Source: a virus. Taken from it: 39,885 nt of DNA. Location: positions 1 to 39,885 of IMG/VR virus record IMGVR_UViG_3300044998_000715; one strand, given 5' to 3'. How positions within the stretch are numbered: the stretch's first letter is position 1; each line of letters opens with the position of its first letter. Of the stretch, positions 1 through 39,885 are shown piece after piece. The notes under the pieces are model-generated. The model saw only the letters and a list, made by a program, of their open reading frames with translations. It did no database searches and was not told where the DNA came from. The position numbers and the translations under genes are program-made.

Positions 1-1025
1 ACGAGGAACGTGCCGGCCGCGATCGAGTTGGTGGGCACGACGCGCCGACCCCACAGTTGCGGCCCAGCCATGGACACCGGGTTGGCCATCACGTACGCGT
101 TGTCTTGCGTCTTCGTCAGCTCGATCTTTTCCCAGTCGGCCGGATTGAGCACGATCGCGTCGACCGGGTACTCGCTCAGTGCGGCTTGCGTGATCGAGCG
201 GCGCAGCGCGTCGATGTTGGTGTCGCCGCTCTGGGCGCGGTTGTAGGCCACGAAGTTGCCGGTGGTGAGCAGACCCTTGATGTTGCCACTGGTGCCCGAG
301 CCGTTGAGCAGCTGATCCTCTTCCTCCAGCTTGAGGCCGTACATGAGGCGCCCGTTCACGTAGCTTTGCAGCTGAGGCGCGTCGTCGAGCACCTGGCGCG
401 ACACCGGGATCCAGTGCGCCAGCGTCACCACCGGCGCATTGTCCAGGGTGAAGGTGATGCCACTCTCGGGCTTCAGCACGTTCTCGTAGTTGGGCGAGGC
501 GTACTGCGGGCCGGCGTTGTTGGTGAAGACGTTCTCCTTGGTGTACTGGATCAGATTCGACGAGGTGCGGCCCACCGGCAACAGATCGCGGATCGTGAAC
601 ACGCGCTCGGGCGGAGTGATGATGCCCGGCACGCGCATGTCGGGCACCAGCGGCTGGTTCTGGCCGATGGCGTTGACGATCGCGGCCTTGATCTCCAGGC
701 GTGCAAACTTGGAGCGGCCGGCCATCATGGCCTGCACAGCTTCACTCTTCACGAAGAGGTCGCCGATGTCGCGCGGCTTGTGGTCGGTGCTGTCCTCGAA
801 GCCGGCGGCGACCTTCTTCTCCAGCTGCAGGCAACGCTCGGTCAGCTCGTTGGCAGAAGCCGCGAGCTTGTCGAGCGCAGCCTTCGTCTCGCTGGCGACG
901 CTCTTGTTGGCGGCGATCTCGCCGTTGGCCTTCTCGGACCAGGCCTTCAGCTCCTTGGTGGTGTCGAGCAGCAGCGACTGGGTTTGTGCCAGCGCCTTGA
1001 TCTCGGTAATGAACTCAGTAGTCAT
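1..1025 (-). CDS. Major capsid protein, HK97 gp5 type (3' end cut by window edge)
   Basis: The reading frame starts at ATG 1025-1023 and runs off the left edge, giving the first 341 residues. Residues 1 to about 85 are rich in Ala, Glu and Lys and look like a long coiled coil, the usual N-terminal delta (scaffold) domain of HK97-type capsid proteins, which the neighbouring protease removes. The following part has the typical HK97-fold landmarks: VPGIITPPERVFTIRDLLPV, a stretch of the type ITFTLDNAPVVTLAHWIPVS, then RQVLDDAPQLQSYVNGRL, and later AIVLNPADWEKIELTK. It subdivides the head lattice as hexamers and pentamers. It lies 2 bases after the prohead protease. About 60-100 C-terminal residues are expected beyond the window edge. 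Confident on family and partial status. Confidence 0.95.
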   Translation of the reverse strand, partial: MTTEFITEIKALAQTQSLLLDTTKELKAWSEKANGEIAANKSVASETKAALDKLAASANELTERCLQLEKKVAAGFEDSTDHKPRDIGDLFVKSEAVQAMMAGRSKFARLEIKAAIVNAIGQNQPLVPDMRVPGIITPPERVFTIRDLLPVGRTSSNLIQYTKENVFTNNAGPQYASPNYENVLKPESGITFTLDNAPVVTLAHWIPVSRQVLDDAPQLQSYVNGRLMYGLKLEEEDQLLNGSGTSGNIKGLLTTGNFVAYNRAQSGDTNIDALRRSITQAALSEYPVDAIVLNPADWEKIELTKTQDNAYVMANPVSMAGPQLWGRRVVPTNSIAAGTFL

Positions 1026-1027
1026 GA

Positions 1028-1756
1028 TCAAATTCCTTTCAGGACATGTTTGGCAAAGCTCAGGTTGTCGGCGATAAGCCGAGCGAGGTCTTGCGGAAGC
1101 TCGGTCGCAGCCACGGACTCACTCCGGACATTGGCCTTGCGGATGCCCGAGACGAATGCCTTCGCCGCGGATCGTGAGAAACCACAAACGTCGCGCATGT
1201 AGTCCTCGAATTCAGACAAAGAGGTGAACCCTTCGATCGCAGACTTGACCGATCCCACGTCGATGCGTGCAGCGTCGTCGGCCGGGAATGTGACGATGGA
1301 AATTTCAGCGACCTCGGCGACCGACTTGATGATGCGCTGCGGGCGCGACCCATCACCCTTGTCGACGATCTCGACCTCGTTCGGATCGAGCCGGATGCCA
1401 ACAGACAGGCCGTCAACGGTTTCGTGTTGAAGTGCAGCGCGCACAGCGACTGCCGACGGCATGCCCTTGGTGAACTCGCCATCGACGAGCAGCCCATCCG
1501 AGTCCTCGCCCATCTTGAGCCACTTGCCAACAGGCAGCTCCCACGAGCGGTGATTCACGAACATCTTGGGCATCCTCGCCGCGCCAGAGCGAATCGCCTT
1601 GAGCACCTTCGAGTACGCGCCAGGCAGGATCGTGTCGCCGTAGGAGTCTACGCCGTTGAACTTCGAGGCGTAGCCAGAGAACGTCCAGGCGTCCTCGCCA
1701 TTGCCATCGGCAAACTTGAGCTGAACGTCACTGAGCGAGAGTGTTTTTTGGAGCAT
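1028..1756 (-). CDS. HK97-family prohead protease (peptidase family U35/S78)
   Basis: This 242-residue protein is the serine protease that cleaves the capsid delta domains during head maturation. The signature pieces are visible: SGYASKFNGVDSYGDTILPG near the N-terminus, the His of MFVNHRSWELPVGKW, and the Ser of ETVDGLSVGIRL, then EISIVTFPADDAARI. The frame is open further upstream, but I start at ATG 1756 (MLQKTLSLSD) because the extra residues are basic, unlike the family and antisense-like, and because this start overlaps the portal stop by 29 bases, as is usual in this operon type. It sits between portal and capsid, the standard HK97 order. Confidence 0.93.
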   Translation of the reverse strand: MLQKTLSLSDVQLKFADGNGEDAWTFSGYASKFNGVDSYGDTILPGAYSKVLKAIRSGAARMPKMFVNHRSWELPVGKWLKMGEDSDGLLVDGEFTKGMPSAVAVRAALQHETVDGLSVGIRLDPNEVEIVDKGDGSRPQRIIKSVAEVAEISIVTFPADDAARIDVGSVKSAIEGFTSLSEFEDYMRDVCGFSRSAAKAFVSGIRKANVRSESVAATELPQDLARLIADNLSFAKHVLKGI

Positions 1757-3020
1757 CGGGCGCCTCGTCGTCCATTGATGCGCCGCCAGGGGCGCCGGTT
1801 GAATTTTCGCCGAGTTTCGTGATCGGAAGCAAATTGGACTGCGCAGTGAGCACGTCGCCACCTTCCATCGGTGGCAGGTTCTCCAGCTGGCGCCACTCGT
1901 TGCGCGTCATCAAGCCATTTTGAACCGCTCGCGCGCCAATCTCCAGCCGCTCCTTCAGCGAGCCGCGCAACAGCGCGTCCAGCGAGAACTCGACGGTGTA
2001 GCGCTTGCGCTGCGCGGCGGTGAGCACGCGCGCTTCGATCGCCTGCTCCAACAGCGCGATCATCGGCCGCAGCCTGAACTTGTAGAAGCCCTGAATGATC
2101 TGCTCGATGCCCGACCCCCACGTCGTGGCTTTCGTCGTGTCGTTGATGAGCACGCCGGGAATGCCGAACCAGCGGGCAATCTCCTCGATCGAGAAGCGTC
2201 GAGTGTCGAGCAGCTGCAAGTCGGCCGGCGTCATGTTCAATGGCTCAAACTTCGCGCCGGCTTCGAGCACAAGCAGGTCGTCTTCGCTGCCTTCGACCAG
2301 GCCCTTGTAATTGGCGCGAATCTCGTCGCGCTGCTTTTGCGTCAACAACTTGTCGATCATGAAGACGCCAGGGCGCTTGGCCGATTTGCGGTAAACGTTG
2401 CTGGTGTGGTTCTGCGCATCGACGGCGAGCGCGACCGACTGGCGCATGTACGACAGTCGGTCCATGCCGACGATGCCATTGCCCTTGTCTTTCCAATGAA
2501 GGATGGAGTCGGCGGCGTAGACGGCGATCGCGCCCTCGTAGTAGTACTTGTACACGACCGACCGATCGCGCAGCACCTCGACCTCGACCTGATCGGTGGC
2601 CAGCGGCCACATCTCCAGCACCTCGCCGTTCGCGCCGCGGATCAGCCGCGCATAAGCGTTGCCGCGCAGCAGGAAGTTGAAGGCCAGGAACTGGAAGAAT
2701 TCCATCGGCGTCATCCGCCGATTCGGCTCGTCGTGCAGCAGCCTGAACAGATAGGCGTCGCGCGCAAGCGTCTTGTGGCCACCTTCTTGCGTCGAGCGGT
2801 TGTAGACGAACAGCGGCAGCGAGGCGATGTTGTCGACGAGCAGCTCGACAGCACTCCACACCGCCGACACCTGCATCGCGCCATCCATGCCGTAGTCCTT
2901 CGACGACTCCGGCGTCGAAGCTGTGCGCGTGAACGGCTCGCCGTACTGGATGCCAGCTTGCTGGCCGGTGGCGCCGATGGCGCCGAACCAGCGCCGCAAC
3001 GATTGGTAAATGGTGCCCAT
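1728..3020 (-). CDS. Portal protein, HK97 family
   Basis: This 430-residue protein forms the dodecameric ring at the head vertex through which DNA enters. Family landmarks are the early MQVSAVWSAVELLVDNIASL segment, the FQFLAFNFLLRGNAYARLI segment, and RRFSIEEIARWFGIPGVLI followed by the GFYKFRLRPMIALLEQAI helix that precedes the C-terminal crown. ATG 3020 follows GAGG about 10 bases upstream, 5 bases after the terminase stop. Its 3' end overlaps the protease start. The length is normal for the family. Confidence 0.96.
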   Translation of the reverse strand: MGTIYQSLRRWFGAIGATGQQAGIQYGEPFTRTASTPESSKDYGMDGAMQVSAVWSAVELLVDNIASLPLFVYNRSTQEGGHKTLARDAYLFRLLHDEPNRRMTPMEFFQFLAFNFLLRGNAYARLIRGANGEVLEMWPLATDQVEVEVLRDRSVVYKYYYEGAIAVYAADSILHWKDKGNGIVGMDRLSYMRQSVALAVDAQNHTSNVYRKSAKRPGVFMIDKLLTQKQRDEIRANYKGLVEGSEDDLLVLEAGAKFEPLNMTPADLQLLDTRRFSIEEIARWFGIPGVLINDTTKATTWGSGIEQIIQGFYKFRLRPMIALLEQAIEARVLTAAQRKRYTVEFSLDALLRGSLKERLEIGARAVQNGLMTRNEWRQLENLPPMEGGDVLTAQSNLLPITKLGENSTGAPGGASMDDEAPDAPKNTLAQ

Positions 3021-3025
3021 GCGCG

Positions 3026-4585
3026 TCAGTACCTCGCTCTGATTGGCGCCGAGATGAATCCGTCGAGGTCGCCTTCCTCAACTTCACTCGGCATCGAGCC
3101 CACGGCCATAGCGAGCGCGACCATCCCGTCGATGCGCCCTGTGGACTTGTTCTTGGCGAATTTGCGATTGCCTGCCGGGTCCATGACGACCGCAGCGTTG
3201 GCCGCGCACATGCGCAGCACAGGATGGTTGCCGTGGCGCAGCTGGCGAGCGAGCAGCCGCGACTCCAGCTCACGCAGCGCCGGCGACATGCTCACGAACC
3301 CTTGCCCGAAGTCCACGAAGCGCGCCAGCTCCTCCTCGGTGAATCCGGCGCGCTCCAGCCAAGGTCGCAGGAAGCGCATGTTGTATCGGTCGAACGCGAG
3401 CGCACGCACGTCGCAGCGATCGAAGATGCCGCGCAGGTACTCGGCGATGAACTCGTACTGGATGGCGCGCCCAGGCGTCGTCAACAGGTGGCCTTGCTGC
3501 GCCCACACGTCGTACGGCGCCCGCGCCTCGCGCGCCTTGTCGACCAGCCCCTCAGCCGGCAACCAGAACGTCGGCACGACGGACCCCGAGCGCGACACCA
3601 GCACCAGCGCACACAGATCGGACACAGAAGCGAGGTCCAGCCCACCGAACACTTCTTCGCCCTCGATCGCATCCGGCTCGCCGCCGTTCTCGTCCCACAC
3701 CTCTCTCGACACAAATGGCGCGTTGGTCTCGACGCGCTGGTTGAGGTTCAGGTTGCGGAATGTGGGCGCGAAGCTCGGCATGCGCTGCGCTTTCTCTGCA
3801 AGCCGGCGCAGATCGTCCAGCGAGCGGAACTTGCCGACCGCCGGGTTGGCGGCGCGCCACGCCTCCTCGTCGAGCAAGTCGCAGTCCTTCGGCGCCTCGT
3901 ACACGTGCAGCACGATGGTCGGATCGCCGCTGGTGCGTGCGTCGTCAATCCATATCGAGAACAGGTCGGAGTCGCTCGCGGCTTGCGTCGAGATGGCCAG
4001 CAGCAGCGGCCGATCGTGCGCGCCTTGCGACGTCTCGATCGCGTCCACGAAGTCGTCTTGCGACCCCTTCACCTGCCCAACCTCATCGAGGATCGCGACC
4101 ACCGGCGACAGGCCGTGCGCGGTCTTCGCCTCGGCGGAGATGGCGCGGTACTCGACGTTGCGCGGCAAGCCGACGATGATCTTGCTGGACGGAACGATGC
4201 GCGTGATGCGCGCCAGCCGCGGCTCCATCGCGATCATCTTCGTCATGAGCTTGAAGACGAGCGCAGCCTGATCGCGCGAGCGCGCGCCGCTGATGATCTG
4301 CGAGTTCTGCTCGGCCACAGGCCCGACGATGTGCGCAAGCACGATGCCGGCGATGAGCGCAGTCTTCCCGTTCTTGCGCGCGATGGACAGGTACGCGCGA
4401 TTCGTGCCGTGCGGGTTGTCGTAAACGTCGAGGATGAACCTGCGCTGGAATGGCTCCAGCACGATCCGCTCGCCGACGTTCTTGCCTTCAGGAACGCGGC
4501 AGTACTCTTCAATGAACGCAACGACCTTCTCGCCGCGAGTCATCTTCTCGATCGGCTTCGTCCTCGGCGCAACCCTGCGGCTCAT
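3026..4585 (-). CDS. terL: Terminase large subunit (Terminase_1, HK97 type)
   Basis: This 519-residue packaging motor couples ATP hydrolysis to DNA translocation and cuts concatemers. The N-terminal ATPase has a Walker A-like ARKNGKT (about residues 69-75) and Walker B VVAILDE (about 162-168). The C-terminal RNase H-like nuclease shows acidic residues in GGLDLASVSDL, ALAFDRYN and STGRIDGMVALAMA. The frame is open 102 codons further upstream across the small subunit gene, but that part is Arg/Ala-rich shadow sequence; ATG 4585 (MSRRVAPRTK) lies 2 bases after the small subunit stop. The family and the adjacent HNH gene suggest cos-type packaging. Confidence 0.96.
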   Translation of the reverse strand: MSRRVAPRTKPIEKMTRGEKVVAFIEEYCRVPEGKNVGERIVLEPFQRRFILDVYDNPHGTNRAYLSIARKNGKTALIAGIVLAHIVGPVAEQNSQIISGARSRDQAALVFKLMTKMIAMEPRLARITRIVPSSKIIVGLPRNVEYRAISAEAKTAHGLSPVVAILDEVGQVKGSQDDFVDAIETSQGAHDRPLLLAISTQAASDSDLFSIWIDDARTSGDPTIVLHVYEAPKDCDLLDEEAWRAANPAVGKFRSLDDLRRLAEKAQRMPSFAPTFRNLNLNQRVETNAPFVSREVWDENGGEPDAIEGEEVFGGLDLASVSDLCALVLVSRSGSVVPTFWLPAEGLVDKAREARAPYDVWAQQGHLLTTPGRAIQYEFIAEYLRGIFDRCDVRALAFDRYNMRFLRPWLERAGFTEEELARFVDFGQGFVSMSPALRELESRLLARQLRHGNHPVLRMCAANAAVVMDPAGNRKFAKNKSTGRIDGMVALAMAVGSMPSEVEEGDLDGFISAPIRARY

Positions 4586-4587
4586 GT

Positions 4588-5049
4588 TCAACTCGCGAGC
4601 AACGATTCGCTGGCCAGCTGCTCGCGAACCTTGCGCGCGGCCTTCAGTGTGCTTTGTCGCTTCTTCGCGTCGGCAGGATCGTCTGTGGCGACGAGGCCCA
4701 AGGCGCGCATTAGCGCGAGCTGCCGACGCGTCGCCTGCTCGATCATCGTCAGCAACGGATTCGGCCGCGGAGTCGCGTTGGGCGCGACGAACACGACTGG
4801 CTCTTCGAGTTCCATCTGCGCCGACCACTCCTCGATGTCGGCTTGTGTGCGAGCGAGCTGCGCAGCCGCGACAAGCTGAACCTCCAGCCACTCGTCTCGC
4901 GGCTTGTTCGCGACGATCGCATCCCAGTACGGGCGGTCTTTCGGCCGCAGCGTGATGTGTTTCGGCGGCTCGGCCAGGCCCTTCGCCGCGTCAATGAACG
5001 CCTGCGCCGCGCCAGCAACAGTGTCGGATGAACGGACTCGTTTCGGCAT
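4588..5049 (-). CDS. terS: Terminase small subunit
   Basis: A 153-residue protein directly ahead of the large subunit, the place of the DNA-recognition subunit of HK97-like terminases. It has HITLRPKDRPYWDAIVANKP followed by WLEVQLVAAAQLARTQADIE, a pattern seen in P27/HK97-type small terminases, then a helical region ending in Lys/Arg-rich sequence. I see no obvious Shine-Dalgarno before ATG 5049, so translation may depend on read-through coupling from the HNH gene 15 bases upstream. Function rests on position and weak family resemblance. Confidence 0.85.
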   Translation of the reverse strand: MPKRVRSSDTVAGAAQAFIDAAKGLAEPPKHITLRPKDRPYWDAIVANKPRDEWLEVQLVAAAQLARTQADIEEWSAQMELEEPVVFVAPNATPRPNPLLTMIEQATRRQLALMRALGLVATDDPADAKKRQSTLKAARKVREQLASESLLAS

Positions 5050-5064
5050 AGTGTCGGTTTGCAG

Positions 5065-5490
5065 TCAAAAATGATGGGGCGGGCGGTTTCCTGTGTGGCG
5101 AGTGTTCGACTTTTTTGCCGCCCCTCCTGCTTGCGCCCACGGATGGCGAGGATCTGTCGGATCGCCGCGAACATCGCAGCCGCGTGGCGCAGTGTTCAAG
5201 TCCTCGGCAGTTTTCATTCTGTGATGAGGGGTGCACAGAAGATCCATATTCCGATCTTCGTTCGTTCCGCCATTAATCAAAGCCACGCGATGGTCCAGCT
5301 CGACACCGGCGACAACCCGGCCTTCTGCCCAACACATCGGACACAACGGGCGCAGCAGCCGCACCCGCTCCTTTTGCGCAAGCAGTCTCCGCCCTCGTAG
5401 CCGCTCCACCATGGGCGAATTCTCCCCGAAGACGCCGCGCTTGCGGTGCCGCGTGTGTGCCGAGCGCAGCCGCGCTGGTGTTCGCGCCAT
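5065..5490 (-). CDS. HNH endonuclease next to terminase
   Basis: The core has a CPMCW zinc pair, the HNH strand VELDHRVALINGGTNEDRN and the closing LLCTPHHRMKT with the second cysteine and histidines. Such small HNH proteins sit beside HK97-type terminases and, in HK97, work with the terminase at cos cleavage. ATG 5490 is chosen because codons 1-26 keep high GC at third positions; an alternative start at ATG 5412 has the better Shine-Dalgarno (GGGGAGAA, 9 bases away) and would give 115 residues. The N-terminus is rich in Arg and His. Its promoter is probably in the AT-rich island just upstream. Confidence 0.9.
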   Translation of the reverse strand: MARTPARLRSAHTRHRKRGVFGENSPMVERLRGRRLLAQKERVRLLRPLCPMCWAEGRVVAGVELDHRVALINGGTNEDRNMDLLCTPHHRMKTAEDLNTAPRGCDVRGDPTDPRHPWAQAGGAAKKSNTRHTGNRPPHHF

Positions 5491-5506
5491 AAATCGTTCT
5501 TGATTA

Positions 5507-5625
5507 CGACCCGAGATGCCCGAGATGCCCGACTTCTCCTATTGTTGTCCCCTACGTAATTAAAATAATTTATTTTCGTATAATCAAACAATGCTAATCT
5601 TGGGCATCTCGGGCATCTCGGGTCG
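5507..5625. repeat. Perfect 24-bp inverted repeat framing an AT-rich island (candidate ori, cos or control site)
   Basis: The left arm is 5507-5530 and the right arm 5602-5625; they are exact reverse complements, 71 bases apart. Each arm holds two tandem copies of the 9-mer GGGCATCTC (or its complement GAGATGCCC), so four 9-mers point inward and outward symmetrically. The spacer is the most AT-rich place in the window: 5551-5600 has 11 G or C in 50. At its centre is the palindrome aaaataatttatttt (5562-5576). It separates the helicase gene from the HNH-terminase operon. The layout resembles iterons flanking an unwinding element, but a regulator site, a cos region or a late promoter region are equally possible. 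Confidence 0.85.
5563..5591 (-). promoter_or_regulatory. Possible late promoter on the minus strand in the AT-rich island
   Basis: Reading the minus strand there is TTGTTT (5591-5586), then 17 or 18 bases, then TTATTT or TATTTT around 5568-5562. This is a weak match to a sigma70 promoter but is the only AT-rich segment upstream of the HNH-terminase-head operon. A perfect TATAAT on the plus strand (5579-5584) has no matching -35 and no plus-strand gene after it. Confidence 0.3.
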
Positions 5626-5678
5626 AGTCTGACTCAATAAATCGCGAATCGATCCTCGACGAAGCGCACAGCGCGCGG

Positions 5679-7175
5679 CTACGCTGGTTCCTTCTGCGCG
5701 GCGACGAGCTCCCGGCCGCGGCGTTGCACCGCGGCGTCGCACGCCACCGCGTCACGCATCATCTCTTCTCTCACGAAGGCCAGCCGCGACCTGAACACTT
5801 TCCCTCCTTCACGGAACACCCACCGTTCGCCGTCCGGGCTGCGGCGCAGCATGTAGCCTTCCTTGCGCATCCTGTGCGCGATCTTGCGCGGCGACTTCAG
5901 CATCGCCACGATCTCGTCTTGGTCGTCGAAGGCATGATCCACCAGCTCCTGCCCGAAGAACACCGCAGGACGGCCGAGCTTTTCCAGCGCGTGCGTCACC
6001 GCATCGTCGGGCGCGCCCCACGACCCGGCCACGGCTTCCCAACCCGCGGTGCGCTCGACCTGGCGCTTGGGGTCGAAGCGTGAGATGTCGCGCTCGAAGA
6101 GCCACCGCGCGACGTGCCCGAACCCGCCTTCGTGCTCCAGCCACCGGAAGTAGCGGTCGAAGTACTGCGGGTCGTGGCGCGGCGAGTCGGGGTCGAGGTG
6201 CCACTTCGACGGCAGCGACGAGTGCATCACGAACATGCGCCGGTCCTCTGGCGGGATGTACATGTCCATCCAGTCGTTGGTCGTGATGAACACGCGCAGG
6301 ACGTTCACCACGTATCGCAGCCTCTGATACTTGTCGTTCAATGGCAGCGTGTTCGGTGGCGCGGCGATGAGCGGCTTGAGGATGTTGTACATCGTCGAGG
6401 CGTGGTACTCGTCGCGCGACGGCCGTACCTCGTCGATCGTGAGCATGAGCGTTTGCAGCCACGGCTGGTAAGGCGAGAACAGCGCGTCAGGCTCGATGCC
6501 CTTGTGATTCCAGTCGCCCACCGCGGCTTTCACTGCGACGAGCGCAGCATCCTTGCCGATGCCTTGTGTGCCAGAGAGCACGATCGCGGCGTTGCACTTC
6601 TCGTGCGGGCGCTGCACCATGTGCGCGCAGTAGTCGAAGAAGAAGTTGTGCTCCTTCTCCTCGCTCCACAGCAGCTTCACGTGCTCGACCCAAGGGCCGG
6701 CCTTCGAGGCGTCGCCCCGCGGCTCGGGCGGAGGGCGGTACTGGTTGAACGATCGGCGCCCCTTCGCAGGGTAGAAGCCGTCCTTGTCAATGAACCAGTC
6801 CTTGATGATCTTGGGCTTGCCTGGCCACCAGGTTGACCCTTCGACAAGCTGATCGTTCTCCACGCGCATGATCTCCTGCGATGGGCGCACCAGTGTTTCG
6901 CGTCGGCGTCGAGGTCGCCCACGCCGCCGCGGCGCGTCGGGCTGCGGCTCGGGGTCGCCTTCTTCGACGATCACTGTCCACTCGCTGCGCGGAATCTTCG
7001 CGTCGACCGACTTCTCTGAGTGAAGGGTGTTGTCTTGAATGTCCCAGAATGCCTCTTGCTGCGTGTCGTAAACGAAGTCCTCAATGCGCGCCATGCGGCG
7101 CTGGTCGTCCAGTCTTTCAAGCAGCTCGCGCTCACGTTCGGCTGCGCGCCGTTCAATGTCGTCTGGTTGTGTCAT
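5679..7175 (-). CDS. Replicative helicase, SF3-like primase-associated ATPase (DUF5906/VirE-like) with AT-hook
   Basis: A 498-residue AAA+-type ATPase. Walker A is GTQGIGKD (about residues 202-209), Walker B is MLTIDEVRPSRDEYH, and the FITTNDWMDMYIPPEDRRMF segment supplies the sensor-1 Asn and arginine finger region typical of phage SF3/DUF5906 helicases that work with PrimPol primases. A basic RRRGRPRRRR stretch at about residues 83-92 is a textbook AT-hook (RGRP core), a minor-groove binder of AT-rich DNA. ATG 7175 is preferred over GTG 7178 because AAGGAG lies 4 bases before it; it overlaps the primase stop as TGATG. An AT-rich repeat lies directly downstream. Confidence 0.88.
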   Translation of the reverse strand: MTQPDDIERRAAERERELLERLDDQRRMARIEDFVYDTQQEAFWDIQDNTLHSEKSVDAKIPRSEWTVIVEEGDPEPQPDAPRRRGRPRRRRETLVRPSQEIMRVENDQLVEGSTWWPGKPKIIKDWFIDKDGFYPAKGRRSFNQYRPPPEPRGDASKAGPWVEHVKLLWSEEKEHNFFFDYCAHMVQRPHEKCNAAIVLSGTQGIGKDAALVAVKAAVGDWNHKGIEPDALFSPYQPWLQTLMLTIDEVRPSRDEYHASTMYNILKPLIAAPPNTLPLNDKYQRLRYVVNVLRVFITTNDWMDMYIPPEDRRMFVMHSSLPSKWHLDPDSPRHDPQYFDRYFRWLEHEGGFGHVARWLFERDISRFDPKRQVERTAGWEAVAGSWGAPDDAVTHALEKLGRPAVFFGQELVDHAFDDQDEIVAMLKSPRKIAHRMRKEGYMLRRSPDGERWVFREGGKVFRSRLAFVREEMMRDAVACDAAVQRRGRELVAAQKEPA

Positions 7176-8113
7176 CACGCTCCTTCTGTCGCTGCGTCAT
7201 TGGCCGCGGCCAACTGCTCCGCCGCCTCATTGTCGATCCAGTCGGTCAGCTCCGCCCAGCCCTTGCCGGCACAGTGGCCATGGTGGCAGCGGAACGCGCC
7301 GTAAAAACCATTCTCCTCGCTGGGCTCACGCACCGCGGCGCCGGTGTCCGCGGCGCCAGTGTGCTGGTGGACCCATGGGCAAGTCATCTCCGTCCACCCG
7401 CTCGGGTCTGGGCGATCGCGCTTGAGCATGCCGGCGGCGCGCAGCCAGCGGTAGTACATTGCGAACGCTTTGTTGCGCTCCACAGCGTCCTCCGGCACCA
7501 GCCGGCCGCGCCACTGCCTGCGCCCCATGATCTCCAGCTCGAAGGCGCCCAGCAACTCGTCGATCGAGTACCTGCGGCCGGTGAGCTCGCGCAGCTCGCA
7601 CCGCCAGCCTCGGTGCTTGGGCTTGCCGTTCAGGAAGCCTGGCACTCGCCCCACACGCGTGACGCCGCTCATGCCTGGGTCGGCGCCGAGCAACTTGCCG
7701 GCGATGAAGGCGCGGATCACCCCATCGAACCTCGCGGCGTCGCGCTCAGGCTCGGCCAGGAAGTACCACCACTGGAAGTTGCCTGCGCTCGTCTCCACGA
7801 TCGCGCTCGGCGGCACGCCGCGCACCACCACAAGGTCAACCTTCGTGCCCACGTCGTCGACCATCAGCGCGCGCCCCGCGGCGAACGTCTCGTTGCGGCG
7901 GCGGAACGTGTTGTCTGCGGCGCGACGGAAGCTGCTGACGGTGACGTACACGTTGCACTGCGCCGAGAAGGGCAATCGATCGCCCAGCGCCCATGGTCGA
8001 GGTCGCCACGCTCGGTGGTCTACCGCATCCGGGTCGCCGATGAACCCGCACAGCACAAGCCGTTCGTCGTCGGGCAGCCCTTCGCCCAGGCAGTTCATGA
8101 ATTCTGTGGACAA
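7175..8113 (-). CDS. PrimPol/RepB-type DNA primase with C-terminal zinc-binding segment
   Basis: A 312-residue protein. The core shows the archaeo-eukaryotic primase pattern of RepB-like phage primases: ALMVDDVGTKVDL with an acidic pair (about residues 86-87), ETSAGNFQWWYFL, and GVTRVGRVPGFLNGKP. Near the C-terminus Cys and His residues in EMTCPWVHQHTG and FRCHHGHC may bind zinc. I start at TTG 8113 because GAGGAG lies 6 bases before it; ATG 8098 is too far from that site and the upstream frame to 8191 enters the promoter/leader region. It is translationally coupled to the helicase, with which it should start phage DNA synthesis. Confidence 0.85.
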   Translation of the reverse strand: MSTEFMNCLGEGLPDDERLVLCGFIGDPDAVDHRAWRPRPWALGDRLPFSAQCNVYVTVSSFRRAADNTFRRRNETFAAGRALMVDDVGTKVDLVVVRGVPPSAIVETSAGNFQWWYFLAEPERDAARFDGVIRAFIAGKLLGADPGMSGVTRVGRVPGFLNGKPKHRGWRCELRELTGRRYSIDELLGAFELEIMGRRQWRGRLVPEDAVERNKAFAMYYRWLRAAGMLKRDRPDPSGWTEMTCPWVHQHTGAADTGAAVREPSEENGFYGAFRCHHGHCAGKGWAELTDWIDNEAAEQLAAANDAATEGA

Positions 8114-8132
8114 GACGTTCTCCTCAAGAGGG

Positions 8133-8163
8133 GCGCCGATTTTCGGGCCGCTAGGATCGGCGC
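8133..8163 (-). promoter_or_regulatory. Leader hairpin upstream of the primase gene
   Basis: GCGCCGAT at 8133-8140 and ATCGGCGC at 8156-8163 are perfect inverted arms with a 15-base loop. In the minus-strand transcript this hairpin would end about 9 bases before the GAGGAG site of the primase gene. I could not find a convincing minus-strand promoter before it. A role in leader stability or translation control is inference. Confidence 0.4.
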
Positions 8164-8182
8164 AGGGACAGGCCGGTCGGCG

Positions 8183-8273
8183 AAAGACCAACCGTTTTGC
8201 AGGGTCTTTGAAGAAAGTGCTTGACTTCGTTCTGGACTTGAGTCACAATTCGTTCATCGTCGAGTTGACGATG
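8183..8273 (+). promoter_or_regulatory. Promoter-leader cassette 1 (TTGACT-N17-CACAAT plus start-site hairpin)
   Basis: The -35 is TTGACT (8221-8226), the spacer 17 bases, the -10 CACAAT (8244-8249). Five bases further on, at the predicted transcript start, is the hairpin CATCGTC-gagtt-GACGATG (8255-8273). Upstream, AAAGACC (8183-8189) and GGTCTTT (8203-8209) form a second hairpin. A GAAAGGA ribosome site precedes the gene at 8297. This is one of five clear copies plus one diverged copy in the window, and it lies between the divergent primase and early operons. Confidence 0.85.
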
Positions 8274-8296
8274 CAGAGAGCAGAAAGGATTCCGCC

Positions 8297-8533
8297 ATGT
8301 TCCATCACGTTCACATCCGCAAGCTCACCGCCGAGTCGGTCGCCCTCCACCGCTTCTGCGCCGACGCTTCTGACCTTGGCTTGCGGCCCGGGCAGTGGCC
8401 CACAGTGCTGGTCCTCGAAGGCTACCCTTACCCCATTCGCCACGAGCTGGCGCTGGTGGCCACGAGCATCGACGGCACCCGCACCTACGCGTCTCGCAAC
8501 GACGCGCTGCGCGTGCGCATCTTCAACGACTGA
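8297..8533 (+). CDS. Hypothetical early protein, 78 aa
   Basis: I do not recognise this protein. It is a small soluble, mixed-composition protein with a Pro/Tyr patch (EGYPYPIRHELALVATS) and no membrane segment or metal motif. It is the first gene behind promoter cassette 1 and has a good AAGGA site before ATG 8297. Early position and a strong dedicated promoter are typical of host-takeover proteins, but nothing in the sequence itself shows a function. Confidence 0.75.
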   Translation: MFHHVHIRKLTAESVALHRFCADASDLGLRPGQWPTVLVLEGYPYPIRHELALVATSIDGTRTYASRNDALRVRIFND

Positions 8534-8548
8534 AGAAAGGAACGCATC

Positions 8549-8770
8549 ATGATCCACTTTCACAACGCACACGTCACCGCGCGAGCCCAGCACCACCTCG
8601 ACCAGCTGACCGCGTACCTGAAGGCCCGCTCGCGCCCCGACGCCGAGGCGTACCGGCCGACGCGGCTGATGGCCGAGTACTGGGGCCGTCTCGCGACGCT
8701 GGAGGTGCTGCGCCCGATCGCCGCCGACTTCAACTTGCCGCTGCCGCAGCAGCCGCGCCGGCCGGTGTGA
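8549..8770 (+). CDS. Hypothetical early protein, 73 aa
   Basis: Unrecognised 73-residue protein, with a likely helical middle (ARAQHHLDQLTAYLKARSRP) and a Pro-rich end (LPLPQQPRRPV). AAGGA lies 9 bases before ATG 8549, 15 bases after the previous stop, so both genes share the transcript from cassette 1. Its stop is followed within 11 bases by the upstream arm of cassette 2. Confidence 0.75.
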   Translation: MIHFHNAHVTARAQHHLDQLTAYLKARSRPDAEAYRPTRLMAEYWGRLATLEVLRPIAADFNLPLPQQPRRPV

Positions 8771-8780
8771 AAACCCTTCG

Positions 8781-8859
8781 CCGCGGCAGGTCTTTGCAGA
8801 AAGTGCTTGCCGCGGCGCCAGACTTGAGCCATAATTCGTTCATCGTCGAGTTGACGATG
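8781..8859 (+). promoter_or_regulatory. Promoter-leader cassette 2 (TTGCCG-N17-CATAAT plus start-site hairpin)
   Basis: The -35 is TTGCCG (8807-8812) and the -10 CATAAT (8830-8835), 17 bases apart. The leader hairpin CATCGTC-gagtt-GACGATG is at 8841-8859. The -35 lies in the 3' arm of an inverted repeat: CCGCGGCA (8781-8788) and TGCCGCGG (8808-8815). The ribosome site AAGGA (8871-8875) serves the gene at 8883. Confidence 0.88.
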
Positions 8860-8882
8860 CAGAGAGCAGAAAGGAACCCGCC

Positions 8883-9041
8883 ATGATCAGCATCACCAGC
8901 GCCAACCAGCTCGGCACCCAAATGGCCGCCTTCGGCTGGACCGAAGAACAAGTCCGCGCCTGGGCCGCGGCGCAGAGCGTTGGCCGCATGTCCATGGCGC
9001 GCGTGCTGCGCGCCTTCCGCGACCAGCTGGCTCGTGCCTGA
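8883..9041 (+). CDS. Hypothetical small early protein, 52 aa
   Basis: A short frame from ATG 8883 to TGA 9041 encodes MISITSANQLGTQMAAFGWT and continues with EEQVRAWAAAQSVGRM, ending DQLARA. It is predicted to be mostly helical, with no membrane segment or known motif. I accept it although it is short because it sits exactly behind promoter cassette 2, with AAGGA 7 bases before its ATG, as the cassette genes do. Function unknown. Confidence 0.7.
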   Translation: MISITSANQLGTQMAAFGWTEEQVRAWAAAQSVGRMSMARVLRAFRDQLARA

Positions 9042-9078
9042 TCGCCTCTCTCCACCAGAGCTCAGAAAGGAACCCGCC

Positions 9079-9834
9079 ATGAACACCACCGAAACCACCG
9101 ACGCCGGCCTGCTGCGCCGCATTGCCAAGCTGCTGGCGATCGCCGGCGACCATCGCGCCGACCCGAACGAAGCCGCTGCCGCTGCCGCGATGGCGGAACG
9201 CATCATGCGCAAGCACCAGATCGAGCACGCCGAGGTGCTCACCGCATCGCTCGCGCGCAACGAGGAAGAGATGGCCACGGCCGACGTCGAGACGCGCATC
9301 AAGACCGGCGAGAAGTACCCCCGCCCGCCGTCCTCGGTGCCGATCTGGGGCCAGTGGATCGCAGTCGCGGTCGCGAAGCTCCACGACTGCGAGGTGCGCT
9401 ACGGGTGGTGCCCGCGCCGCGGCAAGGTCATCCGCCTGTTCGGCGTCGCCGCCGACGTGCAGGTTGCCTCGTGGACCATCGACTACATCGTGGCGTCGCT
9501 CGTCGCCTCCAGCCGCGCCTGGCACGCCGCTGCGCCGCGCAGCAAGGCCGACGGCGACAGTTTCCGCAAGGGCTACGCCCAAGCTGTGTGCGCGAAGATC
9601 GCCGACATGCGCCGCGAGCGTCAGGCGTCGCCCCAGATGAACGCGCTGGTCGTCTCGAAGTCGCAGGCCATCGCTCGCGCCTTCGGCGAGTTCAACTACG
9701 GCAAGGCGCGCGCAGCCAACATCACGTCACACTTCGCCGCGGCAGCTGGCTACGCCGCAGGCGCGTCGCTCGACCTCGCACGCCGCGGCGTCGGCCGCTC
9801 GGGCGGCGACTCGACGAAGCTGTTGGGCCGCTAA
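9079..9834 (+). CDS. DUF2786-domain protein (early)
   Basis: A 251-residue protein. The N-terminal part, LLRRIAKLLAIAGDHRADPN then EAAAAAAMAERIMRKHQIEH, is the DUF2786 pattern (helical, about residues 11-50) seen in many phage and plasmid proteins. The rest, with VPIWGQWIAVAVAKLHDCEV, FGVAADVQVASWTIDYIVAS and GDSFRKGYAQAVCAKI, follows the usual C-terminal companion domain (DUF7168-like). No catalytic motif is obvious and the biochemical role is unknown. AAGGA lies before ATG 9079; the gene probably shares the cassette 2 transcript. Confidence 0.85.
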   Translation: MNTTETTDAGLLRRIAKLLAIAGDHRADPNEAAAAAAMAERIMRKHQIEHAEVLTASLARNEEEMATADVETRIKTGEKYPRPPSSVPIWGQWIAVAVAKLHDCEVRYGWCPRRGKVIRLFGVAADVQVASWTIDYIVASLVASSRAWHAAAPRSKADGDSFRKGYAQAVCAKIADMRRERQASPQMNALVVSKSQAIARAFGEFNYGKARAANITSHFAAAAGYAAGASLDLARRGVGRSGGDSTKLLGR

Positions 9835-9843
9835 AACCCTTCG

Positions 9844-9922
9844 CCGCGGCAGGTCTTTGAAGAAAGTGCTTGCCGCGGCGCCAGACTTCGGTCATAATTC
9901 GTTCATCGTCGAGTTGACGATG
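9844..9922 (+). promoter_or_regulatory. Promoter-leader cassette 3 (TTGCCG-N17-CATAAT plus start-site hairpin)
   Basis: The -35 is TTGCCG (9870-9875), the -10 CATAAT (9893-9898). The leader hairpin CATCGTC-gagtt-GACGATG is at 9904-9922. The upstream inverted repeat is CCGCGGCA (9844-9851) with TGCCGCGG (9871-9878). It begins 9 bases after the stop of the DUF2786 gene. AAGGA (9934-9938) serves ATG 9947. Confidence 0.88.
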
Positions 9923-9946
9923 TTGAACGCAGAAAGGAACCTCGCC

Positions 9947-10324
9947 ATGAACGCCAACCAATCCCTCGTCGCTTCCCTGATCTCCAAGCTCGACCGCCAA
10001 GTCAAGCTCGCCGACGCGACGATCGCCGACTTCGGCGCCAAGCTCGCGCAAGACCCGCATCATGCGGTCTCCTGGGGCGAGTCCTTCGTGCGCGACGTCG
10101 CGCGCAGGCAAGCCGCGCTCACCGTGAAGGCGTGGGCGACGAAGATGGCCGAGGACGGCGCCGAAGCGCACGCCATCATCGCCGCGATCCGCTCCGGCCT
10201 GACCGAAGAGATTCTGCGCGCCTCGCGCTACCCGACGCGCAGCACGTCTGTGCTGAGCAACTTCCTGAGCCAGGAAGACCTCGCCGCGCGCGCCGAGCTG
10301 CTCGAACAGCTCGACGTGCTCTGA
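9947..10324 (+). CDS. Hypothetical early protein, 125 aa
   Basis: Unrecognised helical, soluble protein. The frame is open upstream into cassette 3, but those codons overlap the -10 and leader hairpin; ATG 9947 (MNANQSLVASLISKL) has AAGGA 8 bases before it and matches the position of starts after other cassettes. No motif, membrane segment or cysteine pair is seen. It is followed 34 bases later by the DUF932 gene, likely on the same transcript. Confidence 0.75.
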   Translation: MNANQSLVASLISKLDRQVKLADATIADFGAKLAQDPHHAVSWGESFVRDVARRQAALTVKAWATKMAEDGAEAHAIIAAIRSGLTEEILRASRYPTRSTSVLSNFLSQEDLAARAELLEQLDVL

Positions 10325-10358
10325 TCCCCCGCCCGCCACCACCCAAGGAGTCCTGACC

Positions 10359-11105
10359 ATGAGCAACATCACTCTCCCTGTCGCCGTCGACACGCCCGTT
10401 CCTGCGCCGAAGATGTCGAGCCGCTACGTCCACATCAACACTCGCCAGGTCTTGAACGTCCTCGCCGAAGAAGGCTTCGAGGTCGCCGGCGTCATGAGCG
10501 TGCGCCCGCGCGCGGCCGACCCGCTGTACGCGCGGCATGCGGTCGACCTGCGCCACCCCGACATGCCCAAGCTCGGCGATGGTGTGCCGCGCATCGTCTT
10601 CAGCAACAGCCACGACGGCAGCGCGCGCGCGAGCGTCATGGCCGGCGTCTTCCGATTCGTGTGCACCAACGGCATGGTCGTCGGCAGCACCTACGCCAAC
10701 GAGCGCGTCGTCCACGCCGGCGAGTCGGCCCGCACCCTCATCGACCGCATTCGCCATCTCGCCCGCAACACCGCGCCGCTGTTCAAGCAGATCGAGTCGT
10801 GGCAGCGCAAGCAGCTGACCGACGCCGCGGCGCGTGAGTACGCGCGGCTGGCGGCGACGCTGCGCTGGGGCGACCCGCATCGCTTCGAGCCGGAACAGCT
10901 GCTGGAGGTGCGCCGCGCCGACGACGAAGGCAACGACCTGTGGCGCGTCTTCAACCGCGTCCAGGAAGCCACGACGCGACTGAAGCTGCCCGGCGTGGCG
11001 CGCTCCGGCCGCGCCACGCGCAGCGCGCCGCTGAACGAGTTGAGCGCCAACCTGCGCTTCAACCAGCAGCTGTGGCAGCTGACAGAGGAATTCGCTGGCG
11101 CGTGA
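10359..11105 (+). CDS. DUF932-family protein (phage/plasmid-like)
   Basis: A 248-residue protein with the DUF932 pattern: SSRYVHINTRQVLNVLAEEG near the start, then PRIVFSNSHDGSARASVMAG and VFRFVCTNGMVVGSTYANER, the conserved core with its Phe-Cys-Thr-Asn-Gly turn, followed by a helical C-terminal half. This family is common on phages, plasmids and conjugative elements; its molecular role is not established. AAGGAG before ATG 10359. It lies between cassettes 3 and 4. Confidence 0.87.
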   Translation: MSNITLPVAVDTPVPAPKMSSRYVHINTRQVLNVLAEEGFEVAGVMSVRPRAADPLYARHAVDLRHPDMPKLGDGVPRIVFSNSHDGSARASVMAGVFRFVCTNGMVVGSTYANERVVHAGESARTLIDRIRHLARNTAPLFKQIESWQRKQLTDAAAREYARLAATLRWGDPHRFEPEQLLEVRRADDEGNDLWRVFNRVQEATTRLKLPGVARSGRATRSAPLNELSANLRFNQQLWQLTEEFAGA

Positions 11106-11112
11106 TTCCTCT

Positions 11113-11191
11113 GCGCTCGGCACGTGCTTGAAAAGGTGCTTGCCGAGCGCGCCAGATTCAGGCATCATTCGTTCGTCGTCGAGTTGACGAC
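11113..11191 (+). promoter_or_regulatory. Promoter-leader cassette 4 (TTGCCG-N17-CATCAT plus start-site hairpin)
   Basis: The -35 is TTGCCG (11140-11145), the -10 CATCAT (11163-11168). The leader hairpin is GTCGTC-gagtt-GACGAC (11175-11191): relative to copies 1-3 an A-T pair has become G-C on both arms. The upstream repeat has also changed on both arms, to GCGCTCGGCA (11113-11122) with TGCCGAGCGC (11141-11150). AAGGA (11204-11208) serves ATG 11216. Confidence 0.85.
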
Positions 11192-11215
11192 TTGAAAGCC
11201 AGAAAGGAACCAGAC

Positions 11216-11683
11216 ATGAACGCATCGCAGATCGCCGCCGCCAAGACCTCGGAGTTGGTGGCCGCATACAACGCTGCCGCGGCGCAGCTGGGCATCGACC
11301 CGGTGTCGCGCTTCGCCGACCGCAAGACGGCCGAGCGTCGCGTGGCGAAGGTCTTGGCGCTCGTCGCCGAGCGCCAGCAGCGCGCCGCGGCCCCCAAGAA
11401 GGGCGTCGCGCCCAAGAAGGGCGCCGCCGAGTCCACGAAGGTCGCCCCCAAGAAGGACGTCGACCGCTCCGCCGCCATCTCCGCTAGCTGGGCCGACCCG
11501 GACGTGCGCGCGGCGCGCACCGCCCGCGCCAAGGTGCGGGTCGGCGGCGTCGTCTACCGCTCGGTGCGCGAAGCATTCCAGGCGCTGGGCCTGCCCGACT
11601 CGAAGCACATCCGTTTCCGCATGGACCTGAAGGCCACCGGCAAGGAGTCGTTCGGTGGACACACCTTTGTCCTCGTCGAGTGA
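11216..11683 (+). CDS. Basic protein with NUMOD-like C-terminal module
   Basis: A 155-residue protein. Residues 12-48 (SELVAAYNAAAAQLGIDPVS then RFADRKTAERRVAKVLAL) form an N-terminal motif shared with the next gene. The middle is a Lys/Ala/Pro linker with three PKK repeats. The C-terminal part (ASWADPDVRAARTARAKV, then VGGVVYRSVREAFQALGLPD and FRMDLKATGKESFGG) resembles NUMOD-type modules that help homing nucleases bind DNA, here without a nuclease. I infer a DNA-binding early protein. The start at 11216 uses AAGGA; the upstream ATG 11192 lies in the leader hairpin end and lacks a site. Confidence 0.78.
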   Translation: MNASQIAAAKTSELVAAYNAAAAQLGIDPVSRFADRKTAERRVAKVLALVAERQQRAAAPKKGVAPKKGAAESTKVAPKKDVDRSAAISASWADPDVRAARTARAKVRVGGVVYRSVREAFQALGLPDSKHIRFRMDLKATGKESFGGHTFVLVE

Positions 11684-11717
11684 GCGCGCCCACTATACCC
11701 CACCAGGAGCCACAATC

Positions 11718-12359
11718 GTGACCCAAGACATCCTCCGCACCCAAGACGCCATTCCCGACGCTTCTATGGCCCAGCTGCTGGCCACGTACACCGCTTACAC
11801 CGGGAAGCACGTCAAGCGATTCGCGTCGCGCGCCATCGCCGAGCACCGGGTGAAGATGGCCATGATGGCGGCGCAGGACGCCACCGGCCACGCCGGCGTG
11901 CCCGCCAACACCCCGACGCCGCTGCCCCCGACGACTGTCGCCGAGCGAGTTCAAGCCGCAGCCGACAAGGGCCGCGAGCCGACGCTGCCGCAAGACGATG
12001 AGCCCGAAGCAGGCGTCGAGGTCGACTTCGAGGTCAACCCCTATCCCGAGGGATCGCTGGCTGCGCAGCTGTGGGATGCCGCGCGCAACGCGGCGCCCGT
12101 CCAGCCCCGCCAGCGCACCGCTGCGCCGAAGGCGCCGCGTGACCCGGCCGCGTCGCGTCGACGCTTGGGCAACGAGGTCGTTTACAAGCCTGGCGGCGTC
12201 AGCGCGCCGCAGGCCGGCTCGATGCGCGGCAAGGTCTTCGCCCGCATCAAGGCGCTCGGCCGCGCAACCATCGAACAACTCGACGCCGACCTGGGTTTCC
12301 CGACACGATCGTTCTTGCAAAAGCTCGCGGAGAAGGGGCACGTGGAGTTCACGTCGTGA
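11718..12359 (+). CDS. Phage protein sharing its N-terminal motif with the preceding gene
   Basis: A 213-residue protein of unknown role. Residues 18-50 (AQLLATYTAYTGKHVKRFAS then RAIAEHRVKMAMMA) match the N-terminal motif of the protein at 11216. A long acidic/Pro-rich linker follows, then a basic C-terminal region (SMRGKVFARIKALGRATIEQ then LDADLGFPTRSFLQKLAEKG) that looks like a small winged-helix-like DNA-binding domain. GTG 11718 is chosen because CAGGAG lies 9 bases before it; the upstream ATG 11655 is inside the previous gene. Its stop overlaps the next start (GTGA). Confidence 0.72.
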   Translation: MTQDILRTQDAIPDASMAQLLATYTAYTGKHVKRFASRAIAEHRVKMAMMAAQDATGHAGVPANTPTPLPPTTVAERVQAAADKGREPTLPQDDEPEAGVEVDFEVNPYPEGSLAAQLWDAARNAAPVQPRQRTAAPKAPRDPAASRRRLGNEVVYKPGGVSAPQAGSMRGKVFARIKALGRATIEQLDADLGFPTRSFLQKLAEKGHVEFTS

Positions 12360-13279
12360 AGCCAAGCCAGCCCCAACTCATCGTCGGGGCCGGCTTGGCT
12401 GGCCTTGTCGCGGCTTACGCCTGGCCTCACTTGCCGCTGCACGAAGCCGCGGCCGCGCCACGGCAAACGCACCAGGCGCTGCTGCGCTTCCGCTCGGACG
12501 CTGTGGCCAAGCTCGTCGGCGTCGAGTTCCGCCGCGTGCGCGTGCAAAAGGGCATCTGGTCTGAAGGCGCCTTCGTCGCGCCCAACATCCGGCTCGCCAA
12601 TCAGTACTCGCTCAAGTGTCTGGGGCGCGTCGTCGGCGACCGCAGCATCTGGGCGATTGAGCCGGTGGACAGGTACGTCGCGCCCGAGACGCTGTACGAG
12701 CAGCTGGTGGTCGGGTGCAGCTCGCGCATACACTGGGGCACATCCACCGACTTCGAGGGCCTGCGCACCGCTTGCATCAGCACGGCGCCGCTGCCCGCGG
12801 TGCTCCAGGCGCTGCACATCGATTCGGGCGCCGAGTTTGATCACGCGCAGATCGTCGTGTCGCGGTTCCGCGCGCCCAAGACGGACGCGTACCAGACAGT
12901 GTACTTCCCCGACCACTCGACGCCAGTTTACCGCGCGAGCCTGACCGGCTCGCTGCTGATCGTAGAGGCGACCGACGAGCCGACCGCGGAAGACCTGAAC
13001 ATGGTGTTCCACGCGATGGGGCTGTCGCCTTATGGCCTGCATGCCATCGACGCCGAGGTGAACCACCGACAACGCTTCGGCAAGATCGTTCCGCTGCCTG
13101 CACGGCAGCGCAACGCGCTGTTGTGGCAGCTGACGTCGCAGCACGGCATCTACTCGCTCGGCCGCTACGCCACATGGCGCAACATCCTTCTCGACGACGT
13201 TGTGGAGGACATCGCGGTGATCAAGCGCCTGAGCCGCGCGCCGATTCATGAGCTCGCGATTCACGCCGGCCGAGCGTGA
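12356..13279 (+). CDS. FAD/NAD(P)-binding oxidoreductase-like protein
   Basis: A 307-residue protein with an N-terminal Rossmann dinucleotide-binding motif, LIVGAGLAGLVAAYAWP (GxGxxG). Near the C-terminus HGIYSLGRYATWRNILLDD resembles the second FAD-contact region of amine-oxidase/UDP-galactopyranose-mutase-like flavoproteins. The first acidic residue expected after the second strand (LPLHEAA) is present. It is shorter than typical amine oxidases (about 400-450), so the substrate domain is reduced. GTG 12356 overlaps the upstream stop. It is followed by the ThyX-like gene, itself a flavoenzyme family, suggesting linked chemistry, but the substrate is unknown. Confidence 0.75.
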   Translation: MKPSQPQLIVGAGLAGLVAAYAWPHLPLHEAAAAPRQTHQALLRFRSDAVAKLVGVEFRRVRVQKGIWSEGAFVAPNIRLANQYSLKCLGRVVGDRSIWAIEPVDRYVAPETLYEQLVVGCSSRIHWGTSTDFEGLRTACISTAPLPAVLQALHIDSGAEFDHAQIVVSRFRAPKTDAYQTVYFPDHSTPVYRASLTGSLLIVEATDEPTAEDLNMVFHAMGLSPYGLHAIDAEVNHRQRFGKIVPLPARQRNALLWQLTSQHGIYSLGRYATWRNILLDDVVEDIAVIKRLSRAPIHELAIHAGRA

Positions 13280-13361
13280 ACGCCAGTGATCCCCGGCCGC
13301 TGGCGATCGAGCGAGAATCCAACTCGGCGCTTCCTGCGCCACTCACAGAATGGAGAACTGA

Positions 13362-14084
13362 ATGAAGGTGACCCTCATCAACCACACGCACGACGCGGCC
13401 GAGCTGCTGCTGTTCACCAAGTCGACTCGCCTCGGGCTGAATGCCTTGACGATGGCGGAGATTCGCGCGATGACGCCGGAAGCGAAGCTGGCCGGCTTGC
13501 GGTACATGGCCGACACTATCCCAAGCAGCTGGGAGTTTGTCGACTACGTGTTCCTCGTCGAAGGCGTCAGCCGCGCGTACACCCACCAGCAGGTGCGCAC
13601 GCGCGCCGGCAGCTACGCGCAGCAGACGATGCGCGTCATGGACATGTCGGACTTCGAGTACGTGTTCACGGAACGCAATCGCGCTGACCCTGGCGCGATG
13701 GAGCTGATCAACGCGCTCAACGAGCAGATCATGAACACGTACCAGGCGCTGCTGCGTCGAGGCCAGCCAGCAGAGGACGCTCGTGGCGTCTTGCCGACCA
13801 ACATCGCCACCAACATCGTCTGCAAGTTCAACCTGCGCACCATGGCCGAGCTCGCTCGCAGCCGCACTGGCGGGCGCACACAGCGCGAGTACCAGCGCGT
13901 CGTCAATGCGATGCTCGACGAGGTGCTGCGTGTTCACCCATGGGCTGACGTCTTCCTGTTCCCGAAAGGGCGCGACCTGTTTGCGGAGATCGAGGCATTC
14001 GCCGAGGAAGAGTACGGCGGCGACCTGCTCAAGAAGGGCCGGCTGCTCAAGATCGTCGACAAGTTGCGCAAGGAGTTGGCATGA
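13362..14084 (+). CDS. ThyX-like flavin-dependent thymidylate synthase homologue with altered signature
   Basis: A 240-residue protein. ThyX enzymes methylate dUMP to dTMP with FAD, NADPH and methylene-folate. Here THQQVRTRAGSYAQQTMRVM (about residues 74-93) aligns with the family signature RHRx7S but reads RTRx7T. The C-terminal part keeps ARGVLPTNIATNIVCKFNLR followed by TMAELARSRTGGRTQREYQR, where the family binds FAD and dUMP. The usual His and Ser of the signature are thus Thr and Thr. It may make dTMP, or act on another pyrimidine. GGAG before ATG 13362; the next gene overlaps by ATGA. Confidence 0.85.
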   Translation: MKVTLINHTHDAAELLLFTKSTRLGLNALTMAEIRAMTPEAKLAGLRYMADTIPSSWEFVDYVFLVEGVSRAYTHQQVRTRAGSYAQQTMRVMDMSDFEYVFTERNRADPGAMELINALNEQIMNTYQALLRRGQPAEDARGVLPTNIATNIVCKFNLRTMAELARSRTGGRTQREYQRVVNAMLDEVLRVHPWADVFLFPKGRDLFAEIEAFAEEEYGGDLLKKGRLLKIVDKLRKELA

Positions 14085-14365
14085 GCACAGGCAACAGATT
14101 CTTCGTCATCCGCCGCAACGAAAGGCACCGCATGTCCGACATGTGGGGCACGTTGCCTTGGCTGGTCGTCGACGTCGGCATGGACGTTCCCGAGCACATT
14201 CGTGCCACAGACCCTCCGCAGCAAGGAGAGATGCATGTGCTCGCCATCGCGGCTTGCCCCTCGGAATTCGCTGCTGCCGCCATCGCCACAGCACTCAATT
14301 ACATTCACAGCCTACGCACCGACGTCGACGACACGCAAGGTGCGCCAACACCAATGAGGCACTGA
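14081..14365 (+). CDS. Hypothetical protein, 94 aa
   Basis: Unrecognised 94-residue protein between the ThyX-like and HAD-DUF6378 genes. It begins basic (RFFVIRRNERHR), followed by MWGTLPWLVVDVGMDVP and a middle MHVLAIAACPSEFAAAAIAT that could be a buried helix. It starts in an ATGA overlap with the ThyX-like stop and has AAGGAG before it, so the two are probably translated together. Function unknown. Confidence 0.75.
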   Translation: MSTGNRFFVIRRNERHRMSDMWGTLPWLVVDVGMDVPEHIRATDPPQQGEMHVLAIAACPSEFAAAAIATALNYIHSLRTDVDDTQGAPTPMRH

Positions 14366-14367
14366 CC

Positions 14368-15165
14368 ATGCGCGTCATCTTCGACATCGACAACTGCCTC
14401 GCCGACGACGAGTGGAGGCTGAAGTACATCGACTGGTCGTGCTCCGATCTGGAAGCCCGGTACGCGCAGTACCATGCGAAGAGCTACGCCGACAAGCCGG
14501 CGAACCTCGACAAGCTCGCCAGGCATGTGGCGCGGGGACATCGCTTGACGTTCTTCACTTCGCGCCCCGTCAGCATCGAGACGCAAACGCGCGGGTGGAT
14601 CGAGCACGCGCTGGGCATCGAGGCGCCCATGTACGACCTGTTCATGCGCAATTCGGGCGACCATCGCCACGGTGTCGACGTGAAGCAAGAGATGCTGCGC
14701 CACCTCGCGAACCCGAACCATGGTTATGTGTTCTCGAATGTGCCGCGTGACATCGTCTGTGCCTACGACGACCGGGAAGACATTGTGCGCATGTACGCGA
14801 GCCACGGCATCATGGCGCGGCGCCTTGCGATCCACGAGCGATGCGCGCTCACGCCTCCGCCCGCGCCGGCGCCCGAGCCACGCGGCGCCGCGGCCGTCCT
14901 CGCCGACATGGCGAAGACGTTCGCCGAGCGCAATGCAGTCTACAAGGACAATTACAAGACCTGCGCCAAGGTGCTCGACGCGCTGTACCCCGAGGGCCTG
15001 ACGGCCAAGGGCGCCGACCAGCATGAGGTGCTGCACCTGTGGTCGCTGCTTCTCGTCAAGGTCACACGATTCGTACACTCAGGCCACACTCACACCGACT
15101 CGCTGCATGACATCGCGGTCTACGCCGCGATGATCGAGTCGATCCTCAAGGAGCAGCACTCATGA
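14368..15165 (+). CDS. HAD-type phosphatase fused to DUF6378
   Basis: A 265-residue fusion. Residues 1 to about 145 are a HAD domain of the polynucleotide-kinase phosphatase type: FDIDNCLADDEWR with Asp6 and Asp8, FFTSRP (about 62-67), a Lys in DVKQEML (106) and the acidic pair in YDDREDIV (134-135). A Pro-rich linker (TPPPAPAPEPRG) joins it to a C-terminal region (about 175-262; AERNAVYKDNYKTCAKVLDA, then LWSLLLVKVTRFVHSGHTHT and SLHDIAVYAAMIES) that matches the phage DUF6378 pattern. The HAD part may remove phosphate from nucleotides or nucleic acid ends. Start at ATG 14368, 2 bases after the previous stop. Confidence 0.82.
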   Translation: MRVIFDIDNCLADDEWRLKYIDWSCSDLEARYAQYHAKSYADKPANLDKLARHVARGHRLTFFTSRPVSIETQTRGWIEHALGIEAPMYDLFMRNSGDHRHGVDVKQEMLRHLANPNHGYVFSNVPRDIVCAYDDREDIVRMYASHGIMARRLAIHERCALTPPPAPAPEPRGAAAVLADMAKTFAERNAVYKDNYKTCAKVLDALYPEGLTAKGADQHEVLHLWSLLLVKVTRFVHSGHTHTDSLHDIAVYAAMIESILKEQHS

Positions 15166-15845
15166 GCACAATCATCGTCACCGGCGCTGGCGCCGGGCTG
15201 GGCGCGGCAATCGTACGAAGGCTGCGCGAGACGCCGGGGCACGCTGTCATCCCATTCGACCGCAAGCTCGGGCACGACGTGCGCGACCCGCAAGCCACAT
15301 TTGGCTCGCCGCCGCGCCAGCTCGACGTCCTCGTGAACTGCGCCGGCGTCAACATCACAAGCTGGCTGGAGAACATGACCGACGAGATCTGGGATGAGGT
15401 CATGGGCGTGAACGCGAAGGGCCTGTACAAGATGGCCCAGTGGGCGCTGCCGCGGCTCGCTGCCAACAAGGGCACCATCCTCAACATCGTCAGCAACGCT
15501 GCGCACATGCCGATGACAACGAGTCTCGCGTACAACGCCAGCAAGGGCGCGGCGCATATCATGACGCTCCAGCTCGCCCATGAGCTCGGCCCGCGGCACG
15601 GCATCACCGTCTTCGGCATCAGCCCCAACAAGCTCGCCGGCACCGAGATGAGCCGCGACATCGAGCGCCAAGTCGTCGAGCAGCGCGGCTGGACGCCAGA
15701 GTTTGCCCGCCAGTACCAACTCAAGGCGCTGCCCGCCGGCGAAGAGACCGACCCCGAGCAGCTCGCCGCCTTCGTCGCCTTCTTGCTGGAAGACAAGGCG
15801 CGGCACAAGTTTCTTCACAAGACTGTCCTGCCATACGGAGCCTGA
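15162..15845 (+). CDS. Short-chain dehydrogenase/reductase (SDR)
   Basis: A 227-residue NAD(P)-dependent SDR with all key residues: TGAGAGLG cofactor motif (7-14), VNCAGVN (58-64), Asn of GVNAKG (84), catalytic Ser in NIVSNAA (111) and YNASK (Tyr124, Lys128). The C-terminal lid (ISPNKLAGTEMSRDIERQ) is also SDR-like. An intact SDR is unusual in a lytic phage; the substrate cannot be read from sequence. It starts within an ATGA overlap with the HAD-DUF6378 gene, preceded by AAGGAG, and is followed 2 bases later by a VOC-fold gene. Confidence 0.9.
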   Translation: MSTIIVTGAGAGLGAAIVRRLRETPGHAVIPFDRKLGHDVRDPQATFGSPPRQLDVLVNCAGVNITSWLENMTDEIWDEVMGVNAKGLYKMAQWALPRLAANKGTILNIVSNAAHMPMTTSLAYNASKGAAHIMTLQLAHELGPRHGITVFGISPNKLAGTEMSRDIERQVVEQRGWTPEFARQYQLKALPAGEETDPEQLAAFVAFLLEDKARHKFLHKTVLPYGA

Positions 15846-15847
15846 CC

Positions 15848-16366
15848 ATGACAAGACGATTCTTCATTGAGCAAGTCGCTTTGTGCCCCAAAGACCCGAA
15901 GGCTGCGATCGAGCTGCTCAAGGCGCTTGGGCTGGAGGCGTGGGCGCACGACACTGTTGTTGCAGCAGGCAAGGTCTACGGCGAGGAGCGCACGAACGTC
16001 GCCGCGCTGGCCTTCAACTACCAGGCTTCGCGTGGACTTGGCGACAACTTCCTGGGCGACAGCTTCCTGGACAGCGACGCGCGCCCCATCGAGCTGGAGG
16101 TGCTCCACTACCGTGCCGGCAACAACTGGATGGAAGAGCGCCCGCCGAGCGTCAGCCACATCGGCATGCACTGCACAGAAAGTGAACTCGAAGAGTGGCG
16201 GCGCTTGTTGCGGTCGATGGGCTACTGCGTGGCGCAGGAGGTCTTCACCGAAAGCCACACCAACCCAGTCATCGCCGGCAAGAGGCTGTACCACTACGTC
16301 ATCTTCGACACGCGAGACGTCTTGGGTGTGGACCTGAAGTTCATCGTGCGCAGGGAGGTCGGCTGA
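15848..16366 (+). CDS. VOC-fold (glyoxalase/dioxygenase-like) protein
   Basis: A 172-residue protein with two similar halves, as in the vicinal-oxygen-chelate fold. The second half is clearest: SVSHIGMHCTESELEEWRRL, then LLRSMGYCVAQEVFTESHTN and RLYHYVIFDTRDVLGVDLKF. Candidate metal ligands are Glu82 or Glu84 (IELEVLHY), His104 and His149, with an acidic residue near 162. VOC proteins include glyoxalase I, dioxygenases and metal-free binding proteins, so activity is open. It lies between the SDR and exonuclease genes in one tightly packed operon, ending in a TGATG overlap. Confidence 0.72.
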   Translation: MTRRFFIEQVALCPKDPKAAIELLKALGLEAWAHDTVVAAGKVYGEERTNVAALAFNYQASRGLGDNFLGDSFLDSDARPIELEVLHYRAGNNWMEERPPSVSHIGMHCTESELEEWRRLLRSMGYCVAQEVFTESHTNPVIAGKRLYHYVIFDTRDVLGVDLKFIVRREVG

Positions 16367-16914
16367 TGAGCGCGTTGATGATCGTTTACGACACCGAAAC
16401 GACCGGGCTGACCTTGCACCCGGACGCCGACATTCGCAAGCAGCCGCGCATCATTGAATTCGGCGCCGTGCTGCTGCGGCTCGACGACGGCAGCATCGAG
16501 GAGGAAGTCGAGATCATGGTCGACCCTCGCGAAAGTCTGTCCGAAGAGATCACCAAGATCACCGGCATCACTGACGCAGACCTCGTTGGCGCGCCGAGCT
16601 TCGAGGAGGTGTTGCCGCAACTGCGCCGGCTGTTCGGCTCGGCCGCGGCCGTGGCGGCGCACAACTTGCCCTTCGACAAGGCGATGATCCTGGCTGAACT
16701 CGCGCGAGCGGGCGTGACGGACTTCCCCTGGCCGGCGCGCGAGCTTTGCACCGTGGCAACGTACAAGGAGTCCTGGGGTCGCAACCCGAAGCTCATCGAG
16801 CTGTACGCCGCTATACTGGGCAAGCCGCTGGCGCAGACGCACCGCGCGCTCGACGACGTGAAGGCGCTCGTCGAGATCATCCGCGCCGAGCGGCTGTGGG
16901 AGCTTGTGCTGTGA
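16366..16914 (+). CDS. DnaQ-like 3'-5' exonuclease (DEDDh)
   Basis: A 182-residue proofreading-type exonuclease. ExoI is VYDTETTGL (Asp9, Glu11), ExoII AHNLPFDKA (Asp104), ExoIII HRALDDVKA with His159 and Asp164, so the DEDDh set is complete. It lies just before a DnaE-type polymerase, which lacks an exonuclease of its own, so it probably acts as the epsilon-like partner. ATG 16366 overlaps the VOC stop (TGATG). Codons upstream in this frame are a shadow of the VOC gene. Confidence 0.92.
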   Translation: MSALMIVYDTETTGLTLHPDADIRKQPRIIEFGAVLLRLDDGSIEEEVEIMVDPRESLSEEITKITGITDADLVGAPSFEEVLPQLRRLFGSAAAVAAHNLPFDKAMILAELARAGVTDFPWPARELCTVATYKESWGRNPKLIELYAAILGKPLAQTHRALDDVKALVEIIRAERLWELVL

Positions 16915-17180
16915 GTCGCTGGCCGACGGCGCAGGCGATCGCCTCCATCAAGGAAGTCGCCGTGCAGGACTTGGCGACGCTGCGCGCATTCGTGGACGCG
17001 GCGCTGCCCCACCTCGACCCGCAGTACGCGGCGACGCTGGACGAGGCGATGACGAGCGTGGAGACGTTCGCGGCCGTCGCGCTGCGCGTCTTCGCCAAGG
17101 CCAACCACTCGAAGATCAAGGACGCCATGATGCTCGTCGAGATTCAGGCGCGCATGGATGGGAAGAAGGTGTTTGAATGA
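16911..17180 (+). CDS. Hypothetical protein, 89 aa, between exonuclease and polymerase
   Basis: A short helical protein (SRWPTAQAIASIKEVAVQDL through AMMLVEIQARMDGKKVFE). It starts at GTG 16911 in a GTGA overlap with the exonuclease stop and ends in an ATGA overlap with the polymerase start, so all three are probably made together. The frame continues upstream to ATG 16746, but that part is shadow sequence. I do not recognise it; a small accessory subunit linking exonuclease and polymerase would fit the position, but that is only a guess. Confidence 0.7.
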   Translation: MSRWPTAQAIASIKEVAVQDLATLRAFVDAALPHLDPQYAATLDEAMTSVETFAAVALRVFAKANHSKIKDAMMLVEIQARMDGKKVFE

Positions 17181-19975
17181 GCACGACGCTTCCTCAGTTG
17201 CGCGTGCGCACCGAGTTCAGCTTCCGCGACGCCTTCGGGCCGGTGCCGCGCGTCGCCGCCGCGCTGGCCGAGCTGGGGTGTCCGGCCGCAGGCATCGTCG
17301 ATCCCGGCACCTGGGGCCACGTGCGATGGGCCAGGGAGCTGGGTAGATGTGGCGTAGCGCCATTATTTGGGACGGAGCTTACCGTCGCCCAGCCCGATGG
17401 TCGCGCGCCCAAGGCATGGGTTTTGGCCCAAGACATCAGCGCCTTCTACCGCTTCAGCACGGCGACGAGGAAGAAGGGCGCCGACTTGCCGGCGCTGCTG
17501 CGCGAGTCGCGCGGCATCATACGCTTCGCCGGCGCGGCGCTGACCGACCCAGAAACGTTCGACTACATCGACCTGAACCCGGCTTCGGCGCTCCAGCAGC
17601 GCGCCGCGCTGCGGCTGCATGAGCGCACCGGCCGGCCGCTGGTCGTCACCAGTGACAACTGGTACCCGCGCCCGCGCGATCGCTCCGCGTTCATCGCCAT
17701 GGGCGGGCGCGAGAACGTCACACCGCAGCACATCCTCTCCATCGACGAGTTGCGCGCGGCGCTGCGGTGCCTGACTCCGGCGCAATTCGACGCGGCTGTG
17801 GCCAACGCGCACGAAGTTGCCGCGCGCTGCGCCACCGCGCTGCCCAAGGCGCCCATCATCCACGTCGAAGGTGACTTGCGCGCGCTCGCCGAAGCAGGCA
17901 AGCAGCGGCGCCTCGCGCTCGGGCACTTGACTGCGTGGCCGCAAGAGTACGAGGCGCGACTGCAGCGCGAGCTGGAGGTCGTCGAGGCGAAGGGATTCGA
18001 GAGCTACTTCCTGGTCGTGGCCGATATGATCATGTGGGCGAAGCAGCGCATGCTCGTTGGCCCTGGCCGCGGCTCGTCGGCCGGCTCGCTGCTTTGCTAC
18101 TGCATCGGCATCACCGAGGTCGACCCGATCCCGCACGGACTCTTGTTCGAACGATTCATCGACCTGACACGCAAGGACTTGCCCGACATCGACGTCGACT
18201 TCAACGACACGAAGCGCGAGCAGGTCTTCGACTACCTGATCCAGCGCTACGGCCGCGAGAACGTCGCGCGCATCGGCAGCATCAACACACTCAAGCCGCG
18301 CAGCGTGCTCGCCGGCGTGTGCAAGCGATTCGGCATCTCGGACGCCGAGCGGTTCAACTTGCTCAATGTGCTGATTGAGTACTCGTCGGGCGACTCGCGC
18401 TACGGCAAGGGCCTCGAAGACACACTCAGCAACACAGACGTCGGCAAGGCATTCATGGCGCGCCACCCCAAGGCTGCGGTCATGGGCGAGATCGAGAATC
18501 ACGCCAGCCACACAGGCGTGCATGCCGCGGGCGTGATTGTCTCGAACGTGCGCCTGGATGACTACTGCACTGTGCAAGAAGACGGCGTGGCGCAGATCGA
18601 CAAGCCGGATGCCGAAGAGCTGAACCTGCTCAAGATCGACGCGCTTGGGCTACGCACGCTGGGCGTGCTGGAGGATGCCGGCGTCGCCACCAACGACGAG
18701 CTGTACGCGCTGAGACTCGACGACCCAGAGGTGCTGCGCGTCTTCAATGAAAGGCGCTACGGCGCCATCTTCCAGTTTGAAGGGCAGGCCCAGCGCGCCA
18801 TCAGCCGAGAAGTCTTCGTCGATTCGTTCCGAACCATCGACCACCTCACCGCGCTGGCCAGGCCTGGGCCGTTGGGCGGCGGCGCCACAGACAAGTACAT
18901 TGCGCGCAAGGCTGGGCGCGAAGAGGTCAAGACGACGCACCCACGTCTCACAGAGATGCTGGCCGACACCTACGGGGTCGTCTTGTACCAAGAGCAGGTC
19001 ATGCGCATCGTTCGCGAGATCGGCAAGTTCTCGTGGGAAGACACCACCGTCATCCGCAAGGCTATGTCCGGGCGCAAGGGCAAGGAATTCTTCGACCGCA
19101 AGGGCGAGCAGTTCATCGAGGGCGCCGCGCATGACGGCATCTCGCCAGACGATGCGCGCGCGATCTGGAATGAGATCTGCTCGTTCGGCGCTTGGGGCAT
19201 GAACAAGAGCCACACGTGCGCATACTCGGTGATCAGCTACTGGTGCGCTTGGATGAAGCGTTACCACCCGCTGGAGTATGCTGCTGCGTGCTTGCGCGGC
19301 GCCAAGGACGATGACCAGGTGATGGAGGTGTTGCGGGAAGCTGTGGCCGACGGCGTGAAGTACGTCGCCTTCGACGTCGACCGCAGCGACGTTACTTGGC
19401 GCGTCATCGACGGCGAGCTTGTCGGCGGCTTCATGAACCTTGTCGGCATCGGGCCGGCGAAAGCCGCGGCAGCAGTCGAGTTGCGGCGACTTGGCAAGCT
19501 CGATCGAGAGAAGTTTTTGAAGCTCGACGTCAAGTTTGCCGACTTGTACCCTCTGAGCAACAAGTACGCCGACTTGTACGCCGACCCCGAGGCGCATGGC
19601 TGTCGGCCTGGCTCGAAGCTGCTGAAGGCCGACGAGCTGCCGCCGTCGGGCAATGTGTTGTACCTCGGCAAGCTCGTTGGCAAAAAGCTCAGAGACGCAA
19701 ACGAGGCGCTGCTGGTGACGCGGCGCGGAGGGCGAAAGATTCATGGCAACACGCTGTTCGCAGACCTCGTGTTGAAGGACGATGGCGGCGTGCCGATGAT
19801 CTGCCGCATCGATCGGTTCGACTACAACCCGACGGGCCGGCTGGCCATCGAAAATCTTGTCGTCGACAAGGATGTGCTGTTGGTGCGCGGTCGCCGTGTG
19901 CCGAATTTTCAGATGATCAAGGTTGAGCGGATCAAGTGCTTGACGAACCCGGAGGCGTTGCATGAGACTTCCTGA
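17177..19975 (+). CDS. DNA polymerase III alpha subunit-like replicative polymerase (DnaE family)
   Basis: A 932-residue family C polymerase. The palm has PGRGSSAGSLLCYCIGI and the catalytic DLPDIDVDF; the fingers have TYGVVLYQEQVMRI and FGAWGMNKSHTCAYSVISYW; a helix-hairpin-helix follows (NLVGIGPAKAAAAV). The N-terminal PHP domain is present but degenerate: RVRTEFSF replaces the His-rich HxH strand and VDPGTWG replaces the usual Asp-His-Gly, so metal binding is probably lost. It is shorter than bacterial DnaE (about 1160), with little C-terminal region for clamp-loader contact. Starts in an ATGA overlap; its 3' end overlaps the nuclease gene by 14 bases. Confidence 0.95.
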   Translation: MSTTLPQLRVRTEFSFRDAFGPVPRVAAALAELGCPAAGIVDPGTWGHVRWARELGRCGVAPLFGTELTVAQPDGRAPKAWVLAQDISAFYRFSTATRKKGADLPALLRESRGIIRFAGAALTDPETFDYIDLNPASALQQRAALRLHERTGRPLVVTSDNWYPRPRDRSAFIAMGGRENVTPQHILSIDELRAALRCLTPAQFDAAVANAHEVAARCATALPKAPIIHVEGDLRALAEAGKQRRLALGHLTAWPQEYEARLQRELEVVEAKGFESYFLVVADMIMWAKQRMLVGPGRGSSAGSLLCYCIGITEVDPIPHGLLFERFIDLTRKDLPDIDVDFNDTKREQVFDYLIQRYGRENVARIGSINTLKPRSVLAGVCKRFGISDAERFNLLNVLIEYSSGDSRYGKGLEDTLSNTDVGKAFMARHPKAAVMGEIENHASHTGVHAAGVIVSNVRLDDYCTVQEDGVAQIDKPDAEELNLLKIDALGLRTLGVLEDAGVATNDELYALRLDDPEVLRVFNERRYGAIFQFEGQAQRAISREVFVDSFRTIDHLTALARPGPLGGGATDKYIARKAGREEVKTTHPRLTEMLADTYGVVLYQEQVMRIVREIGKFSWEDTTVIRKAMSGRKGKEFFDRKGEQFIEGAAHDGISPDDARAIWNEICSFGAWGMNKSHTCAYSVISYWCAWMKRYHPLEYAAACLRGAKDDDQVMEVLREAVADGVKYVAFDVDRSDVTWRVIDGELVGGFMNLVGIGPAKAAAAVELRRLGKLDREKFLKLDVKFADLYPLSNKYADLYADPEAHGCRPGSKLLKADELPPSGNVLYLGKLVGKKLRDANEALLVTRRGGRKIHGNTLFADLVLKDDGGVPMICRIDRFDYNPTGRLAIENLVVDKDVLLVRGRRVPNFQMIKVERIKCLTNPEALHETS

Positions 19976-20375
19976 ACAAAGGCTGTGGGATCGAATGCGC
20001 AAGGCATTGCGCAACAACGGCATCTTGCTTCAACGCATCGAGAACGTCGTGGGCACAGGCAGGCCCGACGTCGACGCGCTCGCTGCCGGCGTGTTCACGC
20101 CGATCGAGCTCAAGGCGGTGGACGGGTGGCCGAAGCGCAAGACGACACCTGTCCTCGGCCAAAGCAAAGGACTCAGCCGCGCGCAGCGCAACTGGCACAT
20201 CGAGTGGCAGCTTCATGGCGGCAGATCACTCATCGTCGTTTCCGTCGGCACCGAGCCGTTCGCGCTGCTCGGCCGGCACGCGGACCTACTCAATCACTAC
20301 ACAGAGCCGAACATTCGGCACTACGCTTCCGCGCGCGACTGGTCAGGGATCGCAGCGTTGTTGAGAGGGTACTAA
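19962..20375 (+). CDS. VRR-NUC domain nuclease
   Basis: A 137-residue protein with the VRR-NUC version of the PD-(D/E)xK fold: VGTGRPDVDALAAGVFTPIE with Asp36, then Glu49 and Lys51 of IELKAV, a Gln in SRAQRNWHIEW, and GGRSLIVVSVG. Such domains cut branched or structured DNA; phages often place them next to a helicase of the SNF2 type, as here. GGAGG before ATG 19962, inside the end of the polymerase gene; it ends in a TAATG overlap with the helicase. Confidence 0.9.
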   Translation: MRLPEQRLWDRMRKALRNNGILLQRIENVVGTGRPDVDALAAGVFTPIELKAVDGWPKRKTTPVLGQSKGLSRAQRNWHIEWQLHGGRSLIVVSVGTEPFALLGRHADLLNHYTEPNIRHYASARDWSGIAALLRGY

Positions 20376-21901
20376 TGAAGACGAAAGGCATGGCGCACCA
20401 GCTTCAGGCGCTGCGGCGCATGTGCGACCGCGAGGCATTTGCCTTGTTCATGGAGCAAGGCACAGGCAAGACGTGGACGATCCTGGCAGACGCCGAGCGC
20501 CAGTACGCCGCCAACAACATCGACGCGCTGCTCGTCATCGCGCCGAAAGGCGTGCACACCAACTGGATTCGCCGCGAGATTCCAACACACATGGCTGCGC
20601 CGATCATTGCGCGCGCCTGGCACTCCGGCATGGGCAAGCGCGAGCGCGCGAAGGTGGAAGAACTTCTGGCGCCGCGTGACGTCGGCAAGGTTGTGCCGCT
20701 GCGCATCTTGGCGATGTCGTTCGATGCTGTTTGCACGAAAGACGGATTCGACTTCGCCACCAAGTTCTTGCGCTGCACCAAGGCCATGCTCGCGCTCGAC
20801 GAATCTAGCCGCATCAAGAACCCGGACGCGAAGCGAACCAAGGAGATCATGCGGCTGCGACCGCTCGCCAAGCTCGCGCGCATCGCCAGCGGCACCCCCA
20901 TCACCAACTCGCCACTGGACATCTTTTCGCAGATGGAGTTCCTGGAGTCAGGTCTGCTCGGCACAACAAGCTACAGGGCATTCGTCGCGGAGTACGCCGA
21001 GCTCATGGACAAGAACCACCCGATGGTCAGGAGTCTGATTCAGCGCAACCCGAAGGTCGCGCACGCGCAGATGGTGGCGCGCAACCCGGACGGCAGCAAG
21101 CGTTGGCGCAATCTCGACAAGCTGCAGCGCCTCATCGAGCCGCACTCATTCCGTGTGCTCAAGCGCGACTGCCTCGACCTGCCAGAGAAGGTGTACAAGC
21201 AGGTCTACTTTGAGCTCGAACCGGCGCAGCGCCGCGCGTACGACCTCATGAAAGAAGAGGCGCGCATCGCGCTCGGCGATGGAACCGTGGAGCCGGTGCA
21301 GGCGCTGGCGGCGCTCGTCAAGCTCCAACAGATCACATCCGGCTTCGTGATGCGCCCCGACCAGAAGGGAACGATGTACGTGTCGGCGCACAACCCTCGA
21401 CTCGCGGCGCTGCTGGAAGCCGTCGAGGACATCGACGGCAAGTTCATCGTGTGGGCGAAGTTCCACGAAGAGCTGGATGCTGTGGCCGCGGCGCTGCGCA
21501 AGACCGGGCGCAACGTAGTCGAGTATCACGGCCGCGTCGCCGGTGAGGACCGCGAGCGAGCCGTGGACAGCTTTCAAAATGGCATGGCAGACGTCTTCGT
21601 TGGGCACGCCGCATCGGGCGGACTCGGGCTCACGCTGACCGCGGCCGAGCACGCGATCTACTACTCCAACGACTTCAACCTCGAACACCGGCTTCAAAGC
21701 GAAGACCGCAACCACCGCATCGGCACCAAGCGTTCCGTCTTGTACATCGACATCGTTGCCGAAGACACGATCGACGAGCCGATCGCGCGCGCGCTGCAAA
21801 CCAAGGCTGCGCTGGCGGCGACGATCCTTGGCGATGCGCCGACGACCTCGACGATGACGAGCGAAGCCGCGGCAGCGGTGCGCATGCTGTTAGAGAAGTG
21901 A
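20375..21901 (+). CDS. SNF2-family DEAD/H-box helicase
   Basis: A 508-residue superfamily 2 ATPase. It has Walker A MEQGTGKT (26-33), the DE motif in LALDESSRIKN, motif III-like IASGTPITNSP, and in the second RecA domain FIVWAKFHEEL, GHAASGGLGLTLTAA and motif VI QSEDRNHRIG. It is a compact phage version of SNF2 translocases without accessory domains. Coupled by TAATG to the VRR-NUC nuclease, with which it may process replication or recombination intermediates. Start ATG 20375; upstream codons in this frame are shadow sequence of the nuclease gene. Confidence 0.93.
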   Translation: MKTKGMAHQLQALRRMCDREAFALFMEQGTGKTWTILADAERQYAANNIDALLVIAPKGVHTNWIRREIPTHMAAPIIARAWHSGMGKRERAKVEELLAPRDVGKVVPLRILAMSFDAVCTKDGFDFATKFLRCTKAMLALDESSRIKNPDAKRTKEIMRLRPLAKLARIASGTPITNSPLDIFSQMEFLESGLLGTTSYRAFVAEYAELMDKNHPMVRSLIQRNPKVAHAQMVARNPDGSKRWRNLDKLQRLIEPHSFRVLKRDCLDLPEKVYKQVYFELEPAQRRAYDLMKEEARIALGDGTVEPVQALAALVKLQQITSGFVMRPDQKGTMYVSAHNPRLAALLEAVEDIDGKFIVWAKFHEELDAVAAALRKTGRNVVEYHGRVAGEDRERAVDSFQNGMADVFVGHAASGGLGLTLTAAEHAIYYSNDFNLEHRLQSEDRNHRIGTKRSVLYIDIVAEDTIDEPIARALQTKAALAATILGDAPTTSTMTSEAAAAVRMLLEK

Positions 21902-21951
21902 TGCCTGCGCGGCGAGAAGAGCGCGATAATTCGCACTGGGCATCGTCCCAG
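21901..21951 (+). promoter_or_regulatory. Diverged promoter-leader cassette 6 (GATAAT plus start-site hairpin)
   Basis: GATAAT (21925-21930) is followed by TTCG as in the other cassettes, and a hairpin CTGGG-catcgt-CCCAG (21936-21951) begins exactly 5 bases after the -10, the same spacing as in copies 1-3 and 5. Its stem sequence is different. The -35 is poor: TGCCT lies at 21902-21906, one base off the spacing used elsewhere. It would serve the gene at 21967. Confidence 0.5.
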
Positions 21952-21966
21952 AACTGGAGAAAGTGA

Positions 21967-22299
21967 ATGAGCAAGGTCTTCATACCACAGGTACGCAGTC
22001 GTTTCGACGCCGCGACCAAGCTGTGGATCCCCACAGTCAATCTCCGTCCAGCGGAGAAGTTTGGCGAGCTTGTCACGCTGCTGCCCCCGAATGCCAACCA
22101 GCTACACCTCGCGCCGCTGGTGACCGTCATGCGCGAGCGCATGGGCGACGTCACCGACGAGGATTACATCCTCGCGCTCGGCGACCCGTCGCTCATCGGC
22201 GCGGCTAGCGCGATCATGGTGCGCAAGACGGGGAAGTTGCGCATGCTCAAGTGGGACCGCGAGACGCAGGACTATCTCAGCGTGGAGGTGGCGGTATGA
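21967..22299 (+). CDS. Conserved-looking phage protein of unknown function, 110 aa
   Basis: A soluble 110-residue protein (MSKVFIPQVRSRFDAATKLW at the start, then NLRPAEKFGELVTLLPPNAN). The segment MGDVTDEDYILALGDPSLIG resembles proteins found between helicase and recombination genes in other phages, but I cannot name a function. GGAG precedes ATG 21967; the stop overlaps the next start by ATGA. Confidence 0.75.
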   Translation: MSKVFIPQVRSRFDAATKLWIPTVNLRPAEKFGELVTLLPPNANQLHLAPLVTVMRERMGDVTDEDYILALGDPSLIGAASAIMVRKTGKLRMLKWDRETQDYLSVEVAV

Positions 22300-22832
22300 G
22301 CGACAACAAGATCGCCCGGATCACGCTGCTGGCCGAAACGATGGTTCATGCCGCCGCGCACGTCGAGTCGCTGAAAGCGCAACTCGACGCCGCGAAGGCG
22401 TACCACCGGCGCATCGAGCAGGAAGACCTGCCTGAGCTCATGCGAGAGATCGGGCTGGCCGAGTTCACGATGACGGATGGCACGAAGATTCAAGTGACCG
22501 ATGACGTCGAGTGCGGCATCTCGGAGGAGCGCCGCGCCGCAGCGCATGAATGGCTGGCGCGCAACGGCTTCGGCGGCTTGATTAAGACCGAGGTCGTCGT
22601 GGCGTTCCCTCGTGACGCGCACGAAGAGGCGCAGCGCGTGGCCGACGACTTGGCGCAAGAACTCGAAGGCATCGCGACGCCGCAGGTGCAGGAGCGGGTG
22701 CATCCCGCCACGCTCAAGGCATTCATCAAGGAGCAGCTCGCCGCTGGCAAGCCGGTGCCGTTCGACCTGTTCGGAGTTCACCCCTTCTCGAAAGCCAAGC
22801 TCGTTTCCTCGTCGAGGAAGCAGCGCGGCTGA
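22296..22832 (+). CDS. Conserved-looking phage protein of unknown function, 178 aa
   Basis: A 178-residue protein. It begins with a predicted coiled-coil helix (about residues 10-50, ESLKAQLDAAKAYHRRIEQE), followed by a small beta region (AEFTMTDGTKIQVTDDVECG) and a C-terminal part with WLARNGFGGLIKTEVVVAF and HPATLKAFIKEQLAAGKPVP. I have seen this kind of protein near single-strand DNA proteins in phage early regions but do not recognise an activity. ATG 22296 overlaps the previous stop; upstream codons in the frame are shadow sequence. Confidence 0.78.
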   Translation: MSDNKIARITLLAETMVHAAAHVESLKAQLDAAKAYHRRIEQEDLPELMREIGLAEFTMTDGTKIQVTDDVECGISEERRAAAHEWLARNGFGGLIKTEVVVAFPRDAHEEAQRVADDLAQELEGIATPQVQERVHPATLKAFIKEQLAAGKPVPFDLFGVHPFSKAKLVSSSRKQRG

Positions 22833-22896
22833 TCAGACCCTGGCGCCGCGGCGCTGCCAGCCACAAACGCGCTGCCGCATTCACATCGAGCAAACC

Positions 22897-23736
22897 ATGA
22901 GCAAGTCCACCAAACAGCTTCCCGCCACGACGACCTCGACCGAGGTCGCCGCGCCAATCGACAACATGTTCGCAGCCGACGCTGGCGCTGGCATGGAGGG
23001 CGCGACGCAAGACTCTTTCGCCATCCCATTCATCACCGTGTTGCAAAAAGGCTCGCCTCAAGTCGACGACGCCAGCGGCGCAGCGATCCCGGGCGCGAAG
23101 GCCGGCATGTTCTTCGACACCGTGAACGGCCGGCTGTTCGACGGCAAGAAGGGCATCACGATCGTGCCGTGCTACTACCGGCGCGTCTTCCTGCGGTGGG
23201 CGCCGAAAGGCCAGGATGGCGCCGGCTTCAAGGGCGAGCTGTCTGTCGATCAGGTGACGCAGTTGCGCGCCAGCGGCAAGATCGTCGAGCTTGACGGCAA
23301 GCTGTACGTGCCGCTGCCCGACGGCACCATCAACGAAAAGCGTTGCGACCGCATCGCCGACACGCGCAACCACTACGTCTTGCTGCTCGACGAAGAAACT
23401 GGCGGCTGGACAGAGGCGTTGATGTCGTTGACCAGCACGCAGATCAAGAAGTCGAAGCTGCTGATGACCTCGCTCGCCAGCATCAAGGTGAACGGCCAAA
23501 ACGGACTCTTCACGCCGCCGACATTCGCTTCGCGTGTGCGGGTGACCACAACCCCCGAAAGCAACGACAAGGGCGCGTGGTGGGGAGTCAAGTTTGAGGT
23601 CATCGGCCGCGTCGAGCAGTCGCACATCTACGCCGCCGCCAAGGCGTTCCATCACTCGATCGCCAAGGGCGCCATCGACGTCAAGTACGAGGATCACGAC
23701 ATCGGCGCGCAGCATGCGGAGTCAGACGGCTTCTGA
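22897..23736 (+). CDS. Conserved-looking phage protein, possible ssDNA-associated, 279 aa
   Basis: A 279-residue protein with a variable N-terminus, then DSFAIPFITVLQKGSPQVDD, GMFFDTVNGRLFDGKKGITI, PCYYRRVFLRWAPKGQDGAG, NHYVLLLDEETGGWTEALMS and FTPPTFASRVRVTTTPESND. The pattern is common among phage replication-region proteins of unknown role; beta-rich content and position after helicase genes make a single-strand DNA-binding or annealing role possible, but no diagnostic motif is seen. No strong ribosome site before ATG 22897. Cassette 5 begins 14 bases after its stop. Confidence 0.75.
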   Translation: MSKSTKQLPATTTSTEVAAPIDNMFAADAGAGMEGATQDSFAIPFITVLQKGSPQVDDASGAAIPGAKAGMFFDTVNGRLFDGKKGITIVPCYYRRVFLRWAPKGQDGAGFKGELSVDQVTQLRASGKIVELDGKLYVPLPDGTINEKRCDRIADTRNHYVLLLDEETGGWTEALMSLTSTQIKKSKLLMTSLASIKVNGQNGLFTPPTFASRVRVTTTPESNDKGAWWGVKFEVIGRVEQSHIYAAAKAFHHSIAKGAIDVKYEDHDIGAQHAESDGF

Positions 23737-23750
23737 TCGTCGCGCGCACG

Positions 23751-23854
23751 AGGCAAGCGCAAAGACCTTGCCCGCAAAACGGTCTTTGCAAGAGGCGCTT
23801 GCCTTGCGCGCCAGATTCGAGCACAATTCGTCCATCGGTCAAAGACGGCCGATG
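23751..23854 (+). promoter_or_regulatory. Promoter-leader cassette 5 (TTGCCT-N17-CACAAT plus start-site hairpin)
   Basis: The -35 is TTGCCT (23799-23804) and the -10 CACAAT (23822-23827). The leader hairpin has a new stem, CATCGG (23833-23838) with CCGATG (23849-23854). The upstream repeat is AGGCAAGCGC (23751-23760) with GCGCTTGCCT (23795-23804), and a second hairpin, GCAAAGACC (23759-23767) with GGTCTTTGC (23781-23789), lies between them. The latter matches the AAAGACC/GGTCTTT pair of cassette 1. It serves ATG 23893. Confidence 0.83.
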
Positions 23855-23892
23855 CAGAACTCAGAATGTCCGCAACTCCCTCGGAGGCTCTC

Positions 23893-24102
23893 ATGAGCGT
23901 CTCTTCCCTCGTCGCCCAGCGCGACTTCTCCCCCAAGACCCTTCGGGCGCTGCGCGCCAAGGGCATCGAGCTCATCGGCGTGCAGGCGCTGCCCGGCGCC
24001 GGCGAGCTGCCATGGGCCGACGCTGCCCGCGGCTACGTCGTCGACGACGACGGATGCGCGAAGGTGTGGACCTTCGCGCAGGTGCTGGAGGCGGCACGAT
24101 GA
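23893..24102 (+). CDS. Hypothetical early protein, 69 aa
   Basis: A 69-residue protein (MSVSSLVAQRDFSPKTLRAL, then GELPWADAARGYVVDDDGCA). The N-terminal LVAQRDFSPKTLRALRAKGI could be a small helix-turn-helix, but the evidence is weak. GGAGG lies 6 bases before ATG 23893, so I prefer it to ATG 23866, which has no site and sits close to the leader hairpin. It is the first gene behind cassette 5 and overlaps the next start. Confidence 0.75.
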   Translation: MSVSSLVAQRDFSPKTLRALRAKGIELIGVQALPGAGELPWADAARGYVVDDDGCAKVWTFAQVLEAAR

Positions 24103-24317
24103 TGCCCGCCAGCATCGCCAAGGAAGCCGCGCGCCGAGTCGGCCGCGTCGGCCGCGAGGTCGACTCGCGAGGGCGGCACGTCGCCTACTGGTACTCGCCG
24201 CCCGAGGCGCCACAGTGGCGCATCTTCCGTCAGACGGCCGCTGGGCTGCTGCGCGTCTTGCGCCAAGCGCCTCTGCGAGACGATCATGGCCTGCGACTGG
24301 TCGAATCCGGGCGCTGA
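24099..24317 (+). CDS. Hypothetical basic protein, 72 aa
   Basis: An Arg-rich 72-residue protein (SIAKEAARRVGRVGREVDSR, then HVAYWYSPPEAPQWRIFRQT). It starts in an ATGATG overlap with the preceding stop and its 3' end overlaps the next gene by 32 bases. No family recognised. The high basic content would fit nucleic-acid contact, but that is inference. Confidence 0.65.
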   Translation: MMPASIAKEAARRVGRVGREVDSRGRHVAYWYSPPEAPQWRIFRQTAAGLLRVLRQAPLRDDHGLRLVESGR

Positions 24318-25107
24318 CCCGTACACAGGCGGAGTCGCAGCGGCTGTCGCGCGCTACGGCTTCCCGGACGCGGCGCAGCAGGAGATCGTTCGCAAGTGGC
24401 GGCGCATCGAGATGGACGGTGTTGTCGTCATCACGAAGGACGGGGCGCAGCCACTGTCGCGGCGCTTCGTGGCGTCCGACTTGCGCGACATGCACTACGG
24501 CCGCGACAAGCTCTGCGTCGGCGAGGTCAAGCGCGACGGGTGGCCCGACGGCCACGTCGAGCTGGCGAGCGTGTACTGCGCCGGCCAGCACTGCATCGCG
24601 ATCCCGACCGTGTGCCGCAACGTCTCTCGCATTGCATGGGCGCCGGCGCCGTTGCCCGAGGCGCCATTCAGGGTCTGGGATGGCGAGCCGCCGAAGGCCA
24701 TGCCGTTCCCCACCCCAGACGGGCCGACGCGGCCGATCCCTGCACCGAGCACGCTCGCCCTCGTCTTGATCGCGGCGCTGGCGCTGCGGAAGGCATCGCG
24801 GCGCCCACAGGATGGCCATCGTGGCCATGTTTGCGCCGGCCTGCTAGGGTCGGCTGTTCCTTCATCCCCGAGGTCACAGAAGGAGAATCTGACCATGAAG
24901 AAGTCTGCGCACAATTGTTTCTCGACGTTCCCCCGCGCCAGCCGCGACAACCCGCTGCGCTCGCCAGGCTCGGTTTCCGGGCCGCACACGACCGCGACGC
25001 GCTCGATGCTGCGTCGCGCAGCGGAGGCGGCTTACTGGGCCGTGGCGCTCGTTTGCCTTGTGTCGATGTTCGCTGCCCCCGAGCTGTGGAGCGGGTGGGC
25101 GCCATGA
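24286..25107 (+). CDS. Unknown protein with internal PEP-CTERM-like segment and C-terminal membrane segment, 273 aa
   Basis: The N-terminal part (about 1-140) is soluble: MACDWSNPGADPYTGGVAAA, then QEIVRKWRRIEMDGVVVITK and GHVELASVYCAGQHCIAIPT. Around residues 150-172, IPAPSTLALVLIAALALRKA followed by SRRP has the layout of a PEP-CTERM sorting tail (Pro-rich motif, membrane helix, basic cluster), but the frame does not stop there. It runs on without a clear domain to Met204, which has its own ribosome site, then a membrane segment AAYWAVALVCLVSMFAAPEL. No N-terminal signal peptide is present. It may be one protein, or two units joined in frame. Confidence 0.6.
   Translation: MACDWSNPGADPYTGGVAAAVARYGFPDAAQQEIVRKWRRIEMDGVVVITKDGAQPLSRRFVASDLRDMHYGRDKLCVGEVKRDGWPDGHVELASVYCAGQHCIAIPTVCRNVSRIAWAPAPLPEAPFRVWDGEPPKAMPFPTPDGPTRPIPAPSTLALVLIAALALRKASRRPQDGHRGHVCAGLLGSAVPSSPRSQKENLTMKKSAHNCFSTFPRASRDNPLRSPGSVSGPHTTATRSMLRRAAEAAYWAVALVCLVSMFAAPELWSGWAP
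24872..24894 (+). promoter_or_regulatory. Hairpin carrying an internal ribosome site
   Basis: GGTCA (24872-24876) and TGACC (24890-24894) can pair, with AGGAGA in the loop, and the next three bases are the ATG at 24895. A variant fold pairs CAGA with TCTG and leaves only a 7-base loop holding the site. This could limit or regulate initiation at 24895. Observation from sequence; regulation is inference. Confidence 0.35.
24895..25107 (+). CDS. Possible separate small membrane protein by internal start (70 aa)
   Basis: ATG 24895 is in frame with the longer gene that starts at 24286 and has AGGAGA 7 bases before it. The product would be 70 residues: a Ser/Arg-rich N-terminus (MKKSAHNCFSTFPRASRDNP) and one membrane segment near the C-terminus (AAYWAVALVCLVSMFAAPEL). 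It overlaps the next tiny gene by ATGA. Whether it is made independently cannot be decided from sequence. A holin-like or membrane-perturbing role is possible but unproven. Confidence 0.5.
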   Translation: MKKSAHNCFSTFPRASRDNPLRSPGSVSGPHTTATRSMLRRAAEAAYWAVALVCLVSMFAAPELWSGWAP

Positions 25108-25187
25108 GCCGCGACAAGCTCGCTGATGTGCTGCTGGCCATCGCCCTCGGGGTGGCGATGGCTTGCGTTCTGTTCTTCAACTTGTGA
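25104..25187 (+). CDS. Tiny single-membrane-segment protein, 27 aa
   Basis: ATG 25104 to TGA 25187 encodes a 27-residue peptide: a charged start MSRDKLAD followed by a hydrophobic helix (VLLAIALGVAMACVLFFN). Both ends overlap neighbouring genes (ATGA at the start, GTGA at the end), which argues that it is translated by coupling rather than a chance frame. Its size and shape resemble small phage membrane peptides; function unknown. Confidence 0.5.
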   Translation: MSRDKLADVLLAIALGVAMACVLFFNL

Positions 25188-25381
25188 AGATCGGCCCGGC
25201 CGTGGAACAGAAGATCTGTACCCGTTGCGGCCGGGTCGGCCATCGCGCCAGCACGTGTCGCATTCCGATCCCGCGCGCAGCGCCGGCCAAGCTGCCTGAG
25301 CCAGAGGTGACAGAAGTCTCGTGGGAAGAGTACGAGCGCGCCGTCGAGGCGCTCACTCGCCCCTCGTTGCCCGCCGCATGA
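25184..25381 (+). CDS. Zinc-knuckle (CCHC) protein, 65 aa
   Basis: GTG 25184 overlaps the preceding stop. The product has a perfect CCHC zinc knuckle, ICTRCGRVGHRASTCRIP (Cx2Cx4Hx4C), followed by a Pro-rich linker and an acidic helix (VTEVSWEEYERAVEALTRPS). Zinc knuckles bind single-stranded nucleic acid; in this setting an RNA- or ssDNA-binding early protein is plausible. It is the last plus-strand gene, and its 3' end overlaps the end of the convergent endolysin gene by 29 bases with no terminator between them. Confidence 0.75.
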   Translation: MKIGPAVEQKICTRCGRVGHRASTCRIPIPRAAPAKLPEPEVTEVSWEEYERAVEALTRPSLPAA

Positions 25382-25934
25382 GCTCTTCGGTCTTGCGTTG
25401 CGACCCGTCGGAGCTGCCCATCCAGAAGTCGCGCACGCCATTCCATCCCGCGATCACCATGAGCGTGATCACGGCGCCGCGCAGCTCCGGCGTCAGCGAC
25501 TCCCACGTTTCGATGACGAACCATCCGGCGAAGCTCACGAAGACGATCGAGAGGATGTGGATGAACTTCAGCCGCAACCAAGGCGTCGACAGCATCCAGT
25601 CTTCGCCGGACGAGAAACGGCGCGCAGCAGCGACGCTCGCCTCGTCCATGCGGTGCATGCGCTCGGCCAGCGTGAGGATCGCATCCATGCTCTCGGCCGT
25701 CAGCGCCTCGGCGCGCCGCGCCAACTCAGGGTCTTTGCGCAGCTCACCGACGGCGCTGACAGGATCGTCGAGGCCGGTGACGACCTTGGCCGCGTGAATC
25801 ACCTTGTCGGCGATCTGCTCCGCGACCTCGGGCCGATCGGTATGCCGGTTCATCTCGCGGGTGATCTTCTCACGGAAGATCGGCGAGAACAGATCGATGG
25901 CCGCGCCGGCCAGAACACCGAGCAGTGGTGCCAT
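25353..25934 (-). CDS. Possible stand-alone holin from an internal start of the fusion gene (193 aa)
   Basis: ATG 25934 lies in frame inside the endolysin-holin gene and is preceded by AAGGAG 6 bases away, an optimal ribosome site that is not needed to encode the linker (PPKESK). The product would be the membrane part alone: an amphipathic start, a charged middle (REKITREMNRHTDRPEVAEQ) and the C-terminal membrane segments. This would give a free holin besides the fused form, or the site may be a relic of two formerly separate genes. Confidence 0.6.
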   Translation of the reverse strand: MAPLLGVLAGAAIDLFSPIFREKITREMNRHTDRPEVAEQIADKVIHAAKVVTGLDDPVSAVGELRKDPELARRAEALTAESMDAILTLAERMHRMDEASVAAARRFSSGEDWMLSTPWLRLKFIHILSIVFVSFAGWFVIETWESLTPELRGAVITLMVIAGWNGVRDFWMGSSDGSQRKTEELMRRATRGE

Positions 25935-26549
25935 TTTGGACTCCTTGGGCGGAAGTTGCGGCGCAGGCGTGGCCAGCGATGGGCCAGGCTGGCCAGCGGC
26001 TGGGTTTTCCTGGGCCGGTTGGGGCGAGGGTAGCGTCGCGGTCGCCGATTGGCCAGCGGATGGCGCGCCGGCGATCGTGCCGCCAAACTGCTGATACATC
26101 CGCAGGCACTCGTCCAGCTTCTTGGTCGGCTGGCCGTATGGACTTCCAGGCAGGCTCGCCCACTCGTTGCGGCACTTGACGAACACGTCGCCGATGCGCC
26201 CTTCGAGCAGGTCTTGCAGCGCGCCGCGCCGACGCACCAGGAAGACCGCTGCCATGTCCTGGCTGCGTGGGCCGAAGTCGGGCAGCGCGAGCGCCGCGCG
26301 GCACTCGTCCCACGTACGAGCGAGAAACTGGTACGCACCGGCCGCAGAGCTGGAGATGGGCTTGCCGCCGAGCGTGAAGGTATGAACCTTGCGTGGATGA
26401 TCGCTGAAGTCGTCAAACTTGCCGCCGCCGAAGAAGGTGCGGTAGGCGTCTTCCTTCTGGCCTGTGCCCTCAGTCCACCTGAGCACGCGCAGGAATGCCT
26501 GGACGTTCGCCGACGTCAGCGCCTGCTCAATCTGCGCGCGAAGACTCAT
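25353..26549 (-). CDS. Endolysin-holin fusion (lambda R-like transglycosylase plus GTA-holin-like membrane domain)
   Basis: A 398-residue protein. Residues 1 to about 155 resemble the lambda R type lytic transglycosylase: FLRVLRWTEGTGQ with the likely catalytic Glu27, then DHPRKVHTF and SSSAAGAYQFLARTWDE. A Pro/Ala/Gln-rich linker (about 160-200) follows. The C-terminal part (from MAPLLGVLAGAAIDLFSPIF) ends with two or three membrane segments, including FIHILSIVFVSFAGWFVIET and GAVITLMVIAGWNGV, as in three-segment holins of gene transfer agents. Usually these are separate genes. An internal start with a perfect ribosome site is described separately. Confidence 0.87.
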   Translation of the reverse strand: MSLRAQIEQALTSANVQAFLRVLRWTEGTGQKEDAYRTFFGGGKFDDFSDHPRKVHTFTLGGKPISSSAAGAYQFLARTWDECRAALALPDFGPRSQDMAAVFLVRRRGALQDLLEGRIGDVFVKCRNEWASLPGSPYGQPTKKLDECLRMYQQFGGTIAGAPSAGQSATATLPSPQPAQENPAAGQPGPSLATPAPQLPPKESKMAPLLGVLAGAAIDLFSPIFREKITREMNRHTDRPEVAEQIADKVIHAAKVVTGLDDPVSAVGELRKDPELARRAEALTAESMDAILTLAERMHRMDEASVAAARRFSSGEDWMLSTPWLRLKFIHILSIVFVSFAGWFVIETWESLTPELRGAVITLMVIAGWNGVRDFWMGSSDGSQRKTEELMRRATRGE

Positions 26550-26569
26550 GGCTGGCCCCTCGTCTCAAG

Positions 26570-26872
26570 TCACTTGCTGCCGTTCTTGCGCTCCATCGTG
26601 CGCAGCCGCGCCTCATGGTCGAGCAGCGCGCGGTTCTGGTCCTCAAAGCGCCGGTCGACGTCCGACTTCAGGGCGTATTCCTTCATCTCGGTGCGCAACT
26701 GAACAAGCAAGTCGCGCATGCCGGCATTTTGCGCTGAGAGAGTCGCGGCCCACCACACCCCGCCAACGATCTGCACGGCCAGCACAACACCGACGCCGAT
26801 CCATGCCCTGACCTCGGCCGCGATCGGCGGCCGGTACTCGGCCCTGCGCTCAACTCCATTGTATCGTTCCAT
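26570..26872 (-). CDS. One-TM coiled-coil protein before the endolysin (possible spanin-like or holin accessory)
   Basis: About 100 residues with one membrane segment (AWIGVGVVLAVQIVGGVWWA) preceded by Arg-rich cytoplasmic sequence and followed by a charged coiled coil (LVQLRTEMKEYALKSDVDRR, then FEDQNRALLDHEARL). The topology, N-in with a periplasmic coiled coil, is that of inner-membrane spanin subunits, and the gene is 20 bases before the endolysin-holin. I choose ATG 26872, 1 base after the fibre gene stop; ATG 26884 and 26893 are alternatives. No partner lipoprotein is convincingly present, so the assignment is tentative. Confidence 0.6.
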   Translation of the reverse strand: MERYNGVERRAEYRPPIAAEVRAWIGVGVVLAVQIVGGVWWAATLSAQNAGMRDLLVQLRTEMKEYALKSDVDRRFEDQNRALLDHEARLRTMERKNGSK

Positions 26873-26873
26873 G

Positions 26874-27734
26874 TCAAGATCCATCCGCCACAAGTTGAGC
26901 GTAGTCGATGCCGTTGCCGGCGTTGTAGAGGTAATTGAACTCGTCGTCGGTCAGCGCCTTGTCCACAAAGAAGCACTCGTCGGCCAAGGTCACGGCGGAG
27001 CGATTGCTGCTGAAGAAGTTGGTGTCGTTGCGCAGCCCCTCGCTGATGGTGAAGTTGGAATCGTTCGCTGTGGTGTAGAGCGGGTTCGGGAATGAGGCGG
27101 TGCCCTTGACCATGTTACCGCTGTTGTGGCTCGGGCGGCGGAAACGGAACTCGATCTGGTTGCTGGTGCGATTGAACGTGAACACCATCAGCTGATACTC
27201 GGTGTTGGAGTGGATACCGCCAAGGTTCACGGCCACGCGCCCGCCCGTCGTGCCGTCGGTGCTTGCGGCAGCGCGAATCGTCGTGTCACTCTCGACGTAG
27301 ATGTACGCCTGGATCCTGGTCGTGACGTTGTCGCCGACGCGCCCCATGACGAACGCAGCGGTGGCGCCGGTAGCGAGGGTGCAGCGAAACCACCCGCCGA
27401 AGCTGAAGTCGCTGTTGGGCATGTCCAGCGCAGTGTTCGAGCGCGGGATGTAGGCGCAACGGTTGTCAACCTGAGCGCAGTTGAAGGCGCGATCCTTCTT
27501 CGCGGTTGTGCTGCTGACAGTAGAGGTCGCGATCAAGCTCGCGCCTGTGCGGACAGACAGGTCGTGTCCGTTGTGAACGTCGGCGTAGGTTGACCCGGAG
27601 TCGTTCTCGTCCATCGGCCACCAAGCGCGCAGCGCGGCGAGAATGGACGCCGCCTCGGGCACCGCTGGCGGCGAGCCCCCGCCGCCGCCATCGCCGCCCA
27701 GTAGCAGCCCTCGATGACCAAGAATGCCGTTCAC
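26874..27734 (-). CDS. Tail fibre/adhesin-like protein with LamG/concanavalin-type domain
   Basis: About 286 residues. After a Gly-rich N-terminus (GLLLGGDGGGGGSPP) comes a jelly-roll region with the LamG-like pattern: WWPMDENDSGSTYADVHNGH, SDFSFGGWFRCTLATGATAA, HSNTEYQLMVFTFNRTSNQI and the closing DECFFVDKALTDDEFNYLYN. Such modules bind glycans or other surface ligands, so host attachment is likely. GTG 27734 overlaps the upstream stop (GTGA); the frame further upstream is shadow sequence of the previous gene. Confidence 0.8.
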   Translation of the reverse strand: MNGILGHRGLLLGGDGGGGGSPPAVPEAASILAALRAWWPMDENDSGSTYADVHNGHDLSVRTGASLIATSTVSSTTAKKDRAFNCAQVDNRCAYIPRSNTALDMPNSDFSFGGWFRCTLATGATAAFVMGRVGDNVTTRIQAYIYVESDTTIRAAASTDGTTGGRVAVNLGGIHSNTEYQLMVFTFNRTSNQIEFRFRRPSHNSGNMVKGTASFPNPLYTTANDSNFTISEGLRNDTNFFSSNRSAVTLADECFFVDKALTDDEFNYLYNAGNGIDYAQLVADGS

Positions 27735-28438
27735 GAGAAGTCCTTCGCCAGCGTCGCGTGCCAGGCAGCGCCATTGTTGAACGTCGTGATGGCCAGCACG
27801 TCGATTGCGCCGCTGGCCGTGCTGACAGCGCCGGCCGTGCCGTCCGCCCACTTGAACGAAGACGGCCACGCAACGGTCCGCGCCGTCGTGTCCTGCGTGA
27901 TGCGGATCATCTTGGTCGCGCCCTTGCCGCTGCCCGGGAGATTGGAGAACGTGATGCTGGTGACGTTGGCATTGAGCGCGAGCGTGAAGTAGTCCCCGAG
28001 CGCACAGTCGATGTTGACGGCGCCGGAGCTGATCGTCAGCGCCGTGACGTTGTCGTCCACTGACACTGGCAGCGGTGCAGTCCCATGAACCCCGTTCGGG
28101 CCGGCGCGGTGGTCTTCAACGGCAGTGACGACGCCGCTCGCTGTCGTGATCTTGTAGACCCTCGCGTAGTCGGTCGTGTTGTCCCAGTTGGTCGTCGACG
28201 TGCTGGAAGAGAGCACACCTGTACTGCGCGCGACAACGAGGTGATTCGTCGCGTTGTTTGCGAGCGTGACGGTGCCATCCGACACCGCGAACCCGCCCCA
28301 TCGCCCGCCATAGAAGGCCCAGGTCAACCCGGTCGTTGCGGGGTGGCGCTTGCCGTAGACCTGCTGGTGTTCCAGTGTCTCGAAGTTCTCGTTGATCGGA
28401 ACCTCGGGCGAAGCTTGTGAAGAGGAAAGCTGTTGCAT
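27731..28438 (-). CDS. Tail fibre/tip-associated beta-rich protein
   Basis: A 235-residue protein rich in Thr, Ser, Val and Asn, with short beta-like repeats (TVTLANNATNHLVVARSTGV; TALTISSGAVNIDCALGDYF; TLALNANVTSITFSNLPG) and a WPSSFKWADGTAG segment typical of phage fibre proteins. It lies directly after the large tip protein and before the LamG fibre, so it probably joins the fibre to the tip. No enzymatic motif. ATG 28438. Confidence 0.75.
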   Translation of the reverse strand: MQQLSSSQASPEVPINENFETLEHQQVYGKRHPATTGLTWAFYGGRWGGFAVSDGTVTLANNATNHLVVARSTGVLSSSTSTTNWDNTTDYARVYKITTASGVVTAVEDHRAGPNGVHGTAPLPVSVDDNVTALTISSGAVNIDCALGDYFTLALNANVTSITFSNLPGSGKGATKMIRITQDTTARTVAWPSSFKWADGTAGAVSTASGAIDVLAITTFNNGAAWHATLAKDFS

Positions 28439-28470
28439 CGGACGTCCTTGAGGCCAGGGCGATCTTCAAC

Positions 28471-31410
28471 TCACACGACGGCAGCAGTCGCCGTGGCGGC
28501 GAGCACGTAGCCGCGACCGACATCGGCGGACACTTGGTAGACCCGAACGGCCACGGACTCCTGCACAGAGCCGAAGTCAGCTTGCTGCTGCGCAGCAGTG
28601 TACGTGACTGTCGGTGTGGCGCTCATGAGTGTGCGCTTCACTGTGTTGCCGTCCATGATGTCGACCTCGTAAGATTCCGAATTCTCGCCGAGCGGCACGT
28701 TGATGCCTGCCGCGCCGGTGAATCGGGTCGCCAGCCGCGTGCGACGCTTCCACGTCAAGACGAGCCCATTGTCGCCGGCGCGGGTGGCGCGCAGGTCCAC
28801 TGGGGCGAATGGCTTGCGCGCAACGCCAGTATTCGTGAACGCTTGCCGAGCGATAGCATCCAAGTTGGAGTCGAACGTAACTGCCTTGAAGTCAAACTCG
28901 ACACCGAGCTGCGCTTGGGAATTCACGATCCTGCGCATGCCGGGGAAGTCGAGCAGCACAACACGCTCGTCGGCCGTGTGCCCCGAGATGGCCCACTCAG
29001 TGCCCCTGCGGCCGCGCAGAAGGCCGCGCAGCGTGTACGCGCCAGGTTCGCCGCCCGGAGTCGCCTGCCTGTAGTAGATGATCTCCGCGCCGACGAGCAG
29101 CGGTCGTGCCGCGCCGGCCAACACGTCGTCTCGCGTCCAGCTTTCAAGCTCACCGACGCCGGTGACGGACAACACATTCACTTCGTCGAACACTGTGCCG
29201 CCCGCAAACGCACCAAGCGCGTTCACCGTCTGTCCGAGGTAGGTCTGATCTTCGAGCGAGGCGATGGACTCGTAGAACTGGTCATTCTGGCCACGGAACA
29301 CCTCCGCTCCGGGCCACGCTCCGGTGTTGTCGGTCTTCGCGACGGCGATGTAGTGGATCAGGCCATCGTCGACGTCGCGCAGCAGCGGGATGTCCATGAG
29401 CTCAAGTCGCGTGCCGACCTTCGCAACAATCGCGCTGCTTTCGATGTAGTTCTCGTCGGTGGCGGACACACCCGTCATCGCAGACTGGTCGTCAAGCGCC
29501 GCATCGATCTTGCGCACCAGTGCCGAATCAGAGATGCGCAAGGCCCGCAGCCTGAAGGTCGCGCCATCGTCATCGGTGACGGTGATCGCGTCGCACGGTT
29601 CAAGCCGCGCGAATGATCGATCCAGCGACAGGCCCTGCACGTTCAATGTGCTGTTTTGAATGTCGTTGGCACGAATCTCGGCAATGCGCCGTGCCTCCGT
29701 CGGCGTCAGCACAAGCGACAGCTCCGTCGTTTCAACGGTCGTGAGCTGCGTCGTCAGCCGGTCGGACGATTCTGTGCCATCTTGATAGTCATTCAGCACG
29801 TTGGAGTACTTGATGACGATCTGCGACGGCAGCTCAATCTCGTTGGGGCGCGACAACGGAAGCGGCTCGACGCGCTCGCCGTCGGTGGCGCCCAAGTCGT
29901 CGTAAGCGATCGTTGTGACAGAAGACTGCGCCCTGGGCCTGAAGTTGATCTTGCCGCCACTCTCGAAGGCGTCAAACTGGTACGCCAGCCCGAGCATCTC
30001 GATGGCCGAGCGCGGTGGTCCGATCTGCGACAAGGCGAAGCCGCGCAGCGTGCCGGTGAGCGCCGAGACGTCGTATTCGGACGCTTGCAGCGTGCCTCGC
30101 TGGCACTGCCGCGCGACAGCATCGGCCAGCGGCACAGCCGTCGGGGTCGCGCGCGCGACGTTGCCGAAACGAATGTTGGCGAACGTGGAAGCAGACGCCA
30201 CAGTGTTGCTTCCGTTCTGATCCACGTAGAACCGGATGCCGTTCACAGTGATTGGGCTCGCGGTGCGCGTGCCGGACAACACAAGGGCGCCCGAGGCCAC
30301 TTTCCTGATCTCCCAGGTCGTGGCATTCGCTCCAGACGCGAAGCGAATCTTCATGTGATACCACACGCCGATCGGCAGCGCAGATGTGCCCAGCGCGGCC
30401 GTGCTGCCAAGGGTCATGACAGGTCTTTGCTGCGAGTCGAAATTGACCTCGCGCCTCGGGTTGAACGAGAACTGCACGACAGGCGAAGCGAACCCGCCAG
30501 AGATCAAGCTGAAAATGCCAGCGTCGTCGTTCTCCGCGCTGCCGATGTAAAAGTCGAAGTCAAGCTCAGTGACGAGGATCGATGCGCTGAGTTCCTTGAT
30601 GAGCGTGTCAGCAGAAGTCGTCTTCTGAATGCCGAAGCACGCGAAGCCCTTGCCCCCAATGGAAATTGACGCGATCCCGACGCGACTGTAGTCGCCAGTC
30701 TTCAAGGCATAGCCAGCGCCGGCCACTGTGGAGAACTGGTCGAAATCCTCTTCGTGAATCGTCGTGCCGCCAGACGTGCCCTCAGAGAAGACCTCGAACG
30801 TGAGCACTGGGATCTGTCCGCTGTTGCCGAGGTTCAGCCCTTCGATGAAGACGCTGCCGCGCCCACGATACGCCGGCGCGTTGCCCGAGCCGACCGCCGC
30901 CTCATATGTCGGGTCAGGCAGCTGGTCGGGCGCGCCTGAATAGAAGGTGATGCGCTTCCACGCATCCGTCTTGGTGGACGCTTCGATTGTGTTCGCAGAA
31001 GCATCGTCGGCGATCGAGTAGATCAGTTTCCCGTTGGCCCAGACCTTGCGCAGGCCAGCGAGCCGGTTTTCACTCAGAAGGATGAGGACGTCAATGTCGT
31101 ACGTGTAGGTCGTCGTCTTGACCGACGGGCCACCTTTGCCGCCTTGCCGGCGAGTGGTCTTCGTCTCATGCTTCTCGCTGTTCCACGCCCACAGGCCGGC
31201 CGTGCGCACCGTTCCCTCGATGTACGGCAAGACACTTCCATACGAGCTTTGCGGCGCCTTCAGGTCGGAGAGTCTTGGGCCTTGAACCTTCTGCGTTGTG
31301 AGCGACGCGCCCGCAGCAGACCCGAGCGCAAAGCCGATCTGCGCGCCTGTAGGTCCACCAACGAAGAACCCAACGGTGGCGCCGACCGCGCCCAAGACAA
31401 GCTGGGCCAT
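28471..31410 (-). CDS. Large tail tip/host-specificity protein (GTA megatron-like, Phage-tail_3)
   Basis: A 979-residue tip protein. It begins with a Gly/Ala-rich segment (LVLGAVGATVGFFVGGPTGA), then SDLKAPQSSYGSVLPYIEGT, TYTYDIDVLILLSENRLAGL and WANGKLIYSIAD, features of the gene-transfer-agent g15/TipJ class. Later come PRSAIEMLGLAYQFDAFESG and VVKYSN-like hub sequence (IVIKYSNVLNDYQ), and a fibronectin-like C-terminal region (ATRAGDNGLVLTWKRRTR). A middle insert (about 215-415) looks like a carbohydrate-binding-type beta sandwich. It determines host contact and may open the tail. Starts directly after the NlpC/P60 stop. Confidence 0.87.
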   Translation of the reverse strand: MAQLVLGAVGATVGFFVGGPTGAQIGFALGSAAGASLTTQKVQGPRLSDLKAPQSSYGSVLPYIEGTVRTAGLWAWNSEKHETKTTRRQGGKGGPSVKTTTYTYDIDVLILLSENRLAGLRKVWANGKLIYSIADDASANTIEASTKTDAWKRITFYSGAPDQLPDPTYEAAVGSGNAPAYRGRGSVFIEGLNLGNSGQIPVLTFEVFSEGTSGGTTIHEEDFDQFSTVAGAGYALKTGDYSRVGIASISIGGKGFACFGIQKTTSADTLIKELSASILVTELDFDFYIGSAENDDAGIFSLISGGFASPVVQFSFNPRREVNFDSQQRPVMTLGSTAALGTSALPIGVWYHMKIRFASGANATTWEIRKVASGALVLSGTRTASPITVNGIRFYVDQNGSNTVASASTFANIRFGNVARATPTAVPLADAVARQCQRGTLQASEYDVSALTGTLRGFALSQIGPPRSAIEMLGLAYQFDAFESGGKINFRPRAQSSVTTIAYDDLGATDGERVEPLPLSRPNEIELPSQIVIKYSNVLNDYQDGTESSDRLTTQLTTVETTELSLVLTPTEARRIAEIRANDIQNSTLNVQGLSLDRSFARLEPCDAITVTDDDGATFRLRALRISDSALVRKIDAALDDQSAMTGVSATDENYIESSAIVAKVGTRLELMDIPLLRDVDDGLIHYIAVAKTDNTGAWPGAEVFRGQNDQFYESIASLEDQTYLGQTVNALGAFAGGTVFDEVNVLSVTGVGELESWTRDDVLAGAARPLLVGAEIIYYRQATPGGEPGAYTLRGLLRGRRGTEWAISGHTADERVVLLDFPGMRRIVNSQAQLGVEFDFKAVTFDSNLDAIARQAFTNTGVARKPFAPVDLRATRAGDNGLVLTWKRRTRLATRFTGAAGINVPLGENSESYEVDIMDGNTVKRTLMSATPTVTYTAAQQQADFGSVQESVAVRVYQVSADVGRGYVLAATATAAVV

Positions 31411-31824
31411 TCAGGCCACCCCTCTGAATCGATACGTCTTCACGATTCGGCCGCGCCACGTGGCGTCAAGCCGATGCTCGACGACCTTGCCAGATCGCTC
31501 CAGCGCATGGAGCGCGGCCACCCCTCCATGACGATACGGCACAAGCAGCGCGACGTGTTGCGGCTCTTCAGAGAACCGCATGACAGCGATGTGCGCCTGC
31601 GAGAACGGCGCGACGTCGAGGTGCTTGTCGCACTCGGCCAGCATTGTCCCATCCGGGGCGCGCCGGTAGCCATTGACGTCAAAGTCCGGCGCAAACATCC
31701 CGAGGTCGCGGCCCAGACAGATGACGAGGCCAGCGCAGTCGACGCCATTGCGATCGCGCCCCTGGTGCCGGAAAGGCACGCCGAGCCAGGTGCGCGCGTG
31801 AGCGACGATGCTATCGTAGTTCAT
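31411..31824 (-). CDS. NlpC/P60 peptidase, tail tip assembly
   Basis: A 137-residue protein with the NlpC/P60 cysteine peptidase pattern: WLGVPFRHQGRDRNGVDCAG with catalytic Cys in DCAGLV, the His in PQHVALLVPY and a likely third residue near HALERSGKV. In siphophages and gene transfer agents this gene lies just before the tip protein and may clear peptidoglycan at entry. ATG 31824 overlaps the upstream stop; the longer frame to 31926 begins with Arg-rich shadow sequence. Confidence 0.9.
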   Translation of the reverse strand: MNYDSIVAHARTWLGVPFRHQGRDRNGVDCAGLVICLGRDLGMFAPDFDVNGYRRAPDGTMLAECDKHLDVAPFSQAHIAVMRFSEEPQHVALLVPYRHGGVAALHALERSGKVVEHRLDATWRGRIVKTYRFRGVA

Positions 31825-32660
31825 GGCGGAGCAGTGAGCGAGTCGGTGCCGACGAGATGCGGCTCGCCGCCGAAGTTGAGCACATTGTTGAACTTGTCGC
31901 GGCAGTCTTCGAGTCGCTTCTGACACCCGGCGACAGCGGTGAACTGATCGCCGACCGCGATTGTGAAAGGAAACGGGGCGACAAGCCCAAACACGCCTGC
32001 AGAGAACGTCTTCACCTTGCGCTGCAAGCCGACATTCAGGCCAGTCGTGAAGGTGACCAGCCCCTCCTTGAAGTAATCAGCCGACTCGGTGCGAGACGAT
32101 GCGGTGAACTGGCGCGAAGACGCAACAGCGGTGACAGGCACGCCAGTGAAGGTGAAGGATGTGAGCGACTTGGTGCAGTTGCTGTCGCCGAGCCGGTAGC
32201 GGCACGTCTTCTGGCTGACAGCGCCGACCGCCCGCCCGAGCTTCTGCTTCAAGGAACGCAGCTCGATCGTGAAGCCTTCGTCGCGCCCAATCTTGGCTTC
32301 GCCCGTTGTGCCGACCACCAGCACATTTGTGCCGCCATCAGGGTCGAGGTAGTTCACCTCGAACAGGCGGAACTCCGCATTGTCCCACCGGCCGGCGAGA
32401 AGGTCTGCGCGTGTGATCGCCGAGTCGGCGTACAAGATGCGCAACTCCATGTTGTCTGGCGCGAGCCCAGCGGTGTACACGACGTCACTGAGCTCCAGCC
32501 CTGGGCCAGCAAGGTACGTCTCGCCCGCCACAGTGATGTCTGCGTCGTGCGAAGTGAACCGGAACACGTTGCCGTCCTTGCGCTGAATGCGCAGGCAATG
32601 CGCCAGCGTCAGCGAGCGTGTCAGGTAGTGCGCGCCAAGATTCGCCGTGAACGTCTTCAC
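31821..32660 (-). CDS. DUF2163 / BR0599-type tail tip protein
   Basis: A 279-residue protein matching the gene-transfer-agent g14 family. The N-terminal DUF2163 part includes TLAHCLRIQRKDGNVFRFTS, HDADITVAGETYLAGPGLEL and RWDNAEFRLFEVNYLDPDGG; the C-terminal part has the cysteines of KTCRYRLGDSNCTKS and GCQKRLEDCRDKFNNVLNFG. In related lambda-type proteins such cysteines hold an iron-sulfur cluster; whether this holds here is inference. It links the DUF2460 distal-tail protein and the peptidase gene, overlapping each by a few bases. Confidence 0.9.
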   Translation of the reverse strand: MKTFTANLGAHYLTRSLTLAHCLRIQRKDGNVFRFTSHDADITVAGETYLAGPGLELSDVVYTAGLAPDNMELRILYADSAITRADLLAGRWDNAEFRLFEVNYLDPDGGTNVLVVGTTGEAKIGRDEGFTIELRSLKQKLGRAVGAVSQKTCRYRLGDSNCTKSLTSFTFTGVPVTAVASSRQFTASSRTESADYFKEGLVTFTTGLNVGLQRKVKTFSAGVFGLVAPFPFTIAVGDQFTAVAGCQKRLEDCRDKFNNVLNFGGEPHLVGTDSLTAPP

Positions 32661-33268
32661 AAGCGAATCTCCTCGACGACGATCTGTGGCCAGCGCACAA
32701 GGAACTCATCGCCGCCCTGGTCCACGATCTCGGCTTCCATCTCGTCTGTTATGAACGCAACAGGCACATCAAACTCGCCGATCCAGGCGTAGGTGTCGCC
32801 GGCGATGTGGCCGCTGATCGTGGCGATGCCGGTCGTTGTGTCCACGGTCGCGGACGCATCAGACCATGTGCCGGAACGCAGCCGGCGCACCTGCGCGCCA
32901 GGACGCGGCTTCTGAATCTTGCGCAGAAAGGTTCGGTTGCCGACGGTGTACTTGCGCTGAAGCTGATAGGTGTTGCCGGTGATCAGCGTGGCGGAAGAGT
33001 TGGCCTGCGTCGCCTCGTAATCGCTCCAGTCCTTGAACCGGAACCCGTCGTACTGACCGGACACAACATAGAAGAACGAGCGCACAAGCTCGAAGTCCTC
33101 GTTGGTCTTGACTGCGTGGCCAACGTTGTAGCGATGCAGCGGCGCGCTCCAGTTGCGATTCGCGGAGCGGCGCCCACTTTGCACCTTCGCGACAGACGTG
33201 CTCCAAACAGGACCGCCGCGTGCTCCGTATGACAGGCGAACGTCGAATTGTTCTTCGAAGAATGCCAT
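32657..33268 (-). CDS. DUF2460 distal tail protein
   Basis: A 203-residue protein with the DUF2460 landmarks: FDVRLSYGARGGPVWSTSVA, the RNWSAPLHRYNVGHA strand, FFYVVSGQYDGFRFKDWSDY and TGIATISGHIAGDTYAWIGE followed by FDVPVAFITDEMEAEI. It corresponds to the g12 distal-tail ring at the end of the tail tube in gene transfer agents and related siphophages. ATG 33268, 3 bases after the tape measure stop. Length is normal for the family. Confidence 0.92.
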   Translation of the reverse strand: MAFFEEQFDVRLSYGARGGPVWSTSVAKVQSGRRSANRNWSAPLHRYNVGHAVKTNEDFELVRSFFYVVSGQYDGFRFKDWSDYEATQANSSATLITGNTYQLQRKYTVGNRTFLRKIQKPRPGAQVRRLRSGTWSDASATVDTTTGIATISGHIAGDTYAWIGEFDVPVAFITDEMEAEIVDQGGDEFLVRWPQIVVEEIRL

Positions 33269-33271
33269 GAG

Positions 33272-35260
33272 TTACCCGTTACGAGCCATCGCCCGTTGAA
33301 TGCCTTCGCCGATCTGCTGGCCTTGCTGCAGCGCGGTTTGCCTGCTCATGCCTGACGCTGCCTGCACGTTGACTGTGAGGTTGACTGTGCGGCCCATGTT
33401 GCCGGCAGGAACGATGTTGCCGGATGTGCTCGGGATGAACACCTCGGGCTGATGCTCCCCAACAAGCACAGGACGTCCAGCAGACACCGGGCCACCATAG
33501 GCCTTGCCGCCGAAGAGTGCTCCGCCAATGGCCGAAAGGAACCCGCCGAAGCCGCCGCCACCACCACCACTGAACAAAGCTTCGGACAGCTTGGCGGCAA
33601 GCGCCTCGGCCACCATACGCTGGATGAGACGGACGAACGAGTCACCGATCTTGGTGAAGTTGCCGTTCATCATGTCGTAAAGGTTTTCGCCGAAGGCATC
33701 CTGGATGTTTTCCTTCGCACGTTTGACAAACTCTTCTGCCTTGGAGGCTGTGCCCTCGATGGACGGCTGCGCCGCGTCGAATGCGTCCTGCGCGGCGAAG
33801 ACGGCGCGCGAGTAGGTCTCCCAGTTGATCGCTCCGGCTTCAAGCAGCCTGTTCAGGCGCGAAAGCTCGTCAGCCAGCACCTCCGAAGGCGTGCGCATTT
33901 TCTCCGTGAGCGACGCGCCTTCACGAAGCACATCCATTCGTGCGCGCTCCGCTTCCGCCGTGGCCTCAACTTGGGCCTTGTACGCTTCGAGCGCGGCACT
34001 CAGGTCAAGGTACCGCTGAAGCTGTTCGCCGCTGGCGCCTTGCCGCGTCAGCTCGATGAGCCCCTTGATGCGGTCGCTGGCGCCCGCGGTGTCGACGTCA
34101 AACTGGAGCGCAGACAGACGCCGCTCGACCTGTTCATAGATCTTCTCGGCTTCGGTCTTGATCGCCTTCGCTTCCTTGCGCACCTTCTCGGCCGCGAGGA
34201 CGATCGGCGCAGCGAGCTTGCCGCCAGTCTTCGGTGCATCGCCCTCGACCTTCTTGCCTGTTTCCTCCCAGATGGCAGCGACGGTTGAGGCGGTGCCCTT
34301 GATGTTGGCGCCGATTCCAGAAACAGCATCCGCAGCGATGCTCGCCGCGCGTTTGAACTCGCCCTGGAAGAGCGCGACCGCGGCAGCAGCAATGCCGCCC
34401 AGAGCATCGCCAATCGTCTTGAACACCCCGACGAGAATTGCGCCCGAAGAGATGAGCAACTTCACGCCGGTCACTGCAACCTCGGCCGCGCGGCCGAATG
34501 CATCGCTGTTCTTGGCGGAGTCGAACAGCTGCTTGGTCAGCGACTCCAGAGTCGGCAATAGCTTTTGCGCGATCTGCAGGCCCAAGCCCTCCTTGACCTT
34601 CTGAAGTCGTTTCAGATTGTCGTTGAACTCCTCGGCCGCGCGGCCGGCAGAGTCGGTGAGCGTGATGCCGAGCGCGTCGGCTTCCTTGCCGAGTGCAGCG
34701 AGGCCGGCCGAGCCTTGATTCAGGAACGGGATCAGCTTGGCGGCGCCCTTGCCGAACAGCTCCTGGGCCAGCGCAGTCTTCTCGATCCCGTCTTCGTACG
34801 ACGCAAACCTGTCGGCGACCTCGGCCAGGATCGCGGATGAACTCTTGACCTGGCCGTTGGCGCCTCGGACGCTGATGCCCATCGAGGCGAAGACGTCCGA
34901 AGCTGACTTGCCGCCAGCAGCAGCATCCGCAACGGTGCGGGCTAGCTTGGAAACAGACGACCCAAGCTCTTCCTGCGACACGCCGGCCAGCTCGGCGGCG
35001 TAGGCATACCTGGAGACCTCCTCGGTCGTCATGCCAATCGACGACGCGAGCTTGGTCGTGGCATCCGCAGCGTCGATCGACGACTTGACGAGCGATCCAA
35101 CGACCGCGAGGCCGGCGCCGATGCTGGCGCTGATCGCCGCGCCAATCTTCCCCGCCTCAGCTGTGAGGCGAGACATCTGCTGCGCAGCCTTGCCGACGTC
35201 GCCCGAGAATCGGGCGGTGTCCATTGCGAGCGAAACAACGAGAGAGCCGAGGCTAGCCAC
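33272..35260 (-). CDS. Tail tape measure protein
   Basis: A 662-residue protein with the expected traits: an N-terminal VVSLAMDTARFSGDVGKAAQ segment, long Ala/Lys/Glu-rich helices, hydrophobic stretches in the middle (LLISSGAILVGVFKTIGDAL; GGIAAAAVALFQGEF), and a Gly-rich C-terminal part with KAYGGPVSAGRPVLVGEHQP typical of tape measures. Its length sets tail length; at about 1.5 angstrom per residue the tail would be near 100 nm. It starts at GTG 35260, preceded by AAGGAA, overlapping the end of the frameshifted chaperone. Confidence 0.95.
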   Translation of the reverse strand: MASLGSLVVSLAMDTARFSGDVGKAAQQMSRLTAEAGKIGAAISASIGAGLAVVGSLVKSSIDAADATTKLASSIGMTTEEVSRYAYAAELAGVSQEELGSSVSKLARTVADAAAGGKSASDVFASMGISVRGANGQVKSSSAILAEVADRFASYEDGIEKTALAQELFGKGAAKLIPFLNQGSAGLAALGKEADALGITLTDSAGRAAEEFNDNLKRLQKVKEGLGLQIAQKLLPTLESLTKQLFDSAKNSDAFGRAAEVAVTGVKLLISSGAILVGVFKTIGDALGGIAAAAVALFQGEFKRAASIAADAVSGIGANIKGTASTVAAIWEETGKKVEGDAPKTGGKLAAPIVLAAEKVRKEAKAIKTEAEKIYEQVERRLSALQFDVDTAGASDRIKGLIELTRQGASGEQLQRYLDLSAALEAYKAQVEATAEAERARMDVLREGASLTEKMRTPSEVLADELSRLNRLLEAGAINWETYSRAVFAAQDAFDAAQPSIEGTASKAEEFVKRAKENIQDAFGENLYDMMNGNFTKIGDSFVRLIQRMVAEALAAKLSEALFSGGGGGGFGGFLSAIGGALFGGKAYGGPVSAGRPVLVGEHQPEVFIPSTSGNIVPAGNMGRTVNLTVNVQAASGMSRQTALQQGQQIGEGIQRAMARNG

Positions 35261-35818
35261 TGCGCTTCCTTCGCTTCAGGTGCATCATCTGAGACAGTGT
35301 CGCGCGAATCTCCTCTGGCGTCTGCGCTTTCTTCGGTGGATTGGCCCTCAGATCATAGAACGCGATCCACTCCGTGATCTCTGCCGAGTCCATTCGCCGA
35401 AGCATCTCGCCGACAGGCATCCCGAGGCGCTCGGCGAGTTCAAAATAGAAGCGCCGCTCGGGGCGGCGAATCAGTTTCCCCGAGCGGCTTCGACCTCTTC
35501 CTTGCCGAGCCCATTGAGGCGCTGCGCGACCTTGGCAACACGATCGAGCGCGAGCGCGCTTTTGGCGCCGAGCGCGATCGCATCCTCATCAGTGAAGAGT
35601 CGCGCGCCAGAGTCGTCGACAACGCACGCAGCCACGAGGCGAGCGCGAATGTTGGCGATGTTGACGCCGGTCTTGCCGACGAGAGACTGCTCCCACAAGT
35701 CGCGTTGCGCTCCTGTCATCGTGGCGACCTTGACGCTACCGCCCCATTCAGGCACCTCGACTTCCTCGACCTTTCTGTCCTCGGCGCAGAGGATAGCGTC
35801 GCGCGTCAGAAGACTCAT
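35253..35818 (-). CDS. Tail assembly chaperone GT fusion made by -1 frameshift
   Basis: Frame 0 (35818-35471) gives the G protein; slipping back one base at 35480-35474 continues for 73 more codons to TAG at 35255-35253. The extension begins LIRRPERRFYFELAERLG and continues MPVGEMLRRMDSAEITEWIA, a DUF4035-like pattern, then a Lys/Arg-rich end. The fusion would be 188 residues. In lambda and most siphophages G and GT coat the tape measure before tube assembly. The extension has no start of its own at its beginning, which supports frameshifting. Confidence 0.88.
35471..35818 (-). CDS. Tail assembly chaperone G
   Basis: A 115-residue acidic protein (MSLLTRDAILCAEDRKVEEV; PEWGGSVKVATMTGAQRDLW; FTDEDAIALGAKSALALDRV) of the kind found between the tail tube and tape measure genes. 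The MTGAQRDLWEQSL and LDRVAKVAQRLNGLG pieces are typical of tail assembly chaperones. ATG 35818 lies 3 bases after the tail tube stop. It ends at TGA immediately behind the slippery site. Confidence 0.9.
   Translation of the reverse strand: MSLLTRDAILCAEDRKVEEVEVPEWGGSVKVATMTGAQRDLWEQSLVGKTGVNIANIRARLVAACVVDDSGARLFTDEDAIALGAKSALALDRVAKVAQRLNGLGKEEVEAARGN
35474..35480 (-). promoter_or_regulatory. -1 ribosomal slippery site GGGAAAC
   Basis: On the minus strand the heptamer G_GGA_AAC is in the frame of the G chaperone and ends directly before its TGA stop (35473-35471). It has the canonical X_XXY_YYZ form. The downstream region CGCCGCCCCGAGCGGCGC contains pairing that could form a stimulatory stem, shortly after the site. 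Confidence 0.85.
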
Positions 35819-35821
35819 GGC

Positions 35822-36244
35822 TTAGACCTCGGTGACTGGGCCGTCGATCTCGACCGTGACATTGGACTCGATGACGCCATCCACCGCGGCCGAGATGGGG
35901 ATAGACAAAACGTAGCCGGAGAATTCGTACTCGGTCGCCGGCGAAGCATCGGTCAACACGACGCGAAAGTTGCGCGCCTTGCGATCGGCCTTCGCCGCGA
36001 CAAGTTCAGCGTGCTGCGCCTGCTGAGGGCGGAACATCAGCGTGAACGTCAGTTGGCCTTCGTCCGGCAGGCCCATGCGCTTCGTCTTCGCGGTGGCGCT
36101 CAGGTCGGTCGTGTCGATGACAGCGGCCGAGCCAGTACGAAAGTTGATGTCGCGAACGTCGGGGATCGCTACGAATGTGGCCGGTGAGCCAAGAGTGGCG
36201 ATCTTGAGGGTGGTGCCTTGTGATTCGAGGGCATTTGAGCTCAT
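35822..36244 (-). CDS. Major tail tube protein
   Basis: A 140-residue protein with the tail-tube pattern: TLKIATLGSPATFVAIPDVR then DINFRTGSAAVIDTTDLSAT, a GLPDEGQLTFTLMFRP strand, and SPATEYEFSGYVLSIPISAA ending VTVEIDGPVTEV. It polymerises into stacked hexamers that form the tail. AAAGG precedes ATG 36244. It lies between the tail terminator and the chaperone genes, the standard order. An 83-base gap to the terminator gene (36245-36327) holds no clear promoter or terminator. Confidence 0.92.
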   Translation of the reverse strand: MSSNALESQGTTLKIATLGSPATFVAIPDVRDINFRTGSAAVIDTTDLSATAKTKRMGLPDEGQLTFTLMFRPQQAQHAELVAAKADRKARNFRVVLTDASPATEYEFSGYVLSIPISAAVDGVIESNVTVEIDGPVTEV

Positions 36245-36327
36245 GTGATGGGCCTTTCGTGAGAGAGGTCTACGGGGCTAGCCGCGGTGAATTTTCGTCG
36301 ATTTTGGGTCGCGCAGGGAACCGATCG

Positions 36328-36690
36328 TCAGAGTTTGTCGATGCAGCGATAGTCGGCCGACCAGCGATGCAGCTTGGTGTCCGCCTCGTAGCCGCTGAAG
36401 TCACTTTGCAGCAGCGCCTTGAACGGTTGTGCTTCAAGGATGGTGCGAACTTCCTCGGCGAGCGCCTTCGCCGCGACGAAGCTAGCCGCCCAGCAGTCGA
36501 CCTGAATGCGCACGAAGTCGACGCCGGCGTTTCCTCCGAGCGTCAGAGACGGCGAGTTGCCCACGCGCGCAAACGTGATGCGCGGCAGGGCGCTGGTGCC
36601 TTGCGGCGCCATTCCCGGAGTCACGTTCGATCCGGCCGCGGTGCCTGGCGACGCTGTCAAGGCATCGTAGATCGCTTGCTCAAGCTGCAC
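36328..36690 (-). CDS. Tail terminator / completion protein (DUF3168-like)
   Basis: A 120-residue protein: QLEQAIYDALTASPGTAAGS, then LPRITFARVGNSPSLTLGGN, VDFVRIQVDCWAASFVAAKA and LHRWSADYRCIDKL. The pattern matches DUF3168-type tail terminators, which cap the tube and join it to the head. GTG 36690 is preceded by GGAGG 6 bases away and overlaps the previous stop by 11 bases; the longer frame upstream is Arg-rich shadow sequence. Confidence 0.85.
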   Translation of the reverse strand: MQLEQAIYDALTASPGTAAGSNVTPGMAPQGTSALPRITFARVGNSPSLTLGGNAGVDFVRIQVDCWAASFVAAKALAEEVRTILEAQPFKALLQSDFSGYEADTKLHRWSADYRCIDKL

Positions 36691-37237
36691 GGCGCACCTC
36701 CTGCTCGATCTTCTTGGCCGCGCGCTCGATGCCGGCGCGCATGCGCTTGCGCATGATCTCCAGCTGCGTGGCCTTGGTGTCGTTGAACGCGGGCCGCATG
36801 AAAGGGCGAGCCGCCATCTTCGACGTTCCAAACTCCACCCACCACCAGTAGTAGGGGTCGTTGGGATTCTTCGCGCCTCGCCGGCCCAGCTTGCGCTCCT
36901 GCGACTTCTTCAGCGGCTTGACGCGAACGATGACTTCCCACAATCCGGCCTGCCCCTTGTTGATCTTCGAGCGCGAGGCGCGTATTGCGCGCTTCATGGT
37001 GCCGACGCCGCGGTAGCCGGCCTGCACCATCGGCGCGTTGCCGTCGATGACCGGCGCGCGAGCGACCGCGGCGTCGCGCACGACGCGCGCGGCTCCGCCC
37101 AGCGCAGAGTAGATGGCGCCCTTGCCAAGCTCGAATGGCAGCTCAGAAAGACCAGCCAGGAGCTCACGCAAACCAGCGACGTGTGTCTCTGCCCCAGCCC
37201 TCGAAGAACGGCCCAATACGCGCCCAGCTATGGCCAC
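36680..37237 (-). CDS. HK97 gp10-like neck/tail protein
   Basis: A 185-residue protein. Its ALGGAARVVRDAAVARAPVI and the end motif DPYYWWWVEFGTSKMAARPF followed by MRPAFNDTKATQLEIM are the hallmarks of the HK97-gp10 family, found between the head-tail joining protein and the tail terminator. It starts at GTG 37237 with GAGG upstream, 3 bases after the adaptor stop. Function in neck or tail completion is by family and position. Confidence 0.9.
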   Translation of the reverse strand: MAIAGRVLGRSSRAGAETHVAGLRELLAGLSELPFELGKGAIYSALGGAARVVRDAAVARAPVIDGNAPMVQAGYRGVGTMKRAIRASRSKINKGQAGLWEVIVRVKPLKKSQERKLGRRGAKNPNDPYYWWWVEFGTSKMAARPFMRPAFNDTKATQLEIMRKRMRAGIERAAKKIEQEVRRAA

Positions 37238-37240
37238 GGA

Positions 37241-37582
37241 TCACCCCTCGCTGACACCAGACTGGCACATGAATTCGACCTCGCGCTGACGCAGCCCGAT
37301 GTGGCCGACAAACTTGATGTCGTAAACGGCCCCATCGTGGACAATCCGCCACTTGGGCGTGACAGCGTCGATCTGCTCGCTCCACCGCACCACAATGCGC
37401 GTGTCGACCTCGGCGACCACCTGATCAGAGGCCAGGCGCTCGCGGCCCTTGAGTGGCATGATGTCGGCCCACACAGTCGCGTACGGCTCGAATGCGGGCA
37501 CCTCGCCGCCAGCGGCGTCAGTGGTAGGCGTCGGCTGTTCAATGTCAACGCGGAACCTGAGCTTGCCTGCGCGCACAATCAC
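37241..37582 (-). CDS. Head-tail joining (head closure) protein
   Basis: A 113-residue protein of the phage head-tail joining family (SPP1 gp16-like): KLRFRVDIEQPTPTTDAAGG, EPYATVWADIMPLKGRERLA and IVHDGAVYDIKFVGHIGLRQ. It seals the portal after DNA packaging and forms the interface to the tail. GTG 37582 overlaps the connector stop (GTGA). Normal length for the family. Confidence 0.9.
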   Translation of the reverse strand: MIVRAGKLRFRVDIEQPTPTTDAAGGEVPAFEPYATVWADIMPLKGRERLASDQVVAEVDTRIVVRWSEQIDAVTPKWRIVHDGAVYDIKFVGHIGLRQREVEFMCQSGVSEG

Positions 37583-38202
37583 ACCCCCTGCCGCGTGCGG
37601 TAGCGCTGAATCAACGCCAAGGCACCCATCGGAATCGACGTGAGCGCCTTCTCAACAGTGTCCTCGCGGTTCTCGTAGAGGTGGCCGACGATAAGCAGCG
37701 CAGCAGCGCGCACCGCCTTGGGCACCGGGTGAACCGTCTCGATGGGCGAACTCGCCGTCGGGCCGAAGCCGGCCTTGAATGTGATGGTGATGGCGACTGG
37801 GCTCTGATACGTCCTCGGCCAAACGAAGTTGACGGCCGGGTACACCAGCGCGCGATCGCCGTACGAGTCCACCACCACATCGTCGAGGTCGATCGTCGCG
37901 TCGGCGTTGTCCTCGTCCTTGTACTCGATCGAGGTGAGCGAAATGTGCGGGCCGATGCCCAGCTCAATCGGTCCAGGCGGGAACGCTGCAAGCGACTGCT
38001 CAAAGGTTCGCACGGCCCACGACTGCTCCGTGTAGCCTTCGATGAACTCGCGCGCTGCCTCGACGAGCGCCTCAATCAGCTCGTCGTCTGGGTGCGTCGG
38101 CGGCGACCCGGAAGCGTCGAGGCGCAGGTGAGCGCGAACATCTTCGAGGTCGATGAACGGGGCGAGCGTCTGGCCAGCGATGGGCTTAGGTGGTTTGACC
38201 AA
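37579..38202 (-). CDS. Head-tail connector (HK97 gp6-like)
   Basis: A 207-residue protein: APFIDLEDVRAHLRLDASGS, then DDELIEALVEAAREFIEGYT, EQSWAVRTFEQSLAAFPPGP and a C-terminal KAVRAAALLIVGHLYENRED. This is the gp6-like connector that extends the portal ring. TTG 38202 is chosen because GGAGG lies 7 bases before it and it overlaps the glycosyltransferase end by 17 bases; the long frame upstream to 38421 is shadow sequence. The PxPIEL-strand region resembles the beta part of DUF4054-free gp6 proteins. Confidence 0.87.
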   Translation of the reverse strand: MVKPPKPIAGQTLAPFIDLEDVRAHLRLDASGSPPTHPDDELIEALVEAAREFIEGYTEQSWAVRTFEQSLAAFPPGPIELGIGPHISLTSIEYKDEDNADATIDLDDVVVDSYGDRALVYPAVNFVWPRTYQSPVAITITFKAGFGPTASSPIETVHPVPKAVRAAALLIVGHLYENREDTVEKALTSIPMGALALIQRYRTRQGV

Positions 38203-38878
38203 GGTAGACCTCCGCGTCGTTGCCGATCCACGAGCGCAGCAGCGCGCCCTCGGGGTCGGATTTTCCCTTGAAGTCGGGCGAGTGGCCCATCCCGATGCCT
38301 GGCCGGCCGGGAAGGCCCTTGATGCCCACGCAGTGATGTGTGCCGACAAAGACCTTCTTGTGCTTCGCTCGCGCCCACAAGTCGATGTCAATGAAGCGAT
38401 CGCCGCGGCGCACAGCGTCACGGAACGCAGGGATCATCGACCCGTCCATGCCGGTCGAGCACAGACTTGCGTGGCGGGCGTTCAAATGCTCCATGCCGCG
38501 CCTCAAAGCGACGTTGTAGTACCTTGCCCTGCCCTCGCCCACGAGCGTGGCTTCCTGCACCCAATCTGTGGCCACGCGAAGGTAGTCTGGCGAGTACCAG
38601 TCGTCGTCTTCGATCACGAAGAGTGGCCAAGAAGTCGAGGCAACTTCGAGGCCGGCGAGCAGATTGCGCGCCTGCGTGTTTTCGCCAGGACGCCAGCGCG
38701 GCGTCGGGCGCACAACCCCGATCGACCAGCCGCGAATGGCCGGCGCTGAAACTTCTTCCGGGCCGTCATCGACGATGATCCAGCTGACGGGGCCAAGGTA
38801 GGTCTGCCGCGTCATCCACCGCACGCACAACGAGAAGGCCAGCGGGCGCGCTCCGGTCGTCGTCAACAACTGTATCAT
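38186..38878 (-). CDS. Glycosyltransferase, GT-A/family 2-like, in the head operon
   Basis: A 230-residue protein. The GT-A pattern is visible: an early WIIVDDGPEE strand, a second acidic motif FVIEDDDWYSPDYL that would bind the metal and nucleotide-sugar, and DRFIDIDLWARAKHKKVF. It is short for a GT2 enzyme and has no membrane segment. The acceptor is unknown; the place among head genes suggests a virion protein or the host surface. ATG 38878 overlaps the methyltransferase stop by ATGA, so the two are coupled. Confidence 0.8.
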   Translation of the reverse strand: MIQLLTTTGARPLAFSLCVRWMTRQTYLGPVSWIIVDDGPEEVSAPAIRGWSIGVVRPTPRWRPGENTQARNLLAGLEVASTSWPLFVIEDDDWYSPDYLRVATDWVQEATLVGEGRARYYNVALRRGMEHLNARHASLCSTGMDGSMIPAFRDAVRRGDRFIDIDLWARAKHKKVFVGTHHCVGIKGLPGRPGIGMGHSPDFKGKSDPEGALLRSWIGNDAEVYLGQTT

Positions 38879-39438
38879 GCTGGTGCCCTCGCCGCCGCAA
38901 AGACATGGCGCGGAAGATCGCGCCGCGTCATACCAGACTCGCCATGATCGTTGAGGTGAACGGCAGAGATGCCGTCATAGAACGTCTCTATGCGCGTGAA
39001 TCCGGCGTCCTCCAGCTCCGCTTCCAGCCCAGCACGAGTCCAGCGCCGGTAGTCGCTCGGGAAGCCGTGCTCTGGAAACGAGAACAGCGTCGTCACGATC
39101 AGCAGCCCTCCAGGGCGCATCACGCTGCGCACACCTTCGAGGAAGACTGTTGGGCGGCGAACGTGCTCCAGCACCTCGGAGCAAAGCGCGCCGGTGAATC
39201 GGCCGCGCCACTCTTCGGGTGGGGTGTGCATATCGACGACGCGATCGACGTTGTGGCCTGGCTGCATGTCGACGCCCGTCCACTGGCCGACAGCCAGGTC
39301 GCGGTTGATGATCCACCACGCGCCCGGATCGTGCGCGCGCGAACCAACTTCCAGCACGTCGTCTCCAAGCAGCGGCGCGAATCGTTCGATGAACGAGCGA
39401 ATGGCGCCGCGCACACTTTCCCTAGGCAGCAGCTTCAA
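38875..39438 (-). CDS. Class I SAM-dependent methyltransferase
   Basis: A 187-residue protein: motif I region DDVLEVGSRAHD, post I GVDMQPGHNVDRVVDM, motif II GALCSEVLEHVRRPTVFLEG, and motif III MRPGGLLIVTTLFSF, as in Methyltransf_11/25-type small-molecule or sugar methyltransferases. It is less like a DNA methyltransferase because no DPPY or NPPY motif is present. TTG 39438 is used with GGAGG 6 bases before it, overlapping the previous stop by 17 bases, the same design as at 38202. Confidence 0.85.
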   Translation of the reverse strand: MKLLPRESVRGAIRSFIERFAPLLGDDVLEVGSRAHDPGAWWIINRDLAVGQWTGVDMQPGHNVDRVVDMHTPPEEWRGRFTGALCSEVLEHVRRPTVFLEGVRSVMRPGGLLIVTTLFSFPEHGFPSDYRRWTRAGLEAELEDAGFTRIETFYDGISAVHLNDHGESGMTRRDLPRHVFAAARAPA

Positions 39439-39885
39439 TCACGTCCTCCAAAGCCGCGCGGGCAAAGCATGTGAGCGCAGTCGCGCGACTCGCGTTGACA
39501 ACAGGCACGCGCTCGGCTTCGAGGTCGCGCGCGAGAGTCGGGAACAGACGCAGCCACATGTCGAATGGCTGGCGCGTCGACAGCGGGCGCTCATGTTGTC
39601 CAAACCAGTGCGCCCTGCCATCCGGCGCGTTGGAGCAGTCGAACCCGAGCAAGACGATTTTGCGCGCGCCCCACCAGTGAGCGAGGTTCATCGCCTGGTA
39701 GCCGCTGTTGCCGCCTTGGTGAATCACGCCGCCGCGGCCCAGGCCTGGCGCACTCCTGGACTCGACGTAGTTCAGCTGGTGCTTGACGGCGGCACCTCGG
39801 TCCTGCGTCCATCGCTCGCCCTTGAACTCGCGCGCCTGCGCGCCTTTGACGTCCCACCAGGTGCCGTCGCAGGCGTAGAGGACGT
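39422..39885 (-). CDS. MptE-like/DUF115-like Rossmann protein (5' end outside window)
   Basis: The frame enters from the right edge (VLYACDGTWWDVKGAQAREF) and ends at TAG 39424-39422, giving 153 C-terminal residues. The patterns RWTQDRGAAVKHQLNYVESR, NSGYQAMNLAHWWGARKIVL and LGFDCSNAPDGRAHWFGQHE resemble phage and bacterial DUF115/MptE-like proteins, which often lie in surface glycan loci. GTG 39727 is an internal codon, not the start. I treat it as partial. The precise activity is unknown. Confidence 0.75.
   Translation of the reverse strand, partial: VLYACDGTWWDVKGAQAREFKGERWTQDRGAAVKHQLNYVESRSAPGLGRGGVIHQGGNSGYQAMNLAHWWGARKIVLLGFDCSNAPDGRAHWFGQHERPLSTRQPFDMWLRLFPTLARDLEAERVPVVNASRATALTCFARAALEDVIEAAA

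Follow-up and report, generated by a model that had tools for sequence, protein, structure and literature searches.

The DNA analysed here is a 39,885-bp IMG/VR virus contig, IMGVR_UViG_3300044998_000715, taken at its full length (positions 1-39,885) and referred to below as the window. It carries head, portal, TerL and tail genes. On its minus strand a RepB_primase family primase (PF16793; positions 7175-8191; Pfam E=1.1e-13) precedes an SF3-type helicase (5679-7178), DUF5906-like and assigned to phrog_1156, whose C-terminal domain is winged-helix-like and which is the probable initiator of replication. Downstream on the same strand follow an HNH gene (5065-5490), TerS (phrog_5601; 4588-5049) and TerL (phrog_9; 3026-4585). 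The helicase stop lies at 5679, and the 188-bp gap between the helicase and HNH genes holds, immediately 3' of the helicase, an inverted repeat at 5507-5625. An earlier note, made from the window's sequence alone, had drawn attention to this element and its position between replication and packaging genes, a placement that the gene assignments bear out. Also encoded in the window are a 932-aa homologue of the bacterial-type DNA polymerase III alpha (17177-19975), an RNase T-like exonuclease frame (16195-16914) and Pam3 gp33/gp34-like proteins. An intergenic block of about 109 nt is repeated at 8184-8292, 8770-8878, 9833-9941 and 11103-11211, and again at 23790-23837; it lies before rightward genes, contains a sigma-70-like TTGCCG-N17-CATAAT and a ribosome-site-like end, AGAAAGGAAC, and from its sequence looks like a duplicated phage promoter/leader.

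The arms of the inverted repeat, at 5507-5530 on the plus strand and 5602-5625 on the minus strand, are exact reverse complements at 24 of 24 positions around a 71-bp spacer, just as the earlier note described them. This is the window's longest perfect inverted repeat with a spacer of up to 2 kb, the next longest reaching 16 bp, and base composition predicts about 1.4e-7 such repeats by chance when spacers of at most 200 bp are allowed. AT content is 72% over the spacer, which does contain, as had been claimed, the most AT-rich point of the window: the 30-bp stretch at 5559 is 90% AT, against 67% for the runner-up elsewhere. The AT-rich core (5554-5584) is a probable unwinding element. It includes a 15-base odd palindrome, AAAATAATTTATTTT, at 5562-5576, which had been singled out as a central feature; the palindrome is present, but the element alignment shows that relatives do not conserve it.

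Each arm belongs to a longer array of 9-bp repeats, or iterons. On the left, three in-phase iterons occupy 5510-5536 on the plus strand (CCCGAGATG at 5510-5518 and 5519-5527, then the imperfect CCCGACTTC at 5528-5536), and on the right three more run along the minus strand over 5596-5622 (CCCGAGATG at 5622-5614 and 5613-5605, then the imperfect CCCAAGATT at 5604-5596). With 9-mers scored in phase, each side therefore has two perfect iterons and one imperfect, innermost iteron, and the two sides are mutually inverted. The four symmetric sites first reported, two tandem 9-mers per arm, are thus real, but they are part of a larger set of 3+3. All four copies of the 12-mer CCCGAGATGCCC found in the window lie within the element. 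Inward of each iteron set, and on the same strand as that set, lies ATTGTT (5541-5546 on the plus strand, 5592-5587 on the minus strand). The corresponding inner motifs are CTATTGTTG at 5539-5547 (plus), which relatives conserve within GGAGAGAAGAATAGGA as read on the other strand, and GCATTGTTTG at 5585-5594 (minus), which relatives conserve as TAATTGTTKGAT; both are possible priming sites.

The helicase next to the element has its closest solved sequence relative in the SF3 helicase ring of NrS-1 (6k9c/6k9e; E=4e-7 with a helicase profile). An AlphaFold2 model (mean pLDDT 74) matches in fold the C-terminal region of NrS-1, SaPI PriRep1 on dsDNA and other D5-type viral helicases. The Foldseek match to PriRep1 (7pds) has a probability of 1.00 and an E of 2e-6 at about 15% identity, and the relationship to SaPI Rep is a remote one only. 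The C-terminal 115 residues are modelled as a domain at pLDDT 87 with the winged-helix order of elements. Its matches to the PDB are weak, the better ones being mostly winged-helix DNA-binding proteins, and the PDB matches listed for it include no domain from SaPI, P4 or pRN1.

Relatives of the helicase were collected from 38 IMG/VR loci, and the flank following the helicase was extracted from each. All loci were then searched with a profile HMM built on the element, together with a second, broader model. The element recurs in uncultivated phages whose helicase is closely related to the one beside it in the window. When the window is left out of the training set, the HMM still detects the window's copy, at E=1e-24 in one orientation and at 2e-17 on the opposite strand, a double match that mirror symmetry leads one to expect. 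Because many loci with the helicase are close kin, counts among them overstate independence. In most, the element directly follows the helicase, but it lies one gene further away in L018, L023-L025 and L028, and in L021 and L045 it is 3-4 kb from the helicase, on the other strand, adjoining the terminase genes. The idea that the element always adjoins the helicase was dropped on account of these last two loci. In L012, L022 and L030-L032 the sequence ends before the whole element is visible, and L029 has iteron-like CCCGAGTT repeats after the helicase with no confident match to the element HMM. The metagenome contigs of L012, L032, L064, L067 and L069 end within or near the element; assembly could have broken off at the inverted repeats, or strains could differ locally.

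The earlier note had proposed looking for the 9-mers in related phages, and had named an absence of conserved arms in close relatives among the grounds for abandoning its reading. The iterons are conserved in relatives, whereas the exact complementarity of the arms is not. Iteron sequence drifts (CCCGAGATT, ACCAAGATT, CCCAAGATT, CCTGAGAA, CCCGAGATN), ACCAAGATT being the L003 type, and the strongest period in most arms is 9 bp. Beyond this family, plasmids and cultured phages yielded only distant relatives of the helicase, and five phages with such a distant helicase that were scanned (L167-L171) show no comparable inverted repeat near it. No helicase relative was found in genome contigs, the first 24 kb of the window have no near match in cultured phages, and viral contigs searched for exact 21-mers showed three single matches, none with a convincing element.

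Does the element belong with the replication genes on one side or with the packaging genes on the other? A natural module swap bears directly on this question. Locus L148 aligns with window positions 5421-1, covering HNH-TerS-TerL and head genes, at 91.3% DNA identity (96% for TerL), and across the wrap with 39885-38479 at 92.4%. Its homology to the window stops inside the HNH gene; the primase and helicase genes have given way to unrelated ones, and L148 has no element. The swap assigns the element to the replication module despite its placement in L021 and L045.

Between its two aligned segments L148 has 564 bp with no counterpart in the window (L148 7627-8190); about 0.56 kb, in which the major capsid protein gene ends, is therefore missing from the window contig. 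The alignment across the wrap also indicates that the window genome is probably circularly permuted or circular. Another contig, L003 (40,461 bp), has an exact 127-bp end overlap and is probably a complete circular assembly.

A second terminase family, of the L041 type, gives the same picture. Among 22 loci with at least 4.3 kb of upstream sequence, the element is present in all five that have a close helicase and in none of the other 17, although kinship among many of the loci means that the formal p of 4e-5 overstates independence. L102 and L115, both among the 17, have a distantly related primase-helicase. At the corresponding place, between the gene for it and the terminase genes, they carry another kind of AT-rich inverted-repeat element, AACGTGGTAA...TTACCACGTT (L102 4151-4252; L115 3936-4037), containing GAGGAGAATATAGGGAAAATC, which resembles the conserved inner motif of the main family. 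More widely, the terminases that adjoin the element represent clearly different modules and unrelated families. Comparison across these genomes shows that the phages share a homologous element, made of inverted iterons mostly in 9-bp phase around an AT-rich core, which goes with this helicase family whatever the packaging genes.

Of the alternatives to a replication role, control of transcription survives best, and we consider it unlikely; the element would then stand between the replication and late operons as a late promoter or a switch, its repeats resembling operators. The element does lie directly upstream of the terminase or late operon in every locus mapped, as a switch between helicase and late operons, one of the roles originally suggested, would have it, and in L018, L021, L028 and L045 it sits between divergent genes. 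Initiators that repress or activate at their own origin are common among replicons, and origin and switch roles could coexist. A switch is disfavoured by the lack of any sigma-70-like promoter in window positions 5300-5800 and by L148, where only the replication module has been exchanged and the element is lost although the same late genes are kept. The AT-rich core and near mirror symmetry on both strands also exceed what an operator needs.

Packaging would make the element a cos or pac site that TerS recognizes and that is cut with help from the HNH enzyme. Its position upstream of HNH and two genes before TerS and TerL fits this, as does its staying upstream of the terminase genes in L021 and L045 though the helicase has moved. 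A packaging site should be kept together with the terminase/HNH module; L148 instead shares that module without the element, the element adjoins unrelated terminase families, and loci with a related terminase but without such a helicase do not have it. The suggestion of a cos or terminase binding site is contradicted by these data and is now very improbable. The ends of contig L005 point elsewhere too. This relative's contig (40,893 bp) starts 57 bp before TerS (L052 1-57) and ends just after HNH (L053), with no end overlap, which suggests packaging ends in the HNH-TerS gap and makes a cos site there probable. The L148 swap, the L041-type test, the variety of terminases and these ends all assign the element to the replication module.

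A hairpin or cruciform, whether a pRN1-like stem-loop origin, a terminator or a small insertion bounded by terminal inverted repeats, finds some encouragement in the perfect arms of the window, in the long arms of L013 and L016 and in the 100-nt stem-loop that pRN1 requires 3' of its primase-helicase gene (PMC4234260), but it is highly doubtful, since L014, L034, L036, L041 and L020 have no long complementary arms at the element and yet keep the iteron units, and the element includes no T-run terminator. Complementary arms reach at most 11 bp in several relatives, so that a long stem-loop of the pRN1 type is not conserved; with the 9-bp phase kept and arm complementarity lost, the conserved feature is a set of sites rather than a hairpin. 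Insertion of a MITE-type element was rejected: no flanking target duplication is visible, the element sequence occurs once in the window with no second occurrence, and relatives carry a homologous element.

Together, these comparisons make it very probable that the element is a cis-acting replication origin recognized by the phage's own SF3-type helicase-initiator. An origin built of iterons and an unwinding element had been among the roles first proposed, and it is supported by the way the element tracks the helicase across unrelated terminases and by its absence from L148. GC skew is uninformative as a locator of the origin, because the cumulative extreme does not fall at the element and the sign of GC3 skew mostly follows gene orientation.

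A mechanism can be proposed on this basis. The C-terminal domains of the helicase would bind the 3+3 inverted iterons, and two opposed helicase hexamers would be loaded either at the AT-rich core or across it. Once melted, the core would expose one inner ATTGTT-type site on each strand, and the adjacent RepB-family primase would start a primer on each strand, possibly at these inner motifs. Two forks would then depart in opposite directions, extended by the phage DNA polymerase III alpha homologue, by host proteins or by both.

A close parallel to such an origin comes from satellites. In PICI, two iteron sets flank an AT-rich region immediately 3' of rep, and the authors who described this arrangement knew of no other bacterial replicon organized in the same way (PMC6092414). 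The window element likewise has two iteron sets around an AT-rich region, next to the initiator helicase gene (in SaPI/PICI usually immediately 3' of it) and with a primase gene upstream (PMC6092414, PMC7581432). For origins of the SaPI/PICI type it is the C-terminal domain of Rep that binds the iterons, and rep together with ori drives the replication of a plasmid. It also takes the SaPI/PICI position immediately 3' of the helicase, although this is not universal in the family, as L021 and L045 differ. The predicted fold of the helicase, with its match to SaPI PriRep1 bound to dsDNA (7pds), extends the likeness to the protein. Unlike in SaPI/PICI, the window's iterons are strictly inverted with 9-bp phasing, there is a conserved ATTGTT-type inner motif per strand, the primase is a separate RepB-family protein and the element is sometimes separated from the helicase gene. 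The element also lies in a phage with its own capsid and terminase genes, whereas a PICI is a satellite island without capsid genes of its own. Having its own capsid genes, the window is a phage and not a PICI, and the likeness claimed is that the origin works like that of a PICI, not that it belongs to one.

Other systems share parts of the design. The alpha protein of P4, acting at ori/crr, is both a primase and an SF3-type helicase and binds origin repeats through a winged-helix domain at its C terminus (PMC4234260), but its primase is of the Toprim type and part of one polypeptide, whereas the window's is a separate PF16793 gene. In pRN1 (ORF904) and phage BIP-1 the gene for the primase-helicase is followed directly by a putative stem-loop origin. 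A long stem-loop is essential in pRN1, which is described as having no iterons (PMC4234260), whereas the phages compared here conserve the iterons but not the stem. RSF1010 oriV (RepA/RepB'/RepC) offers a RepB_primase family primase, iterons and priming on both strands (PMC4234260), and the window's primase does belong to this RepB'-type family by its PF16793 match; RSF1010, whose oriV is also marked by ssiA/ssiB stem-loops, differs in using three proteins with RepC as the iteron binder, and in the family of its helicase. The NrS-1 polymerase has one 8-nt recognition site per strand near the genome centre (PMC7102993), but it is a fused polymerase-helicase (prim-pol plus SF3 helicase), and the part of its description drawn on here mentions no inverted iterons around an AT core.

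By analogy, then, the element would represent a PICI-like origin design in full-size phages, a variant of a design known from satellites. We advance more tentatively, as a possibility still short of even, that a family of tailed full-size phages uses a mirror-symmetric "double hexamer" origin, in which an SF3 helicase reads inverted 9-bp iterons and each strand has a separate priming motif for a RepB-type primase, and that the primase-helicase-origin cassette is swapped whole between phages as a plug-in replicon, as the PICI replicon is among satellites but in a free-living form. In uncultivated phages the origin is seldom located, and here comparative evidence points to an element of about 120 bp. 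The comparison also names a probable initiator and, through a natural module swap, separates the element from packaging. Such a design in full phages would extend the PICI-type origin and bear on the source of satellite replicons.
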